A stretch of 64,000 nt of DNA, from positions 62,001 through 126,000 of the forward strand of contig NZ_JNFD01000011.1 in assembly GCF_000756375.1 (NCBI RefSeq), read 5' to 3'. Positions 1-64,000 of the stretch are shown piece by piece (position 1 is the stretch's first letter; each line of letters begins with the position of its first letter). Source of the stretch: Sphingopyxis sp. LC81. GTDB taxonomy: Bacteria; Pseudomonadota; Alphaproteobacteria; Sphingomonadales; Sphingomonadaceae. A program made the translations under genes and the position numbers. The notes beneath the pieces were generated by a model that was not told where the DNA came from, did no database searches, and worked only from the letters and a program-made list of their open reading frames with translations.

Positions 1-1
1 G

Positions 2-478
2 CATGTCGACCTGCCGCGCCTGTTCCATCAGATCCTGCTCGACACCGGTTTGCCGCCGCGGCGGCTGGAGATCGAGCTGACCGAAACCGCGATCATCGCC
101 GACCGCGAACGCGCGTTGCACGTGCTGCGCCAGATCAAGGCATTGGGTATCGGGGTGGCGCTCGACGATTTCGGCACCGGCTATTCGTCGCTTGAAACCC
201 TGCGCGCCTTTCCGTTCGACAAGATCAAGCTCGACCGTTTCTTCGCCGCCGAGCTCGAGGGCAATATCCAGTCGACCGCGATCCTGCGCGCGGTGCTCGC
301 GCTCGGCAAAAGCCTGTCGATCCCGATCCTCGCCGAGGGGATCGAGACCGCGCAGCAGCTCGACGTGCTCCGCCGCGAAGGCTGCGACGAGGCGCAGGGC
401 TTCCTGATCGGGCGGCCCGGCCGCTCGGTTGCGCAGGGCGATGATGCCGACGACGCGGAACGGATTCGCGCTGCCTGA
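2..478 (+). CDS. EAL-domain cyclic-di-GMP phosphodiesterase, C-terminal part (5' end outside window)
   Basis: The reading frame is open from the first bases, so this is the last 158 residues of a longer protein. EAL domains hydrolyse cyclic-di-GMP to pGpG, lowering this second messenger at the inner membrane or in the cytosol. Visible EAL motifs, in order, are ELTETAII (about residue 25), LDDFGTGYSS (about 53), IKLDRFF, ILAEGIET and EAQGFLIGRP, so the metal-binding Asp, Glu and Gln positions of the C-terminal half are intact. The name-giving E-x-L motif and any PAS, GGDEF or membrane part lie upstream and cannot be seen. Activity is therefore likely but not certain. Confidence 0.9.
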   Translation, partial: HVDLPRLFHQILLDTGLPPRRLEIELTETAIIADRERALHVLRQIKALGIGVALDDFGTGYSSLETLRAFPFDKIKLDRFFAAELEGNIQSTAILRAVLALGKSLSIPILAEGIETAQQLDVLRREGCDEAQGFLIGRPGRSVAQGDDADDAERIRAA

Positions 479-546
479 CTGTTCAATTTGACTAAATTGC
501 TTGCCTTGGGTTGACCCTCCGCGCCCGCGCCCTTTACGCAAGGGCC

Positions 547-2196
547 ATGCCGCATGACACCAGCCTGATCGGAACCATCGTCGCCGGTCTGGGCGTGGCG
601 TTCCTGATGGGGGCGCTGGCGCACCGTCTCCGCATTTCGCCGATCGCGGGTTATTTGCTCGCGGGGGTGCTCGTCGGGCCCTTTACCCCGGGGATCGTTG
701 CCGACACCGGGCTCGCGCTCCAGCTTGCCGAGATCGGCGTGATCCTGCTGATGTTCGGGGTCGGCCTGCATTTTTCGCTGAAAGATCTGCTGTCGGTGCG
801 CAAGATCGCCGTGCCGGGGGCGATCGCGCAAATCGCGGTCGCGACCGCGCTCGGCATGATGCTCGGGCTGTGGCTCGGCTGGCCGGTCGAGGGCAGCATC
901 GTCTTCGGGCTGGCGCTGTCGGTCGCGTCGACCGTCGTGTTGCTGCGCGCGCTGCAGGCGCGCGACATGGTCGAGACCGAAAAGGGACGGATCGCGGTCG
1001 GCTGGCTGATCGTCGAGGATTTGGTGATGGTGCTCGCGCTCGTGCTGCTGCCCGCGATGTTCGGGTCGCGCGGCGATGAGGGCGGCAGCGCGGGGCTGCT
1101 CCAGTCGGCGGCGATCGTGCTGGTGAAGGTGGTCGGCTTCGTCGCCTTCATGTTCGTGATCGCGCGGCGGGTGCTGCCGTGGGTGCTCCACTGGGTCGCG
1201 CATTCGGGATCGCGCGAGCTGTTCCGCCTCGCGGTGCTCGCGATCGCATTGGGGGTCGCGTTCGGCGCGGCGGTGATTTTCGATGTGTCCTTTGCATTGG
1301 GCGCCTTCTTCGCGGGCATGATCCTCGGCGAAACGCAGCTTTCGCGGCGCGCCGCCGAGGAGACGCTGCCGCTGCGCGACGCGTTCGCGGTGCTGTTTTT
1401 CGTCTCGGTCGGCATGCTCTTCGACCCCAAGGTGCTCGTCGAACAGCCGGGGCCGGTGCTCACGACGGTCGCGATCATCGTGATCGGGAAGTCGGTCGCC
1501 GCCTATGCGCTCGTCCGCGCCTTCGGCCATCATTCGGGGACCGCGCTGACGGTGTCGGTCAGCCTCGCGCAGATCGGCGAATTTTCGTTCATCCTCGCGG
1601 GGCTGGGGGTGGGCCTGAAAGTGCTGCCCGAAACGGGGCGCGACCTGATCCTCGCGGGGTCATTGTTGTCGATCCTGTTCAACCCGATCCTCTTCTCGCT
1701 CGCGGTAAAATATATGCGCGACGCCGAGGCCGAAGAGGAAGAAGCGGAGGCGGAGGGCGAGGGTGCGCCCGCGCCCGCGCCGTGCAACGCCGGCGTCGTG
1801 CTGATCGGCTATGGCCGCGTCGGCAGCCATATCGGCAGCCTGATCTGCGGGCGCGGCGAGGGGCTGACGGTGATCGAGGACCAGAAGGACATGGCGGCCG
1901 CCGCGACCGAGGCGGGGGCGACGGTGATCGTCGGCGACGCGACGAAGGAAAGCATCTTGCGGCAGGCCGGGATCGACACCGCGTCGACCCTGCTGATCGC
2001 GATCCCCGAGGGGGTCGAGGCGGGGGCGATCGTGCGGCGCGCGCGCGCGATCAACCCGAAACTGGTGATCGTCGCGCGCGCGCATTCGGACGAGGAGGTC
2101 GACGATCTGGTGCGCCGCGGCGCCGACCATGTCGTAATGGCCGAGCGCGAAACCGCGTCGCGGATGGCCGAGCGCGCGATGCTGACTTTGGCTTAG
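547..2196 (+). CDS. CPA2-family monovalent cation/H+ antiporter with TrkA-N domain (YbaL/KefB-like)
   Basis: A 549-residue inner-membrane protein of the KefB/YbaL class, which exchanges K+ for H+ and helps in pH and electrophile stress. Residues 1-390 are a run of about 12-13 hydrophobic helices with the antiporter core. An acidic EA-rich linker at about 395-410 leads to a cytosolic Rossmann TrkA-N domain (VVLIGYGRVGSHIG, from about 415) that binds a dinucleotide and gates transport. The ATG at 547 puts the start just before the first helix; an earlier TTG at 511 would add an unlikely Arg-rich tail. No KefF/KefG ancillary gene is next to it, which favours the YbaL type. A palindromic repeat follows the stop. 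Substrate ion is inferred from the family. Confidence 0.9.
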   Translation: MPHDTSLIGTIVAGLGVAFLMGALAHRLRISPIAGYLLAGVLVGPFTPGIVADTGLALQLAEIGVILLMFGVGLHFSLKDLLSVRKIAVPGAIAQIAVATALGMMLGLWLGWPVEGSIVFGLALSVASTVVLLRALQARDMVETEKGRIAVGWLIVEDLVMVLALVLLPAMFGSRGDEGGSAGLLQSAAIVLVKVVGFVAFMFVIARRVLPWVLHWVAHSGSRELFRLAVLAIALGVAFGAAVIFDVSFALGAFFAGMILGETQLSRRAAEETLPLRDAFAVLFFVSVGMLFDPKVLVEQPGPVLTTVAIIVIGKSVAAYALVRAFGHHSGTALTVSVSLAQIGEFSFILAGLGVGLKVLPETGRDLILAGSLLSILFNPILFSLAVKYMRDAEAEEEEAEAEGEGAPAPAPCNAGVVLIGYGRVGSHIGSLICGRGEGLTVIEDQKDMAAAATEAGATVIVGDATKESILRQAGIDTASTLLIAIPEGVEAGAIVRRARAINPKLVIVARAHSDEEVDDLVRRGADHVVMAERETASRMAERAMLTLA

Positions 2197-2213
2197 CTTC
2201 CGCTACCCCAATT

Positions 2214-2289
2214 CTCGTCATTCCCGCGAAAGCGGAAACCCAGTTGCAACCTCAGCTCGCTGGGTTTCCGCTTTCGCGGGAATGACGAG
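2214..2289. repeat. Intergenic long palindrome (30-bp perfect arms)
   Basis: Positions 2214-2243 and 2260-2289 are perfect reverse complements over 30 bp, with a 16-nt spacer. The core contains CCCGCGAAAGCGG. It starts 17 bp after the antiporter stop codon and can fold as a very strong hairpin in RNA. It is probably a REP-like dispersed element that may also act as a transcript 3' end. Confidence 0.85.
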
Positions 2290-2360
2290 GTTGGTGTTGT
2301 GGCCCGTTTGGATGAGTCCGGGGCTTCCCTCTCACCACCATCCGCCCTATCGCCATCGCA

Positions 2361-4148
2361 ATGTCCGCCGACGCTCTCCTTCCGCTCCTGAAATCCACCT
2401 TCGGTTTCGACCATTTCCGTGGCCGTCAGGGCGAGGTCGTCGATCGCGTGATGGCGGGGGCGCGGACGCTCGCGGTGATGCCGACGGGGGCGGGCAAGTC
2501 GCTGACGTACCAGCTGCCCGCGGTTGCGCTGAACGGCTGCGTCGTCGTCGTGTCGCCGCTGATCGCGCTGATGCACGACCAGCTTCGCGGCGCGCGCGCG
2601 GCGGGGATTCGTGCCGCATCGCTGACCAGCGTCGACGCCGACTGGGCCGAGACGCGGCAGGCGTATCGCGATGGCCAGCTCGACCTCTTGTACGTGGCGC
2701 CCGAGCGCGCGACGGGCGAGGGGTTCCGCACCTTGCTCGAAGCGCAGACGCCGGCGCTGTTCGCGATCGACGAAGCGCATTGCGTGTCGGAGTGGGGGCA
2801 TGATTTCCGCCCTGACTACCGCCTGCTTCGCCCGCTGCTCGATGCCTTTCCGGCGGTGCCGCGGCTTGCGCTGACGGCAACCGCCGACAAGCACACGCGC
2901 GAGGATATCCTCGTCCAGCTTGGGATTCCGGCGGACGGGCTGATCCTTGCGGGCTTCGACCGGCCGAACATTCGCTATGCGGTGCGGCCGCGTGTGAGCC
3001 CGGCGAAGCAGCTCGTCGATTTCATCGCCGCGAACCCGGGGCCGGGCATCGTCTATGCCCCGACGCGCAATGGCACCGAGCGGCTCGCCGAGCAGATCGC
3101 GGCGGCGACGGGGCGCAGCGTCGCGGCCTATCACGCCGGGCTCGACCCCGAGCGGCGCGCGCGCGTGCAGCATGATTTCGTCGCGTCGGAGGACGGCATC
3201 GTCACCGCGACGGTCGCCTTCGGCATGGGGATCGACAAGCCCGACGTGCGCTTCGTCGCGCACGCCGGGCTGCCGAAATCGATCGAAAGCTATTATCAGG
3301 AAACGGGGCGCGCGGGGCGCGACGGCGATCCGGCCGAGGCGATGATGCTGTGGGGCGCCGACGATTTTGCGCGCGCGCGGATGCGGCTCTCCGAACTGCC
3401 CGAGGTGCGGGTCGCGGGCGAGCGGGTGCGGCTCAATGCGCTCGCGGCATTGGTCGAGACGGTCGAATGCCGCCGCGCCTTGTTGCTGCGGCATTTCGGC
3501 GAGAGTCCGCCCGAACGCTGCGGCAATTGCGACAATTGCCTTGAGCCCGGGCGTCAGGTCGACGCTACGGTGCTCGCGCAGAAATTGCTTTCGGCGGTCT
3601 ATCGCACCGGGCAGAGCTTTGGCGCGGGGCATATCGAGGCGGTGCTGACCGGGCGCAGCGACGAGCGGATCGCGAGCCGCGGGCACGATAAATTGTCGGT
3701 GTTCGGGATCGTCGCGGGCGAGGAGGCGCGGTTGATCAAGCCGCTGGTGCGCAGCCTGATGGCGCGCGAGGCGCTCGACACGACCGAACATGGCGGGCTG
3801 ATGCTTGGGCCCGCGGCGCGCGCGATGATGAAGGGCGAGACCGCGGTGCTGATGGCCGAACCGCCGGTGAAGCGCACGCAGCGCGAGGGTGGGCGCACGA
3901 GCCGCGCCGACCGCGCGGCGGCGAACCCCGTCGGCGATCCGCTGTTCGATGCGCTGCGCGCGATGCGGCGCGAGCTCGCCGCCGAAGCCGGGGTGCCGCC
4001 CTATGTCATCTTCCACGACGCGGTGCTGCGCGCGATGGCGAGCGGACGGCCCGCGACGCGGAGCGCGCTGGCGGACATCCCCGGCGTCGGGGGCAAAAAG
4101 CTCGAGGCGTGGGGCGACGCGTTCCTGAATGTGATCCGGCAATTTTGA
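2361..4148 (+). CDS. recQ: ATP-dependent DNA helicase RecQ
   Basis: A 595-residue 3'-5' DNA helicase of the RecF recombination and fork-repair pathway. Motifs: Walker A MPTGAGKS (about residue 40), Walker B as DEAH within IDEAHCVSEWGHDFRPDY (about 137), motif III ALTATAD, motif VI ETGRAGRDG, and the RecQ zinc site with Cys in VECRRALLLRHF and CGNCDNC (about 375-395). A winged-helix region follows, and residues 525-593 are an HRDC domain (GDPLFDALRAMRRELA, then ALADIPGVGGKKLEAWG). Length fits bacterial RecQ. The ATG is the first codon that gives the normal N-terminus. The upstream gap holds the long palindrome, so it is probably transcribed apart from the antiporter gene. Confidence 0.97.
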   Translation: MSADALLPLLKSTFGFDHFRGRQGEVVDRVMAGARTLAVMPTGAGKSLTYQLPAVALNGCVVVVSPLIALMHDQLRGARAAGIRAASLTSVDADWAETRQAYRDGQLDLLYVAPERATGEGFRTLLEAQTPALFAIDEAHCVSEWGHDFRPDYRLLRPLLDAFPAVPRLALTATADKHTREDILVQLGIPADGLILAGFDRPNIRYAVRPRVSPAKQLVDFIAANPGPGIVYAPTRNGTERLAEQIAAATGRSVAAYHAGLDPERRARVQHDFVASEDGIVTATVAFGMGIDKPDVRFVAHAGLPKSIESYYQETGRAGRDGDPAEAMMLWGADDFARARMRLSELPEVRVAGERVRLNALAALVETVECRRALLLRHFGESPPERCGNCDNCLEPGRQVDATVLAQKLLSAVYRTGQSFGAGHIEAVLTGRSDERIASRGHDKLSVFGIVAGEEARLIKPLVRSLMAREALDTTEHGGLMLGPAARAMMKGETAVLMAEPPVKRTQREGGRTSRADRAAANPVGDPLFDALRAMRRELAAEAGVPPYVIFHDAVLRAMASGRPATRSALADIPGVGGKKLEAWGDAFLNVIRQF

Positions 4149-4296
4149 GCCGATATCGGGCCGCCCGGCTCGCCGATTTCACAAACGGCTAGCCATATTC
4201 CGAACGCGGCGCGACCGATGCGCCGATCGTTGCCACCTGCACTTTCATCGCGGCCGCTCTCCCTTCGCGGCGCCGATCGATGAAAGGATTTCGACC

Positions 4297-4602
4297 ATGA
4301 AACACCGACTGATCCCCGCGCTGGTCGCGGGATGCCCTGCGTGGACGCCGATGGCGGCGCAGGCGGCCGGCACGACCGCGACCGTTCGCGTCAACCTCAG
4401 CGCGCTCGATCTCAGGGCGCCCGGCGACATGAAGACGGCGGAACGCCGGATCGCGCGTGCCGCAAAGGCGGCGTGCCGCAACGATGTCGAGCATCTGACC
4501 CTCGATGCGCGCCGCGCGGCGCGCCAGTGCCGCGAGACAATCCGCGCGCTGGCGATACGAAAATTGCAGGGCCGCCAGCTTCAGCAACTGGCGGCGCAAT
4601 GA
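4297..4602 (+). CDS. UrcA family protein
   Basis: A 101-residue exported small protein. It has an Ala-rich signal peptide (residues 1-24, ending AQA) followed by the UrcA-type core: VRVNLSALDLRAPGDM, then a helical part with RIARAAKAACRNDVEHL and a second Cys near RRAARQCRE. The two cysteines are the usual UrcA pair and could form a disulfide in the periplasm. UrcA proteins are common in sphingomonads and Caulobacter, and their function is unknown. The ATG follows GAAAGGATTTCGACC, a fair ribosome-binding site. It stands alone between RecQ and the AraC regulator. Confidence 0.8.
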   Translation: MKHRLIPALVAGCPAWTPMAAQAAGTTATVRVNLSALDLRAPGDMKTAERRIARAAKAACRNDVEHLTLDARRAARQCRETIRALAIRKLQGRQLQQLAAQ

Positions 4603-4661
4603 CGTTTCGCGTGAAGATGGCGATGGTGGCGCCCCGCCATCGCTTGCAGTAGCAGAACGCG

Positions 4662-5720
4662 ATGGCGTCGCTGATGATCCTCGACCCGATGATTCGTGGC
4701 GGCGCCATCGCGCTGTTCCTGCTGTGGATCGCGATATTGTGGCGCGACCACCGCGACGTGCTGTCCGCGCGCGTCGCGATCGCGATGAACCTGGCGATCG
4801 TCGCCTATCTGGTTTCGGACCTGCTCAAGCCCGAGGGGCCGGCACGCCTTCCCTTTGAGCTGTTCGATGCGCTGTCGGTGATGGTGCCGGCGTTCTTCTG
4901 GCTGTTCGTGCGGCTGTGGTTCGATGACCAGCAGCGCATCGGCTGGCGCAGCTGGCTGCTCGTGGCGGCATTCGGCGTGCTGCCGCTGGTCCAGATCGTC
5001 CTGCTCGCCATGATGGGGACGTTCAGCTTCGAGATCTGGGTATTGGTGCGCATCGGAATGTTCGCCTTTGCGGTGGCGGGAATGTGGATCGCGTGGCGCG
5101 GACGCGCCAACGACCTGATCGAGGCGCGGCGCGGATTTCGTGCTGCGCTCGTTTGCGCGATCGGCGGCTTCATCCTGCTCGTGACCTTTATCGAGATGTT
5201 CGACAGCCATGGTGCGGCGTCCGATCCGGGGCGGTCGGTGACGCTCGTCGCGATCCTGATTGCCACCTTCATCGTATCGGTTGGCCTGTATCGCTTTCGG
5301 TTGGCCGAACTGTTCGCTGCGCCGGGGCGCCTGCCGAAACAGGCGGAGCCGCCGGCCACACCATCGCCGCTCGCGCAGCGGCTGCACGCGGTGATGGCGG
5401 AGGCGCGCGCCTATCGCGCCGAGGGCTTTTCGATCACGATCCTCGCGGCGCAGCTCGGCGAACCCGAATATCGCGTCCGGCGTGCGATCAATGGCGAGAT
5501 GGGCTTTCGCAACTTCACCGCGTTCCTCAACAGCTTCCGCCTCGACGAGATCCGCGCCGCGCTCGCCGATCCGGCGCAGCGCGAGGTGCCGATCCTGACG
5601 ATCGCGATCGATGCGGGCTTCGGTTCGCTCGGGCCGTTCAATCGCGCGTTCCGCGATGCCGAAGGAATGACGCCGAGCGCGTATCGGGCGGGGCAGCTGG
5701 CCGATTCCGGAATCGGCTAG
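4662..5720 (+). CDS. Membrane-anchored AraC-family transcription regulator
   Basis: A 352-residue protein. Residues 5-215 are strongly hydrophobic with about six or seven predicted membrane helices, and the C-terminal 110 residues are an AraC-type DNA-binding domain. The first helix-turn-helix lies near SITILAAQLGEPEYRVRRAI; the second contains IAIDAGFGSLGPFNRAFR, with the hallmark MTPSAYR at about 335. The layout suggests a receptor that senses something in or at the membrane and binds DNA directly. It is 74 bp upstream of, and parallel to, a sterol-desaturase-family gene, the most obvious regulatory target (inference). The ATG at 4662 is used; ATG 4674 is a close alternative. The ligand cannot be read from sequence. 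Confidence 0.85.
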   Translation: MASLMILDPMIRGGAIALFLLWIAILWRDHRDVLSARVAIAMNLAIVAYLVSDLLKPEGPARLPFELFDALSVMVPAFFWLFVRLWFDDQQRIGWRSWLLVAAFGVLPLVQIVLLAMMGTFSFEIWVLVRIGMFAFAVAGMWIAWRGRANDLIEARRGFRAALVCAIGGFILLVTFIEMFDSHGAASDPGRSVTLVAILIATFIVSVGLYRFRLAELFAAPGRLPKQAEPPATPSPLAQRLHAVMAEARAYRAEGFSITILAAQLGEPEYRVRRAINGEMGFRNFTAFLNSFRLDEIRAALADPAQREVPILTIAIDAGFGSLGPFNRAFRDAEGMTPSAYRAGQLADSGIG

Positions 5721-5794
5721 CCGATTTTCGACATCGCGGCGCGGCGGCGCAGGATAGCTGCTGAACAGCGGGCACCAATTCGAAGGATGCCCGC

Positions 5795-6667
5795 ATGATT
5801 CAAGACCTGCCTCCGCTCGCCATTTTGCTCGAAAAGGGTCCGGCGATCTTCGCCTTCGACTTCGGCCGCTATCTGGTCGCGGCGGGCGTCACCGCTGCCA
5901 TCGTCTGGGGACTGCGCCGCTCTAACCTTGCCACGCGCAAGATTCAGGCGCGCGAAGCGACGGCGGCCGACAAGCGCCGCGAATTCCTGCAATCGCTGCA
6001 GACGGCGGGCGTCTATCTGTTCGTGTCGCTGTTCATCGTCTGGGGCGTCGACACCGGCGTGCTGCATCGTTTTGAGGGCAGCTATGGCCTACTCGGCGAC
6101 ATGGCGCTGCTCGCCGCGATCATCGTCGCGCACGATGCCTATTTCTATTGGGTGCATCGCGCGATGCACCATCCCCGGCTGTTCAAGGCGTTCCACCGCG
6201 CGCACCATCGGTCGGTGACGCCGACGCCGTGGGCGGCGTACAGCTTTGCGATCCCCGAGGCGTTCGTGATGATCGCCTTTGTGCCGATCTGGCTATTCTT
6301 CGTTGCGACCCCGGTGTGGGTGACGTTCCTGTGGATCAATTTCCAGATCGTCCGCAACGCGATGGGGCATGCCGGGTTCGAGCTGCATCCGCGCTGGTGG
6401 CTGTCGACCCCGCTGACGCGCTGGATCAACACGACGACGCATCATGATCTGCACCACAGCGGCGGCTTCAACCGCAATTACGGGCTCTATTTCACCTGGT
6501 GGGACAAATGGATGGGGACCGAGCATCCGCACTATGCCGAGCGGTTTCACGAAGTCGTGTCGCGCCCGCCGGTGCGCGCGAGCGCGGGCGGGGCGAATAT
6601 GGGTCAGGCCGACGGCGAAATCACCGAGACGATGTCGCTGCGCAGCGTCCAGCCGAGCCGTTCGTAG
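5795..6667 (+). CDS. Sterol desaturase / fatty acid hydroxylase family protein (first copy)
   Basis: A 290-residue membrane di-iron enzyme of the fatty-acid-hydroxylase superfamily, which inserts oxygen or a double bond into lipids. Hydrophobic segments lie at about 25-45, 75-95, 105-125 and 150-190. The histidine clusters are HDAYFYWVHRAMHH (about 111-124), FHRAHHRS (about 132) and TTHHDLHHSGGFNRNYG (about 215-230), matching the eight-histidine iron site. GAAGGATGCCCGC before the ATG is a reasonable ribosome-binding site. The last 64 bp overlap the 3' end of the convergent acetyltransferase gene. Substrate is unknown; a lipid, hopanoid or carotenoid is plausible. The membrane AraC regulator just upstream may control it. 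Confidence 0.88.
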   Translation: MIQDLPPLAILLEKGPAIFAFDFGRYLVAAGVTAAIVWGLRRSNLATRKIQAREATAADKRREFLQSLQTAGVYLFVSLFIVWGVDTGVLHRFEGSYGLLGDMALLAAIIVAHDAYFYWVHRAMHHPRLFKAFHRAHHRSVTPTPWAAYSFAIPEAFVMIAFVPIWLFFVATPVWVTFLWINFQIVRNAMGHAGFELHPRWWLSTPLTRWINTTTHHDLHHSGGFNRNYGLYFTWWDKWMGTEHPHYAERFHEVVSRPPVRASAGGANMGQADGEITETMSLRSVQPSRS

Positions 6668-7233
6668 AGCGCCTTCCCATCGGCGGTGGCGACCAGCAGG
6701 CATTCGGTGGCGCCGCGGCGAAGGGCGCAGCGGCCGAGCTCGGCCATGATCGCCGAGCCGAGCCCGCGGCGGCCGAACTGCGTCTCGGTCACGATCTGGT
6801 CGTAGACGGCGGTGGTCCCGTGGATGCCGAGAACGCCGCGCGCGGCGAGCGAACCGTCGGCATGCCGCGCGATGGCCTCGAAACGGTCGGCGCTTTCAGC
6901 GACCTCGAACGTGAAATCGGGCGTGGGCCGCGCCGCGGGCATGTCGGTTTCGGTCGCCATCAGCCACATCGGATCGCGCGGCTGCCAATGCGGCGGGACA
7001 TGCGGAAGGATCGCGTCGCGCGGCGCCGCAATGTCGACATAGATATGCGGCGCTTCGACCGCTGCGAATGCCGCGGCGGCGGCGGCGCCCGACGCGCTGC
7101 CGAGAATGAATCGCCCGATCTGGTCGGGCTTGCCGGCATCGAACCACAGCGCGGAGGGAGTGGTCGCGGCAACCGGATGGCCATATCCGCGCGCGGCGCA
7201 ATAGCCGAAGGCCCATTTGAAATGATCGTTCAT
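6604..7233 (-). CDS. GNAT family N-acetyltransferase
   Basis: A protein of about 209 residues. The C-terminal half has the GNAT acetyl-CoA site (ETQFGRRGLGSAIM, a version of the Q/R-x-x-G-x-G/A loop, about residues 140-155) and the terminal ALYERLGW motif. The N-terminal part carries WFDAGKPDQIGRFILG and is family-specific; the acceptor cannot be inferred. The start is uncertain: ATG at 7233, 7245 or 7299 are all in frame and none has a good Shine-Dalgarno site. I chose 7233, which gives MNDHFKWAFGY. The 3' end overlaps the sterol-desaturase gene by 64 bp on the opposite strand. It is divergent from the TIGR01244 gene at 7338. Confidence 0.8.
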   Translation of the reverse strand: MNDHFKWAFGYCAARGYGHPVAATTPSALWFDAGKPDQIGRFILGSASGAAAAAAFAAVEAPHIYVDIAAPRDAILPHVPPHWQPRDPMWLMATETDMPAARPTPDFTFEVAESADRFEAIARHADGSLAARGVLGIHGTTAVYDQIVTETQFGRRGLGSAIMAELGRCALRRGATECLLVATADGKALYERLGWTLRSDIVSVISPSA

Positions 7234-7337
7234 GGCATCGATCATAAGCGCCGCGCGCGGCAAGGAAAGTGGCAACGCGCCTTCGTGCCCCACCTTCATG
7301 CTTGTCAGCAAGCGGGCGCGAGGAGTAGATCGCTGGC

Positions 7338-7772
7338 ATGAGCGATTTTCGAACCCTGTCCGCCGACTATAGCGTCGCCCCGCAGATCAGCATCGAGGAT
7401 GTGGCCGAGGCCAAGGCCGCGGGCTTTGCGATGCTCGTCAACAATCGTCCCGACGGTGAGGAGCCTTCGGCGCCGCAGGGCGACGATATCGCGCACGCCG
7501 CGGCGGCCGAGGGACTCGCCTATGCCGCGATCCCGATTGGCCATGCGGGTTTCAGCCATGCGCAGATCGACGCGCTCGACAAGTTGCTCGGCGATGCGAC
7601 GGGGCCGATCCTCGCCTATTGCCGGTCGGGGACGCGCTCGACGCATCTGTGGGCGTTGACGCGCGCGCGCGCCGGTGACGATGTCGATGGCATCGTCGAG
7701 GCGGCAGCGAATGCAGGCTATGACCTCAGCGGGTTGCGGCCGATGCTGGACGCGCTCGCGGGGGAAAAATGA
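7338..7772 (+). CDS. TIGR01244 family protein (beta-lactamase-hydrolase-like phosphatase fold)
   Basis: A 144-residue cytosolic protein with a dual-specificity-phosphatase-like fold. The N-terminus MSDFRTLSADYSVAPQIS and the NNRPDGEEP segment are typical of TIGR01244 (DUF442) proteins, and AYCRSGTRSTHLW (about residue 95) holds the Cys-x5-Arg loop. Relatives occur fused to persulfide dioxygenases or rhodaneses in sulfide metabolism, so a phosphatase or sulfur-transfer role is possible; neither is shown here. The stop overlaps the next ATG (ATGA), so the gene is translationally coupled to the membrane protein at 7769. Confidence 0.85.
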   Translation: MSDFRTLSADYSVAPQISIEDVAEAKAAGFAMLVNNRPDGEEPSAPQGDDIAHAAAAEGLAYAAIPIGHAGFSHAQIDALDKLLGDATGPILAYCRSGTRSTHLWALTRARAGDDVDGIVEAAANAGYDLSGLRPMLDALAGEK

Positions 7773-8176
7773 CGCAAGCTGCGTTGATCCAGCTGGGCGC
7801 ATCGTTGATCGCGGTGCTTTTCGTCGCCTGGCTGGTCGGAAAGATGGGGCTCGGCGGCGATCCGCGGATTGCGGATGCCGAGCATGCTATCCGGTTGGCC
7901 GAAGAGGCCGAGGCCGGTTTCAAGGGCGTCGAGGTCGCGCGCGACCGCGCGGGCTTTGCCGCGATCGTGCAAAATGCCGAGGGGCGGATGATGCTGGTGC
8001 GCGCGCATGGCAATTTCTTTGCCGCGCGGCCGGTCGACGCCAGCGTGATCGGGCGGCTCGACAAGGATTTCCTGACATTGACGACGCCCGAGCGGACATT
8101 TGGCGCGGTGACGCTGCAATTGGGGAGGGATGCGGGGATGTGGGCGAGCCGGATGCGGGAGATCGTTCGTGCCTGA
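7769..8176 (+). CDS. Hypothetical single-span membrane protein
   Basis: A 135-residue protein with one N-terminal hydrophobic segment (ALIQLGASLIAVLFVAWLVG, residues 4-23) and a soluble remainder of about 110 residues. The soluble part includes ADAEHAIRLAEEAEAGFKGV and ARDRAGFAAIVQNAEGRMML. I do not recognise a named family. It overlaps the upstream TIGR01244 gene by 4 bp (ATGA) and the downstream sterol-desaturase start by 8 bp, so the three genes look like one tightly coupled operon. That suggests a role near the desaturase in the membrane (inference). Confidence 0.75.
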   Translation: MTQAALIQLGASLIAVLFVAWLVGKMGLGGDPRIADAEHAIRLAEEAEAGFKGVEVARDRAGFAAIVQNAEGRMMLVRAHGNFFAARPVDASVIGRLDKDFLTLTTPERTFGAVTLQLGRDAGMWASRMREIVRA

Positions 8177-9083
8177 GCTGCCCGATCCCGTCGTCTACGC
8201 CGTCCCCGCCTTCATCCTGCTGCTGATCGCCGAGATGCTGATCTCGCTGCGCAAGGACAAGAGCCGCTACGAAGCGCGCGACACGCTGACCTCGCTGATG
8301 CTCGGCACGGTGAGCCAAGTCGCGGGCGCACTGGTCGGCGCAGCGGTGATCGGCATGTCGGTGTGGGTGTACCAATTCCACCTGTTCGACATCGGGATCG
8401 CGTTCAAGACATGGTGGTGGGCGTGGATCCTCTGCTTCTTCCTCGACGATCTGGCCTATTATGCCTTCCATCGCAGCGCGCATCGCGTGCGCTGGTTCTG
8501 GGCGAGCCACGTCATCCACCACAGCAGCCAGCACTATAATCTCTCGACCGCGCTGCGGCAGACATGGACGGGCTTTTTCAGCCTGACCTTCCTGTTTCGC
8601 CTGCCGCTCTTTCTCATCGGTTTTCCGCCCGCGATGGTCTTCTTCTGCGCCGGGCTCAACCTGATCTATCAATTCTGGATCCATACCGAGGCGATCAAGC
8701 GGCTGCCCAAATGGTTCGAGGCGGTGATGAACACCCCGTCGCACCACCGCGTCCATCACGGCGTGAATCCGCGCTATCTCGACGCGAACTATGCGGGCGT
8801 CTTCATCATCTGGGACAAGATGTTCGGCAGCTTCGTTCCCGAACGCGACGACGAGCCGGTGCGGTACGGCATCGTCAAGCAGCTCGGCAGCTTCAACATC
8901 CTCTGGGCCGCGGTGCACGAATGGGTCGGGATCGCGAAGGATGTCTGGGCTGCGCCGTGGAAGCACAAGCTCGATTACATGTGGCGCGAACCCGGCTGGA
9001 GCCACGACGGCAGCCGCGCGACGAGCGCGATGATCCGCGAGAAATGGCAGGCAGGTCTGCCGGTGGAAGAGCCGGCGGAGTGA
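8169..9083 (+). CDS. Sterol desaturase family protein (second copy, ERG3-like)
   Basis: A 304-residue membrane di-iron oxygenase or desaturase. Hydrophobic helices lie at about 5-25, 45-70, 80-105 and 140-180. The histidine motifs are YYAFHRSAHRVRWFWASH (about 98), VIHHSSQHYNLS (about 116), a lone His in WIHTEAIK, and TPSHHRVHHGVNPRY (about 192), followed by NYAGVFIIWDKMFGSF, which is characteristic of C5-sterol desaturase and alkylglycerol monooxygenase relatives. The GTG at 8169 is chosen because it begins VPELPDPVVYAVPAF just before the first helix and overlaps the previous stop. It is only distantly similar to the copy at 5795. Substrate is unknown. Confidence 0.88.
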   Translation: MPELPDPVVYAVPAFILLLIAEMLISLRKDKSRYEARDTLTSLMLGTVSQVAGALVGAAVIGMSVWVYQFHLFDIGIAFKTWWWAWILCFFLDDLAYYAFHRSAHRVRWFWASHVIHHSSQHYNLSTALRQTWTGFFSLTFLFRLPLFLIGFPPAMVFFCAGLNLIYQFWIHTEAIKRLPKWFEAVMNTPSHHRVHHGVNPRYLDANYAGVFIIWDKMFGSFVPERDDEPVRYGIVKQLGSFNILWAAVHEWVGIAKDVWAAPWKHKLDYMWREPGWSHDGSRATSAMIREKWQAGLPVEEPAE

Positions 9084-9087
9084 TGAT

Positions 9088-9162
9088 CGTCGTCCCCGCG
9101 AAGGGGGGCGCAGTCGGCCTTATGCTAACTCTCCAGCGGCCCCCGCCTTCGCGGGGGCGACG
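9088..9162. repeat. Intergenic palindromic repeat, GCCCCCGCGAAGGCGGGGG type
   Basis: Imperfect inverted repeat right after the desaturase stop. The left arm is about 9088-9112 and the right arm about 9136-9162. It shares its core with the repeats at 17258-17347 and 47769-47853. It is probably a dispersed REP-like element and could serve as a transcript end. Confidence 0.75.
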
Positions 9163-9247
9163 TGTATGGTCTTGCCTCGCTTCCTAATGACATTCATGTA
9201 AGCACCCGGGCGACCGCCAGCAGGCGGCGCGAGGGAGAGTCGCAAGC

Positions 9248-10834
9248 ATGGATCAGTTCGACATCATCGTCATCGGCGGCGGCAGCGCGGGGAGCGCGGC
9301 GGCGGGGCGGCTGGCCGAGGACGGCAAGCGGACGGTCTGCCTGGTCGAGGCGGGCGGGCGCAACGACAATATGCTGATCAAGACGCCGGGGTTCATGCCC
9401 TTCATCCGGAATGCGTCGAACTACAAATATGAGACGGTGCCGCAGGCGGGGCTGAACGGGCGCAGCGGCTATCAGCCGCGCGGACGCGGGCTCGGCGGGT
9501 CGAGCGCGATCAATGCGATGGTCTATATCCGCGGGCACCAGTTCGACTACGACCAGTGGGCCGCGCTCGGCGCGACGGGCTGGAGCTATGCCGACGTGCT
9601 GCCCTTCTTCAAGCGCAGCGAGGGCAATGAGCGTGGCGGCGATGAATTTCATGGGAGCGGCGGGCCGCTCAACGTCATGGACCAGCGCTGGCCCAATGTG
9701 ACGAGCCGGCGCTTCGTCGAGAGCGCGGCGTCGCTGCAATTGCCGCGCACGGTCGATTTCAACGGCCCCAGCAACGAAGGCTTTGGCCTCTATCAGGTGA
9801 CGCAGAAGGGCGGCGAACGCTGGTCGGCGGCGCGCGCCTATGTCGAGCCGCTGCGCGAGCACGGCAATTTCGCGGTGCGCACCGGGGCGCTGGTCGAGAA
9901 GATACTCGTCGAGGACGGGCGCGCGGCGGGGGTGGTGATCCGCCGCGGCGGCAGCCGCGAGACGCTGCGCGCGCGCGGCGGAGTGATCTTGTCGGCGGGG
10001 GCGTTTGGCAGCCCGCAGATCCTGATGCTGTCGGGGATCGGCCCCGGCGCGCATCTGAAGGATAAGGGGATCGAGGTGACGCTCGACCGGGCGGGGGTCG
10101 GCGACAATCTGCAGGACCATATCGACTATGTGTCGAGCTGGGAGACGCGCTCGACCGAACCGTTCGGCGACAGCCTGGGCGGCACCTGGCGGATGGTGAA
10201 GGCGATCTTCGAGCACCGTACGCAGCGCAGCGGGATCATGACGACCTGCTTCGCCGAGGCGGGCGGGTTCTGGAAATCGCGCCCCGACCTGCCCGCGCCC
10301 GACATCCAATATCATTTCGTGCCCGCGATGCTCGAGGATCATGGGCGGAGCAAGGTGAAGGGGCATGGCTTTTCGTGCCACGCCTGCGTGCTGCGTCCCG
10401 AGAGCCGCGGGTCGGTGCGGCTTGCGTCGTCCGATGCCGCCGCGGCGCCGGCAATCGATCCGGGCTTTCTGACCGACGCGCGCGATATGGCGACGCTGCG
10501 CGCGGGCGTGCGGATGATGCACCGCATCGCCGCGGCGCCGCCGCTGGCGGATTACGCCGGGATCGACCGGCACCCGGTGGACTTGGGCGACGATGCCGCG
10601 CTCGACGCGCTGATCCGCAGCCGTGCCGACACCGTCTATCACCCCGTGGGCACCTGCCGGATGGGGAATGACGCCGATGCGGTGGTCGATCCCGCGCTCA
10701 AGCTGAACGGCATCGATGGGCTGTGGGTTGCCGATGCGAGTGTCATGCCGCGCCTCGTTTCAGGGAACACCAATGCGCCGAGCATCATGATCGGGGAGCG
10801 GGCGGCCGATTTCGTGAAGGCCGCTCTCGGTTGA
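9248..10834 (+). CDS. GMC family FAD-dependent oxidoreductase (choline dehydrogenase-like)
   Basis: A 528-residue flavoenzyme of the glucose-methanol-choline family, which oxidises alcohols or related substrates. Features: N-terminal dinucleotide fold DIIVIGGGSAGSAAAGRL (residues 5-22), GMC signature GRGLGGSSAINAMVYIRG (about 80-97), second signature GAFGSPQILMLSGIGPG (about 253), and the C-terminal active-site region VYHPVGTCRMG (about 465) with His, then NAPSIMIGERAADFV. Length is normal for the family. GAGGGAGAGTCGCAAGC precedes the ATG. It is flanked on both sides by palindromic repeats, so it is probably a single-gene unit. Substrate is not evident. Confidence 0.93.
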   Translation: MDQFDIIVIGGGSAGSAAAGRLAEDGKRTVCLVEAGGRNDNMLIKTPGFMPFIRNASNYKYETVPQAGLNGRSGYQPRGRGLGGSSAINAMVYIRGHQFDYDQWAALGATGWSYADVLPFFKRSEGNERGGDEFHGSGGPLNVMDQRWPNVTSRRFVESAASLQLPRTVDFNGPSNEGFGLYQVTQKGGERWSAARAYVEPLREHGNFAVRTGALVEKILVEDGRAAGVVIRRGGSRETLRARGGVILSAGAFGSPQILMLSGIGPGAHLKDKGIEVTLDRAGVGDNLQDHIDYVSSWETRSTEPFGDSLGGTWRMVKAIFEHRTQRSGIMTTCFAEAGGFWKSRPDLPAPDIQYHFVPAMLEDHGRSKVKGHGFSCHACVLRPESRGSVRLASSDAAAAPAIDPGFLTDARDMATLRAGVRMMHRIAAAPPLADYAGIDRHPVDLGDDAALDALIRSRADTVYHPVGTCRMGNDADAVVDPALKLNGIDGLWVADASVMPRLVSGNTNAPSIMIGERAADFVKAALG

Positions 10835-10838
10835 GTCT

Positions 10839-10909
10839 ACCCCGGCGAAAGCCGGGGCCGATGTTGAGAGCGCCGCGTCCGCAGTCTGGACCCCGGCTTT
10901 CGCCGGGGT
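10839..10909. repeat. Intergenic palindromic repeat, CCCCGGCGAAAGCCGGGG type
   Basis: Two short hairpins in mirror arrangement. The left arm is about 10839-10858 (core CCCCGGCGAAAGCCGGGG) and the right arm about 10888-10909 with the reverse complement. It lies between convergent genes and ends 3 bp before the regulator stop codon, so it could be a bidirectional transcript end. Confidence 0.8.
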
Positions 10910-10912
10910 GCA

Positions 10913-11452
10913 TTAAGCGCACGCGGCGGCGAGCAGCGCGCCGTTTTTGGTCAAATCATAGCGACTGGCGGGCGGGCGCATGTCGAGCACTTCACGCGTC
11001 ACCAGCCCGTGCTTGCCGAGCGCGGTCAGTCCCTGCGACAGCGCGCGCGGAGTTGCCGGGATCAGCAGGCGCGACAGCGCGTTGAAGCGGTCGTGGCCCG
11101 CGCCGATTCCGGCGACCAGTGGAAGCCCCCAGCGCGTCGCGGCGCCGGGCGGGAGGTCGATCTTCTGCTGCGCTTCGGCGATCGTTGCGGCGCGCGTGGC
11201 GGCGGCGGCGCCCGCTTCGGTCAATATATATTCGGGACGTAGCGGGTGGCCGTGACCGGGGTTGCGCGCCACCCATCCGATCGTCGCCGCTGCCTCCAGC
11301 GTGCGCGTGAGGCTGTCGCGCGAGAGCCCGAGGCGGTGGATCAGTTCGACGAAGCGAGCGCCCCTGTGTGCCGCCAGATCGGCGAGCAGCGGCACCAGCC
11401 AGCGATGGCTGCCGAGCTGAATCAGCATGGGGTCGGACGCGGTTGACGGCAT
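10913..11452 (-). CDS. Winged-helix transcription regulator (HxlR/MarR-like, duplicated domain)
   Basis: A 179-residue protein with two winged-helix-like halves. The first (about 10-75) contains WLVPLLADLAAHRGARFVEL and LGLSRDSLTRTLEAA, followed by the wing and YILTEAGAAAA. The second (about 100-175) contains ALSQGLTALGKHGLVTREVL and RYDLTKNGALLAAA. The pattern resembles HxlR-type regulators read twice. The ATG at 11452 is chosen; the frame extends to a TTG at 11458 only. It is divergent from the VOC-protein gene, with a shared 95-bp control region, so that gene is its likely target, and self-regulation is also likely. The effector is unknown. Confidence 0.75.
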   Translation of the reverse strand: MPSTASDPMLIQLGSHRWLVPLLADLAAHRGARFVELIHRLGLSRDSLTRTLEAAATIGWVARNPGHGHPLRPEYILTEAGAAAATRAATIAEAQQKIDLPPGAATRWGLPLVAGIGAGHDRFNALSRLLIPATPRALSQGLTALGKHGLVTREVLDMRPPASRYDLTKNGALLAAACA

Positions 11453-11469
11453 TTGCAACTAACTATACA
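11443..11469 (+). promoter_or_regulatory. Candidate sigma-70 promoter for the VOC gene
   Basis: TTGACG at 11443-11448 and TATACA at 11464-11469, with a 15-bp spacer (slightly short). It overlaps the first codons of the divergent regulator gene, so regulator binding here could control both directions. Confidence 0.4.
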
Positions 11470-11547
11470 AACCAGACCATTGAGGCAAGCGATATGGGCC
11501 ATGCGATTCTCCGCGCGGCTCGGCGTTTTGCGAAAAGGGAGGAATGC

Positions 11548-11922
11548 ATGGCACTTCAGATCGGATCCGAGCTCACCTGTTCGATGGGGGTCAAGGATAT
11601 GACCGCGTCGATCGCCTGGTACGAGCGGGTGATGTTGTGCGAGCTGCTCTACCGCGCCGACGAGCTCGGCTGGTGCGAGCTGAAGACGCCGATGGCGGGG
11701 GTGAATATCGGGCTCAGCCAGGTCGAGGCGGTCGTGCAGGGCGGCGGCGCGACCAATGTGTTCGAGGTGGCCGATATCGAGGAGGCGAAGGCGCATCTCG
11801 ATGCCGAGGGCGTGCGGCAGGACGGCGATATCCAGCATATTCCGGGGCTGGTGAAATTGCTCACTTTCTACGATCCCGACGGCAACGCCTTCATGTTCTC
11901 GCAGTCCGAGATCGCGGCATGA
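11548..11922 (+). CDS. VOC (glyoxalase/bleomycin-resistance) family protein
   Basis: A 124-residue protein of the vicinal-oxygen-chelate superfamily. It has a single beta-alpha-beta-beta-beta pair: SMGVKDMTASIAWYERVM near the N-terminus and the terminal FYDPDGNAFMFSQS strand typical of the fold. Members bind metal for lyase, dioxygenase or isomerase chemistry, or bind drugs; which applies here is unclear. The start at ATG 11548 is supported by AAAAGGGAGGAATGC just upstream; an ATG at 11494 lacks a site. It overlaps the next gene by 4 bp (ATGA) and is divergent from the winged-helix regulator. Confidence 0.85.
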   Translation: MALQIGSELTCSMGVKDMTASIAWYERVMLCELLYRADELGWCELKTPMAGVNIGLSQVEAVVQGGGATNVFEVADIEEAKAHLDAEGVRQDGDIQHIPGLVKLLTFYDPDGNAFMFSQSEIAA

Positions 11923-12395
11923 TATCGCTTTGGTGGGCGGCGGCGCTGATGGCGCCGGCCGCGCCTGCCGCCGAAGCCCCGTCGCTCGCCGCCTGGCACG
12001 GACGCTGGGCCGGTGAGGGCGAGGCGTTCGGCAAGCCCGCGACCGCGACGCTCGACATCGCGCCGGGTGAGGGCGGGGCGACGACGCTCGCCTATCGCCT
12101 GAGCATCGCGGGGACGCCGCCGGTCGCCTATTCGGCCGAGGCGACATACGCCTTCGATGCGAAGGGTCGCGTGCGCGGAAAATGGACCGACAGCACTGGC
12201 CGTACACGTGCCGTCGTCGGCGGGGTGAATGCGGCGAAATGGTGGACACATTGGGGCAGCGCCGATGTCGAGATCGGCCGCTCGACCTATGTCCTTGAAG
12301 CGGACGGAAGACTCGTCGTCAGCGATTCGATTTTGCAGGATGACGGCAGCTGGCGCGTCTTCGCTATGCTGCGCTACGCGCGCACAAACCCCTGA
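11919..12395 (+). CDS. Hypothetical secreted protein
   Basis: A 158-residue protein with a short signal peptide (residues 1-18, MISLWWAAALMAPAAPAAEA) and a body that looks rich in beta strands. It contains WHGRWAGEGEAFGKPA, YAFDAKGRVRGKWTDS and the closing GSWRVFAMLRYAR. The opening W-x-G-x-W-x-G-x-G pattern resembles lipocalin-like or DUF1579-type proteins, but I cannot place it firmly. It overlaps the VOC gene by 4 bp (ATGA), so the two are co-translated. A possible role is handling the same small molecule as the VOC protein outside the cytosol (inference). Confidence 0.7.
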   Translation: MISLWWAAALMAPAAPAAEAPSLAAWHGRWAGEGEAFGKPATATLDIAPGEGGATTLAYRLSIAGTPPVAYSAEATYAFDAKGRVRGKWTDSTGRTRAVVGGVNAAKWWTHWGSADVEIGRSTYVLEADGRLVVSDSILQDDGSWRVFAMLRYARTNP

Positions 12396-12431
12396 AAACT
12401 GCCGATTTTGACCGGCATCTGTGCTGCGCAC

Positions 12432-12464
12432 AAAAAAAGAGGGCCGGGACTTGCGTCCCGGCCC
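12432..12464 (-). terminator. Rho-independent terminator, second of two after TonB receptor 1
   Basis: Read on the minus strand, a GC hairpin (GGGCCGGGAC stem, GCAA loop) is followed by TCTTTTTTT. It is about 165 bp beyond the receptor stop and could act as backup to the hairpin at 12584-12620. Confidence 0.7.
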
Positions 12465-12583
12465 AGCCTTTCAGGCTCTCCCCTCCTGAAACTGTTGACC
12501 CAATGAATGCCATATTAATGTCATGTTGGAAAGGCTAAAATTGCGGCAATGCTGCGCTAATTTTGTGCAACATTTCAGAGCGT

Positions 12584-12620
12584 AAAAATGGGCCGGAACG
12601 CATCCGCGCCCGGCCCATTT
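12584..12620 (-). terminator. Rho-independent terminator directly after TonB receptor 1
   Basis: An inverted repeat of ATGGGCCGG and CCGGCCCAT. On the minus strand it is followed by TTTTTACG. It begins 8 bp after the receptor stop codon. The spacer is long (about 13 nt), so strength is moderate. Confidence 0.65.
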
Positions 12621-12627
12621 CTCCCCC

Positions 12628-15033
12628 TCAAAAGCCCTTGCGAACCGTGACGCCGAAGGTGCGCGGCTGGTTCGTCGCAAAGCCGAGGCGCGCGCGCCCG
12701 CCGCGTTCGCGGTCGAAGGCGAGCAGCGCATTTTCGTCGAGCAGATTGTTCACATAGACCGAGATTTCGAGCTCGTTCGGAAACTCGATCCCCGCGCCGA
12801 TGTTGACCAGCTGATAATCGGGCAGCTTCAGGTTAAGGGTGGTCTGCTCCAGGCCGGTTGCGCCAAAATAGGGCCGCGGCAGTCCATTGGGCGAAAAAGT
12901 GAAGGTCCGTGGATTGTTTTCCTGATCGCCGGGCTGCGTATAACGGCTGCCGACATGCTGGAAGGATGCCGTGACGAAGGCGCTGGTGTCCGACGATGCA
13001 TCGATCGGGAAGCTGTAGGTCGCGTTCGCCGCCATCTGGAACTTCGGCACCGAGGGCAGGCGGTTGCCGTTGCGGATGCCCTCGATCACCGTCCCATCCG
13101 GGCGGGTCAGCGTCGAATCGAATTCGGCCTCGACATAACTGCCCGACAATCCGAGATCGAGCCCGGTGAAGGGGCTGGCCGACAGCTCGACCTCGAGTCC
13201 CATCGTGTGCGCGTCGGCGTTGAACACGATACGCGACGAGCAGCTGCCGGCATCGGCGGTGACCTGCAGATTGTTGATCTTGGTATAGAAGCCCGCGGCG
13301 TTGAAGGTGATGCCGCCGAACTGCGCCTTCACCCCGCCTTCATAGTTCCACAGCGTTTCGTCGTCGTAGCGCGGCCGGCCGCCGAATGTCTGCGCATCGG
13401 GGCCGTTCGGTACGCCGGCGTCGCACAGCGGCAGATTGAGCGGATCGTTGACGCCGCCGAGGCGGAAGCCCTTCGACGCCTGCGCGTTGAGCGTGATGCC
13501 GTCGGCGACATCGTAGCTGAGCAGCAGGCGCGGCGAGAAGCCGGTCGACGAGGTCTTGTCGCGAGCGTTGTCGCCGTTCGGAAACAGGCCGCCCGACACG
13601 AAACGCCGGCTTTCGTCGAAGGCATAATAACGCCCGCCAAGCGTCGCGGTGAGGGCTTCGGTGAAGTCGTAGCTAACCTCACCGAAAATTGCGATCTGCG
13701 ACAGGTCATAGGGGATGTCGGCATTGTACGGCGAATCGGGGCCAAAGCCGTTAGCGAGCGCCGCCGAGGTGCCCGCGCCGAACCGCGCATCGGTGAACGC
13801 GTCATAACCCGGCGTCGGCAGTCGCTGGGTATAGTCACGTTTGACGTTGGCATAATAGCCACCGACGAGCCATTGGAACGGACCGGTGCCCGCCGAGTTC
13901 ACCCGCAATTCCTGCGTGAATTGCTTGACGCCCGTGGTGTCGACAAGGTTCGAGGGCAATAATATGCCCGCAACCGGGAAGCCGAGGTCGACCGACACGC
14001 TGCCCGTTAGTGCACTCGCGTCGCGGCTCACCAGAATGTCGCGGTCGGTATAGGTCGTCACCGAGGTCACGCCGATCACGTCGCCGTCATAGTTCATCGT
14101 GAGGTCGAAGAGCTTGACTTCATCCTCGAACGCCTCGTCGAGCAGCAGATATTGCTGGCGCTCCTCGAAGGTCACCCGCGGCCGGGTCGTCGTGAACTGG
14201 TTGGCGTAGAGGTTATAGACCTCCTGCCGGTTGAAGCCGTCGGTCTTGACCTTTTGATAGACGAAACGCGGGGTGATCGACAGATTCTCGGCGGGTTTCC
14301 ATAGCAGCGAGAAGCGTCCGCCATAGCGTTCGCCGCTGTTGACGTCCTCGCTCTCGCCGCCGCCTTCGCGGAGCGCATTAATGAAGCCGGCGTAGCGCGT
14401 GTAATAGCCGACCGCGCGCATCGCGAGATTGGGGCTGAGGGGCAGGTTGATCGCGCCCTTCAAATGGCCACCGAAATCGTCGCCGTCGACGAGGTTCACA
14501 TTGCCTTCGACCTTGCCCTCGATCCGGTCGAGGTTGGGCTGGTTGGTGATGTAGCGGAGCGTGCCGCCGACCGAACCCGAGCCGAAGAGCGTGCCCTGCG
14601 GCCCGCGCAGCGTCTCGACGCGGTTGAGGTCGAACAGATCGAGGTCGGGGGTGAACAGCGACAGCGAGACGACCGATTCGTCGAGATAGACGCCGACCTG
14701 TTCCTTCACCCCGGGCTGGTCGCGCGCGATCTGCCCCGCCGAAACGCCGCGTACCGACACCTGGCTCTGGCCGGGCCCGAGATTCTGGACCGTCAGGCCC
14801 GCGACATTGCGCGACAGATCCTCGACCGTGCTCGCGTTCGCGCGCTCGATCGCCTGTTCGGTCTGCGCGTTGATCGAAAAGGGAACGTCCTGCAGGCTTG
14901 CGTCGCGCTTGGTCGCGGTGACGATAATCTCGTTGCCGTCATAGCTGTTCGCCGGTGCGTTCTGTGCCACTGCCGGGGTGCTTGCGAGCGCAAGGCACGA
15001 CAAGCCCGCGAGCATAGATGCTCGTGCATTCAT
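12628..15033 (-). CDS. TonB-dependent outer-membrane receptor 1
   Basis: An 801-residue outer-membrane receptor. Residues 1-23 are a signal peptide (ending PAVAQ). Then come a TonB-box-like NEIIVTATKRDASLQDVP (about 33-50), the plug domain (VEDLSRNVAGLTVQ, VETLRGPQGTLFGSGSVGG) and a 22-strand barrel ending in RTFGVTVRKGF with the terminal Phe required for barrel assembly. Such receptors import large or scarce nutrients using TonB energy. The plug motif is of the type common in sphingomonads, and the ligand is unknown. The ATG at 15033 is chosen because of the strong AGGAGGAGG just upstream and the signal peptide. Two hairpin terminators follow the stop. Confidence 0.93.
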   Translation of the reverse strand: MNARASMLAGLSCLALASTPAVAQNAPANSYDGNEIIVTATKRDASLQDVPFSINAQTEQAIERANASTVEDLSRNVAGLTVQNLGPGQSQVSVRGVSAGQIARDQPGVKEQVGVYLDESVVSLSLFTPDLDLFDLNRVETLRGPQGTLFGSGSVGGTLRYITNQPNLDRIEGKVEGNVNLVDGDDFGGHLKGAINLPLSPNLAMRAVGYYTRYAGFINALREGGGESEDVNSGERYGGRFSLLWKPAENLSITPRFVYQKVKTDGFNRQEVYNLYANQFTTTRPRVTFEERQQYLLLDEAFEDEVKLFDLTMNYDGDVIGVTSVTTYTDRDILVSRDASALTGSVSVDLGFPVAGILLPSNLVDTTGVKQFTQELRVNSAGTGPFQWLVGGYYANVKRDYTQRLPTPGYDAFTDARFGAGTSAALANGFGPDSPYNADIPYDLSQIAIFGEVSYDFTEALTATLGGRYYAFDESRRFVSGGLFPNGDNARDKTSSTGFSPRLLLSYDVADGITLNAQASKGFRLGGVNDPLNLPLCDAGVPNGPDAQTFGGRPRYDDETLWNYEGGVKAQFGGITFNAAGFYTKINNLQVTADAGSCSSRIVFNADAHTMGLEVELSASPFTGLDLGLSGSYVEAEFDSTLTRPDGTVIEGIRNGNRLPSVPKFQMAANATYSFPIDASSDTSAFVTASFQHVGSRYTQPGDQENNPRTFTFSPNGLPRPYFGATGLEQTTLNLKLPDYQLVNIGAGIEFPNELEISVYVNNLLDENALLAFDRERGGRARLGFATNQPRTFGVTVRKGF

Positions 15034-15218
15034 GATAATCCTCCTCCTGATGGCCAATCTACGCTGGTCCGCCGGGAGGGTGCGCCTCTTGTTTCCATTA
15101 CGCAATGGCGCATGAATATTGCGCGAAATAATGGCCGGGACATGTTGCGCGCCAGCCACAGTAAGAAAATGACAAAATGGACGGGACTGCGCTCCGCGCC
15201 CGCGGCCGTTCCCACCAT

Positions 15219-15247
15219 TAAAAAAGGCCGGGACCTGTGTCCCGGCC
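15219..15247 (-). terminator. Rho-independent terminator, second after amt
   Basis: Stem 15226-15234 with 15239-15247 (GGCCGGGAC pairs), loop CTGT, followed on the minus strand by TTTTTTAA. It lies 138 bp after the amt stop and is a backup to the hairpin at 15272-15299. Confidence 0.8.
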
Positions 15248-15271
15248 AGTGGCCGTTCCGGCCACAAATCT

Positions 15272-15299
15272 AAAAAATGGCCGGGGGCAAGCCCCGGCC
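15272..15299 (-). terminator. Rho-independent terminator, first after amt
   Basis: Stem 15279-15286 with 15292-15299 (GGCCGGGG pairs), followed on the minus strand by ATTTTTTAG. It should insulate TonB receptor 1 from glnK-amt transcription. Confidence 0.8.
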
Positions 15300-15384
15300 A
15301 GTGGTTCGCAGGAGGAACCTCGGTAGGATCCCGCCGCCGCCGTTTGAAAGGAGAGAGACGTGCGGCGACGGGTATCCTGTCTCG

Positions 15385-16734
15385 TCAGTAGTTGTAGGCG
15401 CGCTCGCCATGTTCGCCGAGGTCGAGCCCTTCGCGTTCGACCTCTTCCGAAACGCGGAGGCCGGTCAGCAGCTTGGCGGCATAGATCGCGATGACGGTGC
15501 CGATGCTGGCCCAGACGATCGTCGCGGCGACCGCCGAAATCTGAGTCACGAGCTGCGGTCCGATCGCGAAATCGTCGCCGCCGGGGCCGCCAAGGCTGGG
15601 GGCATAGACGATCGCGGTGCCGATCGCGCCGACGATGCCGCCGACGCCATGGATGCCGAAGGCGTCGAGCGAGTCGTCATAGCCGAGCTTGGGCTTGAGC
15701 ACCGTCACCGCATAGAAGGCGATCAACGAAGCCGCCGCGCCGAGGACAATGGCGCCGAAAGGCCCCGAATTGCCTGCCGCCGGGGTCACCGCGACGAGGC
15801 CGGCGATGATACCCGAGCAGAAGCCGAGCGCCGAGGGCTTATGCCCCGCGAGCTTTTCGGCGAGCATCCAGAACAGCGCGGCCGAGGCAGTCGCGACGAA
15901 GGTGTTGATCATCGCGAGCGCTGCCGAGCCATTGGCTTCGAGCGCCGAGCCGGCGTTGAAGCCGAACCAGCCCACCCACAGCATGCCGGTGCCGACCATC
16001 GTGAGGGTCAGCGAGTGCGGCGCCATGATTTCCTTCTGGTAACCGATACGCTTGCCGAGGATCAGCGCGGCGACGAGCGCCGAGACACCCGCGTTGATGT
16101 GCACGACGGTGCCGCCGGCGAAATCGAGCGCGCCCATTTCGAAGAAGAGGCCGCCCACCGCCCACACCATGTGCGCGATCGGGAAATAGACGATCGTCAG
16201 CCAGATCGCGCCGAACACCATCACCGCCGAGAATTTCATGCGTTCGACGACCGATCCGAGGACCAGCGCGAGGGTGATCGCGGCAAAGGTCATCTGGAAG
16301 CTGATGAACACATATTCGGGCAGCTTGAAGCCGTCGCTGAACGTGTCGGCGAGGCTGTCGGGCGTGACACCGGCAAGGAAGAATTTGCCCCAGGCGATGA
16401 AGGCATTGCCTTCGGGGCCAAAGGCGAGGCCGTAGCCGTAGATCACCCAGATGATCATCGCGAGGCAGGCGGCGGCGCCGATCTGCGTCATCGTCGACAG
16501 CATATTCTTGGTGCGTGTCAGACCGCCGTAAAAGAGCGCGAGGCCCGGCAGGATCATCAGCAGTACGAGGATGGTCGAGGTCATCATCCAGGCGGTATCG
16601 CCCTTGTCGACGACAGCTTCGACCACCGGTTCGGGTGCCGCCGCGGCGGCTTCCTGCGCCCAGGCGGGCAGCGCGGCGAACAGCGAGAGGCCGACGGCCC
16701 CGGCGCCCGCCGCAAATTTCTTTGCGAACGTCAT
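15385..16734 (-). CDS. amtB: Ammonium transporter AmtB
   Basis: A 449-residue inner-membrane ammonium channel. Residues 1-27 form a cleavable signal peptide (ending LPAWAQ), an Ala/Pro/Glu spacer follows, then eleven helices. Family segments seen: GLALFYGGLTRTKN, the central pore His regions VHINAGVSALVAAL and the Gly-rich FCSGIIAGLVAVTPAAG, and DDSLDAFGIHGVGGIVGAIG near the C-terminus. The C-terminal tail LRVSEEVEREGLDLGEHGERAY is the part bound by GlnK. The ATG at 16734 is preferred over 16752 because AAGGGGGAAAAT precedes it. It lies 17 bp after glnK in a standard glnK-amtB operon, so it should be expressed under nitrogen limitation. Confidence 0.96.
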   Translation of the reverse strand: MTFAKKFAAGAGAVGLSLFAALPAWAQEAAAAAPEPVVEAVVDKGDTAWMMTSTILVLLMILPGLALFYGGLTRTKNMLSTMTQIGAAACLAMIIWVIYGYGLAFGPEGNAFIAWGKFFLAGVTPDSLADTFSDGFKLPEYVFISFQMTFAAITLALVLGSVVERMKFSAVMVFGAIWLTIVYFPIAHMVWAVGGLFFEMGALDFAGGTVVHINAGVSALVAALILGKRIGYQKEIMAPHSLTLTMVGTGMLWVGWFGFNAGSALEANGSAALAMINTFVATASAALFWMLAEKLAGHKPSALGFCSGIIAGLVAVTPAAGNSGPFGAIVLGAAASLIAFYAVTVLKPKLGYDDSLDAFGIHGVGGIVGAIGTAIVYAPSLGGPGGDDFAIGPQLVTQISAVAATIVWASIGTVIAIYAAKLLTGLRVSEEVEREGLDLGEHGERAYNY

Positions 16735-16751
16735 ATTTTCCCCCTTCGTCA

Positions 16752-17162
<411 letters not shown>

Positions 17163-17257
17163 TTAACATTTTGTGACGGAGAGGGCGGGGTGAGCGACCA
17201 ATTCGGTCGTTCGGTGGGCAGGCGAGGCGGGTAATTGCCTAAATTTTGGGCAAATAG

Positions 17258-17347
17258 CCGTCGCCCCCGCGAAGGCGGGGGCCGCCATCGTTTACGCATC
17301 GACGAAGGGCAAGGCCGACTGCGGCCCCTGCCTTCGCAGGGGCGACG
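17258..17347. repeat. Intergenic palindromic repeat, GCCCCCGCGAAGGCGGGGG type
   Basis: The left arm 17258-17282 and right arm 17323-17347 are near-reverse-complements (GTCGCCCC-type ends, GCGAAGGC core), with a 40-bp spacer. It lies between glnK's upstream region and the 3' end of the nuclease-fold gene. It is the same family as 9088-9162 and 47769-47853. Confidence 0.8.
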
Positions 17348-17351
17348 TTTT

Positions 17352-18050
17352 CTACTCGGCCGCCTTGAACCGAGCCCAGATCGGCAGATGGTCCGACGCG
17401 CGCGCCGCGAGCGCGCTCTGGTGGACGCCCGCCTCGACGGCTTCAAGATCGGGGGTCGCGAAAATACGATCGAGCTTCGCGACCGGGCGGCGGCTGTGGA
17501 AGCTGTGGCCGGTGTCGACAAGCCGGTGGCGCTCGCCGAAATCGGCGAGGCAGCCGCCGCGTGGCCGCCATTCGTTGCAGTCGCCCATCAGGATCGTCGG
17601 CAGTTCCTCGCCCTCGGCGATATGGTGGAGGATCGCGCGCGCCTGCTGGCGGCGGCGCAGCCCCGAAATATCGAGGTGCATGCCGACGACGCGCAGCCGC
17701 GTATCGCCGATGCGGACCGTCGCGGCGACGGCGCCGCGCGGCTCGAGCATGGGCAGGTGCAGCGCATGGCTTTCCTCGACCACGGCGCCCTTGCGCACGA
17801 GCAGCGCGTTGCCGTGCCAGCCGATCGCATAGGGACGGCCGCTGAGGAGGTCGACCGGCACATAGTCGCTATGCTCTTGGAACATATGCGGCGGGATCGC
17901 GCTCGTGCGCGCGCCGAAGCGGCGGTCGGCTTCCTGGAGCGCGACGATATCGGCATCGAGCTCGCCGAGCACCGACAGCACGCGGCCCGGGTCGCGGCGC
18001 CGGTCGAGGCCGATGCCCTTGCGCATATTGTAACTGGCGACCTTGATCAT
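17352..18050 (-). CDS. Endonuclease/exonuclease/phosphatase (EEP) family protein
   Basis: A 232-residue protein with the EEP fold, no signal peptide, presumably cytosolic. Catalytic motifs in order: ASYNMRKGIG (Asn), ADIVALQEADRRFG (metal Glu, about residue 39), VGMHLDISGL (His), LMGDCNEWRP (Asp/Asn, about 158), KLDRIFATPDLE and the terminal SDHLPIWARF (catalytic Asp-His). It could be a nuclease or a phosphodiesterase; the substrate is not evident. It is the last gene of a minus-strand run (PNPOx, DUF2007, EEP) and starts 15 bp after the DUF2007 stop. Confidence 0.88.
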   Translation of the reverse strand: MIKVASYNMRKGIGLDRRRDPGRVLSVLGELDADIVALQEADRRFGARTSAIPPHMFQEHSDYVPVDLLSGRPYAIGWHGNALLVRKGAVVEESHALHLPMLEPRGAVAATVRIGDTRLRVVGMHLDISGLRRRQQARAILHHIAEGEELPTILMGDCNEWRPRGGCLADFGERHRLVDTGHSFHSRRPVAKLDRIFATPDLEAVEAGVHQSALAARASDHLPIWARFKAAE

Positions 18051-18065
18051 GTGTTTTTCAAGCGC

Positions 18066-18296
18066 TCAGGCCGCGTTTCCGTTCCCGCTCGCCTCGAATT
18101 CGGCGATCAGCGCCTGGGCTTCGTCGAGGTCCTCGTCGAGCACCATGATGCGGACCGGGATCATCAGCCCGACGCTTTCGGCGATGTTCATGCCCGCGTC
18201 GAAGCAGACGGCGTGAACCCCGGCGCTCTCCAGCCGGCCGCGCAGCAGCTCGGCCTCGGCACCGTTGGGCAGACGCACCAATTCGACGAGTGGCAT
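18066..18296 (-). CDS. DUF2007 family small protein (putative signal-transducing)
   Basis: A 76-residue cytosolic protein. The pattern VELVRLPNGAEAELLRGRLESAGV, a hydrophobic middle and a final EDLDEAQALIAEFE helix match the DUF2007 fold (a small ferredoxin-like domain, often described as a signal-transducing P-II relative). Function is unknown. Its ATG overlaps the stop of the PNPOx gene by one base, so the two are translationally coupled. Confidence 0.8.
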   Translation of the reverse strand: MPLVELVRLPNGAEAELLRGRLESAGVHAVCFDAGMNIAESVGLMIPVRIMVLDEDLDEAQALIAEFEASGNGNAA

Positions 18297-18859
18297 CAGG
18301 CGTCGCCCGCGATGAAACGGTCGGTCGGGCGTGTCGGCAGGCCGTCGATGCTGCGATCACGCTCCTTGAACTTTTCGACCCACAGCGTGCGGTCGGCCTG
18401 GCGGTGATATTTCTGCAGCGTGTCGCGCTCGTGCTGCAATTCCATCATTGGCACGCCCCAGCCGCAGCTCGTCTGCACGCTGTCGACGTCGATCACGAAA
18501 ATCTGGCGCGTGCCGGGGAGCAGGGTGAAATGCGCCGCGAGCGCGTCCCATTCGGCATCCTGCGGCAGCACGGGGCGCCCGCGGCCATAGATGCGCAGGA
18601 TCAGCGCGCTGCGGTCGAAGGCGCAGAACATGATCGTGATGCGGCCGTCGGCGGCCAGGTGCGCGTGCGTTTCGTTGCCCGATCCGCCGAGGTCGAGATA
18701 GGCGACCTGCCGGTCCGACAGGATGCGGAAGCTGTCGGCATAGCCTTTGGGCGACAGGTTGATGCGTGCATCGACGGCGGCGGTCGCGGTGAAATAGACC
18801 GGCTGCTTTTCGATGAAGGCGATATGCTTGTCGGTCAGCGTTTCGGTAAATTCGGCCAT
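18296..18859 (-). CDS. Pyridoxamine 5'-phosphate oxidase-like FMN-binding protein
   Basis: A 187-residue protein of the PNPOx-like split-barrel family. It opens with TLTDKHIAFIEKQPVYFTAT, followed by the RINLSPKGYADSFRILSD segment and VAYLDLGGSGNETHAHL, which form the FMN-binding strands in this subfamily. The later VQTSCGWGVPMMELQHERDTL segment is typical of the longer PNPOx-like oxidoreductases rather than true PdxH. It probably reduces an unknown substrate with FMN or F420. It heads the run with DUF2007 and EEP genes. Confidence 0.85.
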   Translation of the reverse strand: MAEFTETLTDKHIAFIEKQPVYFTATAAVDARINLSPKGYADSFRILSDRQVAYLDLGGSGNETHAHLAADGRITIMFCAFDRSALILRIYGRGRPVLPQDAEWDALAAHFTLLPGTRQIFVIDVDSVQTSCGWGVPMMELQHERDTLQKYHRQADRTLWVEKFKERDRSIDGLPTRPTDRFIAGDA

Positions 18860-18893
18860 GCTCGGGCTCCGCTGGATTGGTCGGTTCGCCCTA

Positions 18894-19469
18894 TCACCAA
18901 TTCTTGCCCTCTTCTATCGCGGCGTCCTCGTCGGCGCGGGTTGCGCGGCCGAGGGCCTCGTTGCGATGCGGGAAGCGGCCGAAGCGGTCGACGACGTCGA
19001 AATGCTTTTGCGCATAGTCCTGGAATATCGGGGCGTCGAACGCCGCGAACAAGCGCAGCGATTCGCGCTGGTCGTCCATATTCTCGCTGTGCTGGAAGGG
19101 CAGGCAGGCGAATTGGCGCCGTTCGTCGGGCCAGTGTTCGTGCCAGCCGTGTGCGACGATGCCGCGCGCGATCGCGCGGGCGAGATCGTCGGTCGCAAAG
19201 GCATCGGCGTGGCCGCGATAGATGTTGCGCGGCACCTGGTCGAACAGGATCGCCGCGGCAAGCGCGGTGTCGGGATCGGTGAGGAAGGCTTCGGCGGGCT
19301 GCGATCGCAAGGCTTCGTGCCAGCCTTCGGCCAGATCGCGGACCGCTTGATCGAATTCGCCGCCGCCGCCGTACCAGTCGTCCATGCCATGCTCGTCAAA
19401 CCAGAAGACGAGGAGTTGCCGGGCCCAGTCAGCGGGCGGCGGGGTGGGTGTTTCAGGATCATTCGTCAT
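18894..19469 (-). CDS. DUF924 family protein
   Basis: A 191-residue, largely helical cytosolic protein. The DUF924 signature is clear: VLVFWF-type opening (QLLVFWFDEHGMDDWY), then AAILFDQVPRNIYRGHADAF (about residue 75), LPFQHSENMDDQ (about 125) and the terminal FGRFPHRNEALGR. The fold is TPR-like and function is unknown. Oddly, the only ATG that fits (19469) lies inside the left arm of the palindromic repeat at 19462-19547, with no Shine-Dalgarno sequence upstream. The repeat therefore seems to supply the start codon and the first codons. Confidence 0.85.
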   Translation of the reverse strand: MTNDPETPTPPPADWARQLLVFWFDEHGMDDWYGGGGEFDQAVRDLAEGWHEALRSQPAEAFLTDPDTALAAAILFDQVPRNIYRGHADAFATDDLARAIARGIVAHGWHEHWPDERRQFACLPFQHSENMDDQRESLRLFAAFDAPIFQDYAQKHFDVVDRFGRFPHRNEALGRATRADEDAAIEEGKNW

Positions 19470-19547
19470 TGCGAGCGCAGCGAAGCAATCCAGAGCGGTT
19501 TATGCAAGCTCTGGATTGCCGCGGGCCTGCGGCCTCGCAATGACGAA
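19462..19547. repeat. Palindromic repeat, CGTCATTGCGAGCG type, overlapping a gene start
   Basis: The left arm 19462-19496 and right arm 19508-19547 share TTCGTCATTGCGAG and GCTCTGGATT-type ends as reverse complements, with mismatches in the middle. It fills the gap between the hypothetical gene at 19553 and the DUF924 gene and contains the latter's ATG. It is a different family from the other repeats here. Confidence 0.8.
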
Positions 19548-19552
19548 CGAAG

Positions 19553-19954
19553 CTATTCGCCCTTGACGCGCTTGTACGGCACAAACTGGCCGAGCGACAC
19601 GAAGCCGGCGTACATATGGCTCGTGCGGTCGCGCAGTTCGACGGCGTCGATGCTGCACAGCTGGCTGCCGGTCGTCTTGGTCACGAGAATATCGTCATCG
19701 TCGAGCGATTCGGCGCCGCCCTTGGGCCGGTTGACCCAATAGGTGCTGCCGACCTTGTAGACGATCGCCGTCTTTTCGATGATCTGCGAGCTGCGCGCGG
19801 TCGAGAGCGAGATGCAATCCTGCGGTTCGCCCGCGACGCGGCCTTCGAGCAGCTTGGCAAGCTGATCTTCGGGCGCAAGCTTTTCGCGCGCGGTGGCGGC
19901 CGGGGCGGCCGCGATTGCGGCAGCGGCGAGAAGCGCCGGGATTAGGTGACGCAT
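19553..19954 (-). CDS. Hypothetical secreted protein with two cysteines (DUF6491-like pattern)
   Basis: A 133-residue protein. Residues 1-22 are an Ala-rich signal peptide (ending ATARE). The body has a Cys in EPQDCISLSTARSSQI (about residue 46) and a second in TGSQLCSIDAVELRD (about 99), spaced as in small periplasmic proteins of the DUF6491 type. I am not certain of the family. The start is ATG 19954, with AGGAGTTGAACCC upstream; the longer version from 19975 would disturb the signal peptide. A C-terminal YAGFVSLGQFVPYKRV is conserved-looking. It ends 5 bp from the palindromic repeat. Confidence 0.7.
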   Translation of the reverse strand: MRHLIPALLAAAAIAAAPAATAREKLAPEDQLAKLLEGRVAGEPQDCISLSTARSSQIIEKTAIVYKVGSTYWVNRPKGGAESLDDDDILVTKTTGSQLCSIDAVELRDRTSHMYAGFVSLGQFVPYKRVKGE

Positions 19955-20037
19955 GGGTTCAACTCCTATATTCATCAGACCCTACCCGGCGCCTTCTTAC
20001 GCCCGCCCGCGTGAACAGACGCTGACTCGCCGCCGTT

Positions 20038-21258
20038 TCAGCACGCCCCGTCGGGAAGCGGGATGCCCAGCGGGCCTTTGCATTTCTTCTTTTTCGCGGG
20101 TTCGGCCGGGGTGCCGCCGCCCATATTCGATCCGCTCATCCCGCCGAAATCGGCACCGACCATCAGCATGGTATGCGAGCGGAAGCGGACCTTCGCGGTC
20201 CAGTCGATGTTCCACGCGGCATTGCCCGCGGGCTTGGGCGGATAGGAGAAATTGGCCTCGGGCCCGAAAGCGTTGAGGTTGCCGATCAGCATTTCGCCCG
20301 ACGCCTTCTTGACCTCGGCGGGGATCTGGCAGCTCGTCTGCGTTGGCGGCATCACGATCTTCTTGGTGACAAGATTCGCGACGACCGAGGGCGGCAGCCA
20401 GTCCCACAGGCCGCCGCCGAATTCCTTCGACGCGCTGCTCGTCCACCAGACGATATCGCCCATGTCATTCTTGCCGCCGCCATTGCCCATGCCGCCGATC
20501 GTCCACGCGACATAGCCGGTCGCGCTCGGCACCGAATTCCAGCGCACCATCACCGACTGGTCGCCCTGGATCGCGGTCGAGGCCGAAAGCCCCTGCATAT
20601 AATCCTGCGCGAGCGTGAAATTGATGTCGGGGCCGATATTGCTCGCAACGCGGTGCGCGCCGAGCAGCGATGAGCCCGATCCGGGCTGCTTGCCGCCCTT
20701 GCTATTCGGCCAGTCGACATAGGAACGGCTGTTCGCCTTGCTCACTTCGCGAATGACGGGGACCGCGCTGGAGAAGAGATTGGGCGGCATCTGCCCCGCG
20801 GCGACCTTGGCGAAATCGATCACCACCGGCTGGCCGGGGCCCGCCTTCGCGCCGCAGCCCCAATAGAGGAGCAGACGGCCTTTCGGGCGCTCGAATGGCG
20901 TGGTTCCGGTCTCTTCCCTGCTCGCCTCCCAGGTCAGCGGCACCGACTTGCCCATCTTCGCCTGCGGCAGAAAGAAATGGTCGCCCTTCGGCGGCGGCGC
21001 GGTGGCGGCGTCGTTCGAGCCGAGGCGAAGGAGCAATTGGTGCGCGACCTTGCTCGACGGATCGCCGCCGAACATCATGCCCATGGCGCCGCCGAGGCCG
21101 CCCCTGCCGCCGCCCGCCATCGCGGCGAAGCCCGACATCGTCGCGACGTCCATCTCGTAACGCTCTTTGGGGCCGGTGGTTTTTTGCGCCGAGCCGGGAA
21201 CGGCGGCGAGGACCGCGGCGACGGCCGCCACGGAAATAAAACGCAGATTCGAACGCAT
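20038..21258 (-). CDS. Hypothetical exported protein with Gly/Met-rich start and fibronectin-like segment
   Basis: A 406-residue protein. Residues 1-24 are a signal peptide (ending PGSAQ). A Gly/Met-rich stretch follows (about 40-65, AMAGGGRGGLGGAMGMMFGG). The middle contains GRLLLYWGCGAKAGPGQPVV, and VMVRWNSVPSATGYVAW (about 240) resembles a fibronectin type III strand pair. The C-terminus is basic, with KKKKCKGPLGIPLPDGAC. I do not recognise a named family. ATG 21258 is used because of AGGGAGGGTAAT upstream and the signal peptide. It is probably a periplasmic or surface protein. It stands alone, with a palindromic repeat upstream. Confidence 0.75.
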   Translation of the reverse strand: MRSNLRFISVAAVAAVLAAVPGSAQKTTGPKERYEMDVATMSGFAAMAGGGRGGLGGAMGMMFGGDPSSKVAHQLLLRLGSNDAATAPPPKGDHFFLPQAKMGKSVPLTWEASREETGTTPFERPKGRLLLYWGCGAKAGPGQPVVIDFAKVAAGQMPPNLFSSAVPVIREVSKANSRSYVDWPNSKGGKQPGSGSSLLGAHRVASNIGPDINFTLAQDYMQGLSASTAIQGDQSVMVRWNSVPSATGYVAWTIGGMGNGGGKNDMGDIVWWTSSASKEFGGGLWDWLPPSVVANLVTKKIVMPPTQTSCQIPAEVKKASGEMLIGNLNAFGPEANFSYPPKPAGNAAWNIDWTAKVRFRSHTMLMVGADFGGMSGSNMGGGTPAEPAKKKKCKGPLGIPLPDGAC

Positions 21259-21390
21259 ATTACCCTCCCTGTTGCGGAGGATGCCCCCGCGGATGATGCG
21301 ACCGATTCTTCTTCTGTTTGCGTAAACTATATGCGCGGGAGGGGCGAACGCCAAGTGAGGGCGATCACAGGCCGTATGCGCTGCAAATCT

Positions 21391-21469
21391 TCGTCACCCC
21401 GGACTTGATCCGGGGCCTGCCTTTCTTCGCGAAAAGAAGGCGGGTGCCGGGTCAAGCCCGGCATGACGA
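21391..21469. repeat. Palindromic repeat, CACCCCGGACTTGATCCGGGG type
   Basis: The left arm 21391-21416 and right arm 21444-21469 are reverse complements with a few differences (CGTCA and TGACG ends). It lies between the TldD stop codon (21477) and the start of the exported protein gene, so it could end tldD transcripts. Confidence 0.8.
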
Positions 21470-21476
21470 TATGGGA

Positions 21477-22919
21477 TCAGGCTGTGCCGCCCACCGTCAG
21501 CCCGTTGACCAGCAAGGTCGGCTGGCCGACGCCCGCGGGGACGCTCTGACCGGCCTTGCCGCAGATGCCGATGCCCTCGTCGATCGCCATATCGTTGCCG
21601 ATGCCGGTGACCTTGGTGAGCACGCTCGGGCCGTCGCCGATCAAGGTCGCACCCTTGATCGAATCGCCGAGCTTGCCATTCTCGATCTTGTACGCCTCGG
21701 TGCAGCTGAAGACGAACTTGCCCGACACGATGTCGACCTGTCCGCCGCCGAAGCTTTTGGCGAAAATGCCGTTCTTGACGCGCGACAGAAGCTCGGCGGG
21801 ATCGTCGTTGCCGCCGCGCATGAAAGTGTTGGTCATCCGCGGCATCGGGGCGTGCGCGAAGCTTTCGCGGCGCCCGTTGCCGGTGGGCTCGACCCCCATC
21901 AGGCGCGCGTTGAGGCGGTCCTGCATATAGCCTTTGAGGATGCCGTCCTCGATCAGCACCGTTTCGCCGGTCGGCGTGCCTTCGTCGTCGATGCTGAGCG
22001 AGCCGCGGCGGCCGCCGCCGACGGGGCTGTCCATCGCGCCGTCGTCGACGACGGTGACGCCGGGCGCGGCGACGCGCTGACCGATGCGGCCCGAAAAGGC
22101 GCTGGTGCCCTTGCGGTTGAAATCGCCCTCGAGCCCGTGGCCGACCGCTTCATGCAGAAGCACGCCCGGCCAGCCGGGGCCGAGCAGCACGGTGAATTCA
22201 CCCGCGGGGGCGTCGACCGCGCGCAAGTTCACGAGCGCCTGCGCGAGCGCCTCGTCAATCGCGCGGTTCCACTGTGCGGGCTCGAACAGATGGTCGTACA
22301 TGTAACGGCCGCCGAGGCCGAAATAGCCGGTTTCGCGGCGGCCATTCTCCTCGACCACGATCGAGACGTTGAGGCGGACGAGCGGGCGGATGTCGGTCGC
22401 GAGGAAGCCGTCGGCGCGGACGATCTCGACCACCGACCAGCTGCCCGCGAGCGCGACCGACACCTGGACGATGCGCGGATCGCGTGCGCGCGCCGCGGCG
22501 TCGATTTCCTGGCAGAGCGCGACCTTCTTCGCGAAGGGGATGAGGTCGAGCGGGTTCGCTTCGTCGTAAAGATGGCGGTTGGTGCGCGGCGGCGGCGCGG
22601 CGTGCGCTTGGCTTGAGGGATCGAGCAGCGCGAGCGTCTCGGCGGCGCGGCGGATGGCGCCGGCGCTGATGTCGCTGGCGTGCGCAAAGCCCGTCATCTC
22701 GCCCGACACGGCGCGCAGGCCAAAACCGGCATCGGTCGAATAATCGGCGGTCTTGAGGCGCCCGTCGTCGAAACCGAAGCTCTCGGTCGCGCGATATTGC
22801 AGGTAAAGCTCGCCGTCGTCGGCCTTGGCGAGCGCTTCGCGCGCGAGCGCCTGCGCCAGATCGGGGTCGAGCGCATCGGCGCGATAAAGGAAGCGGCGGG
22901 GATCGGTCGGGCTTGTCAT
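21477..22919 (-). CDS. tldD: Metalloprotease TldD
   Basis: A 480-residue zinc peptidase of the TldD/PmbA family. With TldE (PmbA) it forms a barrel that degrades unfolded peptides, matures some peptide antibiotics, and affects the CcdA antitoxin and DNA gyrase inhibitors. The catalytic motif HEAVGHGLEGD (about residue 253-263, H-E-x3-H) is intact, followed by the FNRKGTSAFSGRIGQRV segment and the conserved C-terminal GGGQVDIVSGKFVFSC and TEAYKIENGKL. Length is standard. The tldE/pmbA partner is not in the window. The ATG at 22919 gives the usual N-terminus. Confidence 0.95.
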   Translation of the reverse strand: MTSPTDPRRFLYRADALDPDLAQALAREALAKADDGELYLQYRATESFGFDDGRLKTADYSTDAGFGLRAVSGEMTGFAHASDISAGAIRRAAETLALLDPSSQAHAAPPPRTNRHLYDEANPLDLIPFAKKVALCQEIDAAARARDPRIVQVSVALAGSWSVVEIVRADGFLATDIRPLVRLNVSIVVEENGRRETGYFGLGGRYMYDHLFEPAQWNRAIDEALAQALVNLRAVDAPAGEFTVLLGPGWPGVLLHEAVGHGLEGDFNRKGTSAFSGRIGQRVAAPGVTVVDDGAMDSPVGGGRRGSLSIDDEGTPTGETVLIEDGILKGYMQDRLNARLMGVEPTGNGRRESFAHAPMPRMTNTFMRGGNDDPAELLSRVKNGIFAKSFGGGQVDIVSGKFVFSCTEAYKIENGKLGDSIKGATLIGDGPSVLTKVTGIGNDMAIDEGIGICGKAGQSVPAGVGQPTLLVNGLTVGGTA

Positions 22920-22961
22920 AGGAGCGATATAGGCACGGCGCCCGCCGACCGCAAAGATTCG

Positions 22962-23540
22962 TCAGAGATAATTGACGGTGAGCGTGAAGGTGCCGCTGTA
23001 GTTGCCCTCGGGCTGGTTCGCGGGGACGGTGAGCGTGCCGCCGATATAATAGGTCTGGACGCCGCTCGGCAGCAACGTCCCGCCGAGCAGCGCGATGCCG
23101 CCGCCGCTCGTGCTCGCGGCGCGGACAAGACTTGCGGTCATCGGGGCTGCGCCGCCGCCGGCGCGCGTGAGCGTGACCGAGGTGCTGCCCGATACGGTGA
23201 TCAGGAAAATGCCGCCGGTGCCCTGGAACACCGCGCGCTGCGCCGCCGAGCCCACCGGGGTGACGCCGCCGCCGGTCGTGCGCGCATTGGTGACGGGGCT
23301 GATCGTGACAGTGCCGCCGGTCGCCCCGCTGATCAGCGTGCCGAAATCGAGATCGTCGGTCTTGATCAGCGTATTCGGGCGAACGACCGCCGCATTGGCG
23401 GTGCCGGGCATGTCGGCGGCATAGGCCGGTCCGCATAGCGCTGCGCCCGCCGCTGCCGCGGCGATGGTCAGGGCGCGAGCAGCTCCCCGACAGTCTCTGG
23501 TCCCTTGAATCTCCACAGATTCTGCTCCTGTCTGGCACAT
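22962..23540 (-). CDS. DUF4402 domain-containing secreted protein (first copy)
   Basis: A 192-residue exported protein. A long N-terminal segment ends in a signal peptide (about 22-42, ALTIAAAAAGAALCGPAYA). The mature part has the DUF4402 pattern: a strand IKTDDLDFGTLISG (about 58), GGTVTISPVTNARTTGG, and the closing PEGNYSGTFTLTVNYL. DUF4402 domains are beta sandwiches like those in fimbrial subunits; function is unproven. ATG 23540 is the only in-frame ATG. A shorter start cannot be excluded because the first 20 residues are not signal-like. It is paired with the similar gene at 23970. Confidence 0.85.
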   Translation of the reverse strand: MCQTGAESVEIQGTRDCRGAARALTIAAAAAGAALCGPAYAADMPGTANAAVVRPNTLIKTDDLDFGTLISGATGGTVTISPVTNARTTGGGVTPVGSAAQRAVFQGTGGIFLITVSGSTSVTLTRAGGGAAPMTASLVRAASTSGGGIALLGGTLLPSGVQTYYIGGTLTVPANQPEGNYSGTFTLTVNYL

Positions 23541-23637
23541 CTTATGCCAGCGGGACCTTCATCACTGATGCATGGGGGTGGTGAATCGGCCGTTTACTTG
23601 CGGCCCGGGAATCACGCGTTGTCGGCAACGCCGGCGT

Positions 23638-23835
23638 TCAGCCCTTGTCGGCGATCCCGCCGATGAGAATGAAGCGGCGGTCGCAATAGCCGCAGTCGGC
23701 GAAGCCCTCGTCGGTGTCGATTTCGAGCCATACGCGCGGGTGGCCGAGCGCCGCATCGGCGAGGCCGTCGCCGGTGCCGTCGCAGGCGATGCGGGTCTTG
23801 GGCGTGCGGATGGTTTCGGGTGCGGGCTGGGTCAT
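23638..23835 (-). CDS. CHCC-type zinc-finger domain protein
   Basis: A 65-residue protein. The zinc-finger pattern is RIACDGTGDGLADAALGHPR (about residues 14-33) and ADCGYCDRRFIL (about 47-58), giving Cys, His, Cys, Cys ligands. This is the zf-CHCC domain, related to the small iron-sulfur-associated subunit of respiratory complex I (NDUFS6 type). ATG 23835 is chosen; upstream in-frame residues are not family-like. It lies between two DUF4402 genes on the same strand, with gaps of 97 bp downstream and 134 bp upstream, which seems to be chance rather than an operon. Confidence 0.85.
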   Translation of the reverse strand: MTQPAPETIRTPKTRIACDGTGDGLADAALGHPRVWLEIDTDEGFADCGYCDRRFILIGGIADKG

Positions 23836-23969
23836 CGAGGGCGCCCATAGCAAGCGGGACGGGCGCCCGCAATCGGGTCTGCGCAATTGCGGGGGCATTG
23901 ACGGCACCGGTGCAGGCATCCTTTCGGGTGCAAGTGGTCCCCCGGTGCCGTCTTCCCCCCACGGAAGGT

Positions 23970-24497
23970 CTAAAGATAGTTCAATGTGATCGTGAACGTG
24001 CCGCTGTAATCGCCGGGTGCCTGATTGGCGCCGACCTCGAGCGTGGCGCCGACCGGGAAATTATAGTTTCCCAGCGCTGACGTGATGCGGAAGCGCGTCG
24101 GCGTCGTCGACAGGATCGCGGTCGGCGTGCTGCCGATCTCAAACGTGCGGGCGCGCATCCGCACCCCTGGTCCCGTGAGCCAGATCGTGTTCGATCCGAG
24201 CGAGATATTGACCTGGCGATTTTGAGTGCCGAGCCCTGCGAAGCGCGCGGGCTCGCCGCCATTTCCGGCGAGCGTGACGCCGCCGGTGCGGGAGCGCGAT
24301 CCGTCGGGCTCGATCGTCACCGTCCCCGCGGTCGCCGACGGGATGATGTCGCCGAAATCGAGGTCGTTGACCTTGAAGAAGGAAAGCGGGCGAAGCACGA
24401 TGGCTTTGGCTTCGCCTTGCGCGCCCGCCTGCGCCAGCGCCGGCGATGCGGCGGCGGGCGCGATCAGGAGCGCGAAGATGGCTAGGCCGCGCTGCAT
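23970..24497 (-). CDS. DUF4402 domain-containing secreted protein (second copy)
   Basis: A 175-residue exported protein, a divergent paralogue of the gene at 22962. A signal peptide spans 1-23 (MQRGLAIFALLIAPAAASPA). The mature part has the same markers: LSFFKVNDLDFGDIIPSA (about 38), TAGTVTIEPDGSRSRTGG, and the closing APGDYSGTFTITLNYL, almost identical in pattern to the first copy. The start is uncertain between ATG 24497 and GTG 24530; neither has a good ribosome-binding site. The protein is presumably periplasmic or surface-exposed. Function is unknown. Confidence 0.83.
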   Translation of the reverse strand: MQRGLAIFALLIAPAAASPALAQAGAQGEAKAIVLRPLSFFKVNDLDFGDIIPSATAGTVTIEPDGSRSRTGGVTLAGNGGEPARFAGLGTQNRQVNISLGSNTIWLTGPGVRMRARTFEIGSTPTAILSTTPTRFRITSALGNYNFPVGATLEVGANQAPGDYSGTFTITLNYL

Positions 24498-24631
24498 AGA
24501 CAGCGGGCAAAAGATGTGACTGGTCCCCACAGCCGCCGTCCTAGCGGCGAGTTTCCAATTTAGCGTTAACGTGATGCTGATGAAAAATTAGCGGGCTTTC
24601 GCAGCCCGAAGTGCGCGGCTATGGAGGCGCC

Positions 24632-25552
24632 ATGAGTGAAGCCGCCATCCGCATCGACGCCGTCTCCAAACTCTATGCCGGCGGCAAGCAGGCGCTCGAC
24701 AATGTCAGTTTCGACGTGCCGCGCGGGGAGATTTTCGGTCTTTTGGGACCGAACGGCGCGGGCAAGTCGACGCTGATCAACATCCTTGCGGGGCTGGTCA
24801 ACAAGACGAGCGGGCATGCGAGCATCTGGGGCTTCGACATCGACGCCGACCCGCGCAACGCTAAATATTCGATCGGCATCGTGCCGCAGGAGATCGTTTT
24901 CGATCCCTTTTTCACGCCGTACGAGACGCTTGAGAATCAGGCCGGCCTTTATGGTGTGCCGAAGGACAAACGGATTTCGGACGAACTGCTCGCCGCGGTG
25001 CATCTGTCGGACAAGCGCGATGCCTATGCGCGGACGCTGTCGGGGGGCATGAAGCGCCGGCTGCTCGTCGCCAAGGCGATGGTGCATTCGCCGCCGATCA
25101 TCGTGCTCGACGAGCCGACCGCGGGGGTCGATATCGAGCTGCGCCAGCAGCTTTGGGACTATGTCCAGCGGCTCAACGACCGCGGCGTCACCGTCGTGCT
25201 GACGACGCATTATCTCGAAGAGGCCGAAGAGCTCTGCGACCGGATCGCGATCATCAACCACGGCAAGCTGATCGCGAACAAGCCGACGCGTGAATTGGTC
25301 GACATGGCGCGCGAGAAGATCGTCGTCGTGACGCTCGACGCCGATATCGGCGCCTTGCCGGCGCACCCGGCGTTCGAGAAGGTCGAGCGCGAGGGTGAGC
25401 GCGGGCTCGCGATCCATTATAACAAGGACCGCATGAACGCGGGCGAGGTGCTCGCCGCGGTCAATGCGATGGGGCATGGCATCGTCGACGTCTCGACGCG
25501 CGAGGCCGATCTGGAAGATGTGTTCCTGAATCTGACGCGCAGCGCCGCCTGA
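24632..25552 (+). CDS. ABC transporter ATP-binding protein (ABC-2/drug-export type), no permease nearby
   Basis: A 306-residue ATPase subunit of the CcmA/ABC-2 export type. Motifs: Walker A GPNGAGKST (about residue 39), Q-loop VPQEIVFD, signature LSGGMKRRL (about 139), Walker B IIVLDEPTAGVD (about 160) and H-loop TTHYLEEAEEL. The C-terminal 70 residues, including AREKIVVVTL, are the usual extension. ABC-2 ATPases work with a membrane permease, normally the next gene. Here the next gene is convergent and starts 3 bp after the stop, and no permease is seen in the window. The ATG follows TATGGAGGCGCC. Confidence 0.92.
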   Translation: MSEAAIRIDAVSKLYAGGKQALDNVSFDVPRGEIFGLLGPNGAGKSTLINILAGLVNKTSGHASIWGFDIDADPRNAKYSIGIVPQEIVFDPFFTPYETLENQAGLYGVPKDKRISDELLAAVHLSDKRDAYARTLSGGMKRRLLVAKAMVHSPPIIVLDEPTAGVDIELRQQLWDYVQRLNDRGVTVVLTTHYLEEAEELCDRIAIINHGKLIANKPTRELVDMAREKIVVVTLDADIGALPAHPAFEKVEREGERGLAIHYNKDRMNAGEVLAAVNAMGHGIVDVSTREADLEDVFLNLTRSAA

Positions 25553-25555
25553 GCG

Positions 25556-26380
25556 TCAGCGCCGCGTCAGGCGCGCGGCGACCCCGAAGTGATCCGACGG
25601 ATATTCGCCGTCCACCGGCGTGTTGCCGATGACGCGCGCGCCGGAGACCGCGAACGCGGCCGCGTCGGCGAAGATATGGTCGATCACGCGGGGCTTGTGA
25701 CCGCGCGCGGGATTGAGCGTCGTTTCGGCCGCGCCTTGCGGCAACGCCGAGACGAAGCGCGGCGGCCCCATCGCAGCGAGGCCGGGATCGTCGAGGGGCG
25801 CGTTGAAATCGCCCATCACGACGAGCGGGGTGCCGTCGGTCGGTAGCCAGGCGAGCAGATCGGCAAGCTGTTCCGCGCGCACCGCCGCGGCTTCGGGCTG
25901 CCACGCGAGATGCGTCGCGACGATGTCGACCGGCCCGCTTGCGGTCCGGACGCGCACGCGGATCGCGGTGCGATAATCCGACAGCGGCGCAAGCTTGCGG
26001 CGCGCGACCTCGATCACTGGCAGGCGCGTCAGGATCGCGTTGCCATAGCGTTTGGGCGAGCCCTCGGGCTCAGGCGCGACGAAGTGGACTGCGGCGTAGC
26101 TGAGGTCGCGGGCGATCGTGTCCGCCTGATTCGGCAGGCCCTTTTTCGAATCCTCGAGCACTTCCTGCAACGCGATGACGTCGGCGTCCGCTTCGCGCAG
26201 CGCCGCCGCCAGCAACGCGCGCCGCGCCGGCCAATGGCCGCCCGCGTCGTGCCAGATATTAAAGGTTGCGACACCGAGGTCGCCGGGAGGATTTGCCCCG
26301 ACGCGATGCGCGCAGGCCGCAAGCGGCAGTGTCGCCATTGCGGTCAGCAGCGCGCGCCGGTTAAGTTCCGCTTTGAGCAT
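25556..26380 (-). CDS. EEP-family nuclease/phosphatase, predicted lipoprotein
   Basis: A 274-residue protein with an Arg-containing signal and lipobox (LNRRALLTAMATLPLAACAH, Cys at about 23), so it is probably anchored outside the cytosol. EEP motifs: GVATFNIWHD (Asn), ADVIALQEVL (Glu, about 75), IVATHLAWQPE (His, about 163), VVMGDFNAPLDDP (Asp/Asn, about 188), IDHIFAD and the final SDHFGVAARL (Asp-His). Related secreted members hydrolyse phospholipids, sphingomyelin, DNA or inositol phosphates. Substrate is not evident. It ends 3 bp from the convergent ABC ATPase gene and is divergent from nadB. Confidence 0.87.
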   Translation of the reverse strand: MLKAELNRRALLTAMATLPLAACAHRVGANPPGDLGVATFNIWHDAGGHWPARRALLAAALREADADVIALQEVLEDSKKGLPNQADTIARDLSYAAVHFVAPEPEGSPKRYGNAILTRLPVIEVARRKLAPLSDYRTAIRVRVRTASGPVDIVATHLAWQPEAAAVRAEQLADLLAWLPTDGTPLVVMGDFNAPLDDPGLAAMGPPRFVSALPQGAAETTLNPARGHKPRVIDHIFADAAAFAVSGARVIGNTPVDGEYPSDHFGVAARLTRR

Positions 26381-26452
26381 GTCGACAAATTCCCTTGGCC
26401 GGCGTCTTCGATCCCCCTGTCATGCGGCGCCTCGCTGTGCAACAGAGGCGCC

Positions 26453-28030
26453 ATGAGTGAATACGACGTCATCATCGTGGGTTCGGGTGCCGCAGGGCTG
26501 ACCGCCGCCATCGCGCTTGCAGACCATTGCCGCGTGCTCGTGCTCGCGAAGGGCGAACTCACCGGCGGCTCGACCGCATGGGCGCAGGGCGGGATCGCGG
26601 CGGTGCTCGACGCGGGGGACACGTTCGAAAATCATATCGAGGACACGATGATCGCGGGCGGCGGCCTCAACCGGCGCGAGACGGTCGAGTTCGTCGTCGA
26701 GAATGCGCCGCACGCGATAGAGCGGCTGGTCGAGATGGGGGTGCCGTTCAACAAGGATGCCGAGGCGCTGCACCTGACGCGCGAGGGCGGCCATTCGCAC
26801 CGCCGCATCGTCCATGTCGACGACGCGACCGGCTGGGCGGTGCAGGCGGCGCTGCTCAAGACCGCCGAGGCGCATCCGAACATCACCTTGCTGCCGGGGC
26901 AAGCGTGCATCGACCTGATCACCGGGCGGCACGAGGAACGCTATTCGGGTTCGGGGCGCGTGTGGGGCGTCTATGCGCTCGACGAAAAGACGGGGAAGGT
27001 CCGCGCGCATGTCGGCCGCGCGACGATCCTCGCGAGCGGCGGGGCGGGGCGTGTGTACCAGTTCTCGACCGCTCCCAGAGGCGCGACCGGCGACGGCATC
27101 GCGATGGCGTGGCGCGCGGGCGCGCGCGTCTCGAACATGGAGATGATGCAGTTCCACCCGACCTGCCTCTATAACCTCGACGTCAAGAATTTCCTGATCA
27201 CCGAGGCGGTGCGCGGCGAGGGCGGCATCTTGAAGCACCCCGTCACCGGCCACCGCTATATGCCCGACTATGACGCACGCGCCGAACTGGCGCCGCGCGA
27301 TGTCGTCGCGCGCGCGAACGACGACCAGATCAAGCGCTCGGGGCTCGATTATGTCCACCTCGACATCAGCCATCAGGACCCCGATTTCGTCGCGGGGCAT
27401 TTCCCGAACATCTACGAGAAGCTGCTGACGCTCGGCATCGACATGACGAAACAGCCGATCCCGGTGGTGCCCGCGCAGCATTATACGTGCGGCGGGGTGC
27501 TGATCGACCTCGACGGGCGCACCGACCTGCCCGGGCTTTATGCGGCGGGCGAGTGCACCGAGAGCGGGCTGCACGGCGCGAACCGCCTCGCTTCGAACAG
27601 CTTGCTCGAGTGTTTCGTGTTCGGCGAGGCGGCGGCGAAGCATATCATCGAGAGCTGGGACCAGCTCGACGCGCCGCCCGCGATCCGGCCGTGGGACGCC
27701 AGCCGCGTCACCGATTCGGACGAAGAGGTGGTGATCAAGCAGAACTGGACCGAGATCCGCCGCTTCATGTGGAATTATGTCGGCATCGTGCGAACGACGA
27801 AGCGGCTCGAACGCGCGCGGCACCGCATCGACATGATGACGCACGAGGTCGAGGATTATTACGGCCATTTCCGCGTCACGACCGACCTGATCGAGCTGCG
27901 CAACCTGCTGCAATGCGCCGAGCTGATCGTGCGCAGCGCGCTCCACCGCAAGGAAAGCCGCGGATTGCACTATACACTCGATTACCCCGACTTGTTGCCG
28001 CAAGCGGTCGATACGGTGCTGGTGCCGTGA
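26453..28030 (+). CDS. nadB: L-aspartate oxidase NadB
   Basis: A 525-residue FAD enzyme that oxidises L-aspartate to iminoaspartate, the first step of NAD synthesis. Features: FAD fold YDVIIVGSGAAGLTAAIAL (residues 4-22), GGSTAWAQGGIAAVL (about 38), HRRIVHVDDATGWAVQAAL, substrate region MEMMQFHPTCLYN (about 230), and GGVLIDLDGRTDLPGLYAAG followed by ESGLHGANRLASNSLLE (about 345-385). Length is standard. ATG 26453 gives the normal N-terminus, with AGAGGCGCC upstream. NadA and NadC are not in the window. It is followed after 3 bp by an AAA ATPase gene. Confidence 0.96.
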   Translation: MSEYDVIIVGSGAAGLTAAIALADHCRVLVLAKGELTGGSTAWAQGGIAAVLDAGDTFENHIEDTMIAGGGLNRRETVEFVVENAPHAIERLVEMGVPFNKDAEALHLTREGGHSHRRIVHVDDATGWAVQAALLKTAEAHPNITLLPGQACIDLITGRHEERYSGSGRVWGVYALDEKTGKVRAHVGRATILASGGAGRVYQFSTAPRGATGDGIAMAWRAGARVSNMEMMQFHPTCLYNLDVKNFLITEAVRGEGGILKHPVTGHRYMPDYDARAELAPRDVVARANDDQIKRSGLDYVHLDISHQDPDFVAGHFPNIYEKLLTLGIDMTKQPIPVVPAQHYTCGGVLIDLDGRTDLPGLYAAGECTESGLHGANRLASNSLLECFVFGEAAAKHIIESWDQLDAPPAIRPWDASRVTDSDEEVVIKQNWTEIRRFMWNYVGIVRTTKRLERARHRIDMMTHEVEDYYGHFRVTTDLIELRNLLQCAELIVRSALHRKESRGLHYTLDYPDLLPQAVDTVLVP

Positions 28031-28033
28031 TCG

Positions 28034-28813
28034 GTGGCTAGAGGGTCGCGGACGAAGCTTCCGCCGCCCTATCTACGGCGGGTGTGGATGCGGGACCCTG
28101 CCGCGGACGCGGACAAGCCCGCGGTCGATCGCGATCAATATCCCTTCAATATCCCGCTGTTCGGTGACCCGGGATTCGAAATCCGGTTCGAGAGCCCCGT
28201 CACGATCTTGGTGGGCGAAAATGGATCGGGAAAATCGACCTTGCTCGAAGCGATCGCGGTGCTGGCCGGGTTCAGCGAGGGCGGGGGCGGCTATGGTCAT
28301 ATGGCCGTCGAGCGGTCGGATATTTCGGGCAGCGATGGCGGCCTATTGGCCGATACCCTGCGTGCCGCGTGGCTCCCCAAGATAGGCAAAGGCTTCTTTT
28401 TCCGCGCCGAGACCTTCTTCACCCTGGCGCGCTACGTCGATCAGGCCGCCTATGACGTCGGCGCGGGGCGGCCCGATTATCTGTCCTGGTCGCACGGCGA
28501 AGGGTTTCTAGGTTTTTTCGAAGAGCGGGCCGATCAGCAGGGCATCTATATTTTCGACGAACCCGAATCGGCGCTGTCGCCGTCGCGCCAGTTCGAATTC
28601 CTCAAGCTGCTTCGCCGCATCCAGCGCGCCAACAACAGCCAGGTCATCATGGCGACGCATTCGCCGATCCTGATGGCGCTGCCCGACGCGGATCTGTGGC
28701 AGATCAGCCCGCTCGGGATCGAGCCGGTCCAGCTCGAAGACACGGCGCATTACCGGCTCTATCGCGAGTTCATGCTCTATCCGCACGAGACGGTCGAGGC
28801 GATGATCGAATAG
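28034..28813 (+). CDS. AAA family ATPase (RecF/SMC-like ABC ATPase head)
   Basis: A 259-residue ATPase. Walker A VGENGSGKSTLLEAI lies at about residue 60-73, and the Walker B IYIFDEPESALSPSRQFEF at about 172-190 has the D-E-P-E-x-A-L-S-P form of overcoding-repair or OLD-like ATPases. VIMATHSPILMALPDADLW follows with the H-loop. There is no coiled coil, so it is a compact head domain. The start is GTG 28034, 3 bp after nadB; ATG 28088 is an alternative. Function is unknown. The co-transcription with nadB is unusual and may be only positional. Confidence 0.82.
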   Translation: MARGSRTKLPPPYLRRVWMRDPAADADKPAVDRDQYPFNIPLFGDPGFEIRFESPVTILVGENGSGKSTLLEAIAVLAGFSEGGGGYGHMAVERSDISGSDGGLLADTLRAAWLPKIGKGFFFRAETFFTLARYVDQAAYDVGAGRPDYLSWSHGEGFLGFFEERADQQGIYIFDEPESALSPSRQFEFLKLLRRIQRANNSQVIMATHSPILMALPDADLWQISPLGIEPVQLEDTAHYRLYREFMLYPHETVEAMIE

Positions 28814-28816
28814 GCG

Positions 28817-29062
28817 TCAGCCGCCGACGCCGAGCAGCCGTCCGACAAAAATCAGCACGATCGCGCCGATGACCGAGGCGAGGCAGCCCGCGCGGCTGAA
28901 GTCGCCGCGGCCGCGCGATGTCGCGAGGCCGGCGAGGAGCGAGCCGCCGATGCCGAGCAGGATCGTGGCGAGCCACCCCATCTCGACCGCGCCGGGATAA
29001 AAGAAGCGCGCGAGCGCGCCGATGACGAGGCCCGAGATGATAGCGCCGATGATGTTGATCAT
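28817..29062 (-). CDS. GlsB/YeaQ/YmgE family stress-response membrane protein
   Basis: An 81-residue inner-membrane protein of the transglycosylase-associated (GlsB/YeaQ/YmgE) family, with three hydrophobic segments: IIGAIISGLVIGALARFFYP (residues 3-22), ATILLGIGGSLLAGLA (about 33) and ASVIGAIVLIFVGRLLGVGG at the end. Members are often induced by general stress, and their molecular role is unclear. The ATG at 29062 overlaps the stop of the M20 hydrolase gene by 4 bp (ATGA), so it is the third gene of the acyl-CoA dehydrogenase, hydrolase, GlsB run. Confidence 0.88.
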   Translation of the reverse strand: MINIIGAIISGLVIGALARFFYPGAVEMGWLATILLGIGGSLLAGLATSRGRGDFSRAGCLASVIGAIVLIFVGRLLGVGG

Positions 29063-30264
29063 GCATTGTATCCTTCGTTGAGAAATCGCTCGGCGAGCGC
29101 GGCGTGGAGCGCGGCGCCGCGCGCCATCACGCTCTCGTCGAGCACCATATGGTTGCTGTGGAGCCCGCAGCATTGGCGCCAGTCGCTGCCCGCCTCGCTC
29201 GCGCCGAGCCAGAACATCGCGCCGGGGACTTTTTCGAGGACGTAGGAGAAATCCTCGGCGCCCATCACCGGATTGTCCATCGTCAGCCAGGCTTGTTCGC
29301 CAAAGGTCTCTTCGACGACCGACTGGCCAAAGCTCACCGCTCGGCTGTCGCAGATGGTGACGGGGAAGCCCTCCTCGATCGTCACCTCGGCGGTGCAGCC
29401 ATGCGCCTCGGCGATCGCGGGGGCGAGGCGCTTCAATTCGCGCGCGACCATCGCGCGGCGCTCGGGCGACAGCGTGCGGATCGTGCCGAGCATCTCGGCG
29501 GTCTCGGGGATGATATTGTTCGTCGTGCCCGCGGCGATCTTCGCGATGGTGACGACCGCGGGGTCGAAAACCGAAATACGGCGCGTCACCATCGTCTGGA
29601 TCGCGGTGACGATCGCGCAGGCAACGGGGATCGGGTCGATGCTGTCGTGCGGCATCGAGGCATGCCCGCCCGCGCCCTTGACGGTGATCGAGAGGACATC
29701 GGACGAAGCGAGCAGCGGCCCCGCGCGCCCCGCGAAGATCCCGTGCGGCGCGTTCGGCATGATATGGAGCGCGAAGGCGGCGTCGGGCAGCGGGTCGATA
29801 ATCCCGTCATCGAGCATGAAGCGCGCGCCATGATGCCCCTCCTCGCCCGGCTGGAACATGAACATCACGGTGCCGGGCAGGCGGTCGCGTGCGGCGCAGA
29901 GAAGCTTCGCCGCGCCGACGAGCATCGCGACATGCGTATCATGCCCGCACGCATGCATCGCGCCGGCGATCTCGGAGGTGAAATCGAGACCGGTGTCTTC
30001 AAGCAGCGGCAGTGCGTCCATGTCGCCGCGCAGCAGCACGGTGCGCCCGTTCGCGGGCCCGCGCAGGATCGCGATCAGGCCCGTGGTCGAAGGCCCCTCG
30101 CGAAATTCGAGCGGCAGCCCGGCGAGTGCGTCCTTGATCTTCGCGAGCGTTTTCGGGTTCTGCAGCCCGAGTTCGGGTTCGCGGTGGATCGCGCGGCGGA
30201 GGTCGACGAGGTCGGGGAGGAGGGTTTCGGCCTCGGCGGGCCAGCTTCGGGCGATCTCGTTCAC
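29059..30264 (-). CDS. M20 family metallo-amidohydrolase
   Basis: A 401-residue zinc amidohydrolase of the hippurate/IAA-amino-acid hydrolase type, which cleaves N-acyl amino acids. Metal-binding motifs: MHACGHDTHVAMLVGAAKLL (about residue 100-119), FQPGEEGHHGARFML with catalytic Glu (about 135), MPHDSIDPI in the lid domain, MGAEDFSYVLE (about 337) and LHSNHMVLDE near the C-terminus. The GTG start at 30264 has TTGGAGGAAAGAA upstream and overlaps the acyl-CoA dehydrogenase stop by 4 bp (GTGA). That coupling suggests both act on one acylated substrate: the hydrolase would free an acyl group and the dehydrogenase oxidise its CoA ester (inference). Confidence 0.92.
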   Translation of the reverse strand: MNEIARSWPAEAETLLPDLVDLRRAIHREPELGLQNPKTLAKIKDALAGLPLEFREGPSTTGLIAILRGPANGRTVLLRGDMDALPLLEDTGLDFTSEIAGAMHACGHDTHVAMLVGAAKLLCAARDRLPGTVMFMFQPGEEGHHGARFMLDDGIIDPLPDAAFALHIMPNAPHGIFAGRAGPLLASSDVLSITVKGAGGHASMPHDSIDPIPVACAIVTAIQTMVTRRISVFDPAVVTIAKIAAGTTNNIIPETAEMLGTIRTLSPERRAMVARELKRLAPAIAEAHGCTAEVTIEEGFPVTICDSRAVSFGQSVVEETFGEQAWLTMDNPVMGAEDFSYVLEKVPGAMFWLGASEAGSDWRQCCGLHSNHMVLDESVMARGAALHAALAERFLNEGYNA

Positions 30265-31436
30265 TTCTTTCCTCCAAATAACTGCCGCCCAGCAAGGTCG
30301 AGCATGATCTCCTCGCTGCCGCCGCCGATGGCGTTGACGCGGACTTCGCGGTAGATGCGTTCGACCTTGCTGCCGGTGATATAGGACGCGCCGCCGAGGA
30401 CCTGTGCGGCCTCGCGTGCAACGCTTTCCAGCATGCGCGTCGCCTGCACCTTCAGCATCGCGAAGTCCGCGGGGCGGTCCTTGCCGTTTTTGACCTGCCA
30501 GGCGCAGAGGTCGACCCATGCCTGTGTTGCCTCGATCTGGCGTTCCATGTCGGCGAGCTTGATGCGGATCGACTGGTGGCCGACGAGCGGCTTGCCGAAG
30601 GTCTCGCGGTTCTGCGCCCATTCGGCGGCTTCGGCCATAGCGACGCGGGCATAGGCGCAGCAGCCCATCGCCATGCCGAGCCGCTCGCTGTTGAAATTGC
30701 GCATGATGCCGATGAAGCCGCCATTCTCAGGACCGATCAGATCTTCGGCGGGGACGCGGACGCCGTCGAAATGGATCGCGGCGGTGTCGCTGCAGCGCCA
30801 GCCCATCTTGTCGAGCCTTGTGCGTTCGACGCCGGGGCTGCCCATGTCGATCAGCAGCAGGGAGATGCCCGCGGCGCCCGGCCCGCCGGTGCGCACCGCG
30901 CAGGTCAGCCAGTCGGCGCGCATGCCGCTGGTGATGAACATCTTGCCGCCGTTGACGATATAGGAGTCGCCGTCGCGGACCGCTGTGGTCTTGAGGTTCG
31001 CGACGTCGCTGCCGCCGCCCGCCTCGGTGATGCCGAGCGCGATGATCTTTTCGCCCGCGAGCACGGGCGGCGCGACGCGCTGCTTCAACTCTTCCGAACC
31101 CAAGGCGAGGATTGGGGGCAGGCCGATGCCGTGCGTCATCAGCGAGGCGCCGAGGCCGCCGGCGCCGACCGCGGCGAGCTCCTCGGTCAGTACGAGCCCA
31201 TGGAAATTGTCGAAGCCTTCGCTGTGCCCGCCATATTGCTCGGGATAGCGCAGGCCGAGGATGCCCGCCTCCGCAGCTTTCTTGTGGAGTTCGCGCGGCA
31301 GCTCGCCCTCGGCCTCCCAGCGATCGATGTGCGGCGCGATCTCGCGCGCGACGAAGCGGCGGACGCTCTGCGCCAGCGCTTCGTGGGTTTCGTCATAATA
31401 GGGCGATCTTGCACGCCAGTCGTCGAAGGCTGTCAT
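30261..31436 (-). CDS. Acyl-CoA dehydrogenase
   Basis: A 391-residue flavoprotein of the acyl-CoA dehydrogenase family, which forms the 2,3 double bond of acyl-CoA and passes electrons to ETF. Features: N-terminal helices ALAQSVRRFVAREIAPHID, FAD/substrate motif ALGITEAGGGSDVANLKT (about 138-155), MFITSGMRADWLTCAV, IRIKLADMERQIEATQAW and the C-terminal QVLGGASYITGSKVERIYR and GGGSEEIMLDLAGRQL. The catalytic Glu position is not clear by eye. ATG 31436 gives MTAFDDWR, the usual start. It is first in the run with the M20 hydrolase and GlsB. Confidence 0.93.
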   Translation of the reverse strand: MTAFDDWRARSPYYDETHEALAQSVRRFVAREIAPHIDRWEAEGELPRELHKKAAEAGILGLRYPEQYGGHSEGFDNFHGLVLTEELAAVGAGGLGASLMTHGIGLPPILALGSEELKQRVAPPVLAGEKIIALGITEAGGGSDVANLKTTAVRDGDSYIVNGGKMFITSGMRADWLTCAVRTGGPGAAGISLLLIDMGSPGVERTRLDKMGWRCSDTAAIHFDGVRVPAEDLIGPENGGFIGIMRNFNSERLGMAMGCCAYARVAMAEAAEWAQNRETFGKPLVGHQSIRIKLADMERQIEATQAWVDLCAWQVKNGKDRPADFAMLKVQATRMLESVAREAAQVLGGASYITGSKVERIYREVRVNAIGGGSEEIMLDLAGRQLFGGKK

Positions 31437-31514
31437 GGCGCGATGCTGCGCGGCGTTGACGTTCCCGTCAAGTCGGGCTTGCGCTGTGGCAACAAGCACT
31501 TAAGGTCGCGCGCC

Positions 31515-32786
31515 ATGAACAAATCGCACCTGCTCGCCGGCCTCGCCGCTCTCGCCCTCATTTCCACCCCCGCCATGGCGCAAAAGTCGCCCGAAGCGAC
31601 CGCCGAAGCCGCGCTCAAAAAGGCGCCGGTGTTCGACGGGCATAATGACGTGCCGTGGGCGCTGCGGCTGCGCGAGGGCAATGTCATCAACGGCTTCGAT
31701 TTCCAGGACACGACCGACACCGCCAAGCCCGACGCGACCCCGCCCGAGATCGCGATGCACACCGACCTGATGCGGCTGCGCAAGGGCCATGTCGGCGCGC
31801 AATTCTGGTCGGTCTATGTGCCGAGCAACCCGAACGAGCAGCTGGCGGTGCAGCAGACGATCGAGCAGATCGACGTGATGAAGCGCTTGGCCCAGCGCTA
31901 CCCGAGCGACCTTGCGCTCGCGTCGACCACGGCCGAGCTCGAAAAGGCGATGAAGGCGGGCAAGATCGCCGGGATGCTCGGCATGGAGGGCGGCCATTCG
32001 ATCGGCTCGTCGCTTGCAGTGCTGCGCCAGATGTACGACCTTGGCGCGCGTTACATGACGCTGACGCATTCGAAGAATTTGAGCTGGGCCGACGCCGCGA
32101 CCGACGCGCCTGCACACGACGGGCTGACCGATTTCGGCCGCCAGGTCGTCCGCGAAATGAACCGCATCGGGATGATCGTCGATCTGAGCCACGTGAGCGA
32201 AGCGACGATGAAGGATGCGCTCGAAACCGCGAAGGCGCCGGTGATGTTCAGCCATTCGGGCGTCCGCGCGATCAATCCGCATCCGCGCAACGTTCCCGAC
32301 AGCGTGCTGCCCGCGGTGAAGGCGAATGGCGGGATCGTGATGATCGTGCTGCTGCCGGGCTTCCTCGATGCCGACGTCCGCGCGCAGGGGCTTGCGCGCA
32401 CCGCCGAGCAGGCGCGGCTGAAGGCGATGTATCCGGGCGATCCGGCGGCGGAGAAGGCGGCGCTGAAAGCGTGGGACGCGGCGAACCCGGCGCGGACAAC
32501 CAGTATCGCGAAGGTCGCCGAGCATATCGATCATCTCAAAAAGACGATCGGGGTCGATCATATCGGGCTCGGCGGCGATTATGACGGGATGGATTCGGCG
32601 CCGGTCGGCATGGAGGATGTCTCGGGCTATCCGGCGCTGTTCACCGAGCTGGCGAAGCGCGGCTATTCGCAAGCCGATCTCGAGAAGATCGCGAGTGGCA
32701 ACATGCTGCGCGTGCTGAAGGCGGTCGAAGCCTATGCGGCGAGCCAGAAGGGCCAGCCGCCGATCGAGACGCCGGTCGCGAAATAA
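31515..32786 (+). CDS. Membrane dipeptidase (M19 family)
   Basis: A 423-residue exported zinc dipeptidase. A signal peptide spans 1-22 (LLAGLAALALISTPAMAQ). Metal ligands: FDGHNDVPWAL (H-x-D, about residue 40), GMEGGHSIGSSLAVLRQMYD with Glu (about 155), DLSHVSEATM (His, about 222) and FSHSGVRAINPHPRNVPD (His, about 243), then GLGGDYDGMD near 355. The family hydrolyses dipeptides, including some D-amino-acid and dehydropeptide substrates. It is divergent from the acyl-CoA dehydrogenase gene (78 bp apart), so the two units may share a control region. It faces the DoxX-like gene at its 3' end with 4 bp between stops. Confidence 0.95.
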   Translation: MNKSHLLAGLAALALISTPAMAQKSPEATAEAALKKAPVFDGHNDVPWALRLREGNVINGFDFQDTTDTAKPDATPPEIAMHTDLMRLRKGHVGAQFWSVYVPSNPNEQLAVQQTIEQIDVMKRLAQRYPSDLALASTTAELEKAMKAGKIAGMLGMEGGHSIGSSLAVLRQMYDLGARYMTLTHSKNLSWADAATDAPAHDGLTDFGRQVVREMNRIGMIVDLSHVSEATMKDALETAKAPVMFSHSGVRAINPHPRNVPDSVLPAVKANGGIVMIVLLPGFLDADVRAQGLARTAEQARLKAMYPGDPAAEKAALKAWDAANPARTTSIAKVAEHIDHLKKTIGVDHIGLGGDYDGMDSAPVGMEDVSGYPALFTELAKRGYSQADLEKIASGNMLRVLKAVEAYAASQKGQPPIETPVAK

Positions 32787-32790
32787 GGGG

Positions 32791-33192
32791 CTAGGGGCGG
32801 CGGCGAAACGGCCAGTCGGTCGCGCCGCCCGCCCACAGCGCCCACCAGATGATCAGCGGCTGCGCGGCGAGGCGCGGGCCGTGATACCACCAGCCCAGCG
32901 TCTCGCCGCCGATCGCGACATTGGCGAGCGCGTGGTGAAAATTGGCGGGCCAGACAAAGAGCGCATAGAGCGCGAGGCCCCAGCCGGCGGCCTTACGCGT
33001 CGCAGGGATCAGTAACCCGATCGCCCCCGCGATTTCGGCAACGCCGGTCGCCGCGACGACCAGCTCGGGCTGCGGCACCCACGGCGGGGTGATCGCGAGG
33101 AAGGGCGCGGGCCGCGTCAGATGCGCCCAGCCCGCATAGCCATAGGCGAGCGCGAGCAGCCAGCGCAGCGCTGTGCGGACCGGCGCGTTCAA
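32791..33192 (-). CDS. DoxX-like membrane protein
   Basis: A 133-residue protein with four hydrophobic helices (about 8-25, 40-60, 66-85, 105-122). The opening ALRWLLALAYGYAGWAHLTRP and the VVAATGVAEIAGAIGLLIPATRKAAG segment match DoxX-family proteins. These sit in the inner membrane, and some are linked to thiol-redox or thiosulfate chemistry. The start is TTG 33192, overlapping the reductase stop by 4 bp (TTGA); no in-frame ATG fits. It is therefore coupled to the ferredoxin reductase gene, which hints at a redox function (inference). Confidence 0.8.
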   Translation of the reverse strand: MNAPVRTALRWLLALAYGYAGWAHLTRPAPFLAITPPWVPQPELVVAATGVAEIAGAIGLLIPATRKAAGWGLALYALFVWPANFHHALANVAIGGETLGWWYHGPRLAAQPLIIWWALWAGGATDWPFRRRP

Positions 33193-34481
33193 CGCCCGAG
33201 CGCGGTGAGCATCGCCTCGATGCTGGTGAATTTCTCGCGCGGGCGGCCGTCGAGCGCGGCCGCGACTTCGGCCTCCTCGATCCGGCGCCAGTCGCGGAAG
33301 GTGACGGGGGTGACATCGCGGCTGGCGAGCAGCGCATCGAGCCCGGGGCGTCCCGCCTTGCCCGCACCGCGGCCGATATCCTCGAGCACCATTTCGCCGA
33401 TGCGCGCGCCGTCGGGCTTGTTGGTGCCGATCGTTCCCGACGGGCCGCGCCGCGCCCATCCGACGGCGTAGAGACCCGGCAGGATGCGCCCCTCGTCGCT
33501 CGCGAAACGGCCGCGCCCGTGCTCATAAGGCACGCCGGGGATCGGCGGGGTCTGGTAGCCGATGCAGCTGATCACCAGCCCGGCATCGAGCGCATAGGTC
33601 TCGCCCGTGCCGTGGCTGGTGAGGTCGGCGTCGAGCGTCGTGCGCTCGACGATCACGCGCTGGACGCGGCCGTCCCCCTCGAGCGCGACGGGCATGGCGA
33701 AGAAATCGAAGTCGATCGTCACCGGTTTCGCGACCGGATTGGCGGTGAAGCTGCGCAGATGCGTCACCGATTTGCGCATGCCGGGTTCGAGCAGCGCATC
33801 GTCGCCCTCGGGCGGCAGGTCGGCGGGGTCGACGCGCGGGCTGGCGCGTTCGAGATGGCCGAGTTCGCCGAGTTCCTTCGGCGTCATCGCGATCTGGTGC
33901 GGGCCGCGGCGGCCGAGGATCTGGATGTGGCGCACCGCGCTTCCGGCCAGCGCATCGCGGGCGTGCGCGACAATGTCGCTGCCGGCGAACTCGCCCGGCG
34001 TCTTGGCGAGGATGCGCGCGACGTCGAGCGCGACATTGCCGTTGCCGATCACTACGACCCCCGGGGCGTCGAGCGGCGGGTTCAGGTCGGCGAAATCGGG
34101 ATGGCCGTTGTACCAGCCAACGAAGGCGGCGCTGCCGATCACGCCACCCAAGTCGGCGCCGGGGATGTCGAGCGGACGGTCGTTGGGGGCGCCGGTCGCG
34201 AGGATGACGGCGTCGTAGAGGGCGACGAGCTCGTCGATCGTCACGTCGGTGCCGACCGAAACATGGCCGACGAAACGGACGTTATCGGTCAGCGCGGTGC
34301 CCTCGTAACGGCGCGATACCGCCTTGATCGACTGGTGGTCGGGCGCGACGCCGGTGCGGATCAGGCCATAGGGGACGGGCAGCCGGTCGATGACGTCGAC
34401 CGCGATATCGTCCGCTTTCTGCAATGTTTCGGCTGTATAATAACCCGCAGGGCCCGACCCGACGATCGCGACATGACGCAT
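33189..34481 (-). CDS. Ferredoxin/adrenodoxin-type NADP+ reductase (FprA-like)
   Basis: A 430-residue FAD protein of the adrenodoxin-reductase family, which passes electrons between NADPH and ferredoxins. Features: FAD fold HVAIVGSGPAGYYTAETLQ (residues 3-21), DRLPVPYGLIRTGVAPDH (about 36-53), YDAVILATGA, NADP fold VVIGNGNVALDVARIL (about 146), SIRR-like basic segments, and the C-terminal AVGWARRGPSGTIGTNKPDG (about 350). ATG 34481 is used; the frame runs only to a TTG one codon earlier. A DoxX-like gene overlaps its stop. It is possibly the reductase for a cytochrome P450 or another ferredoxin system elsewhere. Confidence 0.93.
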   Translation of the reverse strand: MRHVAIVGSGPAGYYTAETLQKADDIAVDVIDRLPVPYGLIRTGVAPDHQSIKAVSRRYEGTALTDNVRFVGHVSVGTDVTIDELVALYDAVILATGAPNDRPLDIPGADLGGVIGSAAFVGWYNGHPDFADLNPPLDAPGVVVIGNGNVALDVARILAKTPGEFAGSDIVAHARDALAGSAVRHIQILGRRGPHQIAMTPKELGELGHLERASPRVDPADLPPEGDDALLEPGMRKSVTHLRSFTANPVAKPVTIDFDFFAMPVALEGDGRVQRVIVERTTLDADLTSHGTGETYALDAGLVISCIGYQTPPIPGVPYEHGRGRFASDEGRILPGLYAVGWARRGPSGTIGTNKPDGARIGEMVLEDIGRGAGKAGRPGLDALLASRDVTPVTFRDWRRIEEAEVAAALDGRPREKFTSIEAMLTALGR

Positions 34482-34637
34482 CAACCCACTCCTTCGGGTG
34501 TCCGCGCGGGCGCGCGGCCCCTATCTTGTTATGCGGGCGATGCTAGCGGCGAAATGCGTCAGGGCAAGCGGACTTGTTCGGGTGGGCGAACCAGCCTTGA
34601 CAGCGGGGCCGTGCAGTCATATTTGGCCCGCCTCTGC

Positions 34638-34711
34638 TGCCCTGTCGTCTAATGGTAAGACTGCGGTTTCTGATACCGCCTATCGAGGTTCGAATCCTCG
34701 CGGGGCATCCA
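34638..34711 (+). tRNA. tRNA-Gln, anticodon CTG
   Basis: A full cloverleaf can be drawn. The acceptor stem is 34638-34644 with 34701-34707, the D stem GTC/GAC, the anticodon stem GCGGT/ACCGC with loop TTCTGAT, and the T arm CGAGG-TTCGAAT-CCTCG. The anticodon CTG (34670-34672) reads CAG (Gln). The discriminator is T34708 and CCA (34709-34711) is encoded in the DNA. Confidence 0.95.
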
Positions 34712-34835
34712 GAGCTTCCTTCAAATCCCGATCGTTGAAGCGTCCGGCAAGTGCCAGGCGGCCTGATTGCGCGCCCGATAAGCCCCGGCTTGTCCGCCGA
34801 TAGATTTTCTTCGCCGCAAAAAGCGGTCTGCCCCG

Positions 34836-34864
34836 TTGACGAATCTAAAATCAATCGATTAAGT
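34836..34864 (+). promoter_or_regulatory. Candidate promoter for TonB receptor 2 / sulfur cluster
   Basis: TTGACG at 34836-34841, then 17 bp, then TTAAGT at 34859-34864. A second -35-like TTGACA lies at 34864-34869. The -10 match is weak. A start point near 34871 would place the inverted repeat at the 5' end of the transcript. Confidence 0.35.
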
Positions 34865-34871
34865 TGACATT

Positions 34872-34900
34872 GTCATTCGGGACTGGTCGAGACGAATGAC
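34872..34900. promoter_or_regulatory. Inverted repeat GTCATTCG-N13-CGAATGAC
   Basis: Perfect 8-bp arms (34872-34879 and 34893-34900) with a 13-nt spacer, directly downstream of the TTGACA at 34864. The arm length and spacing suit either a regulator operator or a 5' RNA hairpin. Binding protein unknown. Confidence 0.4.
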
Positions 34901-35025
34901 GGGCTCTCCCCCTCGACCCGCGGCTTTTGACCGGGAAGCAGCTTGCTCCGCGTTACCAACGGCTAAAGCGCGTGATGCTCGGGCGACATCGCCAGGCATT
35001 GCGTTCCCCCAGAAGGGGTATTGCG

Positions 35026-35052
35026 ATGCGTATGTGTAACAGCATCAACTAG
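35026..35052 (+). CDS. Candidate 8-codon leader peptide MRMCNSIN
   Basis: ATG at 35026 and TAG at 35050-35052 enclose codons for Met-Arg-Met-Cys-Asn-Ser-Ile-Asn. AGAAGGGGTATTGCG upstream gives a ribosome-binding site at good spacing. It lies 322 bp before TonB receptor 2 and the organosulfate genes. A short ORF with Cys at codon 4 in front of sulfur-scavenging genes suggests a ribosome-stalling leader that senses charged tRNA-Cys (inference). I could not identify a clear pair of alternative hairpins or a U-tract terminator after it, so the mechanism is open. It could also be chance, given its length. Confidence 0.4.
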   Translation: MRMCNSIN

Positions 35053-35195
35053 ATCATCGCCGCGCGTTTGTGCGGGGTAGCGGACCGACCGCGCCCTTCT
35101 CGCTCAGCGGCCTTCCATCATCTCCAGCCGCGACTCCTCACGCGAGACGTTGCGGCCTGACGTCCGGCACCCGAGCGCCGGCGTGGGGAAAAATC

Positions 35196-35375
35196 ATGCC
35201 TTTGCTGACCCAATCCGACCTGTCGGATCTGGCTCGCTATCCTGCGTCCCTGCGCAGCGCCGCCCGCGCGCTGTGGGGAGCGGAGCTGGCGGCGTCCCGA
35301 TCCGGCGCGGCGCACCGCGCCACCATTCATCACATCAAAAAGGGGGCGGGATCACCGCCCGGGGACCCAATATAA
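35196..35375 (+). CDS. Small ORF coupled to TonB receptor 2 (59 aa, uncertain)
   Basis: A 59-residue frame from ATG 35196, preceded by GTGGGGAAAAATC. Its TAA overlaps the receptor ATG as TAATG, the arrangement used for translational coupling. The N-terminal part (MPLLTQSDLSDLARYPASL, then RSAARALWGAEL) looks like an amphipathic helix. The C-terminal part (HHIKKGAGSPPGDPI) is unlikely to fold and comes from the hairpin and ribosome-binding site of the receptor. I recognise no family. It could be a real small protein, an upstream ORF whose translation opens the receptor start, or chance. Confidence 0.35.
   Translation: MPLLTQSDLSDLARYPASLRSAARALWGAELAASRSGAAHRATIHHIKKGAGSPPGDPI
35344..35360 (+). 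promoter_or_regulatory. Hairpin next to the receptor ribosome-binding site
   Basis: GGGCGG (35344-35349), loop GATCA, CCGCCC (35355-35360). It is followed directly by GGGGA (35361-35365), the likely Shine-Dalgarno of the receptor ATG at 35375. Ribosomes finishing the small ORF would have to unwind it, which fits translational control. Confidence 0.45.
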
Positions 35376-37819
35376 TGAACCGTTTCTCTCCCGATCATCG
35401 TTTGAAGTTTCTGCTCGGTGCGGCGCTGTTGCTGCCCGCCGCACCGGCCTTTGCCGCCGAAACCACCGCCGAGACCGGCGCCGCCGCCGACGCCGCGGTC
35501 GACGAAGAAGCCGCCGGCGCGGCGGTCGCAGCCGCCTCCGCCGCCTCGTACGACGGCGCCGAGATCATCGTGTCGGCGCGCCGCCGCGACGAAAGCGCGC
35601 AGGATGTGCCGATCGCGCTGTCGGTCGTCGGCGCGTCGCAGCTCGAGCAGACGGGCAATTATACGCTGACGCAGATTCAGCAGATCGTGCCCAGCCTGCA
35701 GGTGTTCAGCTTCAACCCGCGCAACACCAACATCAATATCCGGGGGCTCGGCAGCAATGTCGCGCTGACCAACGACGGGTTAGAGAACGGCGTCGGTTTC
35801 TATGTCGACAATGTCTATTTCGGCCGCGTCGGCCAGTCGCAGTTCGATCTGGTCGACCTGCAGCAGATCGAGGTGCTGCGCGGGCCGCAGGGGACGCTGT
35901 TCGGCAAGAACACGACCTCGGGCGCGATCAACATCAGCTCGCGCAAACCGAGCTTCGACCCCGAATTTTCGGGCGAGGCGACCGTCGGCGACTATGGTTA
36001 TTACCAGCTGCGCGGATCGGCGTCGGGGGCGCTGGTCGACGATCTGCTCGCGGTGCGCGTCAGCGGCTCGGTGACAGAGCGGCGCGGCTTCCTTTACAAC
36101 GACACGCAGAATGAGCGCGCGCAGGATTATTCGAACTGGAGCGTGCGCGGGCAGTTGCTGTTCACCCCGACCGCCGACCTCGAAGTCCGCATCATCGGCG
36201 ACTTTGCGCGGCAGAAGCAGAACCACGTCCTCAACATCTTCGCCGATTATTTCGGCGCCTATGAGAATGGTGCGGCGATCCCGAACAGCTTCGCCGAGCG
36301 TGCGGCGCGGTTCCCGGGTTACAGCTTCCCGGCGATCGATCCTTTCGCGCGGCGCGGCGAGGCGAACAGCCATTATCAGTCGAACATGGACGGCTATGGC
36401 GTGTCGGGGCAGGTCGACTGGAACGTCGGCGCGGCGAAACTGACCTCGATCACCGCCTATCGCTGGTGGGACTGGAACCCCGCCAACGATGGCGATTCGA
36501 CCTCGCTTCCGGTGATCGTCAAGGCGCAGCAGGCGAACCGTCAGCGCCAGTTCAGCCAGGAAATCCGGCTGGCGTCGGACAGTGACGGGCCGATCAACTA
36601 TGTCGTCGGTGCCTATTATTTCTGGCAGGTGATCCGCGGCAAGGGCGCGAGCGCCTATGGCTCCGCCGCCGCGCTGTGGAACCGCCCCGCGACCTCGCCG
36701 ATCCCGCTCGCCGCGTGGGAAGCCGCGCTCAATGGGTTCGAGGCCAACTCGACCTCGGATCCGCGCACCAAAAGCTATGCGCTGTTCGGCCAGCTCGACT
36801 GGAAATTCACCGACCGGCTGACGCTGACCGCGGGGCTGCGCTACACGCACGAAAAGAAGAGCGGATCGTTCAACCAATTCCATGTCGCGGGGACGAACCT
36901 GTCGACCCTGCCTGCGGGATTGGCGGCACAGGCGGCGGCACTCCGCGCGCAGTTCAATCCGGTCACCAGTTACTCGACGGGGTTCAAGGACAATAGCGTA
37001 TCGGGGCTCGCGACGCTGTCGTGGCAATTCTCGGACGATGCGCTCGCCTATGCGACCTATTCGCGCGGGAACAAGTCGGGCGGGCTCAACCTCACCAACT
37101 TGCCCGCGGGGATCGATCCCGACGTCGCACCCGAAAAGGTCGACAGCTACGAGCTCGGCATCAAGTCGCAATGGTTCGACAAGGCGGTGACGCTCAACGT
37201 CGCGGGCTATTGGACCGAAATCAGCGATTATCAGACCGCGATCACCGAGCAGGTGCCGAATACGGTCAACGTCCGCCAATATATCGCGAATATTCCGGGG
37301 GTGCGCTCGCGGGGTGTCGAAGGTGACCTGAGCTATGCGCCGAGCGACCGCGCGAGCTTCTATGCCTCGGTCGCTTATGCCGACACGACGTACAGCGATT
37401 ACCGCACCGCGCCGCAGGCGCCCGAACGGCTCAACCAGGGGGGCATTCAGGACCTGACAGGCGAGCAGCTGCCCGGCGTGCCGAAATTCACTTACACGCT
37501 CGGCGGCGACGTGTCGGCGCCGCTCGGCAATCTCGGCGGGCGCGACCTGTCGATCTATGCGCATGCCGATTATTCGCATCGCTCGTCGTTCAACACTTCG
37601 TCGAGCGACAGCATCTATGCCGATGTGCCCGCCTATGGGATCGCGAACGCGCGCATCGGCTTCAAGACCGACGACGGATTGTTCGACCTGTCGCTCTGGG
37701 CGCGCAACCTGTTCGACAAGGATTATTTCCAGACCTTGTCGGCGCAGAACACTGGCATCGTCACCTCGCTGATCGGCGAACCGCGCACGATCGGCGCGAC
37801 GCTGCGGACGAAGCTGTGA
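35375..37819 (+). CDS. TonB-dependent outer-membrane receptor 2 (sulfur-cluster linked)
   Basis: An 814-residue outer-membrane receptor. A signal peptide spans about 1-27 (LLGAALLLPAAPAFAAE), an Ala/Glu-rich spacer follows (28-58), then the TonB-box-like AEIIVSARRRDESAQDVP (about 61-78) and the plug with IQQIVPSLQVF and IEVLRGPQGTLFGKNTTSG. The barrel ends in GATLRTKL rather than a terminal Phe, an ending seen in related receptors. Start ATG 35375 fits the signal peptide and the GGGGA upstream. Its place in front of two TauD-type dioxygenases and a sulfatase suggests that it imports sulfate esters or sulfonates (inference). Confidence 0.92.
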   Translation: MNRFSPDHRLKFLLGAALLLPAAPAFAAETTAETGAAADAAVDEEAAGAAVAAASAASYDGAEIIVSARRRDESAQDVPIALSVVGASQLEQTGNYTLTQIQQIVPSLQVFSFNPRNTNINIRGLGSNVALTNDGLENGVGFYVDNVYFGRVGQSQFDLVDLQQIEVLRGPQGTLFGKNTTSGAINISSRKPSFDPEFSGEATVGDYGYYQLRGSASGALVDDLLAVRVSGSVTERRGFLYNDTQNERAQDYSNWSVRGQLLFTPTADLEVRIIGDFARQKQNHVLNIFADYFGAYENGAAIPNSFAERAARFPGYSFPAIDPFARRGEANSHYQSNMDGYGVSGQVDWNVGAAKLTSITAYRWWDWNPANDGDSTSLPVIVKAQQANRQRQFSQEIRLASDSDGPINYVVGAYYFWQVIRGKGASAYGSAAALWNRPATSPIPLAAWEAALNGFEANSTSDPRTKSYALFGQLDWKFTDRLTLTAGLRYTHEKKSGSFNQFHVAGTNLSTLPAGLAAQAAALRAQFNPVTSYSTGFKDNSVSGLATLSWQFSDDALAYATYSRGNKSGGLNLTNLPAGIDPDVAPEKVDSYELGIKSQWFDKAVTLNVAGYWTEISDYQTAITEQVPNTVNVRQYIANIPGVRSRGVEGDLSYAPSDRASFYASVAYADTTYSDYRTAPQAPERLNQGGIQDLTGEQLPGVPKFTYTLGGDVSAPLGNLGGRDLSIYAHADYSHRSSFNTSSSDSIYADVPAYGIANARIGFKTDDGLFDLSLWARNLFDKDYFQTLSAQNTGIVTSLIGEPRTIGATLRTKL

Positions 37820-37930
37820 TGGCGGCGTCCACCCCACTCGCGCGTGACCCACGCGCCTGTCCCATTCGACGACCGCCCGCAAAGGCTCTTGCCGGATACC
37901 CCCGCCGTCCAACCCCCAAAGGAGACTGAC

Positions 37931-38884
37931 ATGACGGACCTTCACAACAGCTATGCCAATGCGCGCGACAAGAATATCCCGCTCGAAATCACGCCGGTGA
38001 CCGGCACGATCGGCGCCATCGTCCATGGTGTCGAGCTGTCGGGCGATCTGCCCGCGGCGGTGGTGCAGGCGATCCAGGCAGCGCTCGTGCGGCACAAGGT
38101 GCTTTTCTTTCGCGACCAGCAGCATCTGACCGATCAGGAGCATGAGGATTTTGCCGCGCTGCTCGGCGATCCGGTTGCGCATCCGACGGTGCCCGTCGCC
38201 GAAGGTTCGCGCTATCTGCTCGAGCTCGACAGCCAGGAAGGCTATGCCGCGTCGAGCTGGCACACCGACGTGACCTTCGTCGACGCCTATCCGAAGGCGT
38301 CGATCCTGCGCGCGCTGACGATCCCCGAAGCCGGCGGCGACACCCAGTGGGCGAATGGCGAGACCGCCTATGAGGGCTTGCCCGAAGTGCTGCGCCAGCT
38401 CGTCAACAATCTGTGGGCGACGCACACCAATCTCTATGACTATGCGTCGATCCTGCAATCGGCGCCCGACGGCGAAAGCGCGGCGAAGCGAATCAAGGAG
38501 CATCGGAACGTCTTCGCCTCGACGGTCTATGAGACCGAGCATCCGGTGGTGCGCGTCCATCCGGTGAGCGGCCAGCGCAGCCTGTTGCTCGGTCATTTCG
38601 TCAAGCAGTTCGTGGGGCTGAACGCGGCCGACAGCGCGCGGCTGTTCCAGACGCTGCAGGATCATATCACCAAGCCCGAAAATGTCGTGCGCTGGCGCTG
38701 GCGTGAAGGCGACGTGGCGATCTGGGACAATCAGTCGACCCAGCACCGTGCGACCGCCGACTTCGGCTTGCAGCGCCGGACGCTGCGCCGCGCGACGATT
38801 TCGGGCGAGGTTCCGGTCGGAATCGACGGGCGCCAGAGCCGCACTGTCCGCAAGGAAAAGGCGGTTCAATACGAACCCGCCTGA
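37931..38884 (+). CDS. TauD/TfdA-type Fe(II)/2-oxoglutarate dioxygenase (first copy, AtsK-like)
   Basis: A 317-residue non-heme iron dioxygenase. The family oxidises taurine, other sulfonates or alkyl sulfate esters, releasing sulfite or sulfate. The iron ligands are visible: SSWHTDVTFVDAYPKASIL with H-x-D (about residue 110-113) and the distal His in DNQSTQHRATADF (about 275). The 2-oxoglutarate-binding Arg is in LQRRTLRRATISG. The fairly long form with PVAEGSRYLLELDS resembles the alkylsulfatase AtsK more than taurine TauD. ATG 37931 has CAAAGGAGACTGAC upstream. It lies 111 bp after the receptor and is probably co-transcribed. The exact substrate is inferred. Confidence 0.92.
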   Translation: MTDLHNSYANARDKNIPLEITPVTGTIGAIVHGVELSGDLPAAVVQAIQAALVRHKVLFFRDQQHLTDQEHEDFAALLGDPVAHPTVPVAEGSRYLLELDSQEGYAASSWHTDVTFVDAYPKASILRALTIPEAGGDTQWANGETAYEGLPEVLRQLVNNLWATHTNLYDYASILQSAPDGESAAKRIKEHRNVFASTVYETEHPVVRVHPVSGQRSLLLGHFVKQFVGLNAADSARLFQTLQDHITKPENVVRWRWREGDVAIWDNQSTQHRATADFGLQRRTLRRATISGEVPVGIDGRQSRTVRKEKAVQYEPA

Positions 38885-38945
38885 CGAAATCGGCCGGCGC
38901 TTGTGGTTCTCCTCTCCCTTCCTGTGACTGCGCCGGCCCTGTCTG

Positions 38946-38980
38946 CGGCGCGCCCCGGTTCCATTCGCCCGGGCGCGCCG
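38946..38980 (+). terminator. Strong hairpin between first dioxygenase and sulfatase
   Basis: Perfect 10-bp stem CGGCGCGCCC (38946-38955) with GGGCGCGCCG (38971-38980), 15-nt loop, then ACCTTTTACC. The T-tract is short, so it may be a weak terminator or a processing/attenuation hairpin. It ends 26 bp before the sulfatase ATG. Confidence 0.5.
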
Positions 38981-39006
38981 ACCTTTTACCTTCGAAAGAC
39001 CACCCG

Positions 39007-40668
39007 ATGACCCATGGTTCGCGTTTCGCCCGCTTCCTCCTTGCCGCGCTGATCGGCGCCGCCGCGACGATCGGGTCCGCAGAAACGAAGGAGCGGCGGC
39101 CGAACCTGCTCGTCATCGTCGCCGACGACCTTGGCTATTCGGACCTTGGCGCGTTCGGGGGCGAGATCCGCACGCCCAACCTCGACAAGCTCGCGCTGAA
39201 CGGCATCCGCCTCGCGGGTTTCCACACCGCGCCGACCTGTTCGCCGACGCGCTCGATGCTGCTTTCGGGCACCGACAATCATCGCGCCGGGCTCGGCACG
39301 ATGGCCGAGATGATCCGCCCGAACCAGCAAGGCAAGCCGGGTTACGAGGGCTATTTGCGCAGCGACGTCGCGACGCTCGCCGAGCGGCTGGGCGCCAATG
39401 GCTATCGCACTTTGCTGTCGGGCAAATGGCACCTTGGCCTGACCCCCGAGCAGGATCCGCACGCGCGCGGGTTCGAGCGCAGCTTTGCGCTGCTCCAGGG
39501 CGGGCACAATCATTTCGGCACCGACGCCGACCCCGAAAAGGGCGGGCGGGCAACCTATACCGAACAGGGGAAGCGGCTGACGCGGCTCCCCGCCGATTTC
39601 TATTCGAGCGACACGTTCGCGACGCGGCTGATCGAATTTCTCGGCGAAAAGCCGGCCAACGGCAAGCCCGCGCGCCCCTTTTTCGGCTATCTCGCCTTCA
39701 CCGCGCCGCACTGGCCGCTGCAAGCGCATCCCGAGGACATCGCACGTTACAAGGGACGCTATGACGAAGGGTTCGACGTGCTGCGCGAGCGGCGGTTGGC
39801 GCGGCAGCGCGAGCTGGGGATTCTCGCGCCCGACGTCGCGGCGCACACCCCGCGCAACCGTGACGGCAGCTGGGATTCGCTGACCGCCGGGCAGCAGCGG
39901 CTCGCGGCGCGCAATATGGAAATCTATGCCGCGATGGTCGACCGGCTCGACCAGAATGTCGGTCGCGTGATCGAAACGCTGCGCGCATCGGGCGAGCTCG
40001 ACAACACGGTGATCGTCTTCCTCGCCGACAATGGCGCCGAGGCGCTCGACGTCGAGACCACGGGCGCGCAGATGCTCGCCGCGCCGCTCAAGGGCGCCGA
40101 CAACAGCTTTGCCAATCGCGGCACGGCGGCGTCGTATCTCACTTATGGCGCGGGCTGGGCGCAGGCGGCGACCGCGCCGTCGTGGCTGACCAAGGGCTAT
40201 CAAAGCGAGGGCGGAACGCGCGCGGTCGCGTTCATCAGCGGCGCGGGGATCGCGGCGCGCAAGGGCGCCGAGACGCAATATCTTTCGGTCGCCGACATCG
40301 CGCCGACCCTGCTTGACCTTGCGGGCGCCGATGCCAAGGCGACGCGTGTCGCGGGGCGCGAGGTCGTCCCGATCACAGGGCGGTCGTGGGCCGCCTGGCT
40401 CAAGAACGCCAATGCGCGCGTCTATGATGCGGGCGACGGCGTAGGCGCCGAACTGTTCGGATCGCGCGCCTATCGCCGCGGCGACTGGAAGCTCACCGAT
40501 ATCGGCGACGGCGTCTGGCGCCTGTTCGATATCGCACGCGACCCGGGCGAAACGCGCGACCTGTCGCTCGCCCATCCCGATCAAAAGGCCGAGCTCGCGG
40601 CGGCGTGGGATCGCTATGCGCAGGACGTTGGCGTGATCCTGCCCGACGCCATCCCTTATCGGCCATAG
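39007..40668 (+). CDS. Type I sulfatase (arylsulfatase family), exported
   Basis: A 553-residue sulfatase. A signal peptide spans 1-25 (FLLAALIGAAATIGSAE). Family motifs: LLVIVADDLGYSDLGAFGG with the calcium-binding Asp pair (about residues 36-54), the active-site signature CSPTRSMLLSG (Cys78), which must be converted to formylglycine, GKWHLGL (about 140) and VFLADNGAEAL (about 338). The CxPxR form needs a formylglycine-generating enzyme; none is in this window. It hydrolyses sulfate esters, probably in the periplasm, and frees sulfate. It sits between two TauD-type dioxygenases, consistent with use of organic sulfates as a sulfur source. The ribosome-binding site is weak (GAAAG). Confidence 0.94.
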   Translation: MTHGSRFARFLLAALIGAAATIGSAETKERRPNLLVIVADDLGYSDLGAFGGEIRTPNLDKLALNGIRLAGFHTAPTCSPTRSMLLSGTDNHRAGLGTMAEMIRPNQQGKPGYEGYLRSDVATLAERLGANGYRTLLSGKWHLGLTPEQDPHARGFERSFALLQGGHNHFGTDADPEKGGRATYTEQGKRLTRLPADFYSSDTFATRLIEFLGEKPANGKPARPFFGYLAFTAPHWPLQAHPEDIARYKGRYDEGFDVLRERRLARQRELGILAPDVAAHTPRNRDGSWDSLTAGQQRLAARNMEIYAAMVDRLDQNVGRVIETLRASGELDNTVIVFLADNGAEALDVETTGAQMLAAPLKGADNSFANRGTAASYLTYGAGWAQAATAPSWLTKGYQSEGGTRAVAFISGAGIAARKGAETQYLSVADIAPTLLDLAGADAKATRVAGREVVPITGRSWAAWLKNANARVYDAGDGVGAELFGSRAYRRGDWKLTDIGDGVWRLFDIARDPGETRDLSLAHPDQKAELAAAWDRYAQDVGVILPDAIPYRP

Positions 40669-40777
40669 GTCGCGCATATCATGCGCTTCGGCGCGTTAGG
40701 GCTTGTCAATCATATCAGTTGAGTTACTTTCGCTGTTCCGGGAATATTTCCGAATCGAACGAGCGAAAGGACCGCTT

Positions 40778-41671
40778 ATGGCCACGCAGCTGAACACCCC
40801 CGACCTGTTCGAGACCGCGCGATCGCTCGGCGTTTCGATCTCGCCGTCGACTCCGACGATCGGGGCGGAGATCGGCGGGCTCGATCTCGATCGCCCGCTG
40901 TCGTCCGAAGAGGGTGATCTGCTGCGCGCCGCATGGCTGCGCTTCAAGGTTATCTTCTTCCGCGATCAGGACATCAGCCACGAAAGCCATGTCCGACTCG
41001 GCCGCCTCTTCGGCGAACTCGAAGGGCATCCGGTGATCCCGTCGGTCGAGGGCTATCCCGAAATCCTCAAGATCGAAGGCGTCGAGGGCGTCCAGCTCAC
41101 CGCCGAAACGCTTGGCGCTTTCCAGGCGTATAACAAATGGCACACCGACGTGACCTTCCGCGAGCGGCCGTCGATCGCGTCGATCCTGCGCGCGCGCCAC
41201 CTGCCGCCGCTCGGCGGCGACACGATGTGGGCCGACACCGTCGCCGCTTACGCCGGGCTGCCGCAGCCGGTGAAGGACCGGATCGACGGACTCGAGGCCG
41301 AACATGACATCGTGCGCAGCTTCGGCGGCCGCGTCACCGAGGAAAAGCGCGCGCAACTCGCTCGCGACTTCCCGCCGGTGCGCCATCCCGTCGTGCGCTC
41401 GCATCCCGAAACGGGCGAGAAGATCCTCTACGTCAACTACACCTTCACCAGCCGTATCGTCGGCGTGAGCGAGGAAGACAGCGACAGCCTGCTTCGCTTG
41501 CTGTTCGACCGGATCAAGGTGCCCGAATATCAGGTGCGTTTCCGCTGGACCCCGAACGCGATCGGCATCTGGGACAACCGTTCGACCCAGCATTATGCCG
41601 TCGGCGATTATTGGCCCGAATATCGCGCGCTCGAACGCGTGACGGTGTCGGGCGATGTGGTAACCCGATGA
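40778..41671 (+). CDS. TauD/TfdA-type Fe(II)/2-oxoglutarate dioxygenase (second copy)
   Basis: A 297-residue dioxygenase of the same family as the gene at 37931, but clearly different in sequence. Iron site: NKWHTDVTFRERPSIASIL (H-x-D at about residue 123-125) and DNRSTQHYAVGDYWPEYRAL with the distal His and the 2-oxoglutarate Arg nearby (about 270-288). The opening IGAEIGGLDLDRPLS is typical of TauD. The start at ATG 40778 has GCGAAAGGACCGCTT upstream; a TTG at 40703 would add a non-family tail. Its stop overlaps the next ATG (ATGA). Two non-identical dioxygenases in one cluster suggest a split substrate range. Confidence 0.92.
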   Translation: MATQLNTPDLFETARSLGVSISPSTPTIGAEIGGLDLDRPLSSEEGDLLRAAWLRFKVIFFRDQDISHESHVRLGRLFGELEGHPVIPSVEGYPEILKIEGVEGVQLTAETLGAFQAYNKWHTDVTFRERPSIASILRARHLPPLGGDTMWADTVAAYAGLPQPVKDRIDGLEAEHDIVRSFGGRVTEEKRAQLARDFPPVRHPVVRSHPETGEKILYVNYTFTSRIVGVSEEDSDSLLRLLFDRIKVPEYQVRFRWTPNAIGIWDNRSTQHYAVGDYWPEYRALERVTVSGDVVTR

Positions 41672-43071
41672 GGATGATCGAAGCGCAGCTTCATTCGCCG
41701 CGTCCGCGTTTTCGCACCGCGACGCGCGTCGCGATCGTCGGGGCGGGGTTTTCGGGGACCTTGCTCGCGATCAACCTGCTCGAACAGCCCGATGTCGAGG
41801 TGCTGCTGATCGAGCGCGACCGGCACCGGATGGGCGCCGGGGTCGCGTATAGCAGCACCGAAACCACGCACCTGCTCAACGTCCGCGCGGGCAATATGAG
41901 CGCCTTTGCCGACCGGCCCGATCATTTCTGCGAATGGCTGGCGGCGCGCGGGCTCGGCTGCGAGGCGGCGTTCGTCACGCGCGCGACCTATGGCCGCTAT
42001 TTACGCGAGACGCTGCGCGCGGCGATGGAGAAATATGGCCGGCGGCTGAAGCTCGTCGACGACGAGGTGCTCGATATCGAGGAGAAGCGCGGGCAGGTCA
42101 CGCTCGGGCTCGTCAACGGCGGACTGATCGAAGCCGACCGCGCGGTGCTCGCGATCGGCAACCTGCCGCCGCACGATCCGCCCGCGATCGAGGGCGCGCA
42201 CCTGCCGTCGCACCGCTATATCGGCGATCCGTGGGCGAGCGCGTTCGAGGAGGGTCTCGACAAACAGGCGCCGCTACTCGTCGTCGGCACCGGGCTGACA
42301 GCGGTCGACGTGATCCTGCGCCTCGTTTCGCACGGCCATGAAGGGCCGATCACCGCGCTCTCGCGCCGCGGACTGCGCCCGCATCGCCATATCGACGGCT
42401 TGCCGCGTCCGAAACCGGTGCTCGCGAAGCCCGCGCCCGACCTCTCCGAACTCGTACGCTGGGCCCGCGACGAGGCCAAGGACCGCGACTGGCGGCTCGT
42501 CGTCGATTCGATCCGCCCGATCACGCAGATGATGTGGTCGGCCGCCGACGCCGACAAACGCGCGCGCTTCCTGCGTCACTTGCGGCCCTTCTGGGACGTC
42601 CATCGCCACCGGCTCGCGCCCGAGGTTGCCGACCGGATCGACGCGCTGATCGCGTCGGGGCAGCTTCATTTTCGTGCGGGCAAGATCGCGCATGTCGCGG
42701 TCGAGCCCGACGCGCTTGCCGTTGCGTGGTTGCCGCGGGGCGAAACCGAACTGGTGATGACGCACGCGGCGCGGATGATCAACTGCACCGGGCCGCAGGG
42801 CGATCTGCTGCGCTCGTCGGACCCGCTGGTGAAACGCCTGCTCGGTGCGCGGCGGATCCGCCCCGATGCGCTCCGCCTCGGGCTCGATATCGACCGCGAC
42901 GGGCATATCGTCGATGCGTCGGGGCGCTCGTCCGAGCATATCCTCGCGATCGGTCCGATGACGCGCGGCGACTTGTGGGAAGTCGTCGCGGTCCCCGATA
43001 TCCGCAATCAGGTGAGCGCGCTCGCGCGCCGCCTCGTCAACGCGCACTGGACAGGCGGCGAGGGCCTTTAG
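41668..43071 (+). CDS. FAD/NAD(P)-binding protein (HI_0933/YdhS-like)
   Basis: A 467-residue flavoprotein. The N-terminal FAD fold TRVAIVGAGFSGTLLAINLL lies at about residues 20-39, followed by GAGVAYSSTETTHLLNVRAG (about 59), which is typical of the FAD-NAD(P)-binding YdhS-like group. A second dinucleotide fold is at PLLVVGTGLTAVDVILRLV (about 207). The C-terminal ILAIGPMTRGDLWEVVAVPD is also family-like. Substrate is unknown. The ATG overlaps the second dioxygenase stop (ATGA), so it belongs to the sulfur cluster operon. A plausible job is redox work on a sulfur compound (inference). A short hairpin follows the stop. Confidence 0.88.
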   Translation: MRMIEAQLHSPRPRFRTATRVAIVGAGFSGTLLAINLLEQPDVEVLLIERDRHRMGAGVAYSSTETTHLLNVRAGNMSAFADRPDHFCEWLAARGLGCEAAFVTRATYGRYLRETLRAAMEKYGRRLKLVDDEVLDIEEKRGQVTLGLVNGGLIEADRAVLAIGNLPPHDPPAIEGAHLPSHRYIGDPWASAFEEGLDKQAPLLVVGTGLTAVDVILRLVSHGHEGPITALSRRGLRPHRHIDGLPRPKPVLAKPAPDLSELVRWARDEAKDRDWRLVVDSIRPITQMMWSAADADKRARFLRHLRPFWDVHRHRLAPEVADRIDALIASGQLHFRAGKIAHVAVEPDALAVAWLPRGETELVMTHAARMINCTGPQGDLLRSSDPLVKRLLGARRIRPDALRLGLDIDRDGHIVDASGRSSEHILAIGPMTRGDLWEVVAVPDIRNQVSALARRLVNAHWTGGEGL

Positions 43072-43276
43072 GCCCCTCTCACCCCAAAAAATCTCCTCCC
43101 TTGCATCCACCGGCGCGCGTCGTGCCGTCCAGTCCATGATCGGCCGCTGCGCCGGTCCGGGCGGCGGCTTCGCGCGGCGGTTGATATGTGCTCCCCGGTG
43201 CAGATCATCTCGCCTTGCCGGAGGCCGCCGCCTGTGGTTTCACCATGCCGAAATGGCATGACGGGGAGATATGTTG

Positions 43277-43885
43277 ATGGATATTCTGATTGCCGCCGCG
43301 GCCGCTGCCGCCACTGCGTCCACTCCAGCGGCGGTGCCCCCGGCCGTTACGACGATCACCGTACCCGCCGGAGAGTCGATCAGCGCCGAACAGGTCGCCG
43401 CCTATATCAGCCCGCGCGAAGTCGCTTCTTATGTGCCCGCCCCCCCGCCGACCACCGAGCTGGTCGCGGTCAGCGACGGCTTTTTCGACTTGATGGAAAA
43501 TATCACAGTGGTCGCGCTGTTCATCGTCGGCTTTTTCCTGCTCGCGCGGCTGCTTCACGCCTGGATGCTGCATCGCTCGATCCGCCGCGCGCTCGAGGCC
43601 AAGTCGGATGCGGTGAGCCCGCTGATCGACAAGCTCAACAAGCCGTATGAACATCTCGGCGGGCAGAGCGACAAGGAAACGGCCAGTGGAGGCGACGACC
43701 GCAACGCGCTGGTGTTGCTCGCCATCGGTCTCGCGATGGCCGGTTTCGGGCTGATCCAGGGAAATGAGCAGCTGATCCGCACCTCGGCCGGTGCCGCGCT
43801 CTTCCCCATATTCGTCGGCATCGCGCTCCTTGTCCGCCGGCGCCTTGCGCGCGCCGCGGCTGCCGAGGAGCGCAACGCTGCGTGA
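43277..43885 (+). CDS. Membrane protein (DUF6249-like) ahead of ECF sigma factor
   Basis: A 202-residue protein. A hydrophobic N-terminus (1-16) is followed by a Pro-rich stretch with TITVPAGESISAEQVAAYI (about 27-45) and PAPPPTTELV. A membrane helix at about 75-98 (ITVVALFIVGFFLLARLLHA) leads to a charged linker and two more hydrophobic segments near the C-terminus (about 152-170, 175-193), ending in a basic tail. The pattern resembles DUF6249 proteins that sit beside ECF sigma factors. The start at ATG 43277 is favoured by GGGGAG eight bases upstream; ATG 43271 is too close. Its end overlaps the sigma-factor start. Confidence 0.72.
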   Translation: MDILIAAAAAAATASTPAAVPPAVTTITVPAGESISAEQVAAYISPREVASYVPAPPPTTELVAVSDGFFDLMENITVVALFIVGFFLLARLLHAWMLHRSIRRALEAKSDAVSPLIDKLNKPYEHLGGQSDKETASGGDDRNALVLLAIGLAMAGFGLIQGNEQLIRTSAGAALFPIFVGIALLVRRRLARAAAAEERNAA

Positions 43886-44417
43886 TAAGGGATGCGCCGA
43901 TGAAGATTGGGCCCTCAACCAGCGTGTCGCCGGGGGAGATCGTGCCGCTTTCCAGCTTCTCGTGCTGCGGCACGAGGGGCGGTTGCGCGCCTTCCTGTCC
44001 CGCGCCGCCGGATGCGACGCCGACGATCTGGCGCAGGAAGCCTTTGTTCGCGCGTGGCAGCGCGCGGGCGAATATCGGGGGCAGGGGAGTTATGCGGCGT
44101 GGGTCATGGGGATCGGCTGGCGGCTGTTCCTCGACCAGCGGCGCACCGCGCAGCGGCGCGAGGGACTCCTGGGAGGAGAGGATGTCGCAAGCTCGGCCGA
44201 TCCGCGCCCGGCAAGCGACGCCGCGATCGACGCCGACCGCTTGCTTGGCGCCTTGTCGCCGCAGGAGCGCGCTGCGCTCACCTTATGCTTCGGCCATGGC
44301 TGGTCGCATGGCGAGGCGGCCGCGATCATGGGATTGCCACTCGGCACGCTCAAATCGCTCGTCTTGCGCGGCCGGGCAAAGGCGCAGAAGATGATCGGCG
44401 AAGGAGCGGACGCATGA
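43878..44417 (+). CDS. RNA polymerase ECF-type sigma factor
   Basis: A sigma-70 family factor of about 179 residues. Region 2 runs from DRAAFQLLVLRHEGRLRAF through CDADDLAQEAFVRAWQRAGE (about residues 22-68). Region 4 contains LSPQERAALTLCFGHGWSHG, then AAIMGLPLGTLKSLVLRGRAK (about 125-170), the DNA-binding helix-turn-helix. There is no in-frame ATG near the start. CTG 43878 is preceded at good spacing by GAGGAG (43866-43871) and overlaps the end of the upstream membrane gene. TTG 43845 and GTG 43791 are alternatives. The stop overlaps the next ATG (ATGA). It is probably controlled by one of the neighbouring membrane proteins. Confidence 0.88.
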   Translation: MRDKGCADEDWALNQRVAGGDRAAFQLLVLRHEGRLRAFLSRAAGCDADDLAQEAFVRAWQRAGEYRGQGSYAAWVMGIGWRLFLDQRRTAQRREGLLGGEDVASSADPRPASDAAIDADRLLGALSPQERAALTLCFGHGWSHGEAAAIMGLPLGTLKSLVLRGRAKAQKMIGEGADA

Positions 44418-44737
44418 CGGCGCCGGACGATCAGAACATCGACGCGATGCTGGCCGCGATGCTGGCGCCGCCCGCGCGGCCGGGAGACCGCGGCTTTGCG
44501 GTCGGGGTCGCGCGCGCGATCGATGCGCAGGCGGCCTATGCGCGCGCGCGTAGGCGCTTCTGGCGCAGCTTCGCGTTCGAGGCGCTGGCGATCGGCGCGT
44601 TGCTCGCGGCGCTGTGGCTCTTGTCGTCGGCGCCCTTGCTCGCGCCGCTTGCCGGAGCGACGCATTGGGGGCTTGCGCCGCCGCTGCTGCTTATCCTGCT
44701 GCTCTGGTTCGGGACGCAGCGCTGGCGGCAAGCCTAG
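44414..44737 (+). CDS. Small membrane protein, candidate anti-sigma partner
   Basis: A 107-residue protein. The N-terminal 45 residues are soluble, with a short motif DDQNIDAMLAAMLAPPARPG and an Ala/Arg-rich helix. Two hydrophobic segments follow (about 52-72 FALEALAIGALLAALWLL-like, and 84-100). It is translationally coupled to the ECF sigma factor (ATGA), the position where an anti-sigma factor is normally found. The His-x3-Cys-x2-Cys zinc motif of ZAS-type anti-sigma factors is absent, so if it is one, it belongs to another class. Function is inferred from position only. Confidence 0.7.
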   Translation: MTAPDDQNIDAMLAAMLAPPARPGDRGFAVGVARAIDAQAAYARARRRFWRSFAFEALAIGALLAALWLLSSAPLLAPLAGATHWGLAPPLLLILLLWFGTQRWRQA

Positions 44738-44748
44738 CGCGTCCGGCT

Positions 44749-45474
44749 TTAGCTGGCGGGCACATCCTCGCCGTCGATGCCCTGATATTTGAGCTGGAGA
44801 TAGCGTTCGCGCGTCGCGAGCTTGTCGAGTTCGCCCGCGGCGAGGCTGCGCGCGGCGCTGCCGATCTCGCTTTCGAGCATCTTCAGCCCGCCGACGAGCG
44901 TTTCGTCGGGGGTTCGCCCGGCGTGGGCTTCGGTGCGCAGCCCCGCGGGAATGCGCTGATAGCCGGCGACGAGCTCGGGCAAATCCTCGCCGACGAGCTT
45001 GCGGATATTCGCGGCGGCGGGGCTCGCCGCGTCGAGCGTCTGGAGCTGCGGCGCGAGCAGGTCGAGCTGGACGCCGATGCCGTCGACGAGTTGGCGTGCG
45101 GGCGCGGGGAGCGCGGGGCGCTGCGCCTCGAGCCAGATTTCGGTGCGGCCGGCGAGCTGCTTGAGGTCGGTCTTGGGCAGATCGGCCTGGCGCGGTTCGG
45201 GGAAGGGCGAACGGCCGAACAGCACCGCGACGCCGATGAGGAGGATGAACAGCGCGAGCAGCCCGGTGAAACCGAGCGGCTGGATCAGCGCGCCGAACAC
45301 CGCGGCGCCGATCAGCACGATGCCGCCCGCGATGAGCACGCGGCCGAGCTTTTTGTAAAGATGCTGGCGGCGCAGCGCGACGCTCTTGGTCCCGATCGGA
45401 CGGCGGCGCTCGCGCGACCGTTCGATCGCCGAGGCGGCCGTAATCCGGATCTTGTCGACTTCGCTCATGCTCAT
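44749..45474 (-). CDS. Two-span membrane protein paired with TelA (XpaC-like position)
   Basis: A 241-residue protein. A basic N-terminus (SAIERSRERRRPIGTKS) is followed by a pair of membrane helices (about 46-65 and 68-88, VLIAGGIVLIGAAVFGALI and FTGLLALFILLIGVAVLFG), then a soluble helical domain (about 100-235) ending ERYLQLKYQGIDGED. It lies 8 bp after the TelA gene with CTAAGG as ribosome-binding site within the TelA stop region. In Firmicutes TelA is often paired with XpaC-type membrane proteins; this is the matching position, though sequence similarity is not obvious by eye. It is probably TelA's membrane partner. Confidence 0.75.
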   Translation of the reverse strand: MSMSEVDKIRITAASAIERSRERRRPIGTKSVALRRQHLYKKLGRVLIAGGIVLIGAAVFGALIQPLGFTGLLALFILLIGVAVLFGRSPFPEPRQADLPKTDLKQLAGRTEIWLEAQRPALPAPARQLVDGIGVQLDLLAPQLQTLDAASPAAANIRKLVGEDLPELVAGYQRIPAGLRTEAHAGRTPDETLVGGLKMLESEIGSAARSLAAGELDKLATRERYLQLKYQGIDGEDVPAS

Positions 45475-45482
45475 GATGTGCC

Positions 45483-46694
45483 TTAGCCTTCGAGCGACGC
45501 GAGCGGGCTGTCGGCGCCGCCGACGCTGGCCTGCGCCTGGCTCGCGCCCTCGGCGCGCGCGATATAGCCCTTCGACTTGGCGACCTCGCCCTCGAGCGTC
45601 GTCACCGTCGTCTTCATGCTGTCGAGCGCCTTCAGCTTGAAGGTGTCGATCGCGTCCATCGTGTCATAGATATTCTGGAAGGCGCGCTGCAGCGTTTCCA
45701 TCGGGATCGTGCTCGATGCCGCTTGCTCGTGGATGCGCGCGGTATTGTCCTTAAGCATCTTCGAGGTGCCGTCGATGATGTTCGCGGTCGTCGTGTTGAG
45801 CGCGGTGATCTGTTCGAGCACGAGCTTCTGGTTCGTCATCGCCTGCGCGACGGTGATCGCGGTCTTGAGCGCACCGACGGTCGTCGTCGAGGCGCGGTCG
45901 ACGCCCTTCACCAGCTCGACATTATTCTTTTTGACGAGGTCGAGCGCGAGATAACCCTGCACCGTCACTGCCATCTGCGTGAGCAGATCCTGCGTCCGCT
46001 GGCGCGCATAGAAGAGCGCATTTTCGCGGATCACCTTGGCTTTCGCGGGGTCGATGCCGTCGAGTTCGGTCGCTTTGGCTTCAAGCTTGGCGTCGAGCGT
46101 GCCCGCAATGTGGACCATCTGTTCCAGCTTGCCCATCGCTTCCCACAGTTTGCGGCGTTCGACGTCGATGGCGGCATTGTCCATCAACAGCTCGTCCTTG
46201 CCGTTCGACAAGGCGGTCAGGATGCCGCCGATATGCGTCTGGGCGCTGCGATATTGCGCGAAATAATTGCCCACCTTGTTGCCGAGAATCTTGTCGAAAA
46301 AGCCGCGCTTGCTCAGCAGCTTGCCGTTCGCCGACGGGTCGAGCCGCTCGACGGTGTTGCGCAGCTCGATCAGGTTCATTCCGATATCGGTGTCGCGGTC
46401 CATCGCCTTGATCGGGCGGTCGAGGAAGCGGTTCGACTGGTTCGCCGCCTCCAGCATTTCCTTGCGGCCCATGTTGGTGATCTGGTCGACCTTTTGGCCG
46501 AAGGCGGGCGAATTGACGTCCTGTGCGACGAGGTCGTCGATAAAGCCGTCGACGCGTTCCTCGAGCTTCGATTTCTGTTCGGTCGACAGCGGCACCAGGC
46601 CGGCCGCCTTTTCGGGGGAAACCGCGGGCACGGGATCGGGCGGGGTCAGCTTCAGCTCGTCGGTCGCGGTTGCCGTCGCGGTCAGTTCGCTCAT
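45483..46694 (-). CDS. telA: Toxic anion resistance protein TelA
   Basis: A 403-residue, mostly helical cytosolic protein of the TelA family (tellurite and toxic anion resistance; also linked to cell-envelope stress and antibiotic tolerance). Diagnostic stretches are LSTEQKSKLEERVDGFIDDL (about 47), NRFLDRPIKAMD (about 100), LLSKRGFFDKILGNKVGNYF (about 135), then long helices to DTFKLKALDSMKTTV. ATG 46694 gives MSELTATATATDELKL; upstream in-frame residues are not family-like. It forms a two-gene unit with the membrane protein at 44749. The exact role of TelA is not settled in any organism. Confidence 0.92.
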   Translation of the reverse strand: MSELTATATATDELKLTPPDPVPAVSPEKAAGLVPLSTEQKSKLEERVDGFIDDLVAQDVNSPAFGQKVDQITNMGRKEMLEAANQSNRFLDRPIKAMDRDTDIGMNLIELRNTVERLDPSANGKLLSKRGFFDKILGNKVGNYFAQYRSAQTHIGGILTALSNGKDELLMDNAAIDVERRKLWEAMGKLEQMVHIAGTLDAKLEAKATELDGIDPAKAKVIRENALFYARQRTQDLLTQMAVTVQGYLALDLVKKNNVELVKGVDRASTTTVGALKTAITVAQAMTNQKLVLEQITALNTTTANIIDGTSKMLKDNTARIHEQAASSTIPMETLQRAFQNIYDTMDAIDTFKLKALDSMKTTVTTLEGEVAKSKGYIARAEGASQAQASVGGADSPLASLEG

Positions 46695-46758
46695 TCGTCT
46701 TCCTTCCAGCCACCCAATAGAAAATCTGGCCAATGCCTATATGGCATGCGCATCTGTG

Positions 46759-47727
46759 TTATTCAAGCACCACACCCTGTCCCGATCGCAGCATCGGTGC
46801 GATCCACGCGGACAGGATCAGTTGCGCCATATGATAGACGAGGATCGGAACGAGCACCATGCCGGCGATGGCGGGCGGGAAAAGCGTCGCGGCGAGCGGC
46901 GCGCCGACCGCGATGCTCTTTTGCGCCGCCGAAAAGAGCAGGGTGATGCGGTCGGGCCGCGCGAGCTTCAGCAGCCCGCCGAGCGCCCACGCGCCGCCGA
47001 ACGAGAGCGCGAGCAGCACCGCGACCGCTGCGAACACGATGGCGATCTCGCGCCCGTCGAGCAGGCTCCAGATCCCCGCGACGACGGCGGCCGAGAAGGC
47101 GACATAGACCGCGATCGCGATCGCGGTGCGGTCCATGAAGGTTGCAAGCCCGCGGTGCGCGAGCACCCACGGCCGCAGCCAGCGCTGCACGAGTTGGCCG
47201 GCGATGAAGGGTATGAGCAGGATCGAGACGATGCGCAGCACCGCCTCGCCATGGATCTCGCCGTCGGCGCCGGCAAGCAGCGCAAAGAGCAGGGGTGAGA
47301 GCGCCACCCCGCTGAGGTTGAGTAGCGCCGCCGCGACGACGCTCGCCGCGACATTGCCGCCGGCGAGGCTGCTCGCCGCGGTCGCCGACTGGACGGTCGA
47401 GGGCAGGACGCCGAGGAAGAGGAAGCCAAGCGCGAGCGTCGCGGGGAGCAGCGGCGCGGTCGCCGCCTGCGCCGCGAGGCCGAGCAGCGCCATAAAGCCG
47501 AAACAGAAAGCGAGCGCACTTCCTTGTAGCTTCCAGTTGCGGATGCCGTGCAAAACCTCATCGCGCGGCAGGCGCACACCGTTGAGGAAGAAGAGGAAGA
47601 TGATCGCCGCGGTCGACACGCCTCCCGCGATTGGCACCGCGGCGCCGCGCACCGGGAGCAGGCTCGCGAGCAGGATCGTCACGAACAATATGAGGACGAA
47701 GCGGTCGGGAAAGATGCGGGTGAGCAT
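46759..47727 (-). CDS. SBF-like bile acid:sodium symporter family protein
   Basis: A 322-residue inner-membrane protein with about nine to ten hydrophobic helices. It belongs to the SBF_like (YfeH/RCH1) branch of the bile acid:sodium symporter superfamily. Characteristic segments: FLFFLNGVRLPRDEVLHGI (about 45), FLFLGVLPSTVQSATAASS (about 100), GNVAASVVAAALLNLSGVAL, and FSAAQKSIAVGAPLAATLF (about 265). Members transport organic anions or influence calcium and sodium; substrate is unknown here. ATG 47727 starts just before the first helix. A palindromic repeat lies upstream. Confidence 0.88.
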   Translation of the reverse strand: MLTRIFPDRFVLILFVTILLASLLPVRGAAVPIAGGVSTAAIIFLFFLNGVRLPRDEVLHGIRNWKLQGSALAFCFGFMALLGLAAQAATAPLLPATLALGFLFLGVLPSTVQSATAASSLAGGNVAASVVAAALLNLSGVALSPLLFALLAGADGEIHGEAVLRIVSILLIPFIAGQLVQRWLRPWVLAHRGLATFMDRTAIAIAVYVAFSAAVVAGIWSLLDGREIAIVFAAVAVLLALSFGGAWALGGLLKLARPDRITLLFSAAQKSIAVGAPLAATLFPPAIAGMVLVPILVYHMAQLILSAWIAPMLRSGQGVVLE

Positions 47728-47768
47728 TGAGTTGAGCGATGGCGGGGAGACGCGCGCTTGGCAAGACC

Positions 47769-47853
47769 CCGTGCCCCTGCGAAGGCAGGGGCCCATCTCC
47801 TGGCTGTTCCATGTTGAACCGGTCGGCGATGGGTCCCCGCCTTCGCGGGGACA
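47769..47853. repeat. Intergenic palindromic repeat, GCCCCTGCGAAGGCAGGGGC type
   Basis: The left arm 47771-47795 and right arm 47830-47853 are near-reverse-complements with the GCGAAGGC core. It lies between the divergent SBF-like and nucleosidase genes, so here it is in a promoter region, not at a gene end. Same family as 9088-9162 and 17258-17347. Confidence 0.78.
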
Positions 47854-47887
47854 CTGGCGTTTGTGATCTGCGGGGTTAGAAGCAGCC

Positions 47888-48538
47888 ATGGCCCATATCC
47901 TGATCCTCGCCGCGCTGCCCGAAGAGGCCGATGCGCTGTTTCCCGGCACCGGCGAGCGCGTCGACGGATTGTTTGCCGAACGGCGGCTGCCGGTCGCGGG
48001 CCACAGACTCACCATCGCAACGTGCGGACTCGGCAAGGTGAACGCGGCGCTTTGCGCAGGCGCGTTGGCGCGCGATGCCGACCTGCTGCTGATGACCGGC
48101 ACGTGCGGCTCGCTCGGGGCGGCGCCCGGCGCCTATTGGCTCGCCGAGGCGTTGCAGCATGATTATGGCGCCAGCCAGCCCGGCCTTTTTCGCCGCTACC
48201 GCGCGGGCGAATGGCCGATCGGCGAAGCCGGGGAGGCGCATTTTTCGGCGGTGGCCGACCCCGGCCTCGGCTTGCCGCACGCGCGCATCGCGAGCGGCGA
48301 CAGCTTTGTCGCGTGCCCCGATGCCGCCGCCGACCTAGCGGCGCTCGGCGCGACACTCGTCGATATGGAGGTCGGAGCGGTGGCGCAGGTCGCGGCGCGG
48401 CTGGGCAAGCCCTGGGCGGCGATCAAGGCGGTCACCGACGAAGCGAACGGCGACAGCGCGGGCGATTTTCACGCCAATCTCGTTCGCGCCGCGCGCGTCG
48501 CCGGGCAGGCGGTCGAGCGGCTGATCGCGATGGTCTGA
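47888..48538 (+). CDS. MTA/SAH nucleosidase-family phosphorylase-like protein
   Basis: A 216-residue protein of the purine-nucleoside-phosphorylase superfamily. MAHILILAALPEEADALF (1-18) is the usual opening. IATCGLGKVNAALCAGAL (about 43), LMTGTCGSLGAAPGAYW, VDMEVGAVAQVAARLGKPW (about 158, with the substrate Glu) and AVTDEANGDSAGDF (about 182, with the catalytic Asp) match MTA/SAH nucleosidases and futalosine hydrolases. It would split methylthioadenosine or S-adenosylhomocysteine, releasing adenine. It is somewhat short and the precise substrate is not certain. It is monocistronic, with the palindromic repeat upstream. Confidence 0.85.
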   Translation: MAHILILAALPEEADALFPGTGERVDGLFAERRLPVAGHRLTIATCGLGKVNAALCAGALARDADLLLMTGTCGSLGAAPGAYWLAEALQHDYGASQPGLFRRYRAGEWPIGEAGEAHFSAVADPGLGLPHARIASGDSFVACPDAAADLAALGATLVDMEVGAVAQVAARLGKPWAAIKAVTDEANGDSAGDFHANLVRAARVAGQAVERLIAMV

Positions 48539-48613
48539 CTGTCGCTTCATCGTTCCGCGGGGACCGCCTTTGTGATAGGCTGGCGCCCGTATCGACCGCG
48601 GGAGAGACTCGTC

Positions 48614-49534
48614 ATGCGCTATCGATCTTCACTATCCATCGCCGCTGCTTGCGCGCTCTTCGTCGCGCCGATCGCCTTTGCTGCGGGCGGCGGCGGAGGG
48701 GGCGGCAGCGCGCCGCCGAGCCAGAGCAGCTACGACCCGACGGTCGATTACAAGAAAGGCGCCGACGCCTTCGCCTCGGGTAAATATGACGAGGCGACGA
48801 AAGCGTTCAAAAAGGTCGTGTCGGCGGTGCCGAAGAACCCGCAGGCCAATTATCTGCTCGGTGCGAGCTATATGGCGCAGGGCGATTTCTCGCGCGCGGT
48901 GAAGCCGCTCGAAGCCGCGGTGCGCTATGACGAGAAGATGGTCGTCGCGCGCCGCGACCTCGGCATCGCGCAAGCCAAGCTCGGTAAGGCCGAAAAGGCC
49001 GGCGAGCAGCTCGCCGCGCTGAAAGCGATGCAGGAAGGGTGTGCGGGAACCTGCGCCGATTCGGCGAAGCTCACCGACGCGATCGCCAAGCTGGAGGCGG
49101 CGGTGGCCGCGGGCCCGCAGGCGCAAAGCGCGGTCGAGCCCGAGGTGCGGCTCGCCGCGGCCGAGACGCTCGACGCGACTTATGTTGCCGCCGTCGGGCT
49201 GATCAACGAGCATCGTTACGAAGCGGCGATCGCCAAGCTCGACGCGGCGCTGTGGGCGGCGGGGCCGCATCCCGATGTGCTCACCTATCTCGGTTTCGCG
49301 AACCGCAAGCTGAAACGCTATGACGCGGCCGAAGCCTATTATCGCGAGGCGCTCGCCATCGCGCCGTCGCATCGCGGCGCGCTGGAATATTATGGCGAAC
49401 TGAAGCTCGAACGCGGTGACGTCGCGGGCGCCAGGGCGCATCTCGCGAAGCTGGAGGCGATCTGCGGGTTCGGCTGTCACGAGGTCGACGAACTCAAGCG
49501 CTGGATCGCGGCGGGGCGTTCATCCGCAAGCTGA
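48614..49534 (+). CDS. Exported TPR-repeat protein
   Basis: A 306-residue periplasmic protein. A signal peptide spans 1-24 (LSIAAACALFVAPIAFAAG), then a Gly/Ser spacer. TPR units follow: DYKKGADAFASGKYDEATKAF (about 45), PQANYLLGASYMAQGDFSRA, VVARRDLGIAQAKLGKAEKAG, and a second set VGLINEHRYEAAIAKLDAAL (about 195), VLTYLGFANRKLKRYDAAEA and GALEYYGELKLERGDVAGAR. Two Cys pairs (GCAGTC near 142, ICGFGC near 288) could form disulfides. ATG 48614 is fixed by the signal peptide and GGGAGAGACTCGTC. Its TGA overlaps the start of the cytochrome gene, so the two are probably partners. Confidence 0.85.
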   Translation: MRYRSSLSIAAACALFVAPIAFAAGGGGGGGSAPPSQSSYDPTVDYKKGADAFASGKYDEATKAFKKVVSAVPKNPQANYLLGASYMAQGDFSRAVKPLEAAVRYDEKMVVARRDLGIAQAKLGKAEKAGEQLAALKAMQEGCAGTCADSAKLTDAIAKLEAAVAAGPQAQSAVEPEVRLAAAETLDATYVAAVGLINEHRYEAAIAKLDAALWAAGPHPDVLTYLGFANRKLKRYDAAEAYYREALAIAPSHRGALEYYGELKLERGDVAGARAHLAKLEAICGFGCHEVDELKRWIAAGRSSAS

Positions 49535-50427
49535 TCGCGTTCGCGGCGCTGCTCCTCGGCGTCGCGGCGGCGCCGGGCAGCGCGCCGTCGGCGTTCGAAC
49601 AATTGCGCTGGACCGCGCCGGGGTCCGAGCTGGCGCTGCTCTCGGCGCAGCCCGCGACCTGTCTTGCTAGTGACACGCAGCTTGTCCGTAGTGGACGCGC
49701 CTTATTCAGCACACCGACCTTGCTCGGCGGGCAGGCGGCGAAGGCGGGGCTGAGCTGCGCGAGCTGCCATATCAATGGGCGCGGTAATCCGCATTTTCTG
49801 CTCGCGGGCGTGTCGGCGGCGCCGGGGACGGCCGACGTCACGAACAGTTTCTTCAGTGCGGCGCGCGGCAATGCGCGGTTCGATCCCGTTGCGATTCCCG
49901 ATCTCGCAAAGCCAGGAAAGGTCGCGCGCGATCCCGATACGCGTGCGCTCGAAGCCTTTGTCCGTACCCTGATCGTCGAGGAATTCGGCGGGCAGGAGCC
50001 GACCCCCGCGATGCTCGACGCGCTGGCCACCTATGTTCGCGCGGTGCGCGCCTGTTCCGGCGAGCCGAGCGTTGGACGGCGTCTCGGCGATCAGCTTTCG
50101 GCTATCGGCGACGGCGTCGCGGGCGCAGAGTTGATGCTGGACCGCGCCGATCCGCAAGGCGCGCGGCTCGCGATTGCGGCGATGCGCCATCAACTTGGTT
50201 TGATCGCCGAGCGCTACGCGGGGCCGGGCTTTGGCCGCGAGCGCGCGGCGCTACTCGGCGCTTCGCGCGAATTGCAGGTGATTGGCGATATGCCCGACCT
50301 CGCCCGGATCTCGCCCGCTCTCGAACGCTGGAAAGCCGATTTCAACAAGGGGGTGGCAACGCGGTTGCGCCGCGCGGAGGGCCGCTCGCTCTACAATGCA
50401 GAGCATTTGGCGCGATCGCTGCGATAA
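49531..50427 (+). CDS. c-type cytochrome (single CxxCH) with non-canonical start
   Basis: A heme protein of about 298 residues. A signal peptide is evident at the start (LIAFAALLLGVAAAPGSAPS). The heme-binding motif is LSCASCHINGRGNPHFLLAG (C-x2-C-H, about residue 73-77), in a setting like di-heme peroxidase or MauG-type proteins, though I see only one CxxCH. No ATG, GTG or TTG precedes the signal peptide in frame. The candidates are CTG 49531, overlapping the TPR stop as CTGA, or ATC 49522, which would give a textbook MRKLIAFAALLL. The first later canonical-type codon is TTG 49603, but it would remove the signal peptide. Co-translation with the TPR protein is likely. Confidence 0.78.
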   Translation: MIAFAALLLGVAAAPGSAPSAFEQLRWTAPGSELALLSAQPATCLASDTQLVRSGRALFSTPTLLGGQAAKAGLSCASCHINGRGNPHFLLAGVSAAPGTADVTNSFFSAARGNARFDPVAIPDLAKPGKVARDPDTRALEAFVRTLIVEEFGGQEPTPAMLDALATYVRAVRACSGEPSVGRRLGDQLSAIGDGVAGAELMLDRADPQGARLAIAAMRHQLGLIAERYAGPGFGRERAALLGASRELQVIGDMPDLARISPALERWKADFNKGVATRLRRAEGRSLYNAEHLARSLR

Positions 50428-50531
50428 AGCGCGCCATCGGCAATCATGTTGCGCCGCAGCACCCATTCTGTTAGGGGCGCGGCGTTTCGCGGCGCTCCGG
50501 GCGCTGCCCCCTTCCAATAAGGCCCTTCCGC

Positions 50532-52364
50532 ATGTCTTTGCGCAATATCGCCATCATCGCGCACGTCGATCATGGCAAGACCACCCTCGTCGACCAGCTT
50601 TTCCGCCAGTCGGGCACGTTCCGCGACAACCAGCGCGTCGAAGAACGCGCGATGGATTCGAACGACCTCGAAAAGGAACGCGGGATCACGATCCTTGCGA
50701 AGTGCACCTCGGTCGAGTGGGGCGAAGGCGCCGACCTGACGCGCATCAACATCGTCGACACCCCGGGCCACGCCGACTTCGGCGGTGAGGTCGAGCGCAT
50801 CCTCAGCATGGTCGACGGCGTCATCCTGCTCGTCGATGCCGCCGAAGGCCCGATGCCGCAGACCAAGTTCGTGACCGGCAAGGCGCTCGCGCTGGGCCTG
50901 AAGCCGATCGTCGTCGTCAACAAGATCGACCGCAGCGACGCGCGCGCCGCCGAAGTGCTCGACGAAGTGTTCGAATTGTTCCTGACGCTCGAAGCCAATG
51001 ACGAGCAGCTCGACTTCCCGATCCTTTACGCCTCGGGCCGCGGCGGCTTCGCCTCGGACAGCCCCGACGCGCGCGAAGGCACGCTCGAGCCGCTGTTCAA
51101 GACGATCGTGTCGCACGTCCCGACCCCGGGCCTGCCCGAAGACGCGCCCTTCACCTTCCTCGCGACTTTGCTCGACCGCGACAATTTCATCGGCCGCATC
51201 CTGACCGGCCGCGTCCAGTCGGGCACGGTCAAGGTCAATCAGCCGATCCACGCGATCGACATGGACGGCAAGGTCATCGAAACCGGCCGCGCATCGAAGC
51301 TGCTCGCGTTCCGCGGGCTCGACCGCGTTCCCGTCGAGGAAGCGCGCGCGGGTGACATCGTCGCGATCGCGGGCCTCGCGCAGGCGACCGTCGCGAACAC
51401 CATCGCCGACACCAGCGTCAGCGAGCCGATCGCCGCGCAGCCGATCGATCCGCCGACGCTGTCGATGCGCTTTGCCGTGAACGATTCGCCGATGGCGGGC
51501 CGCGAGGGCAGCAAGGTCACGAGCCGCATGATCCGCGACCGCCTGTTCCGCGAAGCCGAAACGAACGTCGCGATCCGCATCACCGAAAGCGCCGACAAGG
51601 ACAGCTTCGAAGTCGCGGGCCGCGGCGAGCTTCAGCTCGGCGTGCTCATCGAAACGATGCGCCGCGAAGGCTTCGAACTCGGCATCAGCCGCCCGCGCGT
51701 CCTTTATGGCGAGGACGAGGCCGGCAAGCGCACCGAACCGTATGAAACCGTCGTCATCGACGTCGACGACGAACATTCGGGCACGGTCGTCGAGAAGATG
51801 CAGGTCCGCAAGGCTGACCTCACCGACATGCGCCCCTCGGGCGGCGGCAAGACGCGCATCACCTTCAGCGGCCCGTCGCGCGGCCTGATCGGCTATCATG
51901 GCGAATTCCTGTCCGACACGCGCGGCACCGGGATCATGAACCGCCTGTTCGAGAAATATGGCCCGTACAAGGGCGTGATCGAGGGCCGCAAGAATGGCGT
52001 CCTGATCTCGAACGGCAATGGCGAAGCCGTTGCCTATGCGCTTGGCCCGCTCGAAGAGCGCGGTATCCTCTTCGTCTCGCCCGGCGAGGCGCTCTATGAG
52101 GGGATGATCATCGGCGAGAATGCGAAGCCCGACGACCTCGAGGTCAACCCGATGAAGTCGAAGCAGCTCACCAACTTCCGTTCGACGGGCAAGGACGACG
52201 CGATCCGCCTGACCCCGCCGAAGCGCATGACGCTCGAACAGGCGATCGCCTATATCGACGACGATGAAATGGTCGAAGTGACCCCGAAGAATATCCGCAT
52301 CCGCAAGACGCTGCTCGACCCGCATGAGCGCAAGAAAGCGTCGCGCAAGAAAGAAGCGGCGTAA
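50532..52364 (+). CDS. typA: Ribosome-associated GTPase TypA/BipA
   Basis: A 610-residue translational GTPase that aids ribosome assembly and stress or cold adaptation. G motifs: IIAHVDHGKTTLVDQL (G1, residues 7-22), ERGITILAKCTSV (G2, about 49), DTPGHADFGGEVER (G3, about 77), NKIDRS (G4, about 133), then domains II and III and the BipA-specific C-terminal domain with RGLIGYHGEFLSDTRGTGI (about 455) and PPKRMTLEQAIAYIDDDEMV. Length is standard. Codon use is strongly biased to C-ending codons compared with its neighbours, as expected for a well-expressed gene. It is monocistronic. Confidence 0.97.
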   Translation: MSLRNIAIIAHVDHGKTTLVDQLFRQSGTFRDNQRVEERAMDSNDLEKERGITILAKCTSVEWGEGADLTRINIVDTPGHADFGGEVERILSMVDGVILLVDAAEGPMPQTKFVTGKALALGLKPIVVVNKIDRSDARAAEVLDEVFELFLTLEANDEQLDFPILYASGRGGFASDSPDAREGTLEPLFKTIVSHVPTPGLPEDAPFTFLATLLDRDNFIGRILTGRVQSGTVKVNQPIHAIDMDGKVIETGRASKLLAFRGLDRVPVEEARAGDIVAIAGLAQATVANTIADTSVSEPIAAQPIDPPTLSMRFAVNDSPMAGREGSKVTSRMIRDRLFREAETNVAIRITESADKDSFEVAGRGELQLGVLIETMRREGFELGISRPRVLYGEDEAGKRTEPYETVVIDVDDEHSGTVVEKMQVRKADLTDMRPSGGGKTRITFSGPSRGLIGYHGEFLSDTRGTGIMNRLFEKYGPYKGVIEGRKNGVLISNGNGEAVAYALGPLEERGILFVSPGEALYEGMIIGENAKPDDLEVNPMKSKQLTNFRSTGKDDAIRLTPPKRMTLEQAIAYIDDDEMVEVTPKNIRIRKTLLDPHERKKASRKKEAA

Positions 52365-52474
52365 TTACAGTATCGGCGGTAGCGCTGCGTTTTTTGTGAA
52401 CGCGGCGTTACCGGCGGTTCAATTCTTTTTTCACGCGGCAAGCATAGCATCCGACTCTCCTGCACAGAGGAGAG

Positions 52475-52984
52475 ATGGCGATGACGATGCGCGTGGAAAT
52501 CGAACGGCTCAGGAACGAGCATCGCCGACTGCTCACGCTCGCCGGTCATTTGGGACGCCATGTCGCGGGGGCATTCCCGCACGATGCGAAAGCGCGCGAC
52601 GATTTCAACGCGGTGCGCACGCGGTTCCGCACCGAGCTGATCGCGCATCTGAAGCGCGAGGACTGGGTGCTCTATCCCTCGCTTCTCGCCAGCGGTGACC
52701 GCCAGCTGACCGACACCGCGCAGAATTACGTCGACGAAATGGGGCATATTTCGGAGGCGTTCGCTGCCTATAGCCGCCAATGGCTGCCCGACGCGATCGC
52801 GGCGGACTGGGCGGGCTATTGCGCCGCGACCAAGGGGATACTCGAAGCGCTTGCCGCGCGCATCGAGCGCGAGGACGCGGGGCTGTATCCGCTGGCGCTG
52901 ACCGTTGAGGCGGTCAACGCCCAAGGCGGGCGCCCGGGCAATGGCCCCGATACGGGCGCGACGGCACAACCGTCCGCCTTCTGA
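52475..52984 (+). CDS. Hemerythrin (HHE) domain protein, first copy
   Basis: A 169-residue, four-helix protein with hemerythrin-type iron ligands: RLRNEHRRLLTLAGHL (about residue 10-25), ELIAHLKREDWVLYPSLLAS (H and E, about 60-75), DEMGHISEAFAAYSRQW (about 92) and LAARIEREDAGLYPLA (about 130). Such proteins bind oxygen, NO or peroxide, or act in iron-sulfur repair. The last 30 residues are a disordered Gly/Pro-rich tail. Start ATG 52475 has CACAGAGGAGAG upstream. A clearly related, non-identical copy begins at 63617. Confidence 0.87.
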   Translation: MAMTMRVEIERLRNEHRRLLTLAGHLGRHVAGAFPHDAKARDDFNAVRTRFRTELIAHLKREDWVLYPSLLASGDRQLTDTAQNYVDEMGHISEAFAAYSRQWLPDAIAADWAGYCAATKGILEALAARIEREDAGLYPLALTVEAVNAQGGRPGNGPDTGATAQPSAF

Positions 52985-53138
52985 CCACCTTCGGACGGGC
53001 AACAACGGCTTGAATTGACGTCCGGCGAAGCGCATGAGGGCGGTGCGCCTGCGGCGGGGAGTCGTCCGCCGCTCCGGTCCGATGCACGTCTGTCCTCCGC
53101 ATCGGGTGGCGCATTTCCATCCTGTGGGAGTCCAAGCG

Positions 53139-53684
53139 TTGGGACGGTTGATCCTGTTCAACAAGCCGTACGGCGTGCTCAGCCAGTTCACCGATCGCGG
53201 GACGCCCGAGGCGCGCGCGACGCTGTCCGATTATATCGACGTGCCCGGCGTCTATCCCGCCGGGCGGCTCGACCGGGATAGCGAAGGCTTGCTGATCCTG
53301 ACCGACGACGGCGCGCTGCAGGCGCGCATTTCGTCGCCGAAGCACAAGACGCCCAAAACCTATCTGGCGCAGGTCGAGGGCGAGCCTGATGCGGCGAGCC
53401 TCGACCGGCTGCGTGCCGGAGTCGAGCTGAACGATGGCATGACGCGCCCCGCGACCGTCCGCCGCATCGACCCGCCCATGCTGTGGGACCGCGACCCGCC
53501 GGTGCGCTACCGCAAGAGCGTTCCCGACAGCTGGATCGAACTGACGATCACCGAAGGCCGCAACCGCCAGGTCCGCCGCATGACCGCCGCGGTCGGCTAT
53601 CCGACGCTGCGGCTGGTGCGCTGGCGGATCGGGGGGTGGGAGCTTGGCGCGCTGGCGCCGGGGGAATGGCGCGAGGTCGGGTAA
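53139..53684 (+). CDS. rluE: 23S rRNA pseudouridine synthase, RluE type
   Basis: A protein of about 181 residues of the RsuA/RluE family, without an S4 domain. RluE converts U2457 in 23S rRNA to pseudouridine. Motifs: [16 protein letters not shown] (about 4-19), catalytic [16 protein letters not shown] (about 40-55), KTYLAQVEG, and the terminal [20 protein letters not shown] (about 135-154), very like E. coli RluE in order. The start is unsure. TTG 53139, after GTGGGAGTCCAAGCG, gives a compact protein; ATG 53082 or GTG 53124 would add a His/Pro-rich tail. The upstream gene is the hemerythrin protein. Confidence 0.9.
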
Positions 53685-53802
53685 AAGGTCCGCGCACAAT
53701 TTCGCGGTCGAACGGCGCCGCCCTTGTCAAAGGCCTGGTGCCCCACTATCCGTCGCGAACCTGGCCCCAGGCGCCTCGACCAGCCGACGCCGCCACCAAA
53801 GA

Positions 53803-54576
53803 TTGCTTCAGCTGAGCCCTGTTCCAGCCACTCCCTATGTCGAACAGCTCAGCATCGGGGCGGGGCGCCGCACGCTTGCCATCAGCCTGGCGGTTCTGAT
53901 CCCCGCGCTCCTGCTGCTCCTGCTGCTCTCCTTTGGCTTTGAAGCGGAGCCCGACTATCGCGAGGCGCGCGTCAGCGTGGTCAGCCTCGAGGCCAGCCAG
54001 ATTTCGGAGGAAGCGCCCGAACCGAGCAGCGCGAAGCGCGAACAGGCCGAAGATCCGCCCGTGCCGCCGCAGCCGGTAACCGAAGAAGTGCTGCCCCCGC
54101 GACCCGTGGAACCGAAGGTCCCGCCGATCATAACGAAGCCGGCCGAACAGCCGCCCGCGCCCGCGCCGGCGCTTCCGCCGGCGCCCGTTCGTCCCCCGAG
54201 CGGGAAGGTCTATGGGCCGCCCAACACCGGCGGCGGCTCCTCCGCCTCGCGCGACACGGAACGGGTGGGGACGGCTCCCAATGGCGAGCCGCTCTATGCG
54301 GCGGCCTGGTATCGCGAGCCGAGAGACGATGAACTTCGCGGCTATTTGTCGACCGCCAGCGGGCCCGGCTGGGGGCTGATCGCTTGCCGCACCGCGCCCG
54401 ATTATCGCGTAGAGGATTGTGTCGGGCTCGACGAATATCCGAACGGGTCGCAGATCAATCGCGCGGTGCTCGCCGCGGCGTGGGCGTTTCAGGTGCGGCC
54501 GCCACGGCTCGGCGGACGTCCGCTGGTGGGCGCCTGGGTCCGCATCAGGATCGATTACGGGGTCAGGCGGCGTTAG
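53803..54576 (+). CDS. TonB-like single-span protein with proline-rich linker
   Basis: A protein of about 257 residues. A membrane helix (about 27-47, ISLAVLIPALLLLLLLSFGF) is followed by an acidic and then Pro-rich linker of some 110 residues (PPVPPQPVTEEVLPPRPV and PAPALPPAPVRPPSG), and a C-terminal domain of about 100 residues with two Cys (LIACRTAPDYRVEDCVGL) ending VGAWVRIRIDYGVRRR. The layout matches TonB or TonB-like energy-transducing proteins that span the periplasm, but the C-terminal fold is not classical TonB by eye. The frame contains no ATG before the helix; TTG 53803 is the best choice, with no good ribosome-binding site. ExbB/ExbD genes are not present. Confidence 0.65.
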   Translation: MLQLSPVPATPYVEQLSIGAGRRTLAISLAVLIPALLLLLLLSFGFEAEPDYREARVSVVSLEASQISEEAPEPSSAKREQAEDPPVPPQPVTEEVLPPRPVEPKVPPIITKPAEQPPAPAPALPPAPVRPPSGKVYGPPNTGGGSSASRDTERVGTAPNGEPLYAAAWYREPRDDELRGYLSTASGPGWGLIACRTAPDYRVEDCVGLDEYPNGSQINRAVLAAAWAFQVRPPRLGGRPLVGAWVRIRIDYGVRRR

Positions 54577-54672
54577 GGGCGGGAAGCCGTCGACGGCGGT
54601 GCGGACGGCGATCCGTGGCCATTCTTCGGCCGTATTTCAAGGCGAGGATCGGATTTCAGGGAGGGGCATCCA

Positions 54673-55170
54673 ATGACCATGAAATCCGTCGCCGCATCGC
54701 TCGCGCTGCTGTCCTGCTGCGCGTCGCCGCTCCACGCCCAGACGATCGAGGGCCGCGTTCCTCTGAACGGCGCCGGCCCGGTCGCGATGGGGGGCTTTGT
54801 CGGCGCCCGCCTGCGCATCCCGCTCGGCGGAACGAAAAGCGACGAGGCACGGAAGCTTCGCGTGGGCCTGACCATGGCGCCGATGCAGCGGAGCGACGGG
54901 GCGGGGCTGAAAGGACCCGCGTGGCGCATCGGCGAGGGGCTCGAATTCGGCTTTTCGGGCGATGAGCGATCGCCGCATCTCTCGCTCGCCGGGCAGCGGC
55001 TGACACCGGCGCGCTATGCGCCTGGCCGGTCGACGCCGGCGAAGGGGCGCAGCAACATGTCCGACGCGGGGACCGTGGCGGTCGTCGTCGGCGGCCTCGC
55101 CCTCCTTGCGGGGGTCGGGCTGCTCGTCGCCCTCGATGCGTCGGACGACCCCGACCGCTGCTGCGAATAG
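54673..55170 (+). CDS. Hypothetical exported protein with C-terminal membrane helix
   Basis: A 165-residue protein. A signal peptide spans 1-22 (AASLALLSCCASPLHAQ). The body contains a basic, Gly-rich region with GGFVGARLRIPLGGTKSDEARK and GLEFGFSGDERSPHLSLAGQ. A hydrophobic stretch near the C-terminus (about 130-152, TVAVVVGGLALLAGVGLLVAL) is followed by a Cys pair at the very end (DRCCE). I do not recognise a family. ATG 54673 is preceded by AGGGAGGGGCATCC. It follows the TonB-like gene by 96 bp on the same strand. A terminator-like hairpin follows at 55278. Confidence 0.7.
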   Translation: MTMKSVAASLALLSCCASPLHAQTIEGRVPLNGAGPVAMGGFVGARLRIPLGGTKSDEARKLRVGLTMAPMQRSDGAGLKGPAWRIGEGLEFGFSGDERSPHLSLAGQRLTPARYAPGRSTPAKGRSNMSDAGTVAVVVGGLALLAGVGLLVALDASDDPDRCCE

Positions 55171-55277
55171 CGGCGGCGGCCGAACTGTGACGGCTCCGGT
55201 CAGGCCGGGCGCCGATCGATTCGGCTTTTCTGACAAATCGGGCGGATAGCGCGGAGGTGCGCCATCCGCCCGGCTGT

Positions 55278-55302
55278 CCCGGCCGCCGGGATAGCGGCCG
55301 GG
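55278..55302. terminator. Hairpin between convergent genes
   Basis: CCCGGCCGC (55278-55286), loop CGGGATA, GCGGCCGGG (55294-55302). It lies between the stops of the exported-protein gene and the convergent SDR gene, so it is a probable bidirectional transcript end. It lacks a T-tract on either side. Confidence 0.5.
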
Positions 55303-55309
55303 GGAGGGG

Positions 55310-56083
55310 TTACTTGGTCGTGTAGCCGCCGTTGACGAGGATCGTCTGGCCGGTCATCCACCAGCCGTCCGATACCAGCATGCGGATCCACGGCACGATA
55401 TCCTGAATGTCGGTGAGCCCGGTCTTCGTGAAGGCTGAGAGCGCCGCGGCGGATTTGTGATAGGCCTGCGCATCCTCTCCCTCGGCGGGGTAGAAGAAGG
55501 GGGTGTCCATCGGGCCGGGGCCGATCGCGGTCACCGAAATGCCGCGTGTCCCGAACTCTTTCGATGCGGCGCGGGTGAAATGTTCGACCGGCGCCTTGGT
55601 CCCCGCATAGGCGGCGTAGAAGGGCGTGTAGGCGCCGAGCAAAGATGTAACGAGCGTGCAGATTTTGCCATTGTCGTTCACATGTTTGCCCGCCTCCTTC
55701 AGGAAGAAGAAGGCGGTCTTCGAATTGACCGCCGTCATCTCGTCATATTCGCCTTCGCTGATGTCGGTGAAGGGCTTTTTCAGCACCTTGCCGACAGTAT
55801 TGATCGCGATGTCGGGTCGGCCGATCGCGGCGATCGTGTCGGCGAAAAGCTTTTCCATCGCAGCGGCGGACGTGAGGTCGGCCTGAAAGGCGACCGCCTC
55901 GGCCCCGGCGGCGCGGATCGCGGCGAGCGTCGCTTCGGTCTCGGCGGCCGAGGCGCCGCTGTTGTAATGCACCGCGATCGCCCTCGCGCCCTGCGCGGCG
56001 AGGTCGCGCGCGATCAGCCCGCCGAGATTCTTGCCGCCGCCGGCGATGAGGACGGTTTTACCCTTGATGCTGTGATCGGCCAT
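55310..56083 (-). CDS. Short-chain dehydrogenase/reductase (SDR family)
   Basis: A 257-residue NAD(P)-dependent oxidoreductase. The cofactor fold TVLIAGGGKNLGGLIARDLA (residues 9-28) is a variant of T-G-x3-G-x-G in which the usual Thr is Ala. The catalytic Tyr-x3-Lys is in YAAYAGTKAPVEHF (about 155-168), with Ser in LVTSLLGAY upstream. The VTAIGPGPMDTPFF segment (about 186) and C-terminal GWWMTGQTILVNGGYTTK are typical of classical SDRs. Substrate is unknown. It is divergent from the AraC regulator at 56206, which probably controls it. Confidence 0.93.
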   Translation of the reverse strand: MADHSIKGKTVLIAGGGKNLGGLIARDLAAQGARAIAVHYNSGASAAETEATLAAIRAAGAEAVAFQADLTSAAAMEKLFADTIAAIGRPDIAINTVGKVLKKPFTDISEGEYDEMTAVNSKTAFFFLKEAGKHVNDNGKICTLVTSLLGAYTPFYAAYAGTKAPVEHFTRAASKEFGTRGISVTAIGPGPMDTPFFYPAEGEDAQAYHKSAAALSAFTKTGLTDIQDIVPWIRMLVSDGWWMTGQTILVNGGYTTK

Positions 56084-56154
56084 TTTGGTCTCCTTGGTCG
56101 TTGATTATCCAAGGCTAAGGCGCTTTCGCCTTGTCCGCTTTCAAATTCCGGCAC

Positions 56155-56168
56155 AATATTCGAATATT
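56155..56168. promoter_or_regulatory. Perfect 14-bp palindrome AATATTCGAATATT
   Basis: It lies in the 122-bp control region between the divergent SDR and AraC genes. It is AT-rich against a GC-rich background and fully symmetric, so it is a plausible operator, although AraC proteins usually bind direct repeats. A second inverted repeat AAGGCG-CTTT-CGCCTT is at 56117-56132. Confidence 0.45.
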
Positions 56169-56205
56169 ATCTTCGGCGAGTCGTGGGGGCTCGCAAGGTG
56201 GGTGA

Positions 56206-57066
56206 TTGACCGAAGCCGCAACCGTCTGGGATGGTATCAGGCCGCGATCGGGGCGCGACGTCGTCGCGCGGTATCAGGCGCAGATCGGTCAGCTCGCCGT
56301 TCTTGCCGCAACCGAAAATCTGGAGCAGCCCACCGACTGGGCGTTCGAGGAAGATCATCATATCGTCGTCGTCCACCTGGGCGGCCGGCTCGACCAGATG
56401 GAGTGTGAGTTTTCGGTCGGGCCTTCGGGTCCGGCGCTGCCGTCGCGCGGCGATCTGTGGGTGATTCCGGCGGCGTGCCGCTATGCCGCGCTTGCGCAAG
56501 GCGAGCGGGCGGAGTTCGTCGAACTGGGCGTGCCGACCGCATTGCTCGCCGATGCGCCGCTCGCCGCGCGGGTCCGCCATCGCGACGATGTCCTCTTTGA
56601 GGGGGCGGCGCGGCTGTTCGAATTGCTGCACAACGCCGACGACGATCTGGCTCGAATGGCGGCGCATGAGGTTGGCGATGCGCTCGAGCAACATCTGCGT
56701 CGGTTCTATGGTTGTCGCGAGCGGGTGCCGGGGCATCGCGCCCTGTCGGCGTCGGATCGCAACCGCCTCGTCGATGCGATCCGCGGGCAACTCGATGCAG
56801 AGCATTGCCTTGCCGGACTGGCGTCGCTGGTCGGCTTCGACGTTCGCCGCTTCACCGAAGCGTTCCAGCAGGCTTTCGGCCTGTCCCCCTGGCAATATGT
56901 GATGCGTGCGCGGCTCGACGAGGCGGCGCGCCGGCTGTGGTATGGCGAGGAACCGGTGACCGAGGTGGCGTTGGCGACAGGCTTTGCGTCACCCAGCCAT
57001 TTCGCGACGGCCTTTGCGCGGCGGTTCGGGGTGCCGCCGACGCGCTATCGCGCGGCTGCGCAATAG
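56206..57066 (+). CDS. AraC family transcription regulator
   Basis: A 286-residue regulator with an N-terminal sensory domain (about 1-165) and a C-terminal AraC DNA-binding domain. The N-terminal half contains WAFEEDHHIVVVHLGGRLDQ, a cupin-like strand. The C-terminal part has AGLASLVGFDVRRFTEAFQQ (first helix-turn-helix, about 205) and TEVALATGFASPSHFATAFA (second, about 255), then FGVPPTRYR. The start is TTG 56206 after GCAAGGTGGGTGA; there is no in-frame ATG near it. It is divergent from the SDR gene, the likely target. The inducer is unknown, possibly the SDR substrate. Confidence 0.88.
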   Translation: MTEAATVWDGIRPRSGRDVVARYQAQIGQLAVLAATENLEQPTDWAFEEDHHIVVVHLGGRLDQMECEFSVGPSGPALPSRGDLWVIPAACRYAALAQGERAEFVELGVPTALLADAPLAARVRHRDDVLFEGAARLFELLHNADDDLARMAAHEVGDALEQHLRRFYGCRERVPGHRALSASDRNRLVDAIRGQLDAEHCLAGLASLVGFDVRRFTEAFQQAFGLSPWQYVMRARLDEAARRLWYGEEPVTEVALATGFASPSHFATAFARRFGVPPTRYRAAAQ

Positions 57067-57073
57067 CGGTCCG

Positions 57074-57110
57074 AACCGGCACCCGGCGCTGCGTGCGCCG
57101 GGTGCCGGTT
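57074..57110. terminator. Perfect 16-bp hairpin between convergent genes
   Basis: AACCGGCACCCGGCGC (57074-57089) and its exact reverse complement (57095-57110), with a 5-nt loop. It lies 7 bp after the AraC stop and 9 bp before the receptor's 3' end. It works as a symmetric stem for both strands. Confidence 0.75.
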
Positions 57111-57119
57111 GCGGGGGGA

Positions 57120-59795
57120 TCAGAACTTCAGGCGCGCGCCGACATAGAATTGGCGGCCATTGTCATAGATCGCGCGCGGGCGGTCGCGGGTGCCCGAATA
57201 TTGCTCGATCTTTTGGTTGGTCAGGTTGATCGCGTCGGCGGTGAGCGCGATATTGTCGGTGATGTTGACGCTGACCGATGCGTCGAGCGACGACAGCGCA
57301 GCCTGGTTGAGCGGCGCCGCGCGGTCGATATCGATGAAGAATTTCGACCGGTAGTTGTACGAGAGCCGCGCGCTGACGAGGTCATTCTCGAAATAGCCCG
57401 ACAGGTTGAGCGAGTGTTTCGAGTTGCCCGGGATCGGATCGCCATTGTTCGCCTTGGCATCCGAATAGGTGTAGTTCACGACCGCGCCGAAGCCGCCCCA
57501 GATCGGGCGCGACACCTGGAATTCAAAGCCCTGGTTGCGTCCGCCGTCGCCGTTGCTGCGGCGGTTGATCTGATAGGGGCAGTTGAACAGGTTCGGATTG
57601 CCGCCGCCCGCCGCGACGCAGCCTGCGGGCTGCGATCCCGGCACGAAGACGCTCGGCAGGATTTCGGTCGAGGTCGTGTTGACGATGTACGACTGGATAT
57701 CCTTGTAGAAGGCGGCGAGCGCGACGATCGTCTCGCGGTCGGGATACCATTCGATCGAGAGGTCATACTGGTTGGCGCGGTACGGATCGAGGTTCGGATC
57801 GCCGCCGCGCCCCGTCAGCAAGGTGCCGTTGAGGTCGACGCCCGGGGTGATGTCGACGAAGTCGGGGCGCGTCACCGTCTTGCCCGCGGCGAAGCGCAAC
57901 ACGACCTGATCCGACAGGTCGACCGACAGGTTCGCGCTCGGCAGAATGTCGGTGTATGACCGCTTCGCCGTCGACGGGGTAAAGCCGCCGAACGGATTGG
58001 TGAACTGCGGGTTCGCGCCGCCGATGATGAAGCCGTCCGAGGTCTGCTTCGTCTCGATCACGCGCACGCCGACATTGCCGCGCCAGCCGTCGCCGCCGAA
58101 TTTCGCGAGGCCATAGCCGCCCCACGCCTTTTCGTTGATCGAATAGCTGTTGCCGGGGACGAGGAAGCGGTCGGTTCCGGGCGCGGTCTGGGCGCCATAG
58201 ATCGCACGCAGCTTCGCCGGATCGACGCGCCAATAGTCCTTCAGCGTGCCGGGCGCCGCGATATTGTCGAGGAAGTCGCCGGGCATCCCGCTGCCGGTCG
58301 CGAAATCGGCCGAGGTGCAGGCGGCAGCGCCGCAGCGCAGGCCCGGGGTGAACACGCCGCCATTGGTGGCGAAGCGTTCGGCGACACGGTCGTGGTCGGT
58401 ATATTTGACCCCGAATTTGAGCGCGGTCATCGGGCCCCATTCGACCTGCTTTTCGACGTCGAGATAGAAATATTTCTCCTCATCGTCGTTCGTCACCGAC
58501 TGCATGCGCGCAAAGTCGGGGCGGATGCCCGCCGGGTTGAGCGGGTTGGGGTTGGAGAAGGTGACTTCGGGACGGCCGCTGCGCAGGTCATAGGCGAAGG
58601 CGCCGGGGCCCGCGAACTCGATGAAATTCTCGTTGCTCGTGTCGCCGTTCGCCTTGGTCCAGCCGGCCTTGAAATGCACCGAGAGGCTGTCGGTCGGGCG
58701 GTACGTCAGGTCGAAGTCGGCCGAGACGGTCTTGGCGACCGCCGCCCGGTCGATCGCGTCATAAACGACCCCGAAGCCCTGCGTGCCGCCGGCGCGCGAC
58801 GCGACATTGCCCGCGACCGCGACGCCGTCCTCGACCACGGCACCCGTGATCGTGCCGCCGCCGCCGAGTGCCTGTTCGCCCCACGCGATGTAGTTCTGGT
58901 TGAAATTGTCGGCGTTGAAGCGCGAATAGAGGCCGGTGATGTTGACTTCGAGTTCGTCCGACGGACGGAACTGGATGCCGATATTGGCGCCATAGCGTTC
59001 GCGGTCCTGTTCGAACATCGTCGAGCCGATCAGCGTCGGGACCAGCGCGCTCTGCCCACCGCCGACGGGGAAGGAGCGGTAACCGAAGATTTCGAGCCCG
59101 TCGCGGCGCGTGCGGCGCTTCTGATAGATGGCGCCGACGAGGACGCCGAAGGTCTCGGCTTCATTCTTCCAGCTGACGAGGCCCGAAAGCTGCAGGTCGA
59201 ACTTGCCCGACAGGTCCGAATAGACGCCCTGCACCGAGGCGGAGAGGGTAAGCGGTTCGAGGTCGAGCGGGTTGCGCGTGATGACGTTGATCGTACCGCC
59301 AACCCCGCCTTCCTCGACGTCGGCCTGCGGGCTCTTGTAGACTTCGAGGCGGCCGATGATCTCGGCGGGCAGGGTGAGGTAGTTGAAGCTGCGCGTCGAG
59401 GCGACCTGGTCGAGAATGAACCAGTCGGCGGTCGCGACGCTATGGCCGTTGAGCAGGGTCTTGGTCAGGTTCGGCGCGGTGCCGCGCAGCGAGACGCGCT
59501 CGCCTTCGCCGAACTCGCGGTTGACGACGATGCCCGGAACGCGCTGGAGCGCCTCGGCGACATTCTTGTCGGGGAATTTGCCGACATCCTCGGCGGTGAC
59601 GACGTCGGCGATCACCGACAGGTCGCGCTTGGCGTCGATCGCCTCGCGGAGCGACCCGCGGATGCCGGTGACGACGATTTCACTTTCCGCTGCGTCGGCG
59701 GCGGCCGGGGCGGGGGCCTGGGCGTGGGCCGCGCTAGCGGCAAAAAGCAGCGTACCAATGCTGGCCGAAGCGAGCAGATATCTTGCATTGGTCAT
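57120..59795 (-). CDS. TonB-dependent outer-membrane receptor 3 (TIGR01782-type)
   Basis: An 891-residue receptor. A signal peptide spans 1-25 (LLFAASAAHAQ), followed by SEIVVTGIRGSLREAIDAKR (about 37-56), the TonB-box/plug opening typical of the Xanthomonas/Caulobacter TIGR01782 group. Plug motifs include AEDVGKFPDKNVAEALQRVP (about 69), EGERVSLRGTAPNLTKTLLN and VYKSPQADVEEGGVGGTINV. The barrel ends in FYVGARLKF with the C-terminal Phe. This group often imports plant- or algal-type carbohydrates. No other carbohydrate gene is adjacent, so the ligand is open. Possible operators (TTGGTA repeats) lie in its promoter region. ATG 59795 gives the expected signal peptide. Confidence 0.94.
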   Translation of the reverse strand: MTNARYLLASASIGTLLFAASAAHAQAPAPAAADAAESEIVVTGIRGSLREAIDAKRDLSVIADVVTAEDVGKFPDKNVAEALQRVPGIVVNREFGEGERVSLRGTAPNLTKTLLNGHSVATADWFILDQVASTRSFNYLTLPAEIIGRLEVYKSPQADVEEGGVGGTINVITRNPLDLEPLTLSASVQGVYSDLSGKFDLQLSGLVSWKNEAETFGVLVGAIYQKRRTRRDGLEIFGYRSFPVGGGQSALVPTLIGSTMFEQDRERYGANIGIQFRPSDELEVNITGLYSRFNADNFNQNYIAWGEQALGGGGTITGAVVEDGVAVAGNVASRAGGTQGFGVVYDAIDRAAVAKTVSADFDLTYRPTDSLSVHFKAGWTKANGDTSNENFIEFAGPGAFAYDLRSGRPEVTFSNPNPLNPAGIRPDFARMQSVTNDDEEKYFYLDVEKQVEWGPMTALKFGVKYTDHDRVAERFATNGGVFTPGLRCGAAACTSADFATGSGMPGDFLDNIAAPGTLKDYWRVDPAKLRAIYGAQTAPGTDRFLVPGNSYSINEKAWGGYGLAKFGGDGWRGNVGVRVIETKQTSDGFIIGGANPQFTNPFGGFTPSTAKRSYTDILPSANLSVDLSDQVVLRFAAGKTVTRPDFVDITPGVDLNGTLLTGRGGDPNLDPYRANQYDLSIEWYPDRETIVALAAFYKDIQSYIVNTTSTEILPSVFVPGSQPAGCVAAGGGNPNLFNCPYQINRRSNGDGGRNQGFEFQVSRPIWGGFGAVVNYTYSDAKANNGDPIPGNSKHSLNLSGYFENDLVSARLSYNYRSKFFIDIDRAAPLNQAALSSLDASVSVNITDNIALTADAINLTNQKIEQYSGTRDRPRAIYDNGRQFYVGARLKF

Positions 59796-59859
59796 GTTAA
59801 GTCTCCCTCTTTTTGATCTTAGATCAAGTTTTGCTCTAATTTTGAGGGAAATTTATACA

Positions 59860-59943
59860 TACCAATCTATCCGTCAAGCTGAATTTGACGCAATTTATGC
59901 CCCGTACACGCGAAGTGCGCGGAATTTTGGTACTTTATTGGTA
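59860..59943 (-). promoter_or_regulatory. Candidate operator region for TonB receptor 3 (TTGGTA repeats)
   Basis: TTGGTA occurs at 59927-59932 and 59938-59943, 11 bp apart (one helical turn). The inverse TACCAA at 59860-59865 overlaps a TTGACG/TATAAA-containing promoter-like stretch read on the minus strand. ATTGGTAT-ATACCAAT is the kind of half-site used by some GntR-family sugar-acid regulators. Which protein binds is unknown. Confidence 0.4.
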
Positions 59944-60008
59944 TTATTATGACAGCGCTTAGCGCCCTAACTAATTTCCGGTGCGCGAGTCGCGCTTAGC
60001 CCGATGGG

Positions 60009-62513
60009 CTAGAAATCCGGAAGCACCTGGTTCGCAAATCCCCAACCTTTGAGTTCGGGGCTCGCGGCGCGGTCGAGCAGGTCCTCGCCATCCTTGATCG
60101 TCCAATGTCCCGCCTTTTCGACATCGGCGAGCGCGTCCCAGCCGATCGGCACCGCGACCGGCGCGCCTTCGCGCGCGCGCGCCGAATAGGGCATGATCGC
60201 GGTGCTGCCGCGCTGGTTGCGCAGATAGTCGATGAAAATCTTGCCCTTGCGCTTCGCCTTGCTCATCGTCGGGGTGAAGCGGTCGGGCTCGGCGAGGCTG
60301 AGCGCCTCGGCGAAGCGTTTCGAGAAATCCTTGTGCGCATCCCAGCTGTGCCCCGGATCGAGCGGGACGACGACATGTACGCCCTTGCCGCCCGAGAGCA
60401 TCGCGAAGCTGACGAGCCCGATGTCGGCGAGCTGGCGGCGGATGTCGAGCGCGGCTTTCTTGACGTCCGCGAAATCGAGTCCCTCGTCGGGGTCGAGATC
60501 GAACACCATGCGGTCGGGCTTTTCGAGCGCTTGGACATGGCTGCCCCAACCATGGAATTCGATCGTCCCCATCTGGACGCAGGCGAGCAGGCCGTCGGCG
60601 TCCTCGACATAGAGATAATCCTCGTGCCCGCCGTCCTTCTCGCGGATCGGGACGTGCAGCACATGTTCGCCGAACGAGCCCGAATCATGCTTTTGGAAAA
60701 AGCATTTCTTGCCGCGCCCCTGCGGACAGCGGACGAGGCTGATCGGGCGGCGCGCGGCGTGCGGGAGCATCACCGGCGCGATCGCGGCATAATAGTCGGC
60801 GAGGTCACCCTTGGTTGCGTTCGCCTCGGGGAAGATGACGCGGTCGCGGCTGCTGATCTTCACGTCGCTTTCCGGAGCGGGCGCGGGCTGCTTCTTTTCG
60901 GGGGTCACGTCTTTTGCCTCCTTGTCGCGGCGCAGGCCGAGGAAGCTTGCATGGCGCACCGATCCGCTCGCGGTAAATTCGGCGAAGGCGATTTCGGCGA
61001 CGAGATCGGGTTTGAGCCAATGGACCTTGCGCGTGGTTCCGGCATCGACTTCGAGCGGGGCGGTCTTGCGTTCCCGGCTCGCGAACTTCCTGGCGAGGTC
61101 GGCCATCGTGGCAGTGTCGAAGCCGGTGCCGACATTGCCCTTGTAGACGAGCCTGTCCCCTTCGCGCTGCGCAAGGAGGAGCGAAGCGAAGGGCCGCGCC
61201 TTGGTCGATGAGGGGTTCCAGCCGACGAGGATGAACTCCTGCCGCCGCGTGCATTTGACCTTCACCCAATTTTTCGACCGGCGGCCCGAATAGGCGGCGT
61301 CGGCGCGCTTCGAGATGATGCCTTCCTGCCCGGCGCCGCACATTGCGGTGTAGAGTTTTTCGCCTGCGCCGATGACATGGTCGGCGACGGCGATCGGTGG
61401 CGCCGCGTGGCGGAGCAGGGCTTCGAGCCGCTCCTTGCGTTCGAGATTGCCGAGTTTCGCGAGCGATTTGCCATCCAATTCGAGCAGGTCGAAGGCGAAG
61501 AAGAGCAGGTCCGTTTTTTCGTCCTGTGCGCCGTGGCCGCGTTTGAGGACCGCTTGCAGCGACGAGAAGTCGGGATTGCCGTCCTTGCCATAGGCGACGA
61601 TCTCGCCGTCGATCAGGCACGGCGGCAGGTCCAGCGCGGCGATGTGGCGGACGAGCGGGGCGAATTTGTCGGTCCAGTCGAGACCATTGCGCGTGTAGAC
61701 GCGCACGTCCGATCCCGCGGCGGCTATTTCGGCGCGGTAGCCGTCATATTTGATCTCGTGAAACCAGCCATTGCCGCCGGGGACGGCGTCGACGAGCGTC
61801 GCGAGCTGGAGCGGACGGAATTTCGGGGGTTTGCCTTTTGCGGCGGGCTTGGCGACCTGCTTGTTGTGCGCGGCGGCGACCTGCATCTTCTTGGCGAAGG
61901 CCGCGCCCTTCGCGCCCTTCAACGATTGTTCGCCGCCCTCGTCGCCGGCGATCTCGGCCATCGTGCGGCCGGTGAGGATGCTCGTGAGCTGGCGGCCGAC
62001 GAGGTCGTCGGTGCCGCCGGCATAGGCATCGTCGACCTTGCGGAGCAGCCAGTTTTCGCGTTTCTCGCCCGCGCGCGGCTTCATGCGGACGAGCAGCCAT
62101 TCGCCCTTCATACGCTCGCCGTCGAGCGTGAAGTGAAGATGGCCCTTATCGATGTCCTTGGCGCTCTTGCCCTCTATGGCCTTCCACGTACCGCGGTCCC
62201 ACAGCATCACGGTGCCGCCGCCATATTCGCCCTTGGGGATGCTGCCCTCGAAATCGGCATAGCTCATCGGATGGTCTTCGGTGCGCACCGCGAGGCGTTT
62301 ATCGGCGGGGTCGGCGCTCGGTCCCTTGGTCACCGCCCAGCTTTTGAGCACGCCGCCCGCTTCGAGCCGGAAGTCGTAGTGGAGCCGCGTCGCGTCATGC
62401 TTCTGGACGATGAAGCGGTTGCCCTTTCCAGGGGCGACCTTGCCCGCGGGCTCGGGGGTCAGCGCGAAATCGCGCTTGGCGTTATATTGGGCGAGGGGGT
62501 CGGGCCGGGCCAT
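60009..62513 (-). CDS. ligD: ATP-dependent DNA ligase D (phosphoesterase-ligase-polymerase)
   Basis: An 834-residue fusion that repairs double-strand breaks with Ku by non-homologous end joining. Domain order: 3'-phosphoesterase (about 30-180, FIVQKHDATRLHYDFRLEAG), ATP-dependent ligase (about 240-520) with nucleotidyl motif FHEIKYDGYRAEIA, CLIDGEIVAYGKDG and AGQEGIISKRADAAYSG, and a C-terminal primase-polymerase (about 550-834) with SRDRVIFPEANATKGDLADY, RPISLVRCPQGRGKKCFFQ and FDLDPDEGLDFADV with the catalytic Asp pair. ATG 62513 overlaps the Ku stop by one base. Length is standard for LigD of this order. Confidence 0.97.
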   Translation of the reverse strand: MARPDPLAQYNAKRDFALTPEPAGKVAPGKGNRFIVQKHDATRLHYDFRLEAGGVLKSWAVTKGPSADPADKRLAVRTEDHPMSYADFEGSIPKGEYGGGTVMLWDRGTWKAIEGKSAKDIDKGHLHFTLDGERMKGEWLLVRMKPRAGEKRENWLLRKVDDAYAGGTDDLVGRQLTSILTGRTMAEIAGDEGGEQSLKGAKGAAFAKKMQVAAAHNKQVAKPAAKGKPPKFRPLQLATLVDAVPGGNGWFHEIKYDGYRAEIAAAGSDVRVYTRNGLDWTDKFAPLVRHIAALDLPPCLIDGEIVAYGKDGNPDFSSLQAVLKRGHGAQDEKTDLLFFAFDLLELDGKSLAKLGNLERKERLEALLRHAAPPIAVADHVIGAGEKLYTAMCGAGQEGIISKRADAAYSGRRSKNWVKVKCTRRQEFILVGWNPSSTKARPFASLLLAQREGDRLVYKGNVGTGFDTATMADLARKFASRERKTAPLEVDAGTTRKVHWLKPDLVAEIAFAEFTASGSVRHASFLGLRRDKEAKDVTPEKKQPAPAPESDVKISSRDRVIFPEANATKGDLADYYAAIAPVMLPHAARRPISLVRCPQGRGKKCFFQKHDSGSFGEHVLHVPIREKDGGHEDYLYVEDADGLLACVQMGTIEFHGWGSHVQALEKPDRMVFDLDPDEGLDFADVKKAALDIRRQLADIGLVSFAMLSGGKGVHVVVPLDPGHSWDAHKDFSKRFAEALSLAEPDRFTPTMSKAKRKGKIFIDYLRNQRGSTAIMPYSARAREGAPVAVPIGWDALADVEKAGHWTIKDGEDLLDRAASPELKGWGFANQVLPDF

Positions 62514-63388
62514 CAGGCGCGCTTTCGGGCGGGCGCCTTCTTCGCCGGGGCCTTCCTGGCGGGCGTCTTCTTTTCCTCGGCGGCGGGGGCTTTCTTCTTG
62601 CCGTCGACCGAGGCTTTCAGCGCCGCCATCAGGTCGATGACGTTCGAGCCGCGCGAGACCTCGGCGGGTTCCTCGACATCCTCGAGCACGCGCTTGCCCT
62701 TCGCCTTCGCCTTTTTGGCGATCACGCGTTTGAGCGCATCGACATAGTGATTGTGATAGTCGCTCGCGTCGAACTTGCCGCTCTTCTTGCCGATCAGCGT
62801 TTCGGCGAGGTCGAGCAGGTCGCCGTCGGGCCTGGCATTGCCGACGTCGCGGAAATAATTCGCCGCCTTGTTCACCTCGTCGGCGTAGCGCAGCACTTCG
62901 AGCACGAGGCCGCGCCCGCACGGGCGCAGCGCGACAAGCTGTTCCTGCCCGCGCAGTGCGAGCTGGCCGAGCCCGACCTTCTTCGTGCGCTTCAGTGCTT
63001 CGCGAAGGACAATATAGGCTTCTTCGGCAAGCTCGTCGGCGGGAACGACATAATAGGGCTTGGTGTAATAGAGGACGTCGATCGCGTCGGTGTCGACAAA
63101 CTGGACAAGCTCGAGCGTGCGCTTGCTCTCGAGCTTGACCGCCTCGATCTCCTCCTCGTCGAGCAGGACATAATTGCCCTTCGACAGCTCGAAACCCTTG
63201 ACGATATCGTCATGGTCGATCGCGCCGATGCCGGGCACGACCTTTTCATATTTGACCGGTTTGCCGCTCGGTTCGTGGATCTGGCGAAAAGTGACCGCGG
63301 CGCCCGATTTGGTCGCCGAATAGATTTCGACCGGGATCGATACCAGCGCGAGCCGGATCTGCCCCTTCCAATAAGCGCGCGCGGCCAT
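62513..63388 (-). CDS. ku: Non-homologous end-joining protein Ku
   Basis: A 291-residue DNA-end-binding protein that forms a homodimer ring on broken ends and recruits LigD. It opens with ARAYWKGQIRLALVSIPVEI, followed by FRQIHEPSGKPVKYEKVVPG (about 34), the YVVPADELAEEAYIVLREAL bridge segment (about 112) and KRTKKVGLGQLALRGQEQLV. The C-terminal tail from about 262 is Lys/Ala/Pro-rich (KKAPAAEEKKTPARKAPAKK), a tail type that binds DNA in some bacterial Ku proteins. It is directly coupled to ligD. The divergent hemerythrin gene begins 228 bp away. Confidence 0.97.
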   Translation of the reverse strand: MAARAYWKGQIRLALVSIPVEIYSATKSGAAVTFRQIHEPSGKPVKYEKVVPGIGAIDHDDIVKGFELSKGNYVLLDEEEIEAVKLESKRTLELVQFVDTDAIDVLYYTKPYYVVPADELAEEAYIVLREALKRTKKVGLGQLALRGQEQLVALRPCGRGLVLEVLRYADEVNKAANYFRDVGNARPDGDLLDLAETLIGKKSGKFDASDYHNHYVDALKRVIAKKAKAKGKRVLEDVEEPAEVSRGSNVIDLMAALKASVDGKKKAPAAEEKKTPARKAPAKKAPARKRA

Positions 63389-63616
63389 GGCATTCCCTTT
63401 CGCTATCGGGAGTCACAATGAACAAGGCGGCGAGCAGTTCCCATGTCGGGGCCGCTGACACCTGCTCGCCCCGCCGACCCGACACGAAGCAGAAAGGGTC
63501 CATTCCGGTGCGGACCCTTCGTGCGTTTCGAACGTTATCGAATATCAATTTGCTTTCCCATTGCGGTGCCCTCAAGATGACGCCCGAGGGACCCGTTCGT
63601 ATCGCTTGGAGCAGCT

Positions 63617-64000
63617 ATGCCTTTGAGCCACGAAATAGAGCGACTGCGCGCCGAACATGCGGCGCTGATCGCGCTGGCGCGGATCGTGACCGAACTGACC
63701 AACACCCAGGCGCCGCCGCAGTTAACCGAGCTCGCGTCGGCGCGCGGGCGGCTGCGCGAGATGCTGGTGCGCCACCTGAAATGCGAGGACTGGATCCTCT
63801 ATCCGCGCCTGCGGGCGACCGGCGACCCGGACCTGATGCACATCACGCGCGAATTCGAATTGGAAATGGGCGATCTGGCGGCGGACTATGTCGCCTATGA
63901 CGACAAATGGACCCCCAAAAGGGTCGAGGCCAAATGGGCGGAATTCGGCCGTGAGACGGCAGCGATCTTCGGCTTGCTGGCGTTGCGGGTCGAACGCGAG
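63617..64000 (+). CDS. Hemerythrin (HHE) domain protein, second copy (3' end outside window)
   Basis: The frame is open from ATG 63617 to the end of the window, giving 128 residues of a partial protein. It opens with MPLSHEIERLRAEHAALIAL and carries the hemerythrin ligand pattern: MLVRHLKCEDWILYPRLRA (about 48-67), then the partner helix ITREFEFEMGDLAADYVAYD and RVEAKWAEFGRETAAIFGLL. It is a paralogue of the gene at 52475 (shared HLK-EDW-LYP), but the two differ at many positions. TTGGAGCAGCT precedes the ATG. It is divergent from ku, and its role may be oxygen or NO sensing or protection. Confidence 0.85.
   Translation, partial: MPLSHEIERLRAEHAALIALARIVTELTNTQAPPQLTELASARGRLREMLVRHLKCEDWILYPRLRATGDPDLMHITREFELEMGDLAADYVAYDDKWTPKRVEAKWAEFGRETAAIFGLLALRVERE

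Follow-up and report, generated by a model that had tools for sequence, protein, structure and literature searches.

A divergent SAM-II-type RNA as the probable gate of an eight-codon leader frame ahead of a Sphingopyxis sulfur cluster

The leader frame and the genes behind it

The region described here belongs to a 64,000-nucleotide stretch of the Sphingopyxis sp. LC81 genome (contig NZ_JNFD01000011.1, positions 62,001 to 126,000), hereafter the window. A short open reading frame (mini-ORF) with a Shine-Dalgarno (SD) sequence stands ahead of a sulfur cluster, as follows (window coordinates):

34836..34864, + strand: putative promoter-like pair TTGACG-17 nt-TTAAGT, picked by eye and kept in many Sphingopyxis-type leaders
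35013..35018, + strand: Shine-Dalgarno AAGGGG of the mini-ORF, read in the window and in relatives too
35026..35052, + strand: mini-ORF MRMCNSIN (ATG CGT ATG TGT AAC AGC ATC AAC TAG), kept in relatives
35196..35375, + strand: 59-aa small protein (P0001), whose TAA overlaps the receptor ATG
35375..37819, + strand: TonB-dependent receptor (Pfam Plug and beta-barrel)
37844..38884, + strand: TauD-type dioxygenase (Pfam)
39007..40668, + strand: sulfatase (Pfam)
40703..41671, + strand: TauD-type dioxygenase (Pfam; NCBIfam taurine dioxygenase at 286 bits, below the cut-off of 313)

The original prediction had described an eight-codon ATG-to-TAG frame with a good ribosome-binding site, 322 bp upstream of a TonB receptor and its sulfur cluster. 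The exact frame and its AAGGGG, whose 3′ end lies 7 nt from the ATG, are as described, and 322 nt separate the mini-ORF stop from the receptor ATG (35375). Pfam supports the cluster as well, in the order TonB receptor, TauD, sulfatase, TauD, and places an FAD/NAD(P) protein after the second TauD. The promoter-like pair at 34836-34864 was not recovered by a strict promoter scan; some relatives show an inverted-repeat-like -10 region (TCTATC TTTTAA GTAGA) at which a repressor may bind. A tRNA gene lies upstream of the leader at 34638-34708 (Rfam RF00005, 56.9 bits).

The 59-aa ORF, which had been overlooked, begins 143 nt past the mini-ORF stop and has its own SD-like GTGGGGA. Codon position 3 holds 607 of its 848 pairwise differences (first 28 codons, 17 sequences, with L043 excluded as the wrong ORF). 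The protein has 71 database relatives, 64 of them 56-60 aa long (range 51-92), and no match in Pfam or NCBIfam; its motif would assign it to a YPxSLQxAAxALWG type. The DNA of 35208-35270, at the start of this ORF, is nearly identical among Sphingopyxis-type leaders.

Relatives of the receptor were found at 52 loci, and the upstream DNA was examined in 48 of these (L075 and L081-L083 excluded). Seventeen close relatives (14 have Sphingopyxis in their titles) carry an MRMC-like eight-codon frame at the equivalent position. Together with the window they form the 18 Sphingopyxis-type leaders, in which codon 4 is TGT without exception, codon 3 is ATG in 16, codons 5-8 are variable, and a stop is always retained (TAG 12, TAA 5, TGA 1). 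The original prediction had looked to orthologous leaders for a conserved short Cys-containing frame with synonymous changes; such a frame is indeed conserved (18/18), but a synonymous change of the Cys codon is never seen. In other genera the homologous frame differs, for example MHKPMTRA, MQIMMMRA, MRTIMCKT, and MRQYDHKRRP. One locus titled Arthrobacter sp. TPD3018 (L068, QDFQ01000007.1) encodes a receptor 53% identical to that of the window; mislabelling or contamination seems likely.

A SAM-II-type RNA upstream of the leader frame

The most conserved leader DNA lies upstream of the mini-ORF, where bases 34919-34971 read as a divergent SAM-II-type aptamer that the original prediction had missed. 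Its predicted elements are:

34919..34923, + strand: P1 5′ arm CGCGG, from leader alignments
34925..34930, + strand: U-rich third strand UUUUGA, aligned to the SAM-II/SAM-V triplex strand, with UUU in 62-63 of 63 rows
34943..34946, + strand: P2 5′ arm UUGC (pseudoknot), in 63/63 rows
34948..34952, + strand: P1 3′ arm CCGCG, from leader alignments
34962..34971, + strand: P2 3′ arm GC(U)AAA with extension GCGC; GCTAAAGCG in 63/63 rows

A regular expression for the core, CGCGG-N2-TTTGA ... CTTGC-N-CCGCG ... GCTAAAG, matched 37 of the 48 loci and the window, and 30 distinct core copies were aligned. A covariance model built solely from sphingomonad leaders (R1) extended this set. The 63 aligned rows comprise 61 R1-type copies (the window, 50 of 74 loci from its taxonomic family, and 10 of 11 from its taxonomic class) and two SAM_alpha sites beside such copies. 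Omitted loci were mostly near-duplicates; L174 and L185, which are not duplicates, break the core and depart from the predicted contact bases. In L185, GCTGATG replaces GCTAAAG and UUGC reads AUGC, possibly reflecting an altered ligand or a dead copy.

Passages of PMC6061858 give U8, U9, U20, U47, A48, and A50 as SAM-binding or pocket residues of SAM-V and state that the SAM-II core superimposes closely on SAM-V. We infer that these residues map to the UUU strand, the UU of UUGC, and the bulged U and A run of GC(U)AAA, the last two being predicted SAM-contact bases. The predicted contact columns are conserved in 62-63 of the 63 rows, as expected of a SAM-II aptamer. P1 and P2 can both form and are retained in all 63 rows, yet they scarcely vary, which gives the aptamer fold little support from covariation.

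Rfam at its gathering scores recognized the tRNA and nothing else in the window, and ten relatives yielded no SAM aptamer at these scores. Under a relaxed threshold, positions 1-79 of SAM_alpha (RF00521) align to 34910-34985 with 12.1 bits (E 4.8) against a gathering score of 36 bits. Such a match proves nothing by itself, and since the curated score is missed, the element is named here a divergent SAM-II-type RNA and not filed as an RF00521 member.

An unfiltered R1 search of 30 known SAM-II loci gave 12 matches at E<=1, seven on the SAM-II site and five elsewhere; the top two fall on that site, and 7 of the 30 sites were detected. Among genomes of the window's taxonomic class, R1 at E<=1e-4 matched 44 of 240, namely the window's own and 43 of 239 others, all outside its family. 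On the R1 site of loci L222-L229, SAM_alpha scores 22-34 bits in 8/8, below its cut-off; in L220, L221, and three sphingomonad loci it did not match the R1 copy at E<=1. A SAM_alpha match adjoins the R1 copy in L220, L221, L224, and L227 in a tandem arrangement with starts 110-160 nt away, and R1 detects the neighbouring aptamers of L220 and L221 weakly (21-22 bits). Of six proteins scanned downstream of the class copies, three exceed NCBIfam cut-offs (MetX, CysG, and O-succinylhomoserine sulfhydrylase) and two have their best matches below cut-off, to MetN (411/500 bits) and O-acetylhomoserine sulfhydrylase (490/495, protein incomplete), which makes five with matches to methionine or sulfur families. 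The sixth, in L229, had no family match. A further ORF (137 aa) separates the aptamer from the sulfhydrylase in L220. Between the tandem aptamers of L220 and L221, ahead of the sulfhydrylase genes, a terminator-like hairpin with a U-run can be picked out by eye.

RF00521 itself reaches its cut-off in 55 of 142 genomes of the class versus 0 of 149 of the family. Below the cut-off, these 149 family genomes yielded two matches, one of which (L084) is a genuine copy of the window-type RNA; L085 is an RF00521 match from the same search. Passages of a methionine-regulon survey that included 7 Sphingomonadales genomes place SAM_alpha in Rhizobiales and Rhodobacterales only (PMC4239095). A report of the window-type RNA element was not found among the literature matches listed, subscription papers lying outside that coverage. 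Judged from sequence, the reverse R1 search, the class copies, their co-location with SAM_alpha, and the genes downstream lead us to say that the RNA is related to SAM-II.

The window RNA resembles SAM-II (RF00521) in its end-to-end alignment, its P1/P2 H-type pseudoknot layout, its UUU strand, UUGC, and GC(U)AAA, and the methionine and sulfur genes downstream. It differs in its low score, its short loop, its P1 of CGCGG/CCGCG, the start-codon switch and mini-ORF behind it, and its occurrence in a family of which 149 genomes gave no RF00521 match at cut-off. With SAM-V, a translational off-switch that hides the SD according to passages of PMC6061858, it shares the predicted SAM pocket. In SAM-V the helix that masks the SD is short and adjoins the pseudoknot, whereas in the window a separate sequestor and anti-sequestor lie between aptamer and SD; in L183 and L184, by exception, the SD follows the aptamer immediately. 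The SAM-II RNA of S. meliloti metA likewise carries an SD/AUG1 unit before the true start; its AUG1 is in frame with metA and naturally unused, whereas the window AUG opens a closed 8-codon ORF (passages of PMC9373788).

Predicted switch hairpins, copies and layouts

Between the aptamer and the leader frame, two alternative hairpins are predicted, and a further one follows the frame:

34970..34979, + strand: P3 5′ arm (anti-sequestor); 34970-34971 also belong to the P2 extension
34995..35004, + strand: P3 3′ arm, of which 34996-35003 doubles as the outer 5′ arm of P4
34996..35029, + strand: P4 sequestor hairpin, in which 34996-35003 and 35007-35010 pair with 35015-35018 and 35022-35029
35074..35097, + strand: conserved hairpin 3′ of the mini-ORF, with no U-run

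P4 contains the SD and AUG of the mini-ORF, and P3 and P4 have one arm in common and are mutually exclusive. Both were tested in 39 non-redundant loci drawn from 65, with L175, L183, L184, and L185 omitted (layout absent or strongly varied). Native arms had mean energies of -18.5 kcal/mol for P3 and -15.3 for P4, versus -15.9 and -13.1 kcal/mol for cross-locus arms, and none of 20000 permutations attained the native mean in either case. This result concerns the mean, the native partner ranking best in just 2 of 39 loci for P3 and 2 of 39 for P4, and kinship was handled solely by dropping loci with >70% identical middle segments. On this measure, both pairings covary between loci.

P3-only and P4-only folds lie <=5 kcal/mol apart in 32 of the 39 loci, and a P4-type fold with >=5 pairs across SD/AUG is possible in all 39. 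When four instead of two bases after GCUAAA were barred from pairing, the predicted fold changed from P3 to P4 in 14 loci and in the window, did not flip in 25 (10 remaining P3, 15 remaining P4), and never went from P4 to P3; these flips favour, by implication, a SAM-off polarity. Barring two bases between SD and AUG converted P4 to P3 in 11/39. When all bases are free to pair, the window is predicted to adopt a third, mixed structure, and in its P3 fold a CCCC:GGGG hairpin still masks part of the SD, with the AUG in a small loop. In the hairpin at 35074-35097, two pairs change on both sides, in 3/18 and 6/18 sequences. A scan of 34700-35400 found no intrinsic terminator-like site on the + strand and one on the - strand (35360-35344). 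The original prediction had also seen no clear terminator/antiterminator pair, and this part of an attenuator is missing here.

Within the family, judged from its named members to be Sphingomonadaceae, R1 matches 90 of 397 genomes at E<=0.01. The loci fetched were the best 74 matches beyond the window's own copy; the best 70 further copies reach E<=4.3e-7, one of them (L174) decayed, and the matches L186-L189 were read as chance. These five were removed before the start-picking, P3/P4, Cys/Met, and frame-control analyses, and in the last three the mini-ORF start of L156 was assigned by hand. The window's genome has a second copy (L121, C1:57018-57090), which precedes TauD, an SsuA-family protein, an ABC permease, and an ABC ATPase and whose mini-ORF (MHILRNNP...) lacks Cys. 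The mini-ORF DNA pattern with <=1 mismatch occurs at a single place in that genome, so it was through the RNA model, not the ORF, that the second copy came to light. Neighbouring genes were tallied via GC3-filtered ORFs and tblastn; picking neighbour ORFs by length was dropped, as antisense frames misled. By tblastn, the 74 five-kb loci contain receptor relatives (34), TauD (26), sulfatase-like genes (8), and a sulfonate ABC set (2), and many match none of the 14 queries.

The copies fall into layout classes A to D. Class A comprises aptamer, switch, and a mini-ORF of 5 to 26 codons (longer in L132), mostly with receptor or TauD genes behind. In class B (16 loci), aptamer and switch stand directly before a small protein that as a rule ends in FWxRLG(L/I). 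Class C has a longer leader, for example MTEIMMCGSTCSSAA, MAMTNNNHPTRSALRLCMMCSRAA, or MSASLPYPVPVHRARRCRCGC, and in class D (L183, L184) the SD comes immediately after the aptamer, the leaders being MRSALLSALLTPAMGCCR and MRVLPFSGRAQTSCCRCRVI; behind each of the eight class C/D leaders lies a small YPxSLQxAAxALWG-type protein. As SAM-II RNAs do, the copies precede methionine, SAM, or sulfur genes, many class B loci having other neighbours. Two regex-selected sets of the small proteins (13 and 16) hold 5 Cys+Met in 748 residues and 7 in 858, where about 18 and 21 are expected, a modest depletion. At L160-L169, L171-L173, L176, L177, and L180, proteins of about 50 aa share the motif PH(P/S)SW, mostly with the FWxRLG(L/I) end; two members tested had no Pfam or NCBIfam match, and among the genes that follow are those for class-I glutamine amidotransferase (L162, L166) and Ser_hydrolase (L172) proteins.

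In 45 class-A family loci, the frame opening at the ATG with the best SD-like match has a median of 8 codons and is <=14 codons long in 41, versus a median of 16 codons in the other two frames (<=14 in 20/45 and 19/45). By this comparison the occurrence of the mini-ORF exceeds chance, and its conserved length and stop are good evidence for a putative translated short frame. At the sequence level it is a short ORF with an SD and a conserved start and stop, as an attenuator leader would have.

Proposed gating and competing explanations

On these grounds, a divergent SAM-II-type RNA probably gates the mini-ORF, its SAM-bound state likely favouring the hairpin over ribosome-binding site and start codon. 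The ligand of the aptamer at 34919-34971 would be SAM. Its binding would let the pseudoknot P2 extension hold the bases after GCUAAA, so that P4 forms and SD and AUG are hidden; high SAM would thus mean off, the genes being shut when sulfur is plentiful. Low SAM, during sulfur shortage, would permit translation of the leader ORF, which in turn would allow expression of the 59-aa protein and of the receptor, TauD, and sulfatase genes. The route from an eight-codon ORF to genes 143-322 nt further on may be an effect of leader ribosomes on RNA folding, lost polarity, or a standby site, these being the candidates in view of the missing + strand terminator.

The original prediction held that scarce charged tRNA-Cys stalls ribosomes at codon 4, whereupon the leader refolds and the cluster is switched on. 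Actinobacterial Cys leader-peptide attenuators, too, place a short Cys-containing leader before sulfur genes; to our knowledge no riboswitch accompanies them, and unlike in those systems Cys is not conserved across the sphingomonad leader family. The short ORF ahead of sulfur genes and the TGT at codon 4 of every Sphingopyxis-type leader fit that prediction, as does the Cys content of the leaders: in the 516 codons of 52 of the 53 leaders (L132 excluded as too long), Cys occurs 33 times where nearby genes lead one to expect 3.5 (Met 40 times versus 8.9), and the class C/D leaders, behind the same aptamer, hold 17 Cys in 157 codons versus 1.1 expected. The TGT never gives way to TGC in 18 leaders, however, so the conserved codon is no proof of a Cys signal; constraint at the RNA level may account for it. 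Cys is present in just 16 of 44 distinct class-A leaders and is missing from the mini-ORF of the genome's second copy. Across frames 0/+1/+2, class-A leaders have 16/18/5 Cys codons of 420 each, and because frame +1 has as many as frame 0, the class-A Cys enrichment is weakened as a signal. Met codons number 30/1/8 there and 12/0/4 of 157 in class C/D, so that the Met enrichment is frame-specific and the Cys enrichment of class A is not. In class C/D, where every one of the eight leaders has between one and three Cys, for the most part towards the end, the Cys counts of 17/12/4 are suggestive only. The scan of 34700-35400, which found no + strand terminator, also speaks against cysteine attenuation acting alone, and such attenuation leaves the conserved upstream RNA unexplained; we consider it very improbable. 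What stands of the original prediction is the conserved Cys-containing ORF before sulfur genes; the main conserved sensor appears to be the SAM-II-like RNA upstream.

Two other readings keep that RNA and change its output or its ligand. The SD within P4 could be a SAM-controlled landing site for ribosomes bound for the 59-aa ORF or the receptor, with the mini-ORF incidental. The position of the SD inside the sequestor is compatible with this, and in the S. meliloti metA riboswitch the SD is required although translation begins 74 nt downstream, according to passages of PMC9373788. Retention of the mini-ORF stop in all 18 leaders by three different stop codons, a frame shorter than the control frames, and the 59-aa ORF's own GTGGGGA and its start 143 nt past that stop speak against it, and we regard it as unlikely. 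Slightly less likely again is that the SAM-II scaffold now binds SAH, methionine, another sulfur metabolite, or a protein. The score far under the SAM_alpha cut-off and the altered loop L1 and P2 extension would agree with such a drift, as would the receptor, TauD, and sulfonate genes, unusual SAM-II targets beside the methionine genes named in passages of the regulon survey (PMC4239095); the predicted SAM-contact positions are nonetheless retained in the 63 aligned rows, and other copies precede MetX, methionine sulfhydrylase, and MetN-like genes. Most likely, then, the upstream SAM-II-type RNA is the main sensor and the mini-ORF its first output.

On top of this gate, the Met and Cys codons may add an optional second check on charged tRNA. 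Cysteine sensing as such a second layer is a tentative idea, and we hold equally doubtful the two-lock AND gate in which the riboswitch permits leader translation and the Met/Cys codons then test charged tRNA, the sulfur-scavenging genes opening only when SAM and cysteine are both short. Leaders of the mgtA type similarly unite a metal-sensing RNA and a leader ORF in one 5′ region, with another ligand, sequence, and host.

The window-type RNA offers sphingomonads a likely SAM sensor in a family where RF00521 reaches its cut-off in none of 149 genomes. The regulon to which it points takes in receptors for uptake, enzymes for taurine and sulfonates, and two small-protein families without a name. 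Should the leader ORF indeed be gated, translation of a regulatory peptide would here be under the natural control of an RNA that senses a metabolite; if the two-lock reading were also true, a riboswitch and a leader-peptide attenuator would form an AND gate within a single 5′ region, and sphingomonads at large would carry it.
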